Virus record (IMG/VR): IMGVR_UViG_3300021952_000022 | Location: 1 to 34,331 of that record | DNA from: a virus | Strand: one strand, 5' to 3' | DNA length: 34,331 bases | Shown: positions 1-34,331 of the stretch, piece after piece | How the letters are laid out: each line of letters starts with the position of its first letter | Position numbering within the stretch: position 1 is the first letter of the stretch | Notes under the pieces: model-generated | What the model saw: the letters and a program-made list of their open reading frames with translations, nothing else | Databases searched by the model: none | Told to the model about the DNA's origin: nothing | Position numbers and translations under genes: made by a program

Positions 1-1311
1 GTGGAAACCACCACCACCACCGCCGCCACCCGTGTTAGGTGTTCCATTAGTACCAACTGTTGTAGCAGCGCCAGTACCGCCGCCACCGTTACCGCCAGCA
101 CCATAAGTGCCGCTAGATGTTCCACCGCCACCACCGCCAGCAAAATAATAATGTGATGAAACATATTGGCCAAGTGAAGTAGCCGCACCCATAGCATCAA
201 TAAGCGTTGAAGTAATACCAATACCACCGACACCACCAACGCCAGCAGCAGCATTGCCACCTACGCCACCTGCACCACCACCACCGCCTGAGTTGGTAAT
301 GCTTGTGTTGTTAGAATAACCAGTACCACCCGCGTAGCCTTGTCCAGTAGTTCCAGATCCAGCAGTAGGCGAACCAGATGGATAACCGCCAGCGCCAGAT
401 CCAGAACCGCCAGTAATACCATTAGAACTGTTGCCTACGCCAGTGCCGCCACCCTTTACGAGTGTAAGTGAAGAAAATTGAGAATCACCGCCATTAGTTC
501 CAGCACCGCCAGCAGTTCCAGCAGCACCGCCAGCACCAACTGTTGCAGCATAAGAAGTATTGCTGGTTAATCCTTGTGCGGTAAATGCAAGAACGCCTCC
601 AGCACCAGCGCCAGATCCAGCAGCAGCACCACCTCCACCACCACCCGCAACAACTAGCACATCACACGCCATCGCCTTCTTAGGCGTAAAGATGCTTGAT
701 GAGAGAAACGCGTGATACCAATATGTTCCGTCTGTTTGGATAATATCGCCGCCAGTAGCGTAAGGAGCAATTACTGGATTTGTTCCAACGGTTGCAATTC
801 CGTAAAGAGAAAATGTGGAATATTGCTGAATAGTTGCGCCATTTGCGCTAGCAAGAGTAATAGAGTTAATTGTTGAAGTTTGATTCCATAACATTGCATT
901 TATGCTCATATATGCAGCAGTAGAATTATTTTCTCCAGCGGCATCGGCACTAAAAGATTTTTGTTGAGAACCTAAATAATTGGGGATATACAATTCGGCG
1001 CTTGCAAAAGTTCCAGTTGTGCTTGTAGCGCCGTTCCATCCCGTAGTAATCTCAGCGTGATCTGCGCCAGTAGCGTTTGATGATCCAGGAGCAGTACCAC
1101 TACCATTCAAATAACGATAAGAATAATGCGCTGCGGTATCTCCATTAAATCGGACACTTCCCCAATCGGGAATATTTGCCTGAGATGTGCGAACTGACAT
1201 AACAACTTTAAGATCTGTATAACCAGATTGCGGAATGTTTTGAAAAGTAACCGCGCCCGCGCCAGCAGCACCAACGGTTATGCGTTCAAGAAGAACCTCA
1301 TTTGCGCCCAT
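1..1311 (-). CDS. Glycine-rich tail fibre/adhesin-like protein, 3' end cut by window edge
   Basis: The frame is open from an ATG at 1311 to the left edge, so 437 residues are visible and the C terminus is missing. Residues 1-173 look like a beta-rich domain ending in FSLYGIA. A short linker (YHAF) follows, and then a glycine-rich region from about residue 217 that begins DVLVVAGGG and has long Gly runs. This is the layout of glycine-rich minor tail or adhesin proteins of actinophages. The next two genes upstream carry versions of the same N-terminal domain. A role at the tail tip in host recognition is inferred from position after the distal tail gene. Confidence 0.75.
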   Translation of the reverse strand, partial: MGANEVLLERITVGAAGAGAVTFQNIPQSGYTDLKVVMSVRTSQANIPDWGSVRFNGDTAAHYSYRYLNGSGTAPGSSNATGADHAEITTGWNGATSTTGTFASAELYIPNYLGSQQKSFSADAAGENNSTAAYMSINAMLWNQTSTINSITLASANGATIQQYSTFSLYGIATVGTNPVIAPYATGGDIIQTDGTYWYHAFLSSSIFTPKKAMACDVLVVAGGGGGGAAAGSGAGAGGVLAFTAQGLTSNTSYAATVGAGGAAGTAGGAGTNGGDSQFSSLTLVKGGGTGVGNSSNGITGGSGSGAGGYPSGSPTAGSGTTGQGYAGGTGYSNNTSITNSGGGGGAGGVGGNAAAGVGGVGGIGITSTLIDAMGAATSLGQYVSSHYYFAGGGGGGTSSGTYGAGGNGGGGTGAATTVGTNGTPNTGGGGGGGGFH

Positions 1312-1322
1312 GTATTTTCTCC

Positions 1323-2738
1323 CTAACTCACATACCGAATAATAATTACACCAGAACCACCATTGGCTCCAGTTCCATTAGCGCCACCGCCGCCACCACC
1401 AGTATTAGCCATGCCGTTTGTTGCAGCGCGAGATGTTGTTAATCCGACACCGCCGCCGCCATATCCACCAACGCCAGTAGCAACTGTATTGCCAGCAGTT
1501 CCACCGCCACCGCCCGCAAAATAAACATTTCCCGCAACTGATTCACCTAAGCGCGTTGCATTTCCCATAGCGGTAATTATTGGGGAAGTTGCACCAATAC
1601 CGCCAGCACCGCCGCCGCCAATAGCAAGACTTCCTGAAGGATATTCGGGCGCATTAAGTCCAGCGCCGCCAGCGCCACCACCGCCGCCGCCGCCCATGAT
1701 CGCATTATTTCCACCGCCGCCATATTGCCAGCCACCCGAATAACCTTCAGCGGGAGAATAGCCGCCAGCGTTTCCAGGTTGGAGAACTCCACTACCGTTA
1801 TCTCCACCACCGCCAGAACCACCATTAGTTGAACCTGAATAGTAAGGAGGAGCAGAAAGGTGAGTACCGCCACCGCCACCGCCAGTAGCGGCAAGCGTGG
1901 TTAATCCAGAACCAGCAAGAGAAGAATTAGAACCCTGTGCGCCAGTATTATTAAAAACTCCACCACCAAATGAACCAACGGTAGCCGTGTAAGCGGTTCC
2001 ATTGGTTAAACTTAATGTTGCAGTACGCAAACCACCCGCGCCGCCACCATTTCCGTAGCGTTGCCATGTTCCACCACCTGGATAGTTATCAGCACCACCG
2101 CCACCACCGCCAGCGACAACGAGAACATCACATGAAAGATTTGCAGATGGGGTAAATGTGCCAGATGAGGTAAATGCGTGATAGGTATAGCCATCAGCGC
2201 CAAATGTAATTGTTCCACCCGTTGCCTTAGCAGATGTTACTACTGGTTGAGCGGCGATACCATAAATAGAAATAGTTGTACCTACTGCAAATCCAGCAGA
2301 GCAAGTAAATGTTAATGAATTTACAGCACCAGTATTAGCAATCAATGTTGCAAATGATAAAACTTCATTTTCAACAGATCCATAACGCCCAATTATTGTT
2401 TTATCTGTAACGGCGTTACTATAATTCATAATAGTAAATTCATTAATAGAAAAACTTTGCGTACTTCCAGCAATAAATCCAGGGCGGCACGATGTTGTTG
2501 GTACATCTCTAAATGATGCAGATGAGGTTCCGCTTCCATCAACAAAAACTGAAGAATAAATTGAACCTGAAAGATTGGTTGCTAAACGAAATTCCGTTGC
2601 GCCGCCAGTTCCAGTTCTGGCTGACATAACAATATCTAAATCTGTGTATGTCTGAGGAATTGAGTTAAAGGTTATGGTATTGGTAGATGATCCCGTAACG
2701 GTTTGGGATAATAATGGGATATTTGTATTAGTAGCCAT
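1323..2738 (-). CDS. Glycine-rich tail fibre/adhesin-like protein
   Basis: The 471-residue protein is a full-length paralogue of its downstream neighbour. It has an N-terminal beta-rich domain (about 1-165, ending ISIYGIA), a linker with YHAF, the DVLVVAGGG entry motif near residue 204, and then a Gly/Ala/Asn-rich region. It ends GSGVIIIRYVS, the usual closing strand of this type of glycine-rich domain. The ATG at 2738 overlaps the previous gene's stop as TAATG. A surface-exposed tail tip protein is likely. The exact ligand cannot be told. Confidence 0.75.
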   Translation of the reverse strand: MATNTNIPLLSQTVTGSSTNTITFNSIPQTYTDLDIVMSARTGTGGATEFRLATNLSGSIYSSVFVDGSGTSSASFRDVPTTSCRPGFIAGSTQSFSINEFTIMNYSNAVTDKTIIGRYGSVENEVLSFATLIANTGAVNSLTFTCSAGFAVGTTISIYGIAAQPVVTSAKATGGTITFGADGYTYHAFTSSGTFTPSANLSCDVLVVAGGGGGGADNYPGGGTWQRYGNGGGAGGLRTATLSLTNGTAYTATVGSFGGGVFNNTGAQGSNSSLAGSGLTTLAATGGGGGGTHLSAPPYYSGSTNGGSGGGGDNGSGVLQPGNAGGYSPAEGYSGGWQYGGGGNNAIMGGGGGGGAGGAGLNAPEYPSGSLAIGGGGAGGIGATSPIITAMGNATRLGESVAGNVYFAGGGGGTAGNTVATGVGGYGGGGVGLTTSRAATNGMANTGGGGGGANGTGANGGSGVIIIRYVS

Positions 2739-3295
2739 TAGCGCGCTCCATAAAGACTAAATGTAGTGTATTGGGCAAATGAAGTTGCTGCGGTTGTAAA
2801 TGTTATTGATGTAATTGGAGCAGTTGCCATCCATGAGCCAGTACCCATAGCAACAAATCCAGCACTACCGTTATCATAACCTGCTAAATTGCGAGTTGTT
2901 TTATTTTTACTAATACTTGCATAATCAATAATATTCATAATTCCACCTGCAAAAACACCAGTTGCCGATGATGCTACCGCGCGTTGTTCAAGAGGAATAT
3001 TTGCGCGAGGGCCACCACCTTCAGTTCCAGCGGCTCCACTTCCAGTTCCATACAAACCGTGATAAGTATAATTATTTCCAGTATCACCGTTAAAAGTCAT
3101 TAAAATAGAATCTTCAGCGCCAGTTCCTTTTGTGATAGAACGAATTTGAAGCCTTGAATAAGTAGAGGGAATACCCGCAAAAGTAATTGCAGCAGATCCA
3201 CCGCTGGGAACGGTTACCGTAGCCAAAGCATCAAAAGCGCCGCTAGGGGCAAAAAGGTGGCCTGAAATACCAGATGCGATTGTACCTAGAATCAC
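2738..3295 (-). CDS. Short tail-tip protein, N-domain-only paralogue of the glycine-rich adhesins
   Basis: The 185 residues match the N-terminal domain of the two glycine-rich proteins: IPSTYSRLQIRS, then FNGD, YTYH, an internal Ile-Asp-Tyr segment, and a closing FSLYGAR. The protein stops where the others continue into the glycine-rich part. It starts at GTG 3295, which overlaps the previous stop as GTGA. It may be a third copy of the module or a partner that co-assembles with the longer copies. Function is inferred only from this relationship and the location. Confidence 0.65.
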   Translation of the reverse strand: MILGTIASGISGHLFAPSGAFDALATVTVPSGGSAAITFAGIPSTYSRLQIRSITKGTGAEDSILMTFNGDTGNNYTYHGLYGTGSGAAGTEGGGPRANIPLEQRAVASSATGVFAGGIMNIIDYASISKNKTTRNLAGYDNGSAGFVAMGTGSWMATAPITSITFTTAATSFAQYTTFSLYGAR

Positions 3296-3789
3296 GATAC
3301 ATCACCCACGCAGTACCATACATCGGTAGCCGTTTTAATAATTGTTGCTGATGAGAACTGGGCGCGAAGTTTTGGCGCGATAGCAGTTCCACCCGTTGAG
3401 TTAAGTGTTGTTGTACCTGATGATGCGGCCTGAATAGTGATTAAGCCTGAGCCCACCTGGAGTATGCTGATTTGGGTTCCAATAGGGAACGCCGTAGTTG
3501 CATTGGTAGGAATGTTAATAGTTCCCGCAGTAGATCCATTAGATGCGAGCAGAATGTTTCCCGCATCTGAAGCGATGAGGGTATAGGCGTTGGTAGCAAA
3601 TGTAGGGGTAGATTGAGAAATGCCAGGGTTAGCGTAAGCCAAAGCGTTCCAGGCGCTAGATCCATTTCCGATCTTAAATTTAAGCGTATCGGTTTCAAAT
3701 CCGACTTCACCTGATGCAAGAGTTGAGTTTGCAGATACCCATGATGCGGCAGTACCTCGGCGTAATTGAACCTGTGTAATAACGGCCAT
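3292..3789 (-). CDS. Tail fibre protein with Mtd-type N-terminal domain
   Basis: The 165-residue protein opens with QVQLRRGTAASW followed by LASGEVGFETDT, KFKIGNGSSAWNAL. This is the small repeat-type domain known from the N terminus of the major tropism determinant and many other phage fibres, where it acts as an attachment or trimerisation module. The C-terminal ~95 residues form a second module ending LRAQFSSA...WYCVGDVS. The same module closes the 335-residue protein two genes downstream. No variable-repeat or reverse transcriptase is visible nearby, so this is not evidence for a diversity-generating element. Confidence 0.7.
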   Translation of the reverse strand: MAVITQVQLRRGTAASWVSANSTLASGEVGFETDTLKFKIGNGSSAWNALAYANPGISQSTPTFATNAYTLIASDAGNILLASNGSTAGTINIPTNATTAFPIGTQISILQVGSGLITIQAASSGTTTLNSTGGTAIAPKLRAQFSSATIIKTATDVWYCVGDVS

Positions 3790-4049
3790 CAGGCTGAACC
3801 TCCATCTACGGTTTGTGTGCTAGTAGTAGTAGCAGAACCACCATCGTAAGGTGCAATGCTATCAAAATTTCCAGCATCGAGCGCAGAGAGCGTGGATGCG
3901 GAAGTTAAAGAAATCCAAATTGAACCGTTATAAACTCTTAATGAGTTATCGGTTGTATTGAAATAATGATCTCCAGCGCGAAGCGTAGGCGTACTGGGAT
4001 CAGTAGTCCTAGCAGGTGCATTAAGCGGCGATAAAGATAGGCGTGACAT
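3789..4049 (-). CDS. Small tail fibre-associated protein
   Basis: The 86-residue protein contains HYFNTTDNSLRVYNGSIW, a short beta motif common in phage fibres. It is also present near the N terminus of the 507-residue fibre-like protein at 18953-20476. The C terminus carries two DGGSA copies separated by a Thr/Ser linker. Its start and stop overlap both neighbours (TAATG and TGATG), so it is translated as part of the fibre cassette. It is probably a linker or attachment subunit; this is inference. Confidence 0.6.
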   Translation of the reverse strand: MSRLSLSPLNAPARTTDPSTPTLRAGDHYFNTTDNSLRVYNGSIWISLTSASTLSALDAGNFDSIAPYDGGSATTTSTQTVDGGSA

Positions 4050-5056
4050 TAAGCAACATCACCTGTAATGATCCAGTTATCAGTAGAGACTTGAACCGCT
4101 GAACACATGGAATATTGAGCGCGCAAAGTTGGAGCCGATGCAGTAGCAGCGGTTGAAACAATGGTTACGGGATTTGGTGAAGATGCGCCAGCAAAAACAA
4201 CTGCGCCAGATCCATAACGAGCAAAGTTCACGGTAGTTCCAACGGGAAGAGCCTGGGTCGCGTTTGATGCGATGGTTATGGTTGATGAAGATGAAGAGGT
4301 AACGGTGATGAGTTTTTGAGCATCAGTTACATTCACGGTATATGAACCAGTTTGAGCATTAACCGTAAGATTTGGGTTATATGTTGCTGCGGTGATCTGA
4401 GTAGATCCATCTGAGAATGTAAGTGTTCCCGATGGAGATACTGCGAATGTCTGAGCGCCAGTAGCGTTATTAACGCGGATCGCTTTACCTGTTTGAGAGG
4501 TTGCGCCATTAACAACGATGGTATCTGCTGAGGTGTTGAGAGCAGTAAATTGAGAATCTGAGAACTGGGTAATTACACGCTTATCGGTAATGTTTCCTGA
4601 TGTAATGGATGTTGCGCCAGCGGGTATGGCAATCTGAGCCAAAAGAAGTGAGTTGGCGGGCGCGCTAGGGGCTACTGGAGATGTTGCTGGAGTACCTGTA
4701 ACAACCTGGAAAATGACCTGGTTATTAGCGGTTCCACCGTAGAACGCATCCTGAACTACCGCACAAACAATATCAATACGAGGATTTGTAGGATTAGCGG
4801 TAGCAACTGAAACTGTTGTTGAAGCATCGTTATACGCGATGTAAAGGCCCTGGGTAGAGGTTTGAGAACCCGCAATAACGGCGTGACCCGCTGCAATTTG
4901 AACTGCCATAGAGGGAGTGCTGGTAGGTGTGACCTGCAACGCTGGCGCATAACCGATACCTGCGGTGGCGAAGAGAATACCAGTAGCGGTTAAGCGATCA
5001 TTCTCAGCGGTGTGAGAACCGTTTTGTAACCAACTAGGCGGGTTGCGTAGTGCCAT
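4049..5056 (-). CDS. Tail fibre / baseplate-associated protein
   Basis: The 335-residue protein is rich in Ala, Thr, Ser and Val and has an N-terminal segment starting MALRNPPSWLQNGSHTAEND, typical of phage baseplate or fibre-attachment proteins. The last ~95 residues are homologous to the C terminus of the 165-residue Mtd_N-type protein (LPVGTT, then SAPTLRAQYS, ending GDVA). AAGGAG precedes the ATG at 5056. It follows the distal tail gene and is probably the first component of the receptor-binding apparatus; this is inferred from order. Confidence 0.65.
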   Translation of the reverse strand: MALRNPPSWLQNGSHTAENDRLTATGILFATAGIGYAPALQVTPTSTPSMAVQIAAGHAVIAGSQTSTQGLYIAYNDASTTVSVATANPTNPRIDIVCAVVQDAFYGGTANNQVIFQVVTGTPATSPVAPSAPANSLLLAQIAIPAGATSITSGNITDKRVITQFSDSQFTALNTSADTIVVNGATSQTGKAIRVNNATGAQTFAVSPSGTLTFSDGSTQITAATYNPNLTVNAQTGSYTVNVTDAQKLITVTSSSSSTITIASNATQALPVGTTVNFARYGSGAVVFAGASSPNPVTIVSTAATASAPTLRAQYSMCSAVQVSTDNWIITGDVA

Positions 5057-5065
5057 TTATGCTCC

Positions 5066-5923
5066 TTAGATGTACGCGTTTTGCCAGGAAACTACACAAG
5101 ATGTACCTGTGCCAGTTCCAGATGCAACGAAAGTATAATACGAAGTGCCAGACGATAAAGCGAACCAAGATGAACTATTATCAAGAAGAGCGCGGCGATT
5201 GACACCGTTAAGGGTTACGGTTCTTAGTTGAGTATCCAAAATCAAAGTATCGGAAATTGCTAAGGTGTAATTGATCTTCAAGAATTGACCCGATGAAATA
5301 TTATTAACCTGCGGATTTACGCATGGGCCAGTAATCGTAATCAATGGATAAGTAGTGGTATTTCCAGAGTTGTTCAAAATACCGTTAGCAAAACCAGCGC
5401 CGTAAGTCATGTTATAGGTACGGTTATATGTACGGCCCGTTACTGGATTAGCAGAGAAAACATCCTGCGCGTGGAGAAGTGAATCGTAGATAAGCGGATC
5501 AGGTGAGAAGAATTCATAAGTGGCGATTGCTTTGCCATAAGTGAATTCTGGATCAATCTTGATAGAACGCTTGCGAACACGGGCTTTAACTTGCTGCAAA
5601 TTAGATCCTGGGATTTGGAATTGAAGGATTCCTGTACCCTGTTGCTGAGGCTGAAGAGCGGCAGTAAGAGCGTTTAGATTGGTTTGCATTGAGGTAGATG
5701 GCGTACCGAATACCTGAATAGTAATCATAATGTTACGCTGGCGAAGAAAATCGCGGCCCGTGAACATACCATCCTGATAACCCTTGTTATCATCCTGGGA
5801 ATTGATGGAAGGTAGGGCCGCAATTCCATCAACGCTAGTGATTTGATATGGCGATCCAGAGCCACCGAATACAAAGCCGTTAAACGCAAAGGAATAAGGA
5901 TTGAGTGAGGTTACTGTTGCCAT
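5066..5923 (-). CDS. Distal tail protein (Dit-like, siphovirus tail component)
   Basis: The 285-residue protein follows the tape measure gene by two bases, which is the usual place for the distal tail protein. Residues 1-140 resemble the ring-forming N-terminal domain (FNGFVFGG, GRDFLRQRNIMITIQVFG, then YEFFSPDPLIYDS). The C-terminal half is a beta-sandwich (YPLITITGP, ILDTQLRTVTLNGVNRRALLD, typical of the galectin-like part). It should form the hexameric hub between tail tube and adhesins. Confidence 0.8.
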   Translation of the reverse strand: MATVTSLNPYSFAFNGFVFGGSGSPYQITSVDGIAALPSINSQDDNKGYQDGMFTGRDFLRQRNIMITIQVFGTPSTSMQTNLNALTAALQPQQQGTGILQFQIPGSNLQQVKARVRKRSIKIDPEFTYGKAIATYEFFSPDPLIYDSLLHAQDVFSANPVTGRTYNRTYNMTYGAGFANGILNNSGNTTTYPLITITGPCVNPQVNNISSGQFLKINYTLAISDTLILDTQLRTVTLNGVNRRALLDNSSSWFALSSGTSYYTFVASGTGTGTSCVVSWQNAYI

Positions 5924-5925
5924 GA

Positions 5926-8451
5926 TTAAACGCCCATCATGTTTCTAGTATAAGAGGAGAGAGTGGATCTAGGGCCAAAGAGAGTATCTGCTGAAGTGAC
6001 TACTGCAAAAGCGGTAGCGGCAGCAATATCATGTGGATTGGCATTGGTGTTATTAGTCTGATTAATGATTACTGACTTAGCCGCAATTCCCGCTCCAAGT
6101 TCTGGGGAGAGAACCGCTGATTGAATTACTGCGGGAACATAGGCATTACCGCCTACATAGTTTTGGCTAGCAGCAACCTGGCCCTCAGCGATGGCGCGAG
6201 CATCTGCAACGGCCTTCTTAACTGCCGCTAACTTTCCATCAGCCGTAGCCATGATCTTATCTAGGGCAATATTCAAAGCATCGCCAGCGTTGGTGAGAGC
6301 AGTAGCAAGAGTCTGATGCGCGTTTCGTACTGCTTCATTGTAAGCATTTTGAGCATCGGTCATTTTTGCGCTTGTTGTTTCGTTCAGTTTCTTTAGCGCA
6401 TCTTGATAATCTGTTTGAGTTTTGAGGTAAGAGTTTTTAAGTTTTTCGTTAGCAAAGTTCACGCCATCGTTCATGGTTGTTGCGAGCGCATCAATTCCAT
6501 GACTAGAGACGGTATCAAGTTGAGTATAAACGCTCTGTAATTGAGAGATGGTTTCAGGTGATGAAGTCTCAATAGCCTGAGCCAAAAGGTGGCCTGTATT
6601 GGTTCCCTGGGCTATTACCTGGTCAATGAATTGCTGAGAGAATCCGAGGCCCTGGAGTTTGCCAGCATCAGCGATAAGGGTTTGAGCGCCCTGAATCTTT
6701 GTTTTGAACTGGCCAATAAGGTTGGTGATATTAGCCTGGTTTTGACCACCGAGAAGGTTGGAGAAGAGGCTACCAACATCGCCCGCAGTAGCCTGAGAGA
6801 ACGCGTTACGCATCTCATCAATGGATTGATTAATAATATCCTGGTACTTTTGAGCGTAATCTTTATCCAAAGCCAATTTATCGGCGTTGAATTGTGCCTT
6901 AATATCGTTCTCATCTTTCAACCGCTTAACGGTTGCATCCATGATTGTATTATCAAACGCAGCGTAAGCCTTCTTCGCTTCCTCGCGGTAAGTGATTTGA
7001 AGGTTAGCAATATCTGTGAGGGTTTGCTTAACTGTTGAAGTAGCGCCGCTTACATCGCCAGCAACATCGGTTGTAGCATCTTTTGTTTTAGGGGCTTTTT
7101 TCTTTGTTTCGTCAGCGGTCTTTTTCATCGCTTCAAGTTTTTTGGTAAAGCCCTCTACCTTTGAAGCAGTTTTCTCAAAGAACCCACCAACGCTATCAAT
7201 AACGCCGTTAATTTCTTTTAAGGCCGTTTTAGCGGGGCCAACTCCCAGGGCTGCGAGCGCACCCAATACTAAGCGCAATGGGCCTGTTGCAAACTTCATA
7301 AATGAGGTGACCAGATGGCCAACGGTTTCAATGAGCCAGGCAATAGCCTTAACGCCAAAAATACCAACATCAATAATAGCGTTGCGAACGGTATTGCTAT
7401 GGCGAGCGACCAACAATAATCCAGTAATCAGCAATCCAACGATCGTGAGAACGATTCCGATTGGGCTTGCTTTCATGGCTATATTGAGAAGGAGTTGAGC
7501 GGCGGTCATAGATTTAGTCGCAGCGGTTCCACCATTGGTGGCAAAAGTAAGAGCAGTTTGAGCGGCGGCAGTACCAGAGGTAACCGCAATATAAACAATT
7601 TGCGCTGCCTTAAAAATATTCATGGCGGTTGTGTATAACTTGATAGCAACTACGCCAGCGACAAATGCGCCACCCACTATGGCAATTTCTTTGCCGAATT
7701 TAATAAAGAAATTTAATACGGTTTGAATAATAGGCAAAAGTGTTTGGCCTAGTTTTTCCGCAACTGCCTTGATCTGGGCTTCAATAACCTTTAATTGACC
7801 AGCAAAAGTTTTAGCATAGGCAGATGCCTGGCCGCCTAATTTTTGGTTTAACTGACCAAATGCTTTATTAATCGCATCGTGCTTAGGGAGGTTGGAATCG
7901 AGAGTAACGCCCAATTCCTTAAATGCTTTAGCAGATCCCTGAGTACCGCGAGCCAGGATAGTCGCAGCGGTGTTGAGATCAATGTGCTTATAGCGGGCGA
8001 GGTTTGCTGCGGTAGTCATTAGAGCGGTTGATTTCTCTACTGATCCAGTAGCAGTAACCAGCGTACCCATAGCCCGTGAAGTCTCTACGGTGTCAAAACC
8101 TAGTGAACGAAGAGCGGTGATCTGGCCTTCAACAATTTTCTTATTTGCTTCGCTGGCAAGTCCGAGGTTGCCCATAGCGGTATCAAGTCGCTGAGTAGCC
8201 TCTTCAGCGTTCATAAATTCCTTAACGGAAAGAGCCATAGCAGCAACGCCAACAAATGCAATAGCCTTAAATGCGGCTCCTGCGCGCTCGGCAGCAATTT
8301 CCATTTTAGACATTGAGGCGCTTGTTACATTAGCGCGCTCTGCCATTACGGTAAGTTCAGTATTAACCTTTTGGAATTCAGCAATAGCCTCGCCAGATTT
8401 AGCCAGGATCTCAATTACTACTGGAGGAAGAAAGCCACCTAATTCAGCCAC
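5926..8451 (-). CDS. Tail tape measure protein
   Basis: At 841 residues this is the longest gene in the window. It sits between the chaperone/neck-like genes and the distal tail gene. The N terminus is Ala-rich and helical (KSGEAIAEFQKVNTELTVM). Hydrophobic segments lie near 60-76, 255-280, 325-350 and 385-400, and a long Lys/Ala/Asp-rich coiled-coil region spans about 430-750. At the usual ~1.5 angstrom per residue it predicts a tail of roughly 125 nm. The start is GTG 8451 with AGGAGG seven bases upstream. No lysozyme or peptidase insertion was noticed. Confidence 0.9.
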   Translation of the reverse strand: MAELGGFLPPVVIEILAKSGEAIAEFQKVNTELTVMAERANVTSASMSKMEIAAERAGAAFKAIAFVGVAAMALSVKEFMNAEEATQRLDTAMGNLGLASEANKKIVEGQITALRSLGFDTVETSRAMGTLVTATGSVEKSTALMTTAANLARYKHIDLNTAATILARGTQGSAKAFKELGVTLDSNLPKHDAINKAFGQLNQKLGGQASAYAKTFAGQLKVIEAQIKAVAEKLGQTLLPIIQTVLNFFIKFGKEIAIVGGAFVAGVVAIKLYTTAMNIFKAAQIVYIAVTSGTAAAQTALTFATNGGTAATKSMTAAQLLLNIAMKASPIGIVLTIVGLLITGLLLVARHSNTVRNAIIDVGIFGVKAIAWLIETVGHLVTSFMKFATGPLRLVLGALAALGVGPAKTALKEINGVIDSVGGFFEKTASKVEGFTKKLEAMKKTADETKKKAPKTKDATTDVAGDVSGATSTVKQTLTDIANLQITYREEAKKAYAAFDNTIMDATVKRLKDENDIKAQFNADKLALDKDYAQKYQDIINQSIDEMRNAFSQATAGDVGSLFSNLLGGQNQANITNLIGQFKTKIQGAQTLIADAGKLQGLGFSQQFIDQVIAQGTNTGHLLAQAIETSSPETISQLQSVYTQLDTVSSHGIDALATTMNDGVNFANEKLKNSYLKTQTDYQDALKKLNETTSAKMTDAQNAYNEAVRNAHQTLATALTNAGDALNIALDKIMATADGKLAAVKKAVADARAIAEGQVAASQNYVGGNAYVPAVIQSAVLSPELGAGIAAKSVIINQTNNTNANPHDIAAATAFAVVTSADTLFGPRSTLSSYTRNMMGV

Positions 8452-8874
8452 TTATTTTCCTCCTAGATGTTTGCGTAATGCAATTTGGGCAATTCCTGAA
8501 CTATGAAATTTCTTTAACGCTGGGGCCATGTATGGGAAGTTTTCTCCATTAACCCAGGTACGAGGTGCATAACTTCCACCCAGTTCAACGGCGCGAGAGT
8601 AAATCATCTGTGGGCCTACTGTTGCGCTATATGTAGCAAATCCCACCTTAGCGGGATAGCCAGTAATCGAACGGCGCAAATTACCAGTACGGTTCATTGG
8701 TGGTTCGCCCGTAGTAGCCTTTTGACCTTCAGGGCGCTGACCTTGAATCTCCTCTTTAGAGAGTTGAATTAAAGCGGTCATCATTTCATCACGCGCCCTG
8801 CGAGTGCCGTTATCAATTTTTTCCATATACTTAACTAGATCCCGCTTTACTGTTTGCAAGTTGTTGATTATCAT
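8452..8874 (-). CDS. HK97 gp10-like neck/tail-completion protein
   Basis: I place the start at ATG 8874 because a perfect AGGAGG lies six bases upstream; a longer frame to 8940 would run into the chaperone region without such a site. The 140 residues show the gp10-like pattern: a charged N-terminal helix (LVKYMEKIDNGTRRARDEM), TGNLRRSI, then YSRAVELGG and a C-terminal FPYMAPALKK. This family usually bridges head and tail or completes the tail. Its place between the chaperones and the tape measure is less common, since it normally sits before the tail terminator. Confidence 0.65.
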   Translation of the reverse strand: MIINNLQTVKRDLVKYMEKIDNGTRRARDEMMTALIQLSKEEIQGQRPEGQKATTGEPPMNRTGNLRRSITGYPAKVGFATYSATVGPQMIYSRAVELGGSYAPRTWVNGENFPYMAPALKKFHSSGIAQIALRKHLGGK

Positions 8875-9399
8875 TTTCAACCTCCTGCGTAGCGCGGTGA
8901 ATAGCAAGTATCCAATAGAGAACGCCAGACGGGGCATCATCTACCTGATCTGGAGTCCAACCGAATTCCTTAGCGCAAAGATAATAAATCCACTCTTCAT
9001 CAGGGTATTCGAAATCATCTGATCTCTGAAACCCTTTGAGTTGATTCTTTAAGCGTTCGAGTTTTCGGTAACTGCTTTTGGGTCGTTCTGGTTCTCATCC
9101 GTCTCAGCGAAAGATGGGAAAATAACTTCTTGAACTGCGCTGGCCTCTGCTGCAAGAGCATCATAATCAGCGAAAGATAATTCATCGAGTGATTCGATTT
9201 TGATCGCTGGTGGAATTAGATCGAATGACCATTCCGCAACGAGACAAGCAATCAAGCCATCTGTAAGAGATAGGGCTTGCATAATGCCCTCTTGTCCATT
9301 GGCGTTTGCAAAGATCTTTTTGCGGTCACGAACTTTAAGAGTTGCAGGATCACGCAATTTTGCAGTAGCGCCACTAGGGAGCGTAATAACTTTTTCCAT
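8831..9399 (-). CDS. Tail assembly chaperone GT (made by -1 frameshift)
   Basis: The G reading frame shifts -1 at CCCAAAA (9082 down to 9076). This joins 108 residues of G to 81 residues from the -1 frame, giving 189 residues. The extension reads DDFEYPDEEWIYYLCAKEFG, then WTPDQVDDAPSGVLYWILAI, which is the typical helical T part of tail chaperones. It has no start of its own: the -1 frame is closed by TGA near 9097, just upstream of the slip site. The stop at 8831 overlaps the next gene's start by 44 bases. By analogy with lambda G/GT it escorts the tape measure protein and recruits tail tube subunits. Confidence 0.8.
9049..9399 (-). CDS. Tail assembly chaperone G
   Basis: The start is set at ATG 9399 because AAGGA lies six bases upstream; the frame extends to a TTG at 9414 that overlaps this ribosome site. 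The 116-residue product begins MEKVITLPSGATAKLRDP, the usual opening of actinophage tail chaperones (a target-like small beta segment). It continues with helical acidic sequence (ESLDELSFADYDALAAEASA). It is the unshifted partner of GT and lies between tail tube and tape measure. Confidence 0.8.
   Translation of the reverse strand: MEKVITLPSGATAKLRDPATLKVRDRKKIFANANGQEGIMQALSLTDGLIACLVAEWSFDLIPPAIKIESLDELSFADYDALAAEASAVQEVIFPSFAETDENQNDPKAVTENSNA
9076..9082 (-). other. Slippery heptamer CCCAAAA for -1 frameshift
   Basis: In the G frame the codons are GAC CCA AAA GCA, so the heptamer fits X XXY YYZ exactly (C CCA AAA). After slipping, CCC AAA is read and the next codons (AGC AGT TAC) enter the open T frame. 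The site lies eight codons before the G stop and just after the last stop in the -1 frame, as expected. Confidence 0.75.
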
Positions 9400-9444
9400 T
9401 TGGTTTCCTTCCAACGGGGTTTGCCTTCACAAATTATAGGGCAA

Positions 9445-9495
9445 AACGGGGTAGAGCGAATTGGGAAGGCGGCAATTCGGCTCAGATACCCCGTT
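9445..9495 (-). terminator. Long stem-loop between tail tube and chaperone genes
   Basis: Nested arms AACGGGGTA, GAG and CGAATTG pair with CAATTCG, CTC and TACCCCGTT around a 9-base loop, with small bulges. On the minus strand the stem is followed by TTTTGCC, a weak U tract. It probably acts as a partial terminator or 3' stabiliser for the abundant tail tube message. A TATAAT hexamer (9438 to 9433) lies just downstream but has no convincing -35. Confidence 0.55.
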
Positions 9496-9512
9496 CTGCG
9501 TTCTATTTCAGG

Positions 9513-10493
9513 TTACTGATATGTACCTGAAGTCTTAGCGTTCTTTAATGTCCACTTGATAGGTGAGTATCCAGCGGAAGCGCCAGCATCGGTTGTATTA
9601 GCGATTGCGTTAATATCAACTGCTACCTGAACATGGTCTGCTGAACGCTCAACAACTGCTGCGGTGTATGCACCCTTAGAGAGAGTTGCAGTAACTTCAG
9701 TAGCGGTCGCGCCAGAGCCATTAGCCCAGGTGAGAGTGAGTGCTGGTTGAGTGTTGGTAAGGAAGCGGGTTAATTCCGCATCATCTTCCATAACGAAAGT
9801 GATCTTACCTGTTGCGGTCATACCACCCATAAAGATTTGATATGGGCCTTGTGTATTGGAGATACCAAAGATTGGATCTACCTTACGAGTCATTGTGATT
9901 GTGCCTGATTGAGCGTAGGCAACATTTGTGCCACCGATGGTAACTGTACCCTTCCAAACCGCAGTAGGAATTACGGTAGAAAATGAAGGTGTTGGAGCAG
10001 TTGTGGTGGTTGAAGGCCATGCGCTCGCCTTAGCGGTGTATTCCAACTGACCATCAGCATTAAATGTGAGGGTGAAATCGTGGAATTGTGCGCCACCGAA
10101 TTGACGGGTATTAGCAACATAGTAATCAGTAAGTGTCAAAGCCTTTGGCTGGGCATCTCCTGAAGTACCGTTTTTAAGAGCGATGGTGTGGGTGTATGGA
10201 GCAGTTGCGCCAGTAGTAGTTACATCGCCCAAAACTGAAGCGAGAACATAACCAATAGTGTCTGCGAATACTGGGCCAGCAACATCTATTTCTGTGTGGC
10301 GGCGGCCTTGAATGTAGTTGTAGTTTTCGGCCATTGAACCGCGAAGGCCAGTATCATAAAGCGCACCGATGATTTCAGCGGGCTTGAATGAATCCTTAAC
10401 GATTGGTACGAAATCTGTTGGAGCAACAGGAGTGCCTTTAGTTGTTTCTAGGGCTAATCCCAGGTAACTCCGTAACGATGGATTTGCGGTCAT
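9513..10493 (-). CDS. Major tail tube protein
   Basis: The 326-residue protein has the phage tail tube pattern: an N-terminal LRSYLGLALETTKGTPVAP, a central segment with HTIALKNG and LTLTDYY, a DFTLTFNADGQLEYTAKASA strand pair, and a final IKWTLKNAK. The size and place directly before the G/GT chaperones fit. It should polymerise around the tape measure. The ATG at 10493 overlaps the previous stop as TAATG and is preceded by AGGAG. Confidence 0.85.
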   Translation of the reverse strand: MTANPSLRSYLGLALETTKGTPVAPTDFVPIVKDSFKPAEIIGALYDTGLRGSMAENYNYIQGRRHTEIDVAGPVFADTIGYVLASVLGDVTTTGATAPYTHTIALKNGTSGDAQPKALTLTDYYVANTRQFGGAQFHDFTLTFNADGQLEYTAKASAWPSTTTTAPTPSFSTVIPTAVWKGTVTIGGTNVAYAQSGTITMTRKVDPIFGISNTQGPYQIFMGGMTATGKITFVMEDDAELTRFLTNTQPALTLTWANGSGATATEVTATLSKGAYTAAVVERSADHVQVAVDINAIANTTDAGASAGYSPIKWTLKNAKTSGTYQ

Positions 10494-10678
10494 TATTTAT
10501 TCTCCTGTGCTGGTGTTGGGGTTGTATCTACTGCGGGTGTTGCTTTTTTGGATGAAGAGAGTGAAACGCCATTGGCTTCAAAATCATCTGGCGCATCAAA
10601 CGAATCACCTGATTGAACGGTTACGGCGATACTCGGAAAAGTACGCTCACCTTCGCCGTTATACTGGAAACGAGCCAT
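10493..10678 (-). CDS. Small hypothetical protein in the neck/tail module
   Basis: The 61-residue protein starts MARFQYNGEGERTFPSIAVT. It has a short beta segment with SGDSFDAPDDF and ends in a Pro/Thr-rich tail (ATPAVDTTPTPAQENK). Similar small proteins are common between tail terminator and tail tube genes in actinophages. I do not recognise a family with certainty. It is translationally coupled to the tail tube gene (TAATG). Confidence 0.6.
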   Translation of the reverse strand: MARFQYNGEGERTFPSIAVTVQSGDSFDAPDDFEANGVSLSSSKKATPAVDTTPTPAQENK

Positions 10679-10689
10679 GTGGTTTCTCC

Positions 10690-11175
10690 TTATGCTCTTA
10701 TCATTTGGGTTACGGTAAATCGGATAGATGCCCAGGTTTCGGTATATGTACCGTTGGTGTTGCTGGGCTCAGAGTAATTAATATCAATGCCTGGTTCAGC
10801 GGCTTGCCAGATTACTGATCCATCTTCCAGGCCCAGGCGGTGACCACCTGCGCGAAGTTGATTTTTAACTGCATCAATTAATTCATCAAAATCATCCATA
10901 GCCTCTTCAGGCTGGGCTGAGGAATGATGAAAGATTTGAAAATCAACGGTGTAATCAACGCGCTTCCAACCGTCATAAGCGCCGCCAATAGTTAGGCGGG
11001 ATTCTGTTTCGCCAGAAATAAATACCACGCCAGCGGCGCGAGAGTTTTGCCCTGGAAAACTATTTACCTGGAAATTAATACGCTTAGGAAAAGAAGTAAA
11101 GATCTGGTTAAGTGTGGTGATCTGCGGCTCAGATAGCCATTTGACAACGGCGGCGCGCACTTCTCTTCTTGCCAT
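10690..11175 (-). CDS. Tail terminator-like protein
   Basis: The 161 residues have the order of a small alpha/beta tail terminator: an N-terminal helix (REVRAAVVKWLSE), beta strands with SRLTIGGAYDGWKRVDYTVD, a helix (EEAMDDFDELIDAVKNQLRA), and a closing ASIRFTVTQMIRA strand. The place between the head-tail adaptor and the tail tube is where the protein that caps the tail tube is normally encoded. The assignment rests on order and predicted topology rather than a signature motif. Confidence 0.65.
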   Translation of the reverse strand: MARREVRAAVVKWLSEPQITTLNQIFTSFPKRINFQVNSFPGQNSRAAGVVFISGETESRLTIGGAYDGWKRVDYTVDFQIFHHSSAQPEEAMDDFDELIDAVKNQLRAGGHRLGLEDGSVIWQAAEPGIDINYSEPSNTNGTYTETWASIRFTVTQMIRA

Positions 11176-12068
11176 TAGCGAATTCTTGTAAATGGTTTGA
11201 GGAGATCTTCAGCAAGAGCGATTTCTTCTCCGAGGTGCTGAGATCCTGGCATTTGCTGACCAGCGCGAGATGTAACGCCCATCACCATCGCATTATCACC
11301 GCGAACTTTGAGCATAGCGGTAGTAACCAAAATGGCTGCTTCTTTGATAGCAGGTGGGAGAGCGGATACAGATTCATTGTGAAGATGATCGTAAGCCAAT
11401 GGAGCGGTAAGCGGTACGGTTGTTGATCCGAATGTATAGGTATCGGCAACAATGATATTTTCGCTATTCATTCCATCGTAAATCTTTAGCATCATGCCAG
11501 CGGTGATACCTACGCCACTCTTTACGGTGATTGTGCTAGATCCAGCAGTAGCAGTAACCAAAGTGGTGTTTGCATAGCCATTGACATAAGAGAATCGCAC
11601 ATAAATTTTCTGGCGTGAGGACATTGGGGCATTAAATCCGAGAGGGCCAGCAGAGGACATATTAAGCCCTGTGTATGCGTAAGGTACGATAACTTGCTGA
11701 TCTTCAATCCAGCAAATAGATGGATCGGTAATAGCAATCATTGAATTGCTATATGTACCAATTGAAAGAGCGGTAATCGCCACAATAGGGTTATAGCGTG
11801 GGTGAAAGATAATAGTTCCATCAGGCGCAATACGGCCGCGTTGTTGTTCTGTTTCAACGGTCGCGCCGATTACCTGGCGGCACTTAACATCAATCCAGGA
11901 TGATGCGCGAGCAATGACATTTGCTAATTCGGCATCTTGATCGTCTGGGTTGGAAGAATTGAATACTAGGTTATCGAGATCAATCGCGGTAGGCGCGTTC
12001 TTGAACTCCTCTACGGTGAGATATGGGGTCGAGAATTGATGCGTGATTGGGTTAATTCCATTACTCAT
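11175..12068 (-). CDS. Head-tail adaptor/connector protein
   Basis: The 297-residue protein has an N-terminal helical part (YLTVEEFKNAPTAIDLDNLV, then LANVIARASSWIDVKCRQ), typical of head-tail connector proteins that dock under the portal. A beta-rich middle (TLVTATAGSSTITVKSG) and a helical end (AIKEAAILVTTAMLKVRGDN) follow. It follows the capsid gene and precedes the tail terminator-like gene. It is longer than the minimal gp6-like connectors because of the central beta insertion. Confidence 0.7.
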   Translation of the reverse strand: MSNGINPITHQFSTPYLTVEEFKNAPTAIDLDNLVFNSSNPDDQDAELANVIARASSWIDVKCRQVIGATVETEQQRGRIAPDGTIIFHPRYNPIVAITALSIGTYSNSMIAITDPSICWIEDQQVIVPYAYTGLNMSSAGPLGFNAPMSSRQKIYVRFSYVNGYANTTLVTATAGSSTITVKSGVGITAGMMLKIYDGMNSENIIVADTYTFGSTTVPLTAPLAYDHLHNESVSALPPAIKEAAILVTTAMLKVRGDNAMVMGVTSRAGQQMPGSQHLGEEIALAEDLLKPFTRIR

Positions 12069-12324
12069 TTAGTTCCCCACACTTTCCACATTTCTTGAAG
12101 AATGAACCAAACCCACATGATTTGCAGGTGTAGCCAACGGCCTTAAAATTTTGTATAGCGCCCGCCGTACTAGCAACGCCTAAGCCTTCATGTTTCATTT
12201 GTCTGGCGTGTTTTGGGTTATCAACATGGATTAAACCATCTTTACCCGCATTATAAACCTTTTCACCGCGTTCTGTTGTGATCTTTACTGATCGTAATCC
12301 CTGCGGTGGAATCATCTTTGCCAT
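12061..12324 (-). CDS. Zinc-ribbon protein of the head module
   Basis: The 87-residue protein ends in a clear zinc ribbon with Cys67-x2-Cys70 and Cys79-x2-Cys82. The N-terminal part contains GEKVYNAGKDGLIHVDNPKH and HARQMKHEG. Proteins of this layout often follow the major capsid gene in actinophages, but their role is not known to me. It may be a minor head or regulatory component. It overlaps the adaptor gene by eight bases. Confidence 0.65.
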   Translation of the reverse strand: MAKMIPPQGLRSVKITTERGEKVYNAGKDGLIHVDNPKHARQMKHEGLGVASTAGAIQNFKAVGYTCKSCGFGSFFKKCGKCGELNE

Positions 12325-12334
12325 TTGTTACGCC

Positions 12335-12369
12335 CCCTCTAGTGAGAGGGAGCGCGCCCGAAAGCGCGC
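12335..12369 (-). terminator. Twin hairpins after the capsid gene
   Basis: Two hairpins lie side by side in the 62-base gap after the capsid gene. The first in transcription order is GCGCGC/CCGAAA loop/GCGCGC (12352-12369). The second is CCCTCT/AGTG/AGAGGG (12335-12350). Neither has a U tract, so they look more like RNA stabilisers or partial terminators than full terminators. Confidence 0.45.
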
Positions 12370-12386
12370 CCCCAATCTATTACTTG

Positions 12387-14075
12387 TTAAGCAGCCTTGA
12401 TTCCTGAAACTGCGCCTGACCATTGAGGAGCGTAGTTCACGAATGTTCCACGCCAGTAAGTAGACTGGTCGTAGGATTGCTGAATTACTGGCCAATTTAG
12501 GGCCATATAATCTTGAACATTGACAACTGCCCAGATGTTTGAAACTTCTGAGTTTTCGAATGGCAATGTGTAGGACAAGATAGGTGCTACACCCTGTGGG
12601 AGATAAGGGTGAACAGTAAGATCAACCAACTTGCCTGTGATTTCGTTATGGATTGCTCCGATAACTGCGCCACCGACATAATCGCCTGATTCAGATTGTG
12701 TGAGGTTCAAACGGTAGTTAGCAGTTGAACCATTCTTGATTGCGTCAGATAGTTGCTTACGATCTGCACCATTGAGGAATACCTCATCTGGATCAGCAAG
12801 AACATTCTGGTACATAGCCGCGAAAGCGGTCTGGAACTCAACACCTGGGTTAGATGTAGAGAATGTTGTGTTGATGTTGTTGTTGTAACCTGAGTTAGCA
12901 CCAAGAACATAAGACAAGATTCCATCGTAACCGTTTGAGTAAGCAGATGTATCAGCAGCGTAGTTAGATGCAACATCGCCAGCAACCGCAAGTGTTCCCT
13001 GGAGGGTAATTGTTGTTGTAGCAGATGATCCGTTGAAGAACTTTGCTGAGTCAGCAGGTTCAGATGCAGCAGCACCAGCGAACACCTTGTAACCAAGAGC
13101 GCCTGATACTGGAGCAGAAATCTTCACATCAATAACCTGTGTTGATCCGTCTGGAGTTGCTGAAGCAACTGAAGATACTACTGATGATCCGAAGTCTCCA
13201 GCAGATGAAACTGCCTTAACCCAAACCTTTGTAGCAGCAGAGATAGGTGTTTCACCGTTTGCTGCGGTACGAGCAGTAGCGGTGATTGTTGGAGCAGCAA
13301 GAGCGCCAGAGAATCCGTTAGCAGATGTTCCGCGACCCATAAGCAACATACGCTCTTCAGCCATCATTGATGAGAAGAGGAGAGATGTTGTTGAGAGTTG
13401 GCGAAGATCCTGGTAGCCCTGTGCAGAGAAGTTAGCATCAAATGATACTGAATCTGACAAGCCGAATGATGCGTAGTTGAAAATTGCATCTTCAGCAGCG
13501 TAAGAGATCTTTGAACCACGATTTAGGTATAGAGCGTTGCTTGATCCGTTAGGAGCAAAGTTGTTCTGAGTTGTTTCAGACATACCTGGGTGGATCTTTG
13601 GAAGTCCACCAGTAGCAGCGTTAGAGTAACCCTTAATACGCTTGATACGGTGAGCGTTACCAATTCCCTTTGTACGAGGGAGTTTGTTACGAAGTGGTGT
13701 TGGCTTTGGAACGAGCAACTTTGCAGGTGCTTCGAGGTCGAAAGCAGCAAATCCACCGTTAGCAAGTGCGAATGGTGTGTTAAGGCTAATATCCTTAACA
13801 ATGTCTGCTGATGCAGAACGCTGGGCAGCGAGAGCAGAGTTCAATCCTGCAACTGCATCAGGTGTAAGTGACTTGTTAGCGGCAAGAGCCTCTAGCGCAC
13901 CTACTGGGTTTTCAGAACCGAATTGAACAGGCATACCTGACTCAGCGCGGGCCTTTACAGATGGGTCGAATGTTGCGTTTGCTACTGACTTGTTAAGTTC
14001 GCCGAGGTATTCGTCAAACTTTGCAGCAGCCTTCTTTGGTGATGAATCACCAAATAGATCTTTTGCGTTTGGCAT
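12387..14075 (-). CDS. Major capsid protein with Ig-like insertion
   Basis: The 562-residue protein directly follows protease-scaffold, as in HK97-like heads. The N-terminal ~110 residues look like a helical scaffold-like or leader region. The HK97-type core would span about 120-255 and 370-562. Between about 257 and 370 sits an inserted Ig/fibronectin-like domain, with PTITATARTAANGE, KVWVKAVSSAG and LGYKVFAGAA, ending in a TITLQGTL strand. Insertions like this in capsid proteins usually project from the shell surface. AAGGA lies six bases before the ATG. Confidence 0.85.
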   Translation of the reverse strand: MPNAKDLFGDSSPKKAAAKFDEYLGELNKSVANATFDPSVKARAESGMPVQFGSENPVGALEALAANKSLTPDAVAGLNSALAAQRSASADIVKDISLNTPFALANGGFAAFDLEAPAKLLVPKPTPLRNKLPRTKGIGNAHRIKRIKGYSNAATGGLPKIHPGMSETTQNNFAPNGSSNALYLNRGSKISYAAEDAIFNYASFGLSDSVSFDANFSAQGYQDLRQLSTTSLLFSSMMAEERMLLMGRGTSANGFSGALAAPTITATARTAANGETPISAATKVWVKAVSSAGDFGSSVVSSVASATPDGSTQVIDVKISAPVSGALGYKVFAGAAASEPADSAKFFNGSSATTTITLQGTLAVAGDVASNYAADTSAYSNGYDGILSYVLGANSGYNNNINTTFSTSNPGVEFQTAFAAMYQNVLADPDEVFLNGADRKQLSDAIKNGSTANYRLNLTQSESGDYVGGAVIGAIHNEITGKLVDLTVHPYLPQGVAPILSYTLPFENSEVSNIWAVVNVQDYMALNWPVIQQSYDQSTYWRGTFVNYAPQWSGAVSGIKAA

Positions 14076-14923
14076 TAGTTATCCTTTTCAGAGATGTTGG
14101 CTTGTGATGCTTTATTGATTAAATCGTTAGCGCGATCACGGTAGCCTTTTGCTAGGAATGGGTCGGTGACCGTTTCAGCCATTGCGCGTAAGCGAGCGGC
14201 TCTCATTAGATCATCGTTTGGTGTTACTGGTGCTTGTGCTGCTCCCGTACGCTTTGGCCCAGTTGCGGGCAAAGACTTTACGATAGCCAACTCCTCTTCA
14301 AGTTTTGTTGCTTTCTCAACTACTGACTCTTTTTCAGATCGTAGAGATTCAACCTCGGCCTTGATTGGGGCAAGCGCCTTTTCGATCAATGATGCAATAT
14401 CATCGGCTACTAGGGCTTTCTCCTCAGCGAGAACCTCAACGGGCTCTACTGGGGAAACTTCTTCATCAGCCTTAACTTCCTGGGCTGGGGTTTCTTCAAC
14501 TGCTGGCGCTTCAACTGCTGGCTCATCTACATCAGCAGACTTAACCTCAGTAGCGGATACATTTCCGCACTTGCACATTTTGGCATCGCAGCCCTTTTCT
14601 TCAGCGCAATCAGCACAATCACATTCGCAGCCATCGCCCTTAACGGTCTCTGGTTCTGCTGCTAGGTCAATGCTGGAAAGTTCTGGGGCTGAAACTTCGC
14701 CCTCTTCAACTTCACCCTCATACCAGTTGCGAAGGTGCTTTAGGGCATCAAGAAGATGCTCGATTGAGTCGCGCTCGCTATTGTCTGCTGAAATTTCTCC
14801 AGCCTCAACAACGATGAGATCAGCAATAGCCTTGATCGCAGTATCAAATAGGTTCTTATCGAATTTAACGGTATCGGGTGTCAAAGACTTAGCCAATTCC
14901 GTAATTTGCTTAATTGTTTCCAT
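14075..14923 (-). CDS. Nested scaffold protein from an internal start (putative)
   Basis: Inside the protease-scaffold gene, ATG 14923 (Met185, METIKQITELAKSL) is preceded by GAAAGGG about seven bases upstream. Starting here would give a 282-residue protein containing only the scaffold part, as with Nu3 inside the lambda C gene. The protease domain ends about 30 residues before this point. Direct proof is lacking; it is inferred from the ribosome site and domain boundary. Confidence 0.4.
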   Translation of the reverse strand: METIKQITELAKSLTPDTVKFDKNLFDTAIKAIADLIVVEAGEISADNSERDSIEHLLDALKHLRNWYEGEVEEGEVSAPELSSIDLAAEPETVKGDGCECDCADCAEEKGCDAKMCKCGNVSATEVKSADVDEPAVEAPAVEETPAQEVKADEEVSPVEPVEVLAEEKALVADDIASLIEKALAPIKAEVESLRSEKESVVEKATKLEEELAIVKSLPATGPKRTGAAQAPVTPNDDLMRAARLRAMAETVTDPFLAKGYRDRANDLINKASQANISEKDN

Positions 14924-15475
14924 CTTTGACCCTTTCTCGGTCTTTGTATTCTTAAACAACTCGGTAGGGAGAGGGGCCTTGTATTCGTGCCATTCCTCAG
15001 CCTTAACAAGTGTTGATTCGCCTTCTACGCTCTTTGCCATAATTAACTTTGCGTTAGGATTGGCTGGGCGATCTACTAGCGAAACTTCTACAATCTGACC
15101 ATCAATAATGCGGCCGTTAGCGGCCTTTTGGTCACGAACTACGCGAGGTGCGCGGATACCTATTGAGAATCCTTTAAGAACTCCCGCCTCGACTTTTTTA
15201 ACGCTAGTAGGATCAACAACAAGAACAGAGATGTAATGGCCATCGGCTTTAGTTTCAAGTTCTTTCGCTACTCCTGCCGCAATATTAGAATGTTGTTCAC
15301 GGATATTGCCACCCGTCTTGAACCAATCAGGCATAGCCTTATTTAGCCAGCCAGCATCGCAAATTTGATTATCGGAATCAATAGCATCATCTGTGGCCTT
15401 ACCATAAACGGTAAGTGTTCCATCTTCGTTTTTATCGGCCTTGATAATGGCCGCATAAGAGGTAGTAAAATCCAT
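14075..15475 (-). CDS. Prohead protease fused to scaffold
   Basis: Residues 1-155 are a HK97-family prohead protease. They show YGKATDDAIDSDNQ, a His in REQHSN (His62), a Ser in LKGFSIGI (Ser104) and VEVSLVDRPANPNA (129-142). The remainder is acidic, Glu/Ala-rich and ends in a coiled coil (about 365-410), as expected for scaffold. A Cys-rich stretch near residues 280-310 (GCECDCADCAEEKGC) is odd for a scaffold. The protease should clear scaffold and trim the capsid N terminus during maturation. An internal start for scaffold alone is likely (14923). Confidence 0.85.
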   Translation of the reverse strand: MDFTTSYAAIIKADKNEDGTLTVYGKATDDAIDSDNQICDAGWLNKAMPDWFKTGGNIREQHSNIAAGVAKELETKADGHYISVLVVDPTSVKKVEAGVLKGFSIGIRAPRVVRDQKAANGRIIDGQIVEVSLVDRPANPNAKLIMAKSVEGESTLVKAEEWHEYKAPLPTELFKNTKTEKGSKMETIKQITELAKSLTPDTVKFDKNLFDTAIKAIADLIVVEAGEISADNSERDSIEHLLDALKHLRNWYEGEVEEGEVSAPELSSIDLAAEPETVKGDGCECDCADCAEEKGCDAKMCKCGNVSATEVKSADVDEPAVEAPAVEETPAQEVKADEEVSPVEPVEVLAEEKALVADDIASLIEKALAPIKAEVESLRSEKESVVEKATKLEEELAIVKSLPATGPKRTGAAQAPVTPNDDLMRAARLRAMAETVTDPFLAKGYRDRANDLINKASQANISEKDN

Positions 15476-15484
15476 GAGTTCTCC

Positions 15485-15766
15485 TTAGACTGAAGCGGTT
15501 ACAACTACGAGGCCAGCGCCAGTACCAGCAGCGGAAATAGCATAAATAACATCACCTGAGTTCATCCAAAGTTGGCGAGATCCTCCAGCGGCTACTTTAA
15601 TTCCCTGGGTTGCACCTGAAGTAGTGATGGCATCATCACCGATCCAGATAGCAGCAGTATCGAGGTTATCAATATAAACAGGAATGTTTTGGCGGTTTCC
15701 TGTTGGTACGGTAAAGAGAACGCCAGCGGCGGTTTTAACCGTGTTGTTAGTCTGAAGTAGAGCCAT
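15485..15766 (-). CDS. Small beta-rich head protein, decoration candidate
   Basis: The start is set at ATG 15766 because AAGGAG lies five bases upstream and it overlaps the previous stop as TAATG; a longer frame to 15796 lies inside the MuF gene. The 93 residues look like a single small beta-sandwich: VYIDNLDTAAIWIGDDAI, KVAAGGSRQLWMNSGDVIYA, then a hydrophobic VVVTASV end. Similar small beta proteins serve as capsid decoration or fibre-base proteins. The function here is inferred from fold and its place between MuF and protease. Confidence 0.6.
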   Translation of the reverse strand: MALLQTNNTVKTAAGVLFTVPTGNRQNIPVYIDNLDTAAIWIGDDAITTSGATQGIKVAAGGSRQLWMNSGDVIYAISAAGTGAGLVVVTASV

Positions 15767-17064
15767 TATTTCTCCTTGTTTTCGGATGCGAGCCAAACGG
15801 GTGCAGCATTGTTACCTAATAGCCACATCGCCATTAGGCGGTGGTGACCGTCAATAATTATTAATTGCCCATCACGCTCGACAACGAGGGCGAATGATCT
15901 AAACGCTGATGTTGCCTGGCCCATAACCTTGATGTGCTGCTTTAACTTCTTACGGTGCAGATAAGCATCTGTACCAACAAGAGAATCAAGTTGCACTACT
16001 GATAGTTCAGCACGATCCCAGATATTAGGATTAACCGTAATTGGGTCAATCGTTTTCCAGGGTGATTCTACTAACTTATCAAGATCCTCGTATGGGGGTG
16101 CGGTGATTGGATTGGGCAAAATCTTTGCGCGAGATAGTGCGCGTTCAACCTCTAACTCACCTGGTACAAATTTCAACATTGTAGGGCTAGCAGCCAGATC
16201 AATGCTTTCCACATCTACTGAATCGCCGTAAGCGCCTCCAGAGTAATTATCAACCTGATCGTTAAGAGCGCCAGTATCCATAATGTATGGTGCAAGAGAA
16301 CACATACAGTTAGGGTGGGCCGGCGGTTCAGAATCTCCGCTAGGGAAAGTATCATCAATGCGGATAGGGGAAGCATCTGCATTATCCTGGCAATCGGCGC
16401 AACCTTCAGCAACGAGCCATTCAACATACTCAACGCCAGAGGTTTCGTATAGATCGCGTGAAGCAACAGATACGGCGCGGCTCATTTCGGTTTGAGCGAT
16501 CATAAGAGCCTGTTCTGGGTCATTAATGATCTGATCTACCATGATGGAAACTTCTTGTGGTGTAACGCCTTGTTCTAGGGCCTTACTGAGTACCGTTCCA
16601 ATGCGATCTAACTTAGTCGCGGTAACGCCATCAATGGTGACATTGCGAGTAGCCATCAAACTCTCTAATCCGCCTTTAGGCTTTAGGAGTAGGGCTGCGG
16701 CTCTATTGCCTGGAGTCCAGGTATTCCAATCAACTACTGATGCGCTCGCTAATTGGCGGGTTGTTGGTGATTTACGATAACCCGTGAGGTGCGCGAGAGT
16801 ATAAGTAGCAGCGGTTTCGCCTATTACATATCCATCAGCATAAAGAGGGGCTAACGATTCAACGAGCGCCTTCTTGTCTGTGGTGATATGAATTTTAGCC
16901 CAGTCACGCGCCTGTTGAGGGGTAACAGTTCCACCCATAGGGTGAGTTTCGGCCCATGAAAGCGCAATAGCATCTGCATCAAAGGCTGATCTAAATGCTT
17001 TGCGAATCTTATCGGCGTGTTTAGCGGCTAATCTAACCGCGACACCATGAGCGGGCCATTTCAT
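15766..17064 (-). CDS. MuF-like head morphogenesis protein fused to a ParB/Srx-like domain
   Basis: The 432-residue protein has a MuF-type minor head domain at about 180-260: IAQTEMSRAVSVASRDLY, VEWLVAEGCADCQDN, then PPAHPNCMCSLAPYI. It follows the portal gene directly, as is normal. The last ~80 residues carry a separate domain with a VVQLDSLVG strand and IIIDGHHRLMAMWLLG near 402-417, the DGHHR signature of the ParB N-terminal/sulfiredoxin-like fold. MuF proteins often carry variable C-terminal effector domains that enter the cell with DNA. Whether this one is an enzyme, nuclease or DNA-binding unit is unknown. Confidence 0.75.
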   Translation of the reverse strand: MKWPAHGVAVRLAAKHADKIRKAFRSAFDADAIALSWAETHPMGGTVTPQQARDWAKIHITTDKKALVESLAPLYADGYVIGETAATYTLAHLTGYRKSPTTRQLASASVVDWNTWTPGNRAAALLLKPKGGLESLMATRNVTIDGVTATKLDRIGTVLSKALEQGVTPQEVSIMVDQIINDPEQALMIAQTEMSRAVSVASRDLYETSGVEYVEWLVAEGCADCQDNADASPIRIDDTFPSGDSEPPAHPNCMCSLAPYIMDTGALNDQVDNYSGGAYGDSVDVESIDLAASPTMLKFVPGELEVERALSRAKILPNPITAPPYEDLDKLVESPWKTIDPITVNPNIWDRAELSVVQLDSLVGTDAYLHRKKLKQHIKVMGQATSAFRSFALVVERDGQLIIIDGHHRLMAMWLLGNNAAPVWLASENKEK

Positions 17065-18945
17065 TTAGAGCCCTAAGTAGCGTTCGGCGTACCAGCGCGC
17101 TCCATCGAGATCTTTAGCCTCAACGAATTTATTAAGAACTTCAGCGTAGGTAGGTTCTACTGCTTCAAAGTTGAAAGCGCGTGAGGAGTTGCCTTTGCGA
17201 ACCCAGCGAATGAAAGTTTTGATCTCATCCTGTGCTGATTTGTTCTTATCTTCAGGCTTTGGCTCAGTAGGCTTAACCTCTTCAGGCTTTGCTTCAGGCT
17301 TTACTTCTTCAGGCTTAACATCTTCAGGCTTTGGAGGAATAGGAGCGCCATCTACTGGGGCCTCTCCTGGAACTTCAGCGGGTGTCTCTGGAGCGCCAGC
17401 AAGTTCTACGCCATCAGCGGTTAAGAAATAGAGAGAAGTACCAGCAACGATCATAGGCATATCAGCGTATGAGTTTTCGAGAAGTGGCTGGCCTTTAAGT
17501 GCGCGGGCTTCATTAATGGTTGTTTGTCCATCTTTGAGAGCAATATCAACGGCCTTAGTTTCATCGAGTGAATTGCGAGGAGATTCATTCATCAACTTCA
17601 CTTCAAGTTCACGCGGCATACCGAGGAATGTGTAAGAGAGTTGAGAGAGTTGGCGCTCAATCCATGTCTCTAGTGGCGCTAAACCTAATTCCTGTGAATT
17701 AAAGTTTTGGCCCTTTTCGTGACCTGCTCCACCTAAGCCAGATTTAGGAGTAACTCCCACCTCAGATGGGGTAACGCCAAAGAATCCTGTAATGCGAGTA
17801 ACGATCGTATCAATGAAAGTTGCGTTGAACTTCTCAGCGTATCCAGCCATTTGCTCAGGCTTGATACCAGCAGGAAGCAACTTACCACCCTGGCGGGCTT
17901 CAGTTTGTCCAGCAAGATCATCATTAAGAATCTTCTCATATTGCAAAATGAGTTCTGGGTTATCGCCAAATTCCATATCAGAGGTGAAGAAGATGCTAGG
18001 AGTTACGCCATTGGTGTATTCGGCGCGGATCCATTGCTGGTAGCGAAGGTAAATATCAGCGAGTGGAAGTGCTTGCTCAACTGGGCCATAGCCATACACG
18101 CTATTAGTACGGCGATTGCGTACCAAATAAACCAACTCATCAGAACTGAACTCACCATCAACTTTGGCATCATCGCTAGTAGCGAGGAATTCAGAGCGAG
18201 GGAATCCAAAGAGAATCTGCTGGAAAGCGGGTGCAGGTGGTAGTGGGCGCATACCGCGCTCATCCAAAAGTGGCTTAATGGTTGATCCATCGAGCAACTG
18301 GAATCCATAGAGATCGCCGTTGAGGTTCTTTTGACCCCAAATAGCAACCGCATCAAGCACCAAAAGATCTTCGAGCAACATCTTTAGCCAGTCATTAAAG
18401 AGTAGGCCGTTTTGTTTATCTGGTACTTCCCAGAATTCGCGTAGTCGAGCGATCTCAGGCGCAAATTGTTTGCGAGCCTTATCCATCGCCTCTAGGTGAT
18501 CGCCACCCGATTCGGCAATGATCTTTTCTGATGCAGATTGAGATAAGACAATATCAAAATCTTTCATCATCTTGCTTTTAGCAACTTCAACGCATAAGCG
18601 CAAAATATCAATCTGATCTGCTGCGGCGCGAAGGGTCTTAAATGGAATGAGACGAGTCTCAGTAATGTTGATGTTCTGAGCAACCTGGTACTCATAACGG
18701 CGAGGAGCAGGGCGGCCAGTTTCAGGATCAACTGGGTTAATTGCGCCTGGTTCTACTGGGCGGCCTGGGCCAAATGGAACTCTAAACCAATTCTCAGGGC
18801 GGCCCAATGGTTTAGCAACCGCAGAGGTAAAGTTAGCGTTATTCAATACCTGTTGTTCGGTCTGTACGGTTGTTCCCGCAGGGAGGTTAGGTGCTTTTTC
18901 TATTTGCGCGGCTAATGCCTTTGCAAATCTATCTATTAAGCCCAT
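17065..18945 (-). CDS. Portal protein
   Basis: The 626-residue protein has the features of HK97/SPP1-type portals: a clip/stem region with LREFWEVPDKQNGLLFNDWL and LLVLDAVAIWGQKN, then VYGYGPVEQALPLADIYLRY, EYTNGVTPSIFF, and a late ITGFFGVTPSEVGV. Position after terminase and before MuF supports it. The C-terminal part (about 535-590) is a low-complexity run of Lys-Pro-Glu units (KPEEVKPE type) before a short folded end (RAFNFEAVEPTYAEVL). AGGA lies five bases before the ATG. Confidence 0.88.
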   Translation of the reverse strand: MGLIDRFAKALAAQIEKAPNLPAGTTVQTEQQVLNNANFTSAVAKPLGRPENWFRVPFGPGRPVEPGAINPVDPETGRPAPRRYEYQVAQNINITETRLIPFKTLRAAADQIDILRLCVEVAKSKMMKDFDIVLSQSASEKIIAESGGDHLEAMDKARKQFAPEIARLREFWEVPDKQNGLLFNDWLKMLLEDLLVLDAVAIWGQKNLNGDLYGFQLLDGSTIKPLLDERGMRPLPPAPAFQQILFGFPRSEFLATSDDAKVDGEFSSDELVYLVRNRRTNSVYGYGPVEQALPLADIYLRYQQWIRAEYTNGVTPSIFFTSDMEFGDNPELILQYEKILNDDLAGQTEARQGGKLLPAGIKPEQMAGYAEKFNATFIDTIVTRITGFFGVTPSEVGVTPKSGLGGAGHEKGQNFNSQELGLAPLETWIERQLSQLSYTFLGMPRELEVKLMNESPRNSLDETKAVDIALKDGQTTINEARALKGQPLLENSYADMPMIVAGTSLYFLTADGVELAGAPETPAEVPGEAPVDGAPIPPKPEDVKPEEVKPEAKPEEVKPTEPKPEDKNKSAQDEIKTFIRWVRKGNSSRAFNFEAVEPTYAEVLNKFVEAKDLDGARWYAERYLGL

Positions 18946-18952
18946 TGAATTC

Positions 18953-20476
18953 CTATCCGTGAACTACGCAGCGAAATTGGTTCGATGTAGGTGCGGTTGA
19001 GAATAGTAGCGTAACAGTATTGTTATCGGTGTGCTGCACATCGCACATAACTTCATCATAACCTGAAGCAGATGAATACACCGCTACGGTTACATCGCGT
19101 GTACCGAGATTGTGAGTAACGGCGATTGAGGTAGATGTACCATCTCCAACACTTGCAGCAAACTTCTTTACTACAACGGTTGAATCAACCGATACGGTTC
19201 CCGTTGAAACGGTGATACCTGTACCAGCGCCTACTGCTAATCCGCTGGATGATGTACCCAAACCAGAGTTAGTAGCCAGGAGAACTGATGCGCCGCCTGA
19301 AGCGGTCTGAAGTCCACCTGTTGAGAGTGGGTTAAAGGTGAAGTTAGATCCTGTAAGCAATACGCCGTTTGATGCGGTGTATGTACCTTGTCCAGAGAAC
19401 TGAACCCAGGTTTGGCCAGCAAAAGATGTGAGGTAAGTGTTGCTCTGTACCCATGCGGTCTTACCGTAGGTTGTACCTTCTTCGATGAAGATAGATGCGC
19501 CCTTTAGTTCAGTATAAACATCGGCATCAGTTGAGCGAGTAAGGGTATAGGTAGTGCCATTATCGTTATAAACATAAATACCGTAATCGCTGGTTGTTGT
19601 CTGGCCGATAAGGAGCAGACGGTAACCGCTTTGCGCTGAGGTAAGAGTTGCGTGGCCATCAATGGTTACGGTGTTAGTAGCGCCCGTGAGTGGCACATTG
19701 CTAATAGCCAAAAGGTTTGCAGCGGCTTTCCATGTGAGGCCAGTAACGGCAGCATCTACATAGTTCTTAGTAGCAGCATCCTGGGCAGATGTTGGATCTG
19801 CCAAACCTGTGATCTTCTTGCTATTGAAAGCGACATTTGCGGCAGGTGCGCCGAATGTGTCCAGGGTAAATGATCCTGGGGTAAATGTGTGGGTGTGATC
19901 TTCGCGTGATGGAACGGTTGCAGTTCCAGCAGTACCAGAGCCAGCGGCAATAGTAGATGGGGTGGAAGATCCGAGGCTAGGAGTACCGTGAGTGTGATCT
20001 GAATGGGCTACGGTTGTTGCAGTTCCATTAGATGCAGATAGGCCGTAGGTGGTTTCGGATGTTACTGCGCCGAATCCTGGGCCAGCGTGGGTATGGTCTG
20101 CGCGAGCAAAGTTAGTTGATGATCCATCGGCTGAAGATCCAGCGATAGTAAGAGCGGTTGATTGGCCTGAACCGAAATTATCTACTTGCTGCCATGTGGA
20201 AGCGTTTGAGTAGTAAATGAGGAATGTGTCTGTGGCGTAGTAAAAGGTTCCCGCTGATACAGATGATGCAGTTGGGCGCGCTGAGAGAGTGCCTGAAGTA
20301 ATGCCGCCAGCCTGACCCCATGCGGTTCCGTTATAGACATAAAGAGAGTTGGTTGAGGTGTTGTAATACACCTGACCGAGAGCGGGAGAAGATGGCGCAC
20401 TAGAGAGATTTTGAATACGGGCGTTCTGTAATTCGTTCTTATTAAGATCAATCGGGGTAAGGAATTTGCGCGACAT
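18953..20476 (-). CDS. Fibre-like structural protein with repeated HTH metal-binding motifs
   Basis: The 507-residue protein is a fibre. Near the N terminus is YYNTSTNSLYVYNGTAW. The motif DHTH occurs at 127-130, 160-163 and 193-196, exactly 33 residues apart; such HxH motifs bind metal along the axis of trimeric phage fibres. DPTSAQDAATKNYVDAAV (about 228-245) is a common fibre collar motif. The last ~55 residues (THNLGTRDVTVAVYSS) match the C terminus of the next upstream gene product. The gene lies between terminase and portal rather than with the tail genes, so it may be a head fibre. Confidence 0.7.
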   Translation of the reverse strand: MSRKFLTPIDLNKNELQNARIQNLSSAPSSPALGQVYYNTSTNSLYVYNGTAWGQAGGITSGTLSARPTASSVSAGTFYYATDTFLIYYSNASTWQQVDNFGSGQSTALTIAGSSADGSSTNFARADHTHAGPGFGAVTSETTYGLSASNGTATTVAHSDHTHGTPSLGSSTPSTIAAGSGTAGTATVPSREDHTHTFTPGSFTLDTFGAPAANVAFNSKKITGLADPTSAQDAATKNYVDAAVTGLTWKAAANLLAISNVPLTGATNTVTIDGHATLTSAQSGYRLLLIGQTTTSDYGIYVYNDNGTTYTLTRSTDADVYTELKGASIFIEEGTTYGKTAWVQSNTYLTSFAGQTWVQFSGQGTYTASNGVLLTGSNFTFNPLSTGGLQTASGGASVLLATNSGLGTSSSGLAVGAGTGITVSTGTVSVDSTVVVKKFAASVGDGTSTSIAVTHNLGTRDVTVAVYSSASGYDEVMCDVQHTDNNTVTLLFSTAPTSNQFRCVVHG

Positions 20477-20484
20477 TTTTTCTC

Positions 20485-20811
20485 CTAGATTATGTAGGCA
20501 GTACCAGAAAAGGCTGAACTAAAAGTAACTTGCATGGTGTTTCCATCAGGAAACGAAATATTGCCTTCGCATTGCGCTCCACCTGAATCAAAAACAAGAA
20601 CGGTGGGATAGCCACCGAGATTATGATGAATAATCCATGTATCTGAAGGAGTGTTTTGCGTGTGAGTATAGAAAACCTGAGTTTGAGCGCCTGATGGCCC
20701 TTGTGGGCCTTGTGGCCCCTGTGGGCCTGGAGCAGTAACGGTGAGGGATTGAACAACCTCTGTAACCGTAAGGGTCTGAACTACGGGAGCAACAATTAAG
20801 TTATCGCTCAT
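20485..20811 (-). CDS. Collagen-like short fibre protein
   Basis: The 108-residue protein has two TLTVTE/QSLTVTA strands and then Gly-Pro-Gln collagen-type triplets (about 29-42, GPQGPQGPQGPSG). A C-terminal beta domain starts WIIHHNLGGYPTVLVFDSGG and ends FSGTAYII. That C-terminal domain is also the last module of the 507-residue neighbour. Collagen-like repeats suggest a trimer. It is probably a virion surface fibre on the head or tail. Confidence 0.65.
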   Translation of the reverse strand: MSDNLIVAPVVQTLTVTEVVQSLTVTAPGPQGPQGPQGPSGAQTQVFYTHTQNTPSDTWIIHHNLGGYPTVLVFDSGGAQCEGNISFPDGNTMQVTFSSAFSGTAYII

Positions 20812-21152
20812 CGTGTTACCTGGGCAGATACTTCAACCGTACCGTTAATCAAACGGGTGACTACTCCACCTGCGCTGGTAAGTTCGAGATCATAGGCGTA
20901 TTTGCCATTGGTAATTGCGCCAGTCTGAGCAGCGGTCGCGTGAATAGCAATCGTGCCAGCCGCTCCACCCAAAGTAATTCCTGATCCTGTTGCGAGGCTG
21001 AGAACTGAGGTTTTGGCAAGGGGTGAAGTCCGAATCTGAAGAGCGGCGGTATAGCCTGTGAGGTTAATAGGTGCGCCAGATGGGTTATTCCAGGTAACGG
21101 TTAAATACCAGTCTGCGCCTTGATCTATGACTGTGTTGTATTGAGTGGCCAT
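20808..21152 (-). CDS. Small beta-sandwich structural protein
   Basis: The 114-residue protein reads as one Ig/BppU-N-like beta domain: IDQGADWYLTVTWNNPSGA, INLTGYTAALQIRTS, GKYAYDLELTSAGG and a final NGTVEVSAQVTR. Such domains anchor fibres on phage particles. It starts at ATG 21152 with AAGGAG four bases upstream and overlaps the terminase stop by 28 bases. It heads the three-gene fibre cassette. Confidence 0.6.
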   Translation of the reverse strand: MATQYNTVIDQGADWYLTVTWNNPSGAPINLTGYTAALQIRTSPLAKTSVLSLATGSGITLGGAAGTIAIHATAAQTGAITNGKYAYDLELTSAGGVVTRLINGTVEVSAQVTR

Positions 21153-22504
21153 TGATCTCCTTGAAGGTTAGCGTGACATTTGAAACATACGCTCGCCGAT
21201 TTAATGTTAGGCAATCCGCAACTAGGGCAGATTTTAGCGCGAGCATTTAATGAGGTTTGAGCGATAGAGCCTTCAGCGAGTTCTGTTAAAGCCCACACTA
21301 GAGCATCTACGCGATCGGGAGATTTGGCTGAGATGCCTGGCTCCCATTCACACATCTGATCCTCTAACTCAGAGAAATATCCGACATGGTGAACGCGCCC
21401 TTGCTCATAGAGTGCGCTAATAGGTTCGGCACGAACCGCCTTACCCCGTGATGCAGTTACCTTTTTAACGGGTATGTTTGGTCGAACCGAATTCATAAGA
21501 TGCAAAACTAAATCCCCGCCGTTATTTGTTTCGGCGATTATTCGTGATGCTTTGTGGGTCTCATAAGCCTGAACTGCTTTAAGAGCCCATTCCTGGGGAG
21601 ATGCTTTCGTTGTATCGTCTGAAAGCACATAAAATTGATTATCTGCGGTAACTCCAGCAGTTACGATACCTGTTAAGTCCGAATCCTCGCCAGATGTAAC
21701 CGCTGGATCTATACCGACAACAACGCGAATAAGTTGAGGGGGCTCAGTAACTCTGGCTGATTCAATCAGAGAACGAGTCCAGAGAGCGCCAGGATTATCA
21801 TCCAGGATCTCGCCATAAAGTTCTTGACGGCCTAAACGAGTGCCAGCGTATCGGGCTTGCATTTCGATCAGAGCGGATTCTGAAAGGTTCTCCGAGTTAT
21901 CGAAAGTAGATCCGCGAGTAACTACCGTTGATTCACGCTTAACTAGATCTTTAATGATCTTAGTAGGGCGCGGGGTAGTGGTAATAACGGTTTGAGGATG
22001 ATCGCCTAAGCGCAATCCGAATTGCAGTTGATTCCAGGTATCTTCATAAGGCCAGGCGGCTAGTTCATCAGTCCAGGCAAAGTGGAACTGGGGGCCACGC
22101 AAAGAATCTGGGGTATCGCTAGAAAAGGTCTGAATGATCGAGCCATTTTTAAGCGTAATAATTCCGTTAGATTTGTTCCAATCTTTTACGGCATCGTACT
22201 CACGCAATACATTGAGAATACCTGAGACACCCTCTACGCATACGGCGCGAGTATCGGCAAAGGTACGGGCTACGATGGCACATCGAACGCCATCATTGCG
22301 AACTGCTTTAGCGGCTAGCCATTCAGCGCCTAAGCGGGTTTTACCAAATCCACGCCCAGCCATAATAAGCCAGGATCGCCAATCACCTTCAGGCGGTAGT
22401 TGATTCGGCCTCGCTAGGCCCTTCAGCGGATGATGCCACTTCAGGTAACGCAACGCGGCTAGATCGGGATTCAAGTTCTGCACTAAGTCTGGTGATTGCT
22501 TCAT
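21125..22504 (-). CDS. terL: Terminase large subunit with C-terminal zinc ribbon
   Basis: The 459-residue packaging motor has a Walker A AGRGFGKT (49-56), a Walker B with Asp146-Glu147 in HFAWTDELAAW, and a coupling motif TTTPRP (175-180). Nuclease acidic residues are Asp266 (VGIDPAVT), Glu325 (IIAETNNGG) and Asp397/Asp400 (SPDRVDALVWAL). A zinc ribbon is appended at the end with Cys426-x2-Cys429 and Cys440-x2-Cys443, which most large terminases lack. The first 38 codons overlap the small terminase gene. The RPNQLPPEGDW stretch before Walker A is needed, so the overlap is real. Confidence 0.93.
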   Translation of the reverse strand: MKQSPDLVQNLNPDLAALRYLKWHHPLKGLARPNQLPPEGDWRSWLIMAGRGFGKTRLGAEWLAAKAVRNDGVRCAIVARTFADTRAVCVEGVSGILNVLREYDAVKDWNKSNGIITLKNGSIIQTFSSDTPDSLRGPQFHFAWTDELAAWPYEDTWNQLQFGLRLGDHPQTVITTTPRPTKIIKDLVKRESTVVTRGSTFDNSENLSESALIEMQARYAGTRLGRQELYGEILDDNPGALWTRSLIESARVTEPPQLIRVVVGIDPAVTSGEDSDLTGIVTAGVTADNQFYVLSDDTTKASPQEWALKAVQAYETHKASRIIAETNNGGDLVLHLMNSVRPNIPVKKVTASRGKAVRAEPISALYEQGRVHHVGYFSELEDQMCEWEPGISAKSPDRVDALVWALTELAEGSIAQTSLNARAKICPSCGLPNIKSASVCFKCHANLQGDQWPLNTTQS

Positions 22505-22874
22505 CTACTGTTTCGCCGCCTCCGACTACGGCAGTACGAGAGGTCGCATTGCCTTCCAACAATTCTGTTTTATCAATCAAGATGCCCAGGGTTACTGCGG
22601 CCTCTCTTGCCTTCAGATCTTCCACGATTCCGTCTAGGTGGCGTAGAACTTTGTTGCGAAGGGTTTTTAATTCTGTAATGAAACCATCTCTAGTTTCGGG
22701 AAGTACCTCTGCGGTGGCTAATGCCATATCGCTTTTAAGGTCACTATTATCCGCGACCCAGGCTCGTAGGGTTGCTTGCCCTATGCCCAGTTGGAGAGAT
22801 GTGCGCTTAATATTGCCTTCGTTAGCCTCTAAGGTTACTAAAGCCTCGGCGCGTTGTTTCTCTGTATAAGCCAT
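22389..22874 (-). CDS. terS: Terminase small subunit
   Basis: The 161-residue protein begins with a helix-turn-helix typical of small terminases (YTEKQRAEALVTLEANEGN, then LGIGQATLRAWV). A long helical stretch (TELKTLRNKVLRHLDGIVED) suitable for ring formation follows, and then a Ser/Glu-rich tail. It lies directly before the large subunit and overlaps it by 116 bases. It should recognise the packaging site on the phage DNA. Confidence 0.8.
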   Translation of the reverse strand: MAYTEKQRAEALVTLEANEGNIKRTSLQLGIGQATLRAWVADNSDLKSDMALATAEVLPETRDGFITELKTLRNKVLRHLDGIVEDLKAREAAVTLGILIDKTELLEGNATSRTAVVGGGETVDEAITRLSAELESRSSRVALPEVASSAEGPSEAESTTA

Positions 22875-22879
22875 ATTGG

Positions 22880-23059
22880 TTATCTTACTATATTACGAGT
22901 CATAAGTAATCTGGCATCAAGGAGATCATCTACGCTGGAGAGGTATATCTGCCTTTGATGATGTGTAAGCCGATTGCCATAACGATCTTGCAATTTGTCG
23001 CGCAAATGTTTTAGTGCCTCATCAATATCGGCGAGAGTAACTTCATCGGTGATCTGCAT
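22880..23059 (-). CDS. Small hypothetical protein, first gene of the late operon
   Basis: The 59-residue protein starts at ATG 23059 with GAGGAG just upstream and begins MQITDEVTLADIDEALKHLR. It is mostly helical and charged and ends LLMTRNIVR. It lies between a sigma-70-type promoter and terS, which starts six bases after its stop. I do not recognise the family. Confidence 0.6.
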   Translation of the reverse strand: MQITDEVTLADIDEALKHLRDKLQDRYGNRLTHHQRQIYLSSVDDLLDARLLMTRNIVR

Positions 23060-23090
23060 AACTCCTCGTTACACGCCACCCAATATAGAG

Positions 23091-23119
23091 AGAATAAGTG
23101 AAGTTGAGTGCAAAGTCAA
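23091..23119 (-). promoter_or_regulatory. Late-operon promoter
   Basis: On the minus strand, TTGACT (23119-23114, -35) and TATTCT (23096-23091, -10) are 17 bases apart. The inferred transcript start is near 23084, giving a ~25-base leader before ATG 23059. This promoter would drive terminase and the structural genes. Confidence 0.6.
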
Positions 23120-23120
23120 A

Positions 23121-23300
23121 TTACTTATAGCGCAAACGCGGCTTAGAGGTGCGGCGCTTATCGTATGAGTTTTGCAGTTCATCTAATGAGTATAGGGAGT
23201 TTTCTGCCTGGATGTTGTCTGCCTTGATCCAGTTGTAAATAGTTCTTACCGTAACCTTATAAAGAAGGCTGGCCTGAATTACGGTGATCTTAGGCTTCAA
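23121..23300 (-). CDS. Small helix-turn-helix DNA-binding protein
   Basis: The frame is open further upstream, but the N-terminal extension overlaps the previous gene and has no ATG. I prefer TTG 23300, which has GGGAAGA a few bases upstream and gives 59 residues. The core (ITVIQASLLYKVTVRTIYNW, then a recognition/wing part with YSLDELQNSYDKRR) is an excisionase/MerR-type helix-turn-helix. It ends two bases before the late promoter, so it may act on that promoter. The alternative start is TTG 23381. Confidence 0.6.
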   Translation of the reverse strand: MKPKITVIQASLLYKVTVRTIYNWIKADNIQAENSLYSLDELQNSYDKRRTSKPRLRYK

Positions 23301-23904
23301 GGATTCTTCCCAATAAACGCCATTGCTCGCTACGCCATACGGTTTCGCATACACGGCATTTAATCTCAGATGTGCGATCAATAGATTGAGGATTAATCTT
23401 TAATTGTGCGCCACACGGGTTACCCTCTTCATCTTGTGTAGGGCATCGGCCAATAACTATCTCATCTGATTTATGACCTAGAACAAATTGGATCTTATGA
23501 GATATGGCGATGATCTCGCTAGCAAGTGTAACCAGATTCCAATACTGCTTATGCGCCCAATCTGCGTGAGTTTTAAGATATTCGCAGGTTTTAGTAATGC
23601 GGTTAATTTCTTCACCGCGAAAGGTAATGCGCGTTTCCTGGAGAAGAGAGCGCATTTCTATCTCATGCTTAATGAGAGGTGTGCTAATGCCGCCTGAGCG
23701 AAGATGCAAAGTTTCAATGCGAACTGGGAGCGGTGGGGTTTTTGTTCCCCCTACGCGCTCGCCAGATCTACCAGAACTAGGTATTAGTTCGCTCTCCAGA
23801 TCGTTATACATCTGGGGAAACTTATCTAATTGATTAAGTGCATACGCCCAACAATTTAGGCAGATTGCATAATCATTAAATTTGCGGCAATTAGCGCATT
23901 TCAT
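23290..23904 (-). CDS. Double zinc-ribbon protein
   Basis: The 204-residue protein has an N-terminal zinc ribbon (Cys3, Cys6, Cys15, Cys18) and a second one near the C terminus (CPTQDEEGNPCG and IKCRVCETVW), joined by a helical middle with THADWAHKQYWNLVTLASEI. Proteins of this layout are common in actinophages near SSB and terminase genes but have no settled function. A nucleic-acid-binding or regulatory role is likely. Its ATG overlaps the previous stop (TGAAATG region). Confidence 0.7.
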   Translation of the reverse strand: MKCANCRKFNDYAICLNCWAYALNQLDKFPQMYNDLESELIPSSGRSGERVGGTKTPPLPVRIETLHLRSGGISTPLIKHEIEMRSLLQETRITFRGEEINRITKTCEYLKTHADWAHKQYWNLVTLASEIIAISHKIQFVLGHKSDEIVIGRCPTQDEEGNPCGAQLKINPQSIDRTSEIKCRVCETVWRSEQWRLLGRILEA

Positions 23905-24068
23905 TTTTTGCGCTTGTCTCGCTTTGCTTTGTAGGCTTCGACTTCTTCGCGGTTATAAAATACGCGCTTAGATTCTTTCTTTACCCACTTGATTTGCCCG
24001 CGATACTGGATCTGGTGAAGGTTGTTAAAGTTCACACCCAGGAATTCGCACACTTCGTTAGTTGTCAT
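23901..24068 (-). CDS. Small helix-turn-helix protein
   Basis: The 55-residue protein starts at ATG 24068, overlapping the SSB stop as TAATG. It begins TTNEVCEFLGVNFNNLHQI, then FYNREEVEAYKAKRDKRKK. That is a MerR/excisionase-type helix-turn-helix with a basic tail. It could be a small regulator or DNA-bending protein. It is one of two such proteins in this block. Confidence 0.65.
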   Translation of the reverse strand: MTTNEVCEFLGVNFNNLHQIQYRGQIKWVKKESKRVFYNREEVEAYKAKRDKRKK

Positions 24069-24457
24069 TAGTTCCATGAAGAATCCCAGCCCGTATCTTC
24101 CTGAGCGGCCTTTGGCTTAGGCTTAGATGCGCTGATAGGTAAAGTAATATCATCAGCCTTAATCTCTAATCCCTGCTTTTGCGAGCCATCCTTTGCGGTG
24201 TATTCGGTAACTTTGAAAGCACCTGAAACCTTTACGCGTTGCCCTTTGGAAATAGAATCAACGATCATTTCTGCCTTACGCCCCAAAACGGAAACTTTGT
24301 ACCAAACTGTTACGCCGTCTACCCATTCACCGTTTTTGTTTTCGCTTTGTGAGTCTGCTACTGAAAATTCAGTAACGGCAAAATCACCATTCTTTCCTTT
24401 AATAAATTTAATTTCAGGATCTTTACCTAATACACCTGTGATCTCAATACGCGCCAT
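24068..24457 (-). CDS. ssb: Single-stranded DNA-binding protein
   Basis: The 129-residue protein starts at ATG 24457 (MARIEITGVLGKDPEIKF); a GTG at 24484 would add nine residues. It has the OB-fold pattern FAVTEFSVADSQSE, WYKVSVLGRKAEMI, then KGQRVKVSGAFKVTEY and LEIKADDITL. A flexible Lys/Pro linker and an acidic end (EDTGWDSSWN) follow. The tail lacks the classic DDIPF tip. It protects ssDNA during replication and recombination and overlaps the HNH gene by 14 bases. Confidence 0.85.
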   Translation of the reverse strand: MARIEITGVLGKDPEIKFIKGKNGDFAVTEFSVADSQSENKNGEWVDGVTVWYKVSVLGRKAEMIVDSISKGQRVKVSGAFKVTEYTAKDGSQKQGLEIKADDITLPISASKPKPKAAQEDTGWDSSWN

Positions 24458-24782
24458 TCCTGTTATCCAATCTTTCGTAGTCACCTTCGGGAGTTAATCT
24501 TACTATCTCTACACCGTGAAGATGTAAAGGGTATTCGGCTGGATCGGCCCAACTGGGAACCATCCAACCTTTCACCGTAGCCTTTTTGGGGTTTAGGTGA
24601 ATACTATCTGTGCCTAAGTTATGGCATTTATGATGCACCGCTATTAAATTTATTACCTCATCTTTGCCCCCGCGAGATTTTAACTTTCGGTGATGTAATG
24701 CGAAATCATCACCTGGAAGGCCACACGCTTCACAATATCCTTTAGCGCGATCCAATACGGTTTCGGCTATGCGCTTATCCAT
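24444..24782 (-). CDS. HNH endonuclease
   Basis: The 112-residue protein has Cys17-x2-Cys20, a His-His pair at 30-31 (ALHHRKLKSRGGKDEV), then NLIAVHHKCHNLG. That is the ordered HNH core with zinc ligands. The C-terminal half is basic and then beta-rich. Small HNH proteins of this kind can assist packaging or act as free endonucleases. Here it lies between the proteasome-like hydrolase and SSB, not next to terminase, so a DNA-processing role is more likely than cos cutting. Confidence 0.85.
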   Translation of the reverse strand: MDKRIAETVLDRAKGYCEACGLPGDDFALHHRKLKSRGGKDEVINLIAVHHKCHNLGTDSIHLNPKKATVKGWMVPSWADPAEYPLHLHGVEIVRLTPEGDYERLDNRNGAY

Positions 24783-25311
24783 GTTTCGTTTGTTCCAGAA
24801 ATATAAATGGGCCAGATGTGTAAGGATCTTTATTCGCGGCTACTTGTAACGCTTCTTCAATGCTCGAACCTGCGTGTAATGCTCCCACCGCAAGAGAAGA
24901 ACCAGAGCCGATACCGTAATAACCATCCTCATCAAGACAAACGGCAAGATCATCACTAATATCAAATACCTCACCACCAACTGCAATAAGGAAAGCAAAC
25001 TTTGTTTCATCATCTTCCTTTACATCCCACTTATAATCGTTGTCTTTGAAACATTGTTTGAGCGATGGAATAACTTTTGCAATCATAAAATGATAAAGAT
25101 CTTTTTTATCTGCGGCCGTTGGTGCGGGCGGTTTCCAAATATGCTGGGCCACATCACACGCCGCAACCTCTCCAGCGCCAGCAATGAGATACTGACCGCG
25201 TTCAGTAATCTTTGCCATCTTAGGATGCGAATATTTGCGAGTTGCAGTTACCTGGCTATCTGCGCCGATTATTACACGATCCTCAAATTGAATGGCTGCT
25301 ATTGTGGTCAT
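24775..25311 (-). CDS. HslV/proteasome beta-like Ntn hydrolase
   Basis: The 178-residue protein begins MTTIAAIQFEDRVIIGADSQ. After Met removal the catalytic residues fall at Thr1, Asp17 and Lys33 (KMAK), exactly the HslV and proteasome beta-subunit positions. A GIGSGSSLAVGAL motif (133-145) and IEEALQVAANKDPYTSGPF complete the Ntn fold. It starts at ATG 25311 with AAGG seven bases upstream, right after a terminator. No HslU-type ATPase is seen in the window. It could be a free peptidase, a host-ATPase partner, or a proteasome modifier. Confidence 0.8.
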   Translation of the reverse strand: MTTIAAIQFEDRVIIGADSQVTATRKYSHPKMAKITERGQYLIAGAGEVAACDVAQHIWKPPAPTAADKKDLYHFMIAKVIPSLKQCFKDNDYKWDVKEDDETKFAFLIAVGGEVFDISDDLAVCLDEDGYYGIGSGSSLAVGALHAGSSIEEALQVAANKDPYTSGPFIFLEQTKHG

Positions 25312-25328
25312 GGCGTAACCTTACTATA

Positions 25329-25368
25329 AAAACAAAAAACCCCCAGCGTTTTTATTACGGTTGGGGGT
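25329..25368 (-). terminator. Rho-independent terminator upstream of the Ntn hydrolase gene
   Basis: ACCCCCAGC (25339-25347) pairs with GGTTGGGGGT-type sequence (25360-25368), giving nine base pairs with one G-U. On the minus strand the stem is followed by TTTTTTGTTTTT, a strong U tract. It would stop leftward transcripts from the early block about 20 bases before the hydrolase gene. Confidence 0.8.
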
Positions 25369-25459
25369 AAGTTGTTTTCGAACCAAGATAGCACTCTAGG
25401 GCTCGGAAGTGGACAAGAAGTCCTATTCAGTTTTTCTGCCAATTTAGCATTAGGGCAAT

Positions 25460-25477
25460 TATAGTAAATTAACTATA
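25460..25477. promoter_or_regulatory. Operator candidate, copy 1
   Basis: TATAGTAAATTAACTATA is a near-palindrome differing from the second copy at one base. A TATAAT hexamer on the minus strand (25463-25458) overlaps its edge, so a bound protein could block a promoter. The binding protein is unknown. Confidence 0.5.
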
Positions 25478-25505
25478 TATTGCGCCGCGACACGCTCAAA
25501 AGACA

Positions 25506-25535
25506 ACTGCCCCACCGATTTCTCGATAGGGCAGT
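25506..25535 (-). terminator. Terminator-like hairpin
   Basis: ACTGCCC (25506-25512) pairs with GGGCAGT (25529-25535), with a further CGA/TCG pairing inside. On the minus strand it is followed by TGTCTTTTGAG, a weak U tract. It lies between the two operator candidates. Confidence 0.5.
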
Positions 25536-25560
25536 ATTGATGGTTTTAGTATAACAAAAA

Positions 25561-25584
25561 AAATATAGTTAATTAACTATATTT
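25561..25584. promoter_or_regulatory. Operator candidate, copy 2 (24-bp perfect palindrome)
   Basis: The 24 bases are perfectly palindromic, each half being AAATATAGTTAA. The inner 18 bases (25564-25581) match copy 1 at 17 positions. The two sites are 104 bp apart, close to ten helical turns, so they face the same side of the DNA. A weak minus-strand promoter (TTAATT, 17 bases, TATACT) overlaps it. Confidence 0.6.
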
Positions 25585-25660
25585 CTTGCAAACAATGTGC
25601 GCCCCTTTTGGTTATAAATGCAGGTCACCACGCGTAATCGAAGAATCGTAACCCAAATAG

Positions 25661-25703
25661 AAAACCCCGCCGATTGGGTATTCCCTATCCAAAGCGGGGT
25701 TTT
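25661..25703. terminator. Bidirectional terminator beside the tRNA
   Basis: AAAACCCCGC (25661-25670) pairs perfectly with GCGGGGTTTT (25694-25703). The stem gives U-rich ends in both directions. It begins two bases after the tRNA-Asn 3' end on the minus strand, so it probably ends the tRNA transcript. Confidence 0.75.
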
Positions 25704-25704
25704 G

Positions 25705-25776
25705 CTGGCCATCCTGGATTCGAACCAGGAACATTTCGATTAACAGTCGAATACTCTGCCGTTGAGTTAATGGCCA
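25705..25776 (-). tRNA. tRNA-Asn (GTT)
   Basis: On the minus strand, acceptor arms TGGCCAT and ATGGCCA pair over seven bases. The anticodon arm is TTCGA-CTGTTAA-TCGAA with anticodon GTT, and the T arm is CCTGG-TTCGAAT-CCAGG. The discriminator base is G and CCA is not encoded. Phage tRNAs often offset codon bias or replace host tRNAs cut by defence nucleases; which applies here is unknown. Confidence 0.92.
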
Positions 25777-25788
25777 AAGCGAGGATGC

Positions 25789-25856
25789 GAGCGCGATTTG
25801 CTGGAGGCTATACGCGCTCTAGCACCCTCTAATCACTAGGGGAACGGCCCTAGTGA
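25789..25856 (-). repeat. Two inverted repeats between lysin gene and tRNA
   Basis: TCACTAGGG (25833-25841) pairs with CCCTAGTGA (25848-25856) around a six-base loop, immediately after the lysin stop. GAGCGCG (25789-25795) pairs with CGCGCTC (25813-25819) just before the tRNA. The first may end or stabilise the lysin message, though no U tract follows. The second may help tRNA 5' processing. Confidence 0.45.
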
Positions 25857-25859
25857 AAC

Positions 25860-26294
25860 TTAATACCAGCCATGACTATTCCAGAACTTTAGAGCCTTTA
25901 CTGGCGAGCCGTAGCGCGCTTTGATGTAGTCCAGGCCCGTTTTGATCTGAAACGGTATGTTGGTTTTGGGATTCAATCCTAAACGCTGAGGAATCCCGCC
26001 AGCATAGAATTTTACCCATTTACCGTTAATCAACATTTTTACAGGTTGTCGGTTTTTGGCGTTTGGCCTCCAGTTGCTCTCATGTGTCCAGAGCGTATGA
26101 AGGGAGCGCCATTGGGTTTTACTATCCCAGCCGTACTTATGAAGTTGTGTTTGAGCATAAACCTTAGCGATTTCTGGCGTTCTCTTTACCAAAGCCATTT
26201 CATAAAAATTAGGGCTTTGCGCCATTGCTGGAGTTGCTAGCACGATTCCTACCGCTATTGCGGTTACTAAAAGAAATCGTACCTGGAACTTCAG
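25860..26294 (-). CDS. Secreted lysozyme/SLT-like lysin, probable CTG start
   Basis: From CTG 26294 the product is 144 residues and opens with a textbook signal peptide: basic KFQVR, hydrophobic core, and an AMA/QS cleavage site near residue 24. The nearest ATG/GTG/TTG start in frame (GTG 26243) would remove most of it. The mature part has WRSLHTLWTHESNWRPNAKN with the likely catalytic Glu72, AGGIPQ, and a final ALKFWNSHGWY. This is the pattern of actinobacterial transglycosylase (SLT/lysozyme-like) domains. It probably degrades peptidoglycan for lysis. The CTG overlaps a 12-codon frame's stop as CTGA. Confidence 0.7.
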   Translation of the reverse strand: MKFQVRFLLVTAIAVGIVLATPAMAQSPNFYEMALVKRTPEIAKVYAQTQLHKYGWDSKTQWRSLHTLWTHESNWRPNAKNRQPVKMLINGKWVKFYAGGIPQRLGLNPKTNIPFQIKTGLDYIKARYGSPVKALKFWNSHGWY

Positions 26295-26329
26295 CGGTGA
26301 CCAATCGCCGCCTGACCTAGAGCCATCAT
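26291..26329 (-). CDS. 12-codon coupling frame before the lysin (putative)
   Basis: ATG 26329 overlaps the preceding zinc-ribbon stop as ATGA. It runs MMALGQAAIGHR and stops at TGA 26293-26291, which overlaps the CTG start of the lysin as CTGA. Its likely role is to deliver ribosomes to the unusual start rather than to make a useful peptide. This is inferred from the overlaps only. Confidence 0.35.
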   Translation of the reverse strand: MMALGQAAIGHR

Positions 26330-26469
26330 CGGTTGCCCCCGTTAGTTGAAGTTAGCATTTCTGCCCCTTTCTTTTCGGTTGGGATAATTGTATGGCAAGT
26401 CCAACAGGGCTTGTCAATTACGCCCCAATCGCCGCATTGTGAGCAGCGTGAGATATTCCATTCATTCAT
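26326..26469 (-). CDS. Small zinc-ribbon protein
   Basis: I place the start at ATG 26469, giving 47 residues; the frame extends upstream to a TTG inside the kinase gene. The protein has Cys9-x2-Cys12 and Cys22-x2-Cys25 (RCSQCGDWG, KPCWTCH), a one-domain zinc ribbon. The ATG overlaps the stop of a 16-codon frame as ATGA. Function is unknown. Confidence 0.55.
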   Translation of the reverse strand: MNEWNISRCSQCGDWGVIDKPCWTCHTIIPTEKKGAEMLTSTNGGNR

Positions 26470-26516
26470 TTTTGTTCGCGCAATTTCGTTAATTTGATTT
26501 GTAAGGTTTTTACCAT
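26466..26516 (-). CDS. 16-codon coupling frame (putative)
   Basis: ATG 26516 has AGAGG seven bases upstream, overlaps the kinase stop by seven bases, and encodes MVKTLQIKLTKLREQK. Its stop overlaps the zinc-ribbon start as ATGA. It may only couple translation between the kinase and the zinc-ribbon gene. Confidence 0.35.
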   Translation of the reverse strand: MVKTLQIKLTKLREQK

Positions 26517-27049
26517 GATACGGCCTCTTTAATTCGGTATTCCAGCATTTGCAAATCATTGGAATTATCAATTACCTCATCAAACACCCAGTTATCTAGG
26601 GCGTTTTCCGATATATGGTCATTGGCTGCCACGATGCTAGGGCGATCAATTCTCCAGACTTCTCCAAAGAGATTTTTGATTTCTCTGGCTTCATCGGGAA
26701 ATCTCACATCTGTAACCACGATTTTATCCCCTGGTTCAGCGTTGCCCAAAGCCTTTTCAACCCAGACATTTTCACCAAAGTATTTACGGCCTACCTCTGT
26801 ACCAAATACCTGAAGCAATCGGCGTACCTCTGGATGATTTTTAGCCTCTTCCCATCCCAGTTCATCTACATAATCTGCTAGGTGAACATGGCCAGCCCTG
26901 GGAGATCCAGTAACAATAGGGTTTAGTTCATACATGGCATCCCGAATAGCATCGGCAAATGCAATGCGCTTATAACCAAATTGCTCAATAAGGATTTTGG
27001 CTACGGTGTCTTTACCCGATCTGGCATAGCCACTTAAACCAATTACCAT
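26510..27049 (-). CDS. Deoxynucleoside monophosphate kinase-like protein
   Basis: The 179-residue protein starts MVIGLSGYARSGKDTVAKIL with a P-loop at 7-15. It continues with FADAIRDAMYELNPIV, EVRRLLQVFGTEVGR, VWVEKAL and VVTDVRFPDEAREI. This is the pattern of phage dNMP kinases of the T4 gp1 and dephospho-CoA/adenylate kinase superfamily. It would raise dNDP supply for phage DNA synthesis. Its ATG overlaps the previous stop by a few bases. Confidence 0.8.
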   Translation of the reverse strand: MVIGLSGYARSGKDTVAKILIEQFGYKRIAFADAIRDAMYELNPIVTGSPRAGHVHLADYVDELGWEEAKNHPEVRRLLQVFGTEVGRKYFGENVWVEKALGNAEPGDKIVVTDVRFPDEAREIKNLFGEVWRIDRPSIVAANDHISENALDNWVFDEVIDNSNDLQMLEYRIKEAVSW

Positions 27050-27177
27050 TCGATGCCTACATAAAAGAAAAGTAGTTCAAGATCAAAACCATAAATATCA
27101 ATCTTAAAGCCGATAGAAATTCCCTTACGGTAAAGGCCAGCGTGAATCCAATATTTATTTATGCGCTTTTGAATCAT
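27043..27177 (-). CDS. Small hypothetical protein
   Basis: The 44-residue protein has AAGGA six bases before ATG 27177, and its stop overlaps the kinase start. It is basic at the N terminus (MIQKRINKYWIHAGLYRKG) and hydrophobic/aromatic at the end (FDLELLFFYVGIEW). No family is recognised. Confidence 0.6.
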   Translation of the reverse strand: MIQKRINKYWIHAGLYRKGISIGFKIDIYGFDLELLFFYVGIEW

Positions 27178-27368
27178 TTTAATTCCTTCTTAATTCTTTC
27201 CAGGGCTTTAATAGCCAGATTTATTTCTTGAATACGCTCTTTATTGTCAATAGTAATTATTTCATCAGGCCAAGTATCTTCACTTACACATTCCATACCA
27301 TCTTGCCATAAACAATCTTCAAGACATTTTTCTAGGGCGTGATTTATTGTAAGTAAATCTACATTCAT
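27174..27368 (-). CDS. Small acidic hypothetical protein
   Basis: The 64-residue protein is helical and acidic (NHALEKCLEDCLWQDGMECV), with a C-terminal helix IQEINLAIKALERIKKELK that resembles the ends of the two neighbouring paralogues. It overlaps both neighbours as ATGA. Function is unknown. Confidence 0.6.
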   Translation of the reverse strand: MNVDLLTINHALEKCLEDCLWQDGMECVSEDTWPDEIITIDNKERIQEINLAIKALERIKKELK

Positions 27369-27610
27369 TTCAACTCCTTCTCGATAGCCTGAATAGTCGG
27401 GCAGGGATAGGGTGCTTCTACAAACTCAATCCCATAGCACTCACTACAATCTGTAACTGCACGACATTCTTTACATTCTCCTTCTTTAGTTGGCTTATGC
27501 AATTCCACTACTGCACGAAGGGCTTTGTAGTATGGGTTTGAGTTGTCATATTTTTGGTCAAAGTCTTTAATAATTTCATCTAGTTCTTCCAATAATTCAT
27601 CGTGATTCAT
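27365..27610 (-). CDS. PCPTIQAIEKEL-type cysteine-motif protein, copy A
   Basis: The 81-residue protein begins MNHDELLEELDEIIKDF, then YYKALRAVVELHKP. A Cys-rich region (CKECRAVTDCSEC) comes next and it ends YPCPTIQAIEKELK. The start, middle and end match the 73-residue protein at 27876-28097. Such proteins are common in actinophages as single copies; no function is established to my knowledge. The cysteines suggest zinc binding. Confidence 0.7.
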   Translation of the reverse strand: MNHDELLEELDEIIKDFDQKYDNSNPYYKALRAVVELHKPTKEGECKECRAVTDCSECYGIEFVEAPYPCPTIQAIEKELK

Positions 27611-27879
27611 TTCTTCCCCTTATAGTTTGGATTGGGAATTGATTTATCGCAAATTTCTTGCTGATCTATTACATAACCAAATCCAAATTTGCCCTGAATA
27701 GTAAATCCGTATTTATAACCAGAATTATCTACTGCGTGAGATTTCACGCAAATAGTGGGAGGTTGGTGTGAGGCTAAATATTCCATTCCTTTGATTACTA
27801 GGAAAGAAAAACCAATTAAACAAAGAATTGCACCGATAATCAACACCATGATACCCGCGTATTCTTGCCTTTCATTCAT
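27607..27879 (-). CDS. Small membrane protein
   Basis: The start is ATG 27879, with AAGGA six bases upstream and an ATGA overlap with the previous gene; the frame extends further but lacks such a site. The 90 residues have one clear membrane segment at about 10-32 (IMVLIIGAILCLIGFSFLVI). A soluble part with two Cys and VDNSGYKYGFTIQGKFGFGY follows. It is probably anchored in the host membrane. A holin-like or surface-modifying role cannot be told from sequence. Confidence 0.65.
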   Translation of the reverse strand: MNERQEYAGIMVLIIGAILCLIGFSFLVIKGMEYLASHQPPTICVKSHAVDNSGYKYGFTIQGKFGFGYVIDQQEICDKSIPNPNYKGKK

Positions 27880-28097
27880 TCCAATTCCTTTTCTATGGCT
27901 TGAATGGTAGGGCAAGGATAAAAAAATAAATAACCGCAATGCTCACAAGTATCTGCTTCAAGTGTTGGATTTCCCATATATGCCATAAGTCTAGGTTTAT
28001 GTAATTTCGTTACGGCGCGAAGAGCATCTTGCATCCACCCGTAATACCAACCCAGTTCGCCTTCGTTTATTTTCTCCAATAATTCATCGTGAATCAT
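27876..28097 (-). CDS. PCPTIQAIEKEL-type cysteine-motif protein, copy B
   Basis: The start is set at ATG 28097, which overlaps the FmdB-like stop as ATGA and matches the start of copy A. The 73 residues read MIHDELLEKINEGEL, a middle DALRAVTKLHKP, CEHCGYLFF, and the end YPCPTIQAIEKELE. It is a paralogue of the protein at 27365-27610 with a shorter Cys region (one CxxC). Confidence 0.7.
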   Translation of the reverse strand: MIHDELLEKINEGELGWYYGWMQDALRAVTKLHKPRLMAYMGNPTLEADTCEHCGYLFFYPCPTIQAIEKELE

Positions 28098-28264
28098 TTT
28101 GATTTGCCCCATCCCCCACCACGAAAAATGGCGGGCGTTGCTTGAAATTGTTTAGACATTTGCTCATTACAAATTGGGCAATTAGGTATAGAACTATCTT
28201 CAAAGGATTGATACATCTCAACCTGGGAAAGATCTGCCATGCAGCGATAAATATAATTAGGCAT
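28094..28264 (-). CDS. FmdB-like zinc-ribbon protein
   Basis: The 56-residue protein starts MPNYIYRC and contains CPICNEQMSKQFQATPA, ending FRGGGWGKSK, the hallmark layout of FmdB-family zinc ribbons. The first metal knuckle is degenerate: Cys8 is present but the usual second Cys is missing (RCMADLSQ), while Cys29-x2-Cys32 is intact. The ATG overlaps the previous stop as TAATG. FmdB-like proteins are thought to be regulatory, but evidence in phages is thin. Confidence 0.75.
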   Translation of the reverse strand: MPNYIYRCMADLSQVEMYQSFEDSSIPNCPICNEQMSKQFQATPAIFRGGGWGKSK

Positions 28265-28545
28265 TAGAAAATTCCTAACTGATCTATTTTGGAAACTACC
28301 CAGACAATACAGGCGTTGCCTTTTTCGTTTTGGCGGGTTTTGCCTGAGTCATAAATGAGATCGCTTTTTAATAACGCCCCGCGTGTTGGTCTTAAAGTAT
28401 CTCCACTCATGTTCAGGGCCTTTTGCATTTCCTGATCTGTTGCACCGCGCTCCTGGGCATCTACAAGATATTGATACACGCGCTCGCGGGCAGATTCCTG
28501 GTATGGAGCAAACTTCTCTAGTGCTGCGATTGATGTGGCTCTCAC
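28264..28545 (-). CDS. Small winged-helix-like protein
   Basis: The start is GTG 28545, which overlaps the previous stop as GTGA and has AGGAG seven bases upstream; the longer frame to 28575 lies inside the neighbour. The 93 residues fit a winged helix: ESARERVYQYLVDAQERG, TDQEMQKALNMSGDTLRPTR, LLKSDLIYDSGKTR, and a wing ACIVWVVSK. It probably binds DNA as a regulator or accessory replication protein. Confidence 0.6.
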   Translation of the reverse strand: MRATSIAALEKFAPYQESARERVYQYLVDAQERGATDQEMQKALNMSGDTLRPTRGALLKSDLIYDSGKTRQNEKGNACIVWVVSKIDQLGIF

Positions 28546-28805
28546 TTGTTTTCTCCTAACGCAATTTGGGCGCAAAGATCTTGAACGGTAAGAAGAGCGT
28601 TCTCAATTCCATTCTTAACGATTGCTTTGCGATTATCGGTAAGTGGGATCGCGCAAATTTCTTCATAAATTGCTAGGCGTACGCGGGCCTCGATAACCGC
28701 TTCAAGTCGAGTGACTTGTTCAGCCATCTTGCCCTGATCTTTTCCGAGAAGAATTAAACTCTTATCAACTATCTTCCAATGGTTCTCGTTACATAGAATC
28801 TTCAT
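28542..28805 (-). CDS. Small helical hypothetical protein
   Basis: The 87-residue protein starts at ATG 28805 with AAGG upstream and begins MKILCNENHWKIVDKSL. A long helical part (KMAEQVTRLEAVIEARVRL) and another helix near the end (NALLTVQDLCAQIALG) follow. It overlaps the winged-helix gene as GTGA. No family is recognised. Confidence 0.55.
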   Translation of the reverse strand: MKILCNENHWKIVDKSLILLGKDQGKMAEQVTRLEAVIEARVRLAIYEEICAIPLTDNRKAIVKNGIENALLTVQDLCAQIALGENK

Positions 28806-28890
28806 TATTAAGCCTTTCATCCAGGTTGAATACAATTTCCAAAAATACGCCTACTACTATGGGCAAAACTATCAGCATTAAAATAATCAT
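28789..28890 (-). CDS. Tiny membrane protein
   Basis: The 33-residue protein has GGAGG seven bases before ATG 28890. Residues 1-20 are a membrane helix (MIILMLIVLPIVVGVFLEIV) followed by a short charged tail. It overlaps the next gene's start by 17 bases. Small one-helix proteins near lysis or early genes may be holin-like or modulate host membrane proteins; this is speculative. Confidence 0.5.
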   Translation of the reverse strand: MIILMLIVLPIVVGVFLEIVFNLDERLNNEDSM

Positions 28891-29048
28891 TCACTTACCT
28901 CCCGATTAGATGTTGAACCGCATTTAGGGCATTTAGTTTCGTATTGGCCCCGTTCTACCTCTACCTCGATTTCATACTCAAAATCGCAATCTTCGCAATA
29001 ATTCGTAACCTCAGCGGTATAGGTATCAACGCCTGGGTAGTAACTCAT
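28887..29048 (-). CDS. Small zinc-ribbon protein
   Basis: The 53-residue protein has Cys18-x2-Cys21 and Cys40-x2-Cys43 (NYCEDCDFEYEIEVEVE, KCPKCGS), a complete zinc ribbon. It starts at ATG 29048 with GGAGG upstream and overlaps both neighbours as ATGA. Function is unknown. Confidence 0.65.
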   Translation of the reverse strand: MSYYPGVDTYTAEVTNYCEDCDFEYEIEVEVERGQYETKCPKCGSTSNREVSE

Positions 29049-29332
29049 TCGCCATCCTCCCATTCTGCTGATACAAAATTAGTAAGAATTAAATGCTCCT
29101 GAGTGGCAGTATCGAATACGGTTTGAGATTCATAACCGCGAGAAGAGAGATAATGCTGGCAAATAAGAACGGCCACATAGTTATCACACCAATAAGCCAT
29201 TTTCCAGGTAAAGAGCGGGGCATTAGTAAAACGCCCCTTGTTCTTTACCCATTCCTTACCCCACTTCATTGAAGTATTTATTAATTGGTCAAAATCATCT
29301 TCAGTAATTGTTAATGTAATTGTGGCGCTCAT
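29045..29332 (-). CDS. Hypothetical protein
   Basis: The 95-residue protein starts MSATITLTITEDDFDQLIN and has an aromatic middle (TWKMAYWCDNYVAVLICQHY) and a beta end (EHLILTNFVSAEWEDGE). I do not recognise it. It is part of the coupled run of small early genes. Confidence 0.55.
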   Translation of the reverse strand: MSATITLTITEDDFDQLINTSMKWGKEWVKNKGRFTNAPLFTWKMAYWCDNYVAVLICQHYLSSRGYESQTVFDTATQEHLILTNFVSAEWEDGE

Positions 29333-29335
29333 TTT

Positions 29336-29551
29336 TTATGCTCCAATCACGATTGACTTAAATGGGCGGTTAAGAATACGAGCCGCATATTCGCGGGCAT
29401 ATCGGTTTGCTTCTTTTTTATTGTCTGCCCAAACCATCATGTGAGCATTGCAATCACCAAAGAAAAATACCTCATATTGACGGCGAGCAATTTGAGATTC
29501 GTGAAATGATGCGATCAGATCTGCATCTGAAATAAATGTTTTTGTATTCAT
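29336..29551 (-). CDS. Hypothetical protein
   Basis: The 71-residue protein reads FFFGDCNAHMMVWADNKKEA, then a helix NRYAREYAARIL and a final FKSIVIGA strand, so a small alpha/beta fold. It lies one base from the LPD29-like gene. Function is unknown. Confidence 0.55.
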   Translation of the reverse strand: MNTKTFISDADLIASFHESQIARRQYEVFFFGDCNAHMMVWADNKKEANRYAREYAARILNRPFKSIVIGA

Positions 29552-29552
29552 G

Positions 29553-29858
29553 TTATGCCGCCATTTCTACATAGTGGCAATTTACAAAGATAAAGCGTGT
29601 TGAGTAATCAATAAGAAGTTCGCCAACACGCTTGCGTGAATAATTGTGTGAGTCGGTCATTCCATCGTATGAACCGCACTCGTACTTTGCAGCAATTTCA
29701 TTAACTGCTTCTTTGATTTCTTTTGTGCCATCGAATGAAATATTAAGAACGCCGTAGTATGGCTTACGAACTGAAAACTTAACTGTTGGAAAAGTTGCCT
29801 TTAGTTCTGCGCGGATAAGTTTCGCGGTTTCTACTGTTGTGTAATTTACTTCGATCAT
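29553..29858 (-). CDS. LPD29-like domain protein
   Basis: The 101-residue protein reads ETAKLIRAELKATFPTVKFS, VLNISFDGTKEIKEAVNEIA, then YDGMTDSHNY. This is the pattern of the large-polyvalent-protein-associated domain 29 type found in phage and plasmid proteins. GGAGG precedes ATG 29858. It is the first gene after the promoter and hairpin at 29.9 kb. A role in early takeover or DNA metabolism is inferred only. Confidence 0.6.
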   Translation of the reverse strand: MIEVNYTTVETAKLIRAELKATFPTVKFSVRKPYYGVLNISFDGTKEIKEAVNEIAAKYECGSYDGMTDSHNYSRKRVGELLIDYSTRFIFVNCHYVEMAA

Positions 29859-29877
29859 TTTGAATCCTCCAGATTCG

Positions 29878-29910
29878 TTATTGAAGTTCTGCCGTTCAGT
29901 TCTTCAATAA
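29878..29910 (-). promoter_or_regulatory. 5' leader stem-loop
   Basis: TTATTGAAG (29878-29886) pairs with CTTCAATAA (29902-29910), with a further CTG/CAG pair inside a symmetric internal loop. It sits at the predicted 5' end of the transcript and just before the ribosome site, so it may stabilise the mRNA or tune translation of the LPD29-like gene. Confidence 0.5.
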
Positions 29911-29919
29911 GATAAATGT

Positions 29920-29938
29920 AGCCTATGGGTTACGGTTT
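29920..29938 (-). promoter_or_regulatory. Early promoter P2 with shared 11-bp element
   Basis: On the minus strand AAACCGTAACC (29938-29928) is followed two bases later by TAGGCT (29925-29920, a TAnnnT -10). The same element at the same spacing precedes TAAGAT at 34.2 kb. No good -35 is seen, so an activator may replace it. Confidence 0.5.
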
Positions 29939-29988
29939 TTGAACCATTTGGGCCAAATTTCTTAAAAAGTTTTGTGATCCGACACACA

Positions 29989-30002
29989 CGAACAGATGTT
30001 CG
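29989..30002. promoter_or_regulatory. LexA-like SOS box
   Basis: CGAACAGATGTTCG is a perfect CGAAC-n4-GTTCG palindrome, the consensus half-sites of LexA boxes in actinobacteria and Bacillus-type Gram-positives. It lies in the only sizeable gap of the early block, about 65 bases upstream of the P2 -10, so it may tie this operon to host DNA damage. Confidence 0.55.
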
Positions 30003-30004
30003 AT

Positions 30005-30391
30005 TTATAGGCAATCAAAGGAATCTGAAATTTCAATATCCACACCTGGGGATTCTGAGTATTCTTTACTGGCAATAATCTTGATGATCTGAGAATCATC
30101 GTTATACGCCTGACCAGTCAAACCATCATTTACACCGCGCACCAATTTGTCTAAATCGGGCGGTACGGTGGGATGCTCGCGCTTAACGGTTTTGGGTCGC
30201 TTCAAACGAAACTTCATGCTGATAATGATAGGGCTATCAATGGGGGTACAACCTGCCTTTTTAGCCGCCAGAGCGATTAGCGCCCGCCAGGTGGCAAGAT
30301 CGGTAGCGCGACTATGAATCATTCGCCCATTGCCAATATGTTTCATCGAGCCCTGGGGTATCGGTGTGCCTTCCACCGAAAATTGAATCAC
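30005..30391 (-). CDS. rusA: RusA-like Holliday junction resolvase
   Basis: The 128-residue protein has the RusA order: IQFSVEGTPIPQGSMKH, KFRLKRPKTVKREHP, then PPDLDKLVRGVNDGLTGQAY with Asp79, Asp81 and Asp89, and NDDSQI with Asp98-Asp99. These match the metal-binding acids of the family. It would resolve branched DNA before packaging. The start is GTG 30391, overlapping the previous stop as GTGA. Confidence 0.85.
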   Translation of the reverse strand: MIQFSVEGTPIPQGSMKHIGNGRMIHSRATDLATWRALIALAAKKAGCTPIDSPIIISMKFRLKRPKTVKREHPTVPPDLDKLVRGVNDGLTGQAYNDDSQIIKIIASKEYSESPGVDIEISDSFDCL

Positions 30392-30579
30392 AACTCGATT
30401 GCTACTTTTTCACCCAATGCAACGAAATGGCACTTGCCAGCCCCATCTACATTTTTTAAGCGAAAATCTCTACCTGTTGCCTCATCCTCGATGGATGTGA
30501 CGGTGAAGCGAGATCCCTGGATTATCAGAGTATCTCCCACCTCGGCAGCCTCAACTGCGATCAGTTTGAGTAACTTCAT
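30388..30579 (-). CDS. Small beta-rich hypothetical protein
   Basis: The 63-residue protein reads like a small barrel: KLIAVEAAEVGDTLIIQGSR, FTVTSIEDEATGRDF, then KCHFVALGEKVAIEL. Such SH3- or OB-like small proteins are common beside RusA and replication genes. Function is unknown. Confidence 0.6.
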   Translation of the reverse strand: MKLLKLIAVEAAEVGDTLIIQGSRFTVTSIEDEATGRDFRLKNVDGAGKCHFVALGEKVAIEL

Positions 30580-30625
30580 TTCTGTTCCCCTTAGAACGGT
30601 TGGTTAATTGTCTCACATTACTTAC

Positions 30626-31417
30626 TTACGGCAAATCGGACATTGTGCGAATTCTGTTCAAAACTTCCTTCACACCTTCAGGCATTGGAATCGCCCTTAA
30701 AGCCCGTTCTGCGGCCTCTTCAGGATCAAATCTAGGAGGTTGTACGGTAGGGGTTGTATTCAGGCTCCTAAAGCCATTCTCGACCGTTCTAGGGGGTAGT
30801 GGATCGTCACTCCACCTGCCCTGATTGAGCCATGTTGAAGGATGGGCCGTAAAGGTCGGTACTCGGTTAGGGTCTTTGGCGTACTTTTGAGCGCCAGAAA
30901 TGATCTCTGAGGCTGGAGCAACCTTGATTGCCTTAGCGAAAGCCTTTTCCGCTTCTTGCTTTCCGACTTTTCTAGGATAAACCAACCAAAACTCATCAAA
31001 TTCATTTGATGATGGTTTTTGTTCTTTATCTTTATCTTCTTCTTTATCTTTATCTTTATGGTTCAACGAATGTTCAACGCCCGTTGAACGAACGCTGAAC
31101 GAACGCTTACCAGCCGTTGAAGCCTTCACCGATTTCTCTCGCACTTTTTCCAGGTCATTCTCTATTCGAGAGTGCCACCAAATCCCGTTTTCATCCACAT
31201 CAAAGAACTCAGCCAGGATCTCTTTATCATCGGCCCATTGCTCAGGTGATAGGCGAGCAACATGAGCCAGGCGATCGTTATGGTTGTCCAGGGCTTTTCC
31301 TCGTTGCCAGTAGTTCATCAATAGCAACATATAAGCCCCGTGTTGCTGGGCCGTAAGGTGTGCAGTATCAGCCAAATAATCTGATACATAAAGTTGCATA
31401 TAGGGCAAAGAACTCAT
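30626..31417 (-). CDS. DUF1376-type replication initiation protein
   Basis: The 263-residue protein begins with a DUF1376 (YdaU-type) domain: YMQLYVSDYLADTAHLTAQQ, HGAYMLLLMNYW. A Lys/Asp/Glu-rich linker near 120-133 (KDKDKEEDKDKE) separates it from a C-terminal module with FDEFWLVYPRKVGKQEAEKA and HPSTWLNQGRW, common in phage replication proteins. It probably acts like lambda O or a helicase-loading protein. The linker region of the gene carries a symmetric repeat array that may be the origin. Its start overlaps the previous stop as TAATG. Confidence 0.75.
   Translation of the reverse strand: MSSLPYMQLYVSDYLADTAHLTAQQHGAYMLLLMNYWQRGKALDNHNDRLAHVARLSPEQWADDKEILAEFFDVDENGIWWHSRIENDLEKVREKSVKASTAGKRSFSVRSTGVEHSLNHKDKDKEEDKDKEQKPSSNEFDEFWLVYPRKVGKQEAEKAFAKAIKVAPASEIISGAQKYAKDPNRVPTFTAHPSTWLNQGRWSDDPLPPRTVENGFRSLNTTPTVQPPRFDPEEAAERALRAIPMPEGVKEVLNRIRTMSDLP
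31018..31122. repeat. Iteron-like symmetric repeat array, candidate replication origin
   Basis: Inside the replication gene, GTTCAACG occurs at 31061-31068 and 31072-31079. It is followed by the inverted forms CGTTGAAC (31082-31089) and CGCTGAAC (31093-31100), with a further CGTTGAAG at 31115-31122. The repeats in each pair start 11 bp apart. A strongly A/T-rich purine/pyrimidine tract lies at 31018-31060. Iterons plus an AT-rich tract inside the initiator gene is the lambda O/ori layout. Confidence 0.55.
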
Positions 31418-31683
31418 TACTTACCTTCCAGAAATCTAATAGTGTTGTTGAAAATTGATTCCACCCATTCGGCAAATGATGATTTGCTTTTACCGAAAAC
31501 CCAGCGATCTCTTTCCTCAGCAAGAGTTACTGCTAGTTCGCTCTTAATGCGCTTTTCAATTCCCGCCTCATAATCCCTGGCTCGAACAATAAGAGCGATG
31601 TGATCGCACTCATAAGCGGATAAGCAGCGATCATTATGCAAATCCTCAAATGCCTGGATTGCCTCTTCAATAATAGTTTTCAC
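31417..31683 (-). CDS. Small helical hypothetical protein
   Basis: The 88-residue protein is mostly helical (IIEEAIQAFEDLHNDR, RIKSELAVTLAEERDRW) and ends SFAEWVESIFNNTIRFLEGK. The start is GTG 31683, overlapping the whiB stop as GTGA. No family is recognised. It lies between WhiB and the replication protein. Confidence 0.55.
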   Translation of the reverse strand: MKTIIEEAIQAFEDLHNDRCLSAYECDHIALIVRARDYEAGIEKRIKSELAVTLAEERDRWVFGKSKSSFAEWVESIFNNTIRFLEGK

Positions 31684-32012
31684 ATTAACCTTCTCTCGAC
31701 ATTGGAAGCCTCTAGTACCTCTTCAAATGTTATCCCGAACTCTTCCAAATCCCGCTTTAGTGGCTCTAAGAAACGCGAGTTTAATTTGTCATTTACGATT
31801 TCATTGCGTTCTGCTGACGATACCCCGCCCCACATTCCAAAACGCTCATTGGCAAAACCTACCTCTAGGCATTGCTGACGAATCGGACAAGCAAAACATA
31901 CGCGGCGCATTTGGCGATGGCTTAAATATTTATTCTTCAAAAACTCTTCTTCAAGGTAAAAGAATTCCGTACTTAATCCGCTGCAATTTGATCGTGACCA
32001 ATCAACCTTCAT
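31680..32012 (-). CDS. whiB: WhiB-like iron-sulfur transcription factor
   Basis: From ATG 32012 the product is 110 residues; an ATG at 32033 would add seven. Four cysteines are placed as in WhiB proteins: one near the start (SNCSG), then CFACPIRQQC with C-x2-C-x5-C spacing. They are followed by the GMWGG turn and SSAERNEI. WhiB proteins are confined to actinobacteria and their phages and act with the host sigma factor. It may redirect host transcription, possibly at the phage promoters with the shared element. Confidence 0.85.
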   Translation of the reverse strand: MKVDWSRSNCSGLSTEFFYLEEEFLKNKYLSHRQMRRVCFACPIRQQCLEVGFANERFGMWGGVSSAERNEIVNDKLNSRFLEPLKRDLEEFGITFEEVLEASNVERRLM

Positions 32013-32017
32013 GCGAT

Positions 32018-32674
32018 CTATTTTCCTGAGCATCCAGCAAACCCACTTTCATCGTAGTAAGAGCAATATTCGGCGCAAAAGAATCGAGCCGATCTTTCTG
32101 GCGGTGGTGGGGTGTCCATAGCCTTTACTTCAGCAACCCAGGAGCGGGCCTCTTCAACAAGAGCGAGATTGTAATCATCTTCCCAGCAGACAATATCCGA
32201 CATTTTGCCATCTCTAGGAATGAAAACTAATCCCACGCGCTTTACTGGGTAATGCTGCGAAATCAAACTTGCATAAATATTTACTTGCATTTTCTGTTGT
32301 TTAGTCGGTAAGCCGCCTTTAGCGATCTTTGCCATAGTAACTGTTTTCCAGTCATAAACGGTTTCAGATTTGCGTGAATAGAAATCGCAATGACCCTTGA
32401 AGTATTCATCGCTAAAACCTTCCTCTAATATGAAATCATCGGCAAATACATCGTAAGCCTTCAATGCTTCATAAATGGTGGTGTGCATGGCCGATCCAAT
32501 TATGGCGCTGAGTTTTTCTGTATCGTGATTTGTTTTAGGAGTTTGGTTCAAGATGTGCCACGCCTGGGTTCTGCATCCACCTACTGAACTGGCTCCCAAT
32601 TCAACTTGTAGAGAACGATCTTTTTGGCCGTCTGCTTGATTAAGAGCAGTAGTAAGAGTTTTTATAATATCCAT
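32018..32674 (-). CDS. Cas4/RecB-like 4Fe-4S exonuclease
   Basis: The 218-residue protein has a PD-(D/E)xK nuclease core: His64 (GSAMHTTIYEAL), Asp97 (GHCDFYS), Asp108-x-Lys110 (YDWKTVTM) and Gln130-x3-Tyr134. Four cysteines (Cys34, Cys200, Cys204, Cys215) are placed as in Cas4/AddB iron-sulfur clusters. No CRISPR array is near. It most likely works with the annealing protein and SSB in phage recombination. Confidence 0.8.
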   Translation of the reverse strand: MDIIKTLTTALNQADGQKDRSLQVELGASSVGGCRTQAWHILNQTPKTNHDTEKLSAIIGSAMHTTIYEALKAYDVFADDFILEEGFSDEYFKGHCDFYSRKSETVYDWKTVTMAKIAKGGLPTKQQKMQVNIYASLISQHYPVKRVGLVFIPRDGKMSDIVCWEDDYNLALVEEARSWVAEVKAMDTPPPPERSARFFCAEYCSYYDESGFAGCSGK

Positions 32675-33147
32675 GATTGCAACACCTTAATTAATCGGTT
32701 AATAAAATCGTTAAATTGGGCAGTATTTACCGTAGAACTATCCAGGGTGAAACTATCAACGGTAAAAGTATCAACGGTGAGAGTATCAACCGTTAATGTG
32801 TCGGTAATGATTACTGGTGGCGCAACTCGAACTGGGGTAAATGTCTGAGTTACTTCATTAGTCTGAGTATTAATAACACTCCACACCTGAGTAGATTCAT
32901 CCACTTTAACCGATGTATTTGGATTGTTATTGCCAATGCCGTAATCAATTCCTACGCCCTGCAAAGCGTAATGCTCTCCAGGTTGCAGGGTGAGTTGAGA
33001 GTAGAGACTTCCAGCCCCGCAGGTGGCGGCATCACACATGATCGCCCCGCTGATAGCGTTTCCGTTAGCATCCACTTTTACATAAACATCAGCATTAGCC
33101 GCTGGCATCCATGCGAGCAAAAGAACCGCAATTAATAATTTTCTCAT
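32662..33147 (-). CDS. Secreted protein with pentapeptide-type VDT repeats
   Basis: The 161-residue protein has a clean signal peptide (MRKLLIAVLLLAWMPAANA, cut before DV). A beta domain with two Cys follows. From about residue 113 come five-residue repeats of the form TVDT(L/F), coded by 15-bp DNA repeats at about 32742-32815. It ends with an amphipathic helix (FINRLIKVLQSWIL). A secreted protein made among early genes may coat the cell surface, for example to exclude other phages. That is inference. Confidence 0.65.
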   Translation of the reverse strand: MRKLLIAVLLLAWMPAANADVYVKVDANGNAISGAIMCDAATCGAGSLYSQLTLQPGEHYALQGVGIDYGIGNNNPNTSVKVDESTQVWSVINTQTNEVTQTFTPVRVAPPVIITDTLTVDTLTVDTFTVDSFTLDSSTVNTAQFNDFINRLIKVLQSWIL

Positions 33148-33491
33148 TAGAGATCCATGCTTGATTTAATAGATGATGAAACCGAGCGCGTAATATCTAC
33201 CTGGGTGCGAAGTCGGGCGGCATTTGCGCGAGATGCTTTGACCATAGCCTCAGCCATTGCAAGAGAATTATGCAATTCCTCATTCTCAATAAGCGCCTGA
33301 TCTTCCCGCATGGTCGCGGTCATTTTCATATCTACCTGGCTATTTCTCATGCGAGATTTAGCCATTGCCACTTCAAAATTAGCCTTAGAACTGTGGTACT
33401 TATTTTCAGATTCAACTAAATCGGAATGTGCCTGATCTAATTCTTTGCTGAGGTCAATAAGTCTTTTTTCAATTTGTGCTGGGGTTGTCAT
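33147..33491 (-). CDS. Coiled-coil protein
   Basis: The 114-residue protein is nearly all helix: IEKRLIDLSKELDQAHSDL, then a long heptad-rich region, with NEELHNSLAMAEAMVKAS near the end. It has no membrane segment. It overlaps the genes on both sides (ATGA, TAATG). Function is unknown; it may pair with the small membrane protein next to it. Confidence 0.6.
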   Translation of the reverse strand: MTTPAQIEKRLIDLSKELDQAHSDLVESENKYHSSKANFEVAMAKSRMRNSQVDMKMTATMREDQALIENEELHNSLAMAEAMVKASRANAARLRTQVDITRSVSSSIKSSMDL

Positions 33492-33598
33492 TTTCCGAGT
33501 ACCCCAATCGCTAAGAACATATATCCATAGATAAAGAGCGACCAGAACGCAAAGCGAACTATCGTGCGAACGGTGTAATAAGTCTCTGAATGTTTCAC
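33488..33598 (-). CDS. Tiny membrane protein
   Basis: The 36-residue protein starts at GTG 33598, five bases after GGAG and overlapping the previous stop as GTGA. Residues 14-34 form one membrane helix (FAFWSLFIYGYMFLAIGVL) after a basic N terminus. Together with the secreted protein and the coiled-coil gene it forms an envelope-directed trio. Confidence 0.6.
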   Translation of the reverse strand: MKHSETYYTVRTIVRFAFWSLFIYGYMFLAIGVLGK

Positions 33599-34170
33599 TT
33601 TGTCTCCTCCAAAACCTTCTTACGGGCGCTGATCGCCGCGTTAAGTGTTGATCCCTTTACTGGAACGGTAAGAAGATTTGCCTCTTTTGCTCCTGAATAA
33701 AACATCTTTAATTCATCAATAGATTCGATAGTGGCAATTTGCTCAATCGCTTCAATGGCCATATCAATCTGCTCCTGAGAATAAGTAACCTCTAACTTCT
33801 TTGGAGCATCGGGAGTTTTTTCCTGGCGATTTCGTACCTCTTCGCTAGATGCAATTCCCTTTTTAGTATCTACTGCAAGAGCAGCGACCATTGCGCGACC
33901 CCAGGCAGCAGTTTCAGCGTTTTGCACTTCGCTATCACGGGTGAACGATGTAGGGCCTGGTACTGGCTCCCATGCAGTTCCAACTCCTGGGCGTAAATCT
34001 TCAGGAGTTCGAAAAGCACCTGCGGTATAAACAACCCATGACTTTCCAGCAAAATCAATAAACTTAATATCTAATTGAGCAAGTGAACCGTTTGGATACT
34101 TCTCACGAAATTCAACGATTCGTGTGGCCACATCAATATAATCGAGTGGGCCTTTGTAATTTTGTGCCAT
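33595..34170 (-). CDS. Putative ssDNA-annealing/recombination protein
   Basis: The start is ATG 34170 with GGAGG six bases upstream, giving 191 residues; a longer frame to 34206 lacks a site. It reads YKGPLDYIDVATRIVEFREK, FRTPEDLRPGVGTAWEPVPG, SEVQNAETAAWGRAMVAALA, then KGIASSEEVRNRQ. The AETAAWGRA...KGIASSEEV pattern resembles ERF-type annealing proteins. A Cas4-like exonuclease lies four genes downstream, so an exonuclease-annealase pair is likely. The family call is tentative. Confidence 0.5.
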   Translation of the reverse strand: MAQNYKGPLDYIDVATRIVEFREKYPNGSLAQLDIKFIDFAGKSWVVYTAGAFRTPEDLRPGVGTAWEPVPGPTSFTRDSEVQNAETAAWGRAMVAALAVDTKKGIASSEEVRNRQEKTPDAPKKLEVTYSQEQIDMAIEAIEQIATIESIDELKMFYSGAKEANLLTVPVKGSTLNAAISARKKVLEETK

Positions 34171-34213
34171 GTTGTGCCTCCATATTTTATCTGCCGTTGT
34201 TGGCATTGATCTG

Positions 34214-34243
34214 ATCTTATTGGTTACGGTTTGTATTTGTCCA
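34214..34243 (-). promoter_or_regulatory. Early promoter P1
   Basis: TGGACA (34243-34238) and TAAGAT (34219-34214) are 18 bases apart, and AAACCGTAACC (34232-34222) lies two bases before the -10. The leader before ATG 34170 is about 35 bases. The shared element matches P2 at 29.9 kb. Confidence 0.55.
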
Positions 34244-34269
34244 GTATTTCCGCAATTTATTTTTTGAGT

Positions 34270-34275
34270 TACACT
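34270..34275 (+). promoter_or_regulatory. Divergent leaderless promoter -10 (putative)
   Basis: TACACT (TAnnnT) lies six bases before ATG 34282 on the plus strand, so transcription would begin at the start codon. This is the arrangement of leaderless genes, common in actinobacteria. No clear -35 is seen. Confidence 0.35.
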
Positions 34276-34281
34276 CCTTTC

Positions 34282-34331
34282 ATGATTTCAGTAACTATCC
34301 GCGCTTATGATCTTATGGTTATTGTTGAATC
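34282..34331 (+). CDS. Start of a divergent gene, cut by the window edge
   Basis: The only supported plus-strand coding start reads MISVTIRAYDLMVIVE and stays open to the edge. There is no ribosome site, but the upstream TACACT fits leaderless expression. With only 16 complete codons the product cannot be named. A divergent gene next to the early promoter is often a regulator; this is inference. Confidence 0.35.
   Translation, partial: MISVTIRAYDLMVIVE

Follow-up and report, generated by a model that had tools for sequence, protein, structure and literature searches.

The described systems with which the peptidase reported here can be compared are BPH, HslV of the HslUV system, and the AAH/PPH group I homologs. 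BPH, which according to its description (PMC5777263) is inert on standard peptides and casein and apparently lacks an unfoldase, has an elongated acidic pore loop as its hallmark. Table 1 of the survey by Fuchs, Alva and Lupas 2021 (PMC8665760) leaves the Actinobacteria blank for HslV, and the same survey reports that no Actinobacteria-specific phages encoding AAH were found. An HslV without HslU has already been noted in a Salmonella jumbo phage (PMC7823757). Our literature search retrieved neither a functional study of a phage proteasome homolog nor an activity measurement for any phage member.

We analyzed a virus record of 34,331 bases at its full length (hereafter, the window), in which an earlier note had pointed to a gene for an HslV/proteasome-like peptidase with an intact catalytic triad. 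The open reading frame is borne out, and its strand, which the first reading did not give, is the minus strand, with the ATG at 25311 and the N-terminus MTTIAAIQF. The gene and the codons of the predicted active site are the following:

24775..25311, minus strand: coding sequence (178 aa) of a proteasome-like (HslV/BPH-type) N-terminal threonine peptidase, from profiles, conservation and model
25306..25308, minus strand: codon of the predicted nucleophile Thr1, residue 2 when Met is counted; all 146 distinct relatives have T
25258..25260, minus strand: codon of Asp17, residue 18 when Met is counted; D in all 146
25210..25212, minus strand: codon of Lys33 (residue 34 with Met); K in 145 of 146

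The Pfam search gave only two matches for the peptidase, a weak one to PUA_2 and one to PF00227 (Proteasome) at 24.7 bits for a cut-off of 22.4. In the PHROG search the protein matched phrog_1040, annotated 'peptidase HslV family' (E=3.5e-30), and the closest solved structure by profile was BPH (E 6.2e-13). The peptidase is thus a member of the proteasome/HslV family, with the Ntn fold of the proteasome beta type. Narrower identities were tried and rejected: HslV proper (NCBIfam equivalog TIGR03692, 23.1 bits vs a cut-off of 157.75), the bacterial 20S beta subunit PrcB (TIGR03690, 17.2 bits vs 191.9), the S78 prohead protease (no PF04586 match), and PPH, which is about 140 aa long and lacks helix H2, residues 72-90 in our model of the 178-aa protein. 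The family named by the earlier note therefore holds, while HslV in the strict sense does not, BPH being the nearest solved structure.

After removal of the start Met, Thr1, Asp17 and Lys33 fall in the proteasome/HslV register, and the SGS motif is present within GSGS at residues 135-138, with a glycine at the oxyanion position, as had been claimed. Conservation was assessed in 146 distinct relatives from IMG/VR contigs and named phages, the locus searches having returned the best 80 per search and 8 of 248 loci having been dropped because they held no usable protein. The oxyanion glycine is kept in 142 of these relatives, and in the single Lys33 exception (L154) a lysine is present beside a loop indel. 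Relatives without Thr1 or Lys33, the outcome held to speak against the assignment, were looked for and not found. A 78-sequence alignment, reaching down to 25% identity with the window protein, retained only 10 invariant columns, among them M1, T2, D18 and K34, that is, the start, Thr1, Asp17 and Lys33. Over 375 close pairs dN/dS had a median of 0.10 and a maximum of 0.26; by this measure the gene is under strong purifying selection. The peptidase is probably active. In five relatives (L010, L016, L020, L021 and L086) the codon before that of Thr1 is ATC or ATA instead of ATG or GTG, which would point to unusual starts or else to a short extension at the N-terminus.

An AlphaFold model built on the 78-sequence alignment (pLDDT 92.5, pTM 0.90) displays the Ntn fold, so that the structure prediction proposed as a check did not return the refuting result of a different fold. 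Foldseek placed the model close to BPH (E 2.1e-10), and VIA gave Z scores of 18.4 for BPH, 17-18 for HslV (best 18.0) and 16-17 for proteasome subunits. Regarding the pore, the loop that follows H2 carries a net charge of -3 in the window protein and of -3.1 on average over the 78 members, vs +2 in E. coli HslV. The GSG motif is separated from the 'Asp166' position by 26 residues, vs 35 in E. coli HslV, and the stretch between H3 and H4 is about 9 residues shorter than in HslV and, by alignment, than in BPH. The helices of this stretch make the main inter-ring contacts in HslV and the proteasome, according to PMC8665760. Because the ring-joining stretch is shortened, the usual double ring, built of six-membered rings in HslV and of seven-membered ones in BPH, may be altered or absent.

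The host is indicated by a regulator gene elsewhere in the window:

31680..32033, minus strand: WhiB-like regulator gene, an actinobacterial host marker (PF02467, 6.7e-13)

Of 20 related phage records, 15 contain WhiB, as does one of 14 control genomes, that one being an actinobacterium. On this marker the hosts are actinobacteria, and the window comes from a virus that infects freshwater members of the phylum. Among named phages, the closest relative is in Planktophila phage LanE43-AprE7 (OX376640, 7500-8033; 41% identity over 99%), and a near copy of its peptidase lies in OX376641, presumably the sister phage F5. LanE43-AprE7 was isolated on a cultured Ca. Planktophila strain, and the same source mentions host-protein degradation genes (PMC10202952). 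Two scans of genome contigs returned no encoded relative.

The earlier note had seen no ATPase partner in the window, and the AAA_2, AAA and hslU models indeed found no match there. Beyond the window, HslU (TIGR00390) was absent from all 20 related phage records, some of which are fragments, while the same model matched in 14 of 14 control genomes, in 5 of them over the cut-off; AAA_2 was absent from 17 of 17 phage records. The general AAA model (PF00004) matched neither the window nor any of its 10 closest long relatives, and its matches in 8 of the 20 records all lie outside this group. Four of these eight were read by eye: the two of Planktophila type resemble ATPases of replication/RecA type, that of DSL-LC01 resembles the MoxR type, and that of Pumpernickel fits no type. 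The extended search for ATPases thus came out empty for HslU, and for AAA proteins in the close relatives only. Since many phage records are fragments, the missing ATPase is not proof of independence. Of the three options put forward at first (a stand-alone peptidase, hijack of a host unfoldase, or interference with the host proteasome), the first is favored. Hijack of a host HslU is unlikely, HslV being blank for Actinobacteria in the table cited above (PMC8665760, Table 1).

The genes that bear on the function of the peptidase in the window are:

24444..24782, minus strand: HNH endonuclease gene, overlapping the peptidase gene by 8 bp in the same operon (PF01844, 2.3e-7; phrog_740)
24068..24484, minus strand: gene for a single-strand DNA-binding protein, following in the operon (PF00436, 2e-17)
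22389..22874, minus strand: 161-aa gene directly before TerL, putative small terminase with the same -10 box (place and sequence by eye; no PHROG match)
14075..15475, minus strand: weak S78-like prohead-protease/scaffold candidate of the window phage (PF04586, E 0.0065, below cut-off; phrog_80, 7.3e-7)

Two gene orders dominate among the relatives, counted after removal of overlapping loci of one contig (138 to 101; 197 kept in the larger set). In 77 of the 196 listed loci with an upstream gene, the portal gene lies directly upstream, mostly by 13-17 nt (Planktophila type); in 59 of the 196 it is a transglycosylase-like family, as in the window. LanE43-AprE7 shows the order TerL, two small genes, portal, peptidase, an 84-aa gene, phrog_8200, a 1764-aa gene, two more genes, a scaffold-like gene and the major head protein. 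Starting from the portal gene, the peptidase was found within 120 nt in 60 of 70 evaluable listed loci, and in one more behind an inserted endonuclease-like gene (by eye); the other 9 hold a small gene in the slot instead. Ten of the 80 loci of this search were set aside for too little sequence, and 5 of those still matched. Starting from the TerL of the window, the peptidase lies upstream in 22 of 22 evaluable loci; 14 of 36 loci were left out because too little DNA lay upstream, including L360, whose 3.3 kb upstream hold no such gene. The peptidase gene is therefore near-core in two lineages of different gene order and linked in both to packaging and head genes. Four loci (L349-L352) carry a far more divergent peptidase at the same place upstream of TerL (profile E about 1e-40 vs 1e-87), as if the slot kept its function while the gene was exchanged.

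Other neighbors are confined to few lineages. They include a GroES gene (PF00166, 3.6e-27, L129:7690-7977) that follows the peptidase gene and overlaps it by 10 bp in 9 of 194 listed loci, a histone-deacetylase-like gene (PF00850, 6.3e-58, L092:9080-9976) directly upstream in 8 of 196 and in one phage lineage, a metallophosphoesterase-like neighbor, recognized by eye, in 10 of 196, and a Mom-like gene. An 84-89-aa gene that comes next in 58 listed loci was considered as a partner and rejected: it has no family match, and in two further loci the two genes are not adjacent. The relatives in phAPEC8, D'Alembert, Tunturi_5 and Pumpernickel sit among other genes.

The earlier note had also placed the gene behind a strong terminator and a twin-operator region and held that it was likely regulated apart from the rest. 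The upstream elements are:

25318..25323, minus strand: -10 box TAAGGT, at -12 to -7 from the ATG (putative leaderless-type promoter); TANNNT in 25 of 36 upstream regions
25328..25368, minus strand: intrinsic-terminator-like hairpin with T-run that immediately precedes the -10 box (stretch at -29.6 kcal/mol, z -4.15)
25457..25478, no strand assigned: operator-like dyad repeat, copy 1 (repeat search)
25506..25535, minus strand: terminator-like hairpin between the two dyads (terminator scan, folding)
25561..25582, no strand assigned: operator-like dyad repeat, copy 2, whose inner 20 bases form a perfect palindrome (repeat search)

Both elements are thus found. A simple terminator scan listed the hairpin at 25535-25506 and not that at 25368-25328. 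The twin 22-nt dyads are 91% alike, with two matches vs 0.00 expected. On the minus strand, each dyad copy is followed by a terminator-like hairpin, at 25535-25506 and 25368-25339, and two short transcripts could arise between the tRNA-Asn gene and the peptidase gene. The tRNA-Asn(GTT) itself lies at 25704-25776, in DNA that partly resembles Microbacterium phage tRNA genes and stretches of cyanobacterial phages.

TANNNT is the actinobacterial -10 consensus, and leaderless transcripts are frequent in that phylum. Of the 36 distinct regions upstream of the gene in window-type loci, 25 carry it at -12 to -7 and three more one base further out, and its frequency at other offsets in these regions is 2.9%; a ribosome-binding core occurs in 3 of the 36. 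At -12 to -7 it precedes none of the downstream HNH genes (0/44) and SSB genes (0/46), and no Planktophila-type locus has the box (0/34). Among other ORFs of at least 80 aa it was found before 12 of 558, the putative small-terminase gene accounting for 5 of the 12, and in a wider set of that gene it occurs in 13 plus 2 of 21 distinct upstream regions. In the window, the box of the putative small-terminase gene is TAAGAT at 22887-22882, one base further out, and the motif TATAGTAAGRT occurs exactly twice, before this gene and the peptidase gene (0.02 expected). In part of the relatives the -10 box is also readable as a weak ribosome-binding site (AAGG), but the conserved part fits a -10 box better, because two of the boxes, TAATCT and TAACCT, are unlike ribosome-binding sites. 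We infer that the transcript is leaderless and belongs to the timing class of the packaging operon. Because this box lies between the terminator and the ATG, the terminator would insulate the peptidase gene and not silence it. Separate regulation is thereby supported in a refined form, with a promoter-like box common to the putative small-terminase gene.

We propose, with a probability of roughly 0.55, that the protein is an unfoldase-independent threonine peptidase made with the packaging and head genes; in this proposal the catalysis, the oligomeric ring, the late timing and the substrates are all inferred. Removal of the start Met by methionine aminopeptidase is established for proteins that begin with Met-Thr. 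The host enzyme would thus expose Thr1, which Lys33 and Asp17 would activate, and short or unfolded polypeptides would reach the site via the acidic loop after H2, as in BPH. The gene would have a leaderless-type promoter to itself, one that falls into a class with the promoter of the putative small-terminase gene, and from this common class it follows that the peptidase would be made when packaging and head genes are made; the late timing is suggested by this motif and by the place of the gene. Its most likely task would be to trim or clear polypeptides in the packaging and head phase; candidate substrates are virion proteins that have misfolded, by-products of assembly, or a single specific target in phage or host.

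A related but unlikely reading is that the enzyme serves virion morphogenesis itself, as a protease made with the terminase and head genes that cleaves scaffold, portal-associated or internal virion proteins in place of an S78/ClpP-type prohead protease, maturing or clearing head-assembly proteins without an ATPase. If true, this would be a use of the proteasome fold undescribed in the literature found. Its place downstream of the portal gene in Planktophila-type phages (77 of 196 listed loci), usually at a distance of 13-17 nt and ahead of the scaffold-like and major head genes, would suit such a role, as would the box common to the putative small-terminase gene in window-type phages and the GroES gene with its 10-bp overlap in 9 of 194 listed loci, GroES being used by some phages for capsid folding. 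Likewise, no S78 match was obtained in three Planktophila-type records (W07, G011 and G012), but weak S78-like matches, below cut-off, occur in the window phage and six other IMG/VR relatives. Heads evidently form without the peptidase, since 9 of 70 portal loci lack its gene, and in phages of E. coli, Psychrobacter, Microbacterium and Tunturiibacter the gene does not adjoin the head genes.

Similarly doubtful is a host-takeover or counter-defense protease that cuts one specific host protein. The specialized substrate spectrum proposed for BPH in PMC5777263 is compatible with such a role, and the accessory-type neighbors are lineage-dependent (histone-deacetylase-like 8 and metallophosphoesterase-like 10 of 196 listed loci). 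However, the near-universal presence of the gene within lineages (22 of 22; 61 of 70) and its terminase-type box speak for a routine function in the phage. Models of defense systems gave no match, which says little on counter-defense.

It is improbable that the protein docks on a host unfoldase (Mpa/ARC, ClpX or ClpC) or joins or changes the host 20S proteasome. Many actinobacteria have a 20S proteasome, and the beta-type fold of the model is near the mycobacterial proteasome chains 3hfa and 3mka (Z 16.4-16.5), but the NCBIfam match to the bacterial 20S beta subunit reaches only 17 of 191.9 bits. Mpa docks on proteasome alpha subunits, and as a search of the window gave no further gene of the proteasome family, no alpha subunit would be provided for it. 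The blank for HslV in Actinobacteria also stands against a host machine (PMC8665760, Table 1). Finally, a specific ligase or acyl-transferring enzyme is very improbable: connectase, a monomeric ligase, belongs to the same family (PMC8665760) and the shortened H3-H4 stretch may disfavor double rings, but connectase lacks H1-H2 and has a two-helix insertion at S3/S4, whereas in the model both H1 and H2 are present and the insertion is absent.

The unfoldase-independent peptidase that we prefer would be of interest beyond this window. In a large group of actinophages its gene is nearly always present, is under strong selection and is tied by place and by a promoter-like box to packaging and head genes. 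As a relative is carried by a phage isolated on cultured Planktophila, the timing, the substrate and the need for an unfoldase are directly testable, and a compact stand-alone enzyme of proteasome type could serve as a model for motor-free peptidases.

At E up to 0.1, relatives were also obtained in 24 plasmid records, from Rhizobium, Sinorhizobium, Mesorhizobium, Streptomyces, Paraburkholderia and Bacillus; two of these are short partial matches under genes annotated peptidase S14. On the S. fredii GR64 plasmid (L251:6001-6546) the relative lies between rpoN/nifQ and iron-sulfur/nifS genes; other rhizobial plasmids carry a protein of this kind as well. The six plasmid relatives placed in the tree form one clade (100/99) apart from the window group; the tree holds 44 rows, about a third of relative set A2 plus named references, and its deep branch placement is unsure because several long branches meet. 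By distribution only, the rhizobial and Streptomyces plasmid relatives fit AAH, and the actinophages described here carry a form that is related but branches separately.

Compared with known systems, the window protein is most like that of LanE43-AprE7, a phage that also bears WhiB: both belong to the same subfamily and have the same length, triad and short H3-H4 stretch, but the LanE43-AprE7 gene is part of the head operon, downstream of the portal gene and without a TANNNT box, whereas a terminator and a leaderless-type box of its own precede the window gene. The phrog_1040 protein of the E. coli phage phAPEC8 belongs to the same PHROG, with 27% identity and without much of the H1-H2 stretch (15 vs 24 residues). 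BPH (5ovs, 5ovt and 5ovu) is closest in profile and fold and has the acidic loop after H2 and a Thr1 exposed by Met removal; it differs in its identity of about 20% and in the longer H3-H4 stretch. HslV of HslUV has the same fold and triad (Z 17-18), but the window protein scores below the HslV cut-off, has no hslU beside it, is acidic where the pore region of HslV is basic, and has 26 vs 35 H3-H4 residues. With the AAH/PPH group I homologs it has in common a compact beta-type form without propeptide, occurrence in phages and no AAA+ partner, while PPH is shorter (about 140 aa without H2 vs 178 aa with H2), according to PMC8665760. This kind of protein is already known (Fuchs et al. 2021, PMC8665760), and the peptidase described here is a distinct actinophage variant of it; new are the actinobacterial hosts, the 41% relative in the isolated phage LanE43-AprE7, the leaderless-type box common almost only to the putative small-terminase gene, and the post-portal place in 61 of 70 loci of Planktophila-type phages.

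Follow-up and report, generated by a model that had tools for sequence, protein, structure and literature searches.

A probable intragenic replication origin of 11-bp-spaced iterons in the linker of a phage DUF1376 initiator gene

The IMG/VR virus record IMGVR_UViG_3300021952_000022 contains an array of short DNA repeats in the middle of a gene for a 263-aa replication protein. What is this array for? A preliminary description regarded it as a candidate for a lambda-like origin; repeats of this kind could also be an operator, an RNA element, another type of DNA site or a by-product of the encoded protein. We analyzed the entire stretch of 34,331 nucleotides (called the window here) together with related genes. 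The sequences make it highly probable that the array and the tract next to it form an intragenic theta origin of the lambda/pSK41 type, which lies in the linker of the initiator's own gene and would be bound by its DUF1376 protein, with the tract predicted to melt and a helicase to be loaded.

The array extends over positions 31060-31123 and is made of 9-bp near-palindromes with the consensus CGTTSAACG in strict 11-bp steps (Table 1). On the gene strand the units read in mid-gene GCTTCAACGGC TGGTAAGCGTT CGTTCAGCGTT CGTTCAACGGG CGTTGAACATT CGTTGAACCAT, followed by the A-rich tract. The 11-bp step places every iteron on the same helix face. With five to six units in exact 11-bp steps, the array has more than the three similar sites on one helix face by which an iteron origin is recognized, and within the window the units cluster only here. 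The preliminary description had listed four 8-mers; these are present (GTTCAACG at 31061-31068 and 31072-31079, CGTTGAAC at 31082-31089 and CGCTGAAC at 31093-31100), and the gaps between them are indeed 3, 2 and 3 bases. It had also located an 11-bp phasing inside each pair. The phasing is real, but it is not confined to the pairs and spans the whole array when 9-bp units are considered. The mirror symmetry, which had been presented as the key feature, turned out to be incidental: GTTCAAC and GTTGAAC, which differ in the middle base alone, are each other's reverse complement, so that near-palindromes with two C-centred and two G-centred units look like a mirror in the window. The order of the centre bases in non-redundant relatives shows no mirror preference (neighbouring units: CC 59, GG 30, GC 22, CG 21).

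Table 1. Features of the initiator gene and its array, and classes of variant arrays in related genes. Iteron scores are matches to CGTTSAACG on the gene strand.
Feature	Position in window	Strand	Description
263-aa initiator gene	30626..31417	(-)	DUF1376 (YdaU-type) N-terminal domain, disordered linker, C-terminal domain
DUF1376 winged-helix-like domain, residues 5-89	31151..31405	(-)	Pfam match; putative DNA-binding/oligomerising part
AGxxS motif, residues 98-110	31088..31126	(-)	codons for KASTAGKRSFSVR; putative DNA-contacting element
Iteron 1	31115..31123	(-)	GCTTCAACG, 7/9
Degenerate iteron position	31104..31112	(-)	TGGTAAGCG, 5/9, in 11-bp register
Iteron	31093..31101	(-)	CGTTCAGCG, 8/9, reading frame 1
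Iteron	31082..31090	(-)	CGTTCAACG, 9/9, reading frame 0
Iteron	31071..31079	(-)	CGTTGAACA, 8/9, reading frame 2
Iteron adjoining A-rich tract	31060..31068	(-)	CGTTGAACC, 8/9, reading frame 1
A-rich, T-poor tract of 6-bp repeats (ATAAAG)	31014..31059	(-)	putative DNA-unwinding element
C-terminal domain, about residues 135-213	30779..31015	(-)	PHROG 270/9474 replication initiation matches; putative helicase/primosome recruitment
CGCTSAGCG-like class			L060, L064, L178
TGCTNAGCA-like class			L049-L056
TGCSAACGCA-like class			group including L278, L302, L307, L313, L317

The A/T-rich tract that had been noted beside the array is likewise real. It is 46 bp long, follows directly on the gene strand and is built of 6-bp repeats (AAAG ATAAAG ATAAAG AAGAAG ATAAAG ATAAAG AACAAAAA). 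A T-poor tract of this kind comes after the array in nearly all genes with a linker array, with tandem units of 5 bp (AGAAG), 6 bp (GATAAA, GATACA, ACCAAC) or 7 bp (AACCAAT). In 63 such genes the 30 nt past the last unit have 70% A+T on the gene strand (58% A and 12-13% T), and A+T is about 48-50% further downstream. The AT-rich element which belongs next to the iterons of an origin is therefore present, with a putative role in melting. Plasmid Rep proteins bind the repeats of some unwinding elements in single-stranded form (PMC4081077). The A-rich tract resembles these elements, and by analogy it may be such an element in this phage. Just past the tract, at 30993-31012, two 9-bp arms (TCATCAAAT/ATTTGATGA) form a perfect inverted repeat around a loop of 2 bases.

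The array could owe its regularity to the DNA or to the protein, and the preliminary description had argued for the DNA. Three analyses uphold this. Synonymous codons were shuffled 2000 times within the gene, with protein and codon usage kept. The lag-11 identity of the natural sequence (26/33) was reached in none of the 2000 shuffles, whose maximum was 23/33; the score over four units was 33/36 compared with a shuffle maximum of 30. When 43 close relatives, all of them distinct, are aligned, the normalised codon entropy is 0.11 in the array and 0.00 in the tract, versus 0.81 before and 0.76 after them, and array plus tract differ from the rest of the gene with p=1e-8. Single or nearly single codons are used for N108, R110, S111, N119 and H120 in the array and for K121 to K129 in the tract. 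A comparison of relatives had been suggested as a check on the origin candidate; in these 43 genes the repeats are kept at the codon level. Furthermore, an 11-bp step does not span a whole number of codons, and neighbouring units are therefore read in different frames. One 9-mer is translated in three ways (RST, V(Q/E)R or (F/L)N), and 218 units divide over the three frames as 61, 75 and 82. The gene is a clean case of a single DNA word maintained in all three frames of one protein.

The 263-aa protein belongs to DUF1376: its match to PF07120 has E=2.9e-24 and 85.7 bits, compared with a curated Pfam cut-off of 30.1. It also matches the primosomal protein PHROG 9327 (3e-46) and, over residues 105-228 in its C-terminal half, the replication initiation protein phrog_270 (3e-24). 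An AlphaFold2 model (mean pLDDT 84.8) has a confident winged-helix-like N-terminal domain and a confident helical C-terminal domain. Residues 115-130 between them, which are encoded by the end of the array and the tract, are disordered in the model (pLDDT <50). In comparisons of the N-terminal fold with known winged helices by VIA-align, ORC2 scored Z 7.1, pSK41-type RepA Z 6.2 and DnaD Z 4.7, all below the caution line of Z 8; these values are too low for a claim of family membership and indicate a winged-helix arrangement only. The RepA structures 4pql/4pt7 superpose with 2.4-2.8 A over 69-73 residues at Z 6.2, a score which other winged helices equal. A Foldseek search of the PDB gave no match at E<=0.001. 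In Pfam the protein had no match to RepA_N (PF06970) and none to a Phage_rep_O-type N-terminal domain; the matches were DUF1376 and a sub-threshold Tad4.

We collected 65 protein relatives and 160 more through two alignments of the N-terminal domain. Runs of CGTTSAACG units occur in 52 of 122 non-redundant genes that had been picked by protein alone. The runs mostly start at nt 300-360 of the gene, which is the linker, and a second cluster of starts at nt 90-180 lies inside the DUF1376 domain. The second array, again in 11-bp steps at about nt 106-193, is found in L190-L214, L268, L287, L321 and L326 and is absent from the window. It is possibly a further binding patch or an autoregulatory site.

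In the opposite approach 2.9 million viral contigs were scanned blindly, by DNA only, for a three-unit pattern, which occurs at 88 loci. At least 76 of these arrays are inside initiator genes, 56 of the DUF1376 type and 20 of the Lin1244_N type, as judged by HMMs made from the N-terminal 95 residues only, to which linker peptides cannot contribute. Earlier profiles that included linker peptides had given 71 of 88 and were partly circular. The Lin1244_N assignment (PF14297) was confirmed by Pfam on example genes. Among 14 whole viral records, 13 have the pattern at a single place, in the initiator gene. The claim that the array sits in an initiator linker as in lambda O is supported by the predicted disorder of the linker and by DNA scans that land in such linkers. 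With the pattern recurring at one position across many distantly related phages, it is very probably the site at which their replication starts.

Most of the remaining 12 of the 88 loci have genes with this layout that are cut short or divergent; among the 12 are two ORFs that are truncated, several look-alikes that have diverged, one gene off the tested frame, and L110, L135 and L150. In these last three, as at several genome loci, no initiator ORF was recognised at the array (L135:2949-2978, which is followed by an A-rich repeat tract; L110:4008-4059; L150:11758-11820). These arrays might be origins that are no longer tied to an initiator gene, or might mark genes that have decayed. Eleven stretches of bacterial genomes match the pattern, at least five of them in DUF1376/Lin1244_N-type genes. 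A Geomonas contig has twelve GTTCAAC units in strict 11-bp steps (L162:1207-1335), and no DUF1376 gene was recognised in this 8-kb locus.

Could the repeats do something other than start replication? An operator, by which the initiator or another regulator would autoregulate the early operon or coordinate transcription while replication starts elsewhere, is the strongest competitor and still an unlikely one. In its favour, autoregulation is frequent among initiators, a repressor would be served well by palindromic sites, and many relatives have the second array inside the DUF1376 domain. However, the linker array is about 300 nt inside the coding region, it is single-copy in the 13 of 14 whole records mentioned above, and the tandem-repeat tract that follows it in nearly all genes would be needless for a simple operator. 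A constraint on the mRNA, with inverted units forming hairpins that regulate translation or stability, is less probable again. The RNA folds better than shuffles in the window (z -3.65) and in L029 (z -2.65), whereas L018 (z -0.10), L047 (z -0.94) and L015 (z -1.81) have no significant structure despite equally good arrays. The folding signal is not conserved across relatives, and on this ground the hairpin was rejected. Moreover, same-orientation neighbours (CC, GG) outnumber inverted ones, and RNA pairing has no need of an 11-bp phase.

Sites for partition, packaging or recombination can likewise consist of arrayed short repeats; we give this explanation very little weight, as the array goes with DUF1376/Lin1244_N initiator genes and not with terminase, integrase or partition genes. 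The least credible explanation, hardly worth retaining, is that the repeats are a by-product of biased codon use in a linker protein of low complexity (RSTxVxRxxN, KDKDKD). The tract does encode KDKDKD or TDTDTD, that is an acidic/basic linker. Against a repeat at the protein level or a codon bias stand the synonymous shuffles, the codon entropy with its invariant codons, and the use of one DNA word in three frames, all of which led us to reject it. In addition, the 7-bp tracts are not codon multiples, and the A2 group has lag-7/14 signals beyond those of shuffles.

The origin reading has well-studied precedents. The O protein of lambda consists of an N-terminal DNA-binding part, a linker and a C-terminal helicase-loading part. 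In the lambda ori, iterons bound by the initiator lie mid initiator gene and are followed by an AT-rich tract (PMC7466680). The window has the same layout, as do the Stx lambdoid phages. It differs from lambda in that the protein carries DUF1376 in place of the Phage_rep_O domain, the units are 9 bp in 11-bp steps and not larger iterons, the tract here and in relatives is built of tandem 5-7-bp repeats, and no P-like loader was recognised next to the initiator in the window. In the staphylococcal pSK41 replicon of the RepA_N type, the winged-helix N-terminal domain of RepA binds Rep boxes that are central in the rep gene, and the residues encoded by the ori are a linker (PMC5703833). Here too the iterons are within the initiator gene, and RepA scores near the top in the fold comparisons with the N-terminal domain, at a Z below the caution line; the family match is missing, however, the sequence and spacing of the iterons differ, and pSK41 is a plasmid and not a phage. 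The partner of its C-terminal domain is the host primase, whereas the phage domain would have the host helicase/primosome as partner. The oriL of the Bacillus phage SPP1 also has direct repeats and an AT-rich unwinding element inside the initiator gene, gene 38 (PMC6316719). SPP1 has its own loader (gp39), helicase (gp40) and a second origin, oriR, none of which was recognised here. These published layouts join the tests above in supporting the core of the preliminary reading, origin-like iterons and an A/T tract in an initiator linker, for which the comparative evidence is strong.

A further relative is the ydaU-ydaV pair of the E. coli Rac prophage, in which YdaU is a DUF1376 homologue and is followed by a DnaC-like gene. 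Its linker has a degenerate repeat set and a GATACA/GATAAA tract. Unlike in the window, the repeats of E. coli K-12 ydaU are degenerate and have a periodicity of 23 bp and not 11 bp. We rejected it as a clean example, since lag 11 is not significant and only the 23-bp repeat is found. Rac has an active origin, oriJ (PMC3945230). A link between oriJ and ydaU was not adopted; the RefSeq stretch examined has no oriJ feature, and the literature found does not place oriJ.

How might such an origin work? The array, its helical phase, its position, the constraint on the DNA, the adjoining tract and the recurrence in initiator genes across phages are observed; from these we infer the 263-aa protein as the binder, the melting of the tract and the helicase step. 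The N-terminal half of the DUF1376 protein would bind the CGTTSAACG iterons on one helix face, and initiator and iterons would assemble into a compact nucleoprotein complex. The adjoining 6-bp repeats, A-rich and on the 3' side with respect to the gene, would then melt, and the initiator might hold one of the strands. Recruitment of the host replicative helicase, either directly or via a host loader, would fall to the C-terminal domain; host loading is assumed because no helicase loader was recognised in the window. In the literature searched, which included few subscription journals, we found nothing relevant on DUF1376, YdaU or Lin1244 in connection with origins, or on the 9-mer. The layout of an intragenic iteron origin is known, and the CGTTSAACG/11-bp motif in DUF1376/Lin1244_N genes is provisionally new. 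DUF1376 and Lin1244_N are widespread phage domains whose function in Pfam is unknown or loosely defined, and the array would give them a concrete target and role. With it, the origin could also be pinpointed by sequence in many phages, both temperate and environmental, a large number of them with uncultured hosts, and the iteron class would predict compatibility groups.

Genes without CGTTSAACG often retain an 11-bp array of another class at the same position (Table 1). In the CGCTSAGCG and TGCTNAGCA classes both arms depart symmetrically from the main consensus, which is what two-fold recognition would lead one to expect. The main class is accompanied by a protein segment, KASxAGKxSAxxR, at the end of helix 83-109. 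Among the 122 relatives it occurs in 58 of 70 genes with an array and in 7 of 52 others (Fisher p=5e-15, uncorrected for shared ancestry). AGxxS is present in all 76 array genes found by the DNA pattern, again with shared ancestry uncorrected. That DUF1376 and Lin1244_N genes alike have the motif speaks against simple co-inheritance, but the two may have a distant common ancestor. It is conceivable, although we lean against it, that CGTTSAACG in 11-bp steps with tandem A-rich repeats is a portable origin common to both types of initiator. It would be read by the common AGxxSA segment and not by a family-specific domain, and switches in the segment would track the symmetric iteron changes (CGCTSAGCG, TGCTNAGCA). 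Such an origin would amount to a phage-wide system of replication specificity that can be predicted from sequence.

The surroundings of the gene fit an initiator. It lies in an early/replication cluster with genes for a RusA-like resolvase, a Cas4-like exonuclease, a WhiB-like protein and SSB nearby. In related phages the initiator gene precedes a helicase-loader/DnaC-like gene; among the neighbouring ORFs tested here (WhiB, exonuclease, RusA and unknowns) no helicase loader or lambda P-like gene was recognised. The GC-skew check proposed earlier did not point to the array: the cumulative skew is lowest near 3 kb and highest near 23 kb, and 31 kb is not an extremum. Since the record is a linear fragment whose genes lie almost entirely on one strand, little can be read from this. 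The WhiB-like gene next to the initiator (31680-32033) suggests an actinobacterial host. The exonuclease gene of the cluster, of the Cas4/PD-(D/E)XK type, is at 32018-32674. At 24775-25311, adjoining genes for an HNH endonuclease and SSB, the window has a match to the peptidase HslV family (PHROG 1040, 3.5e-30).
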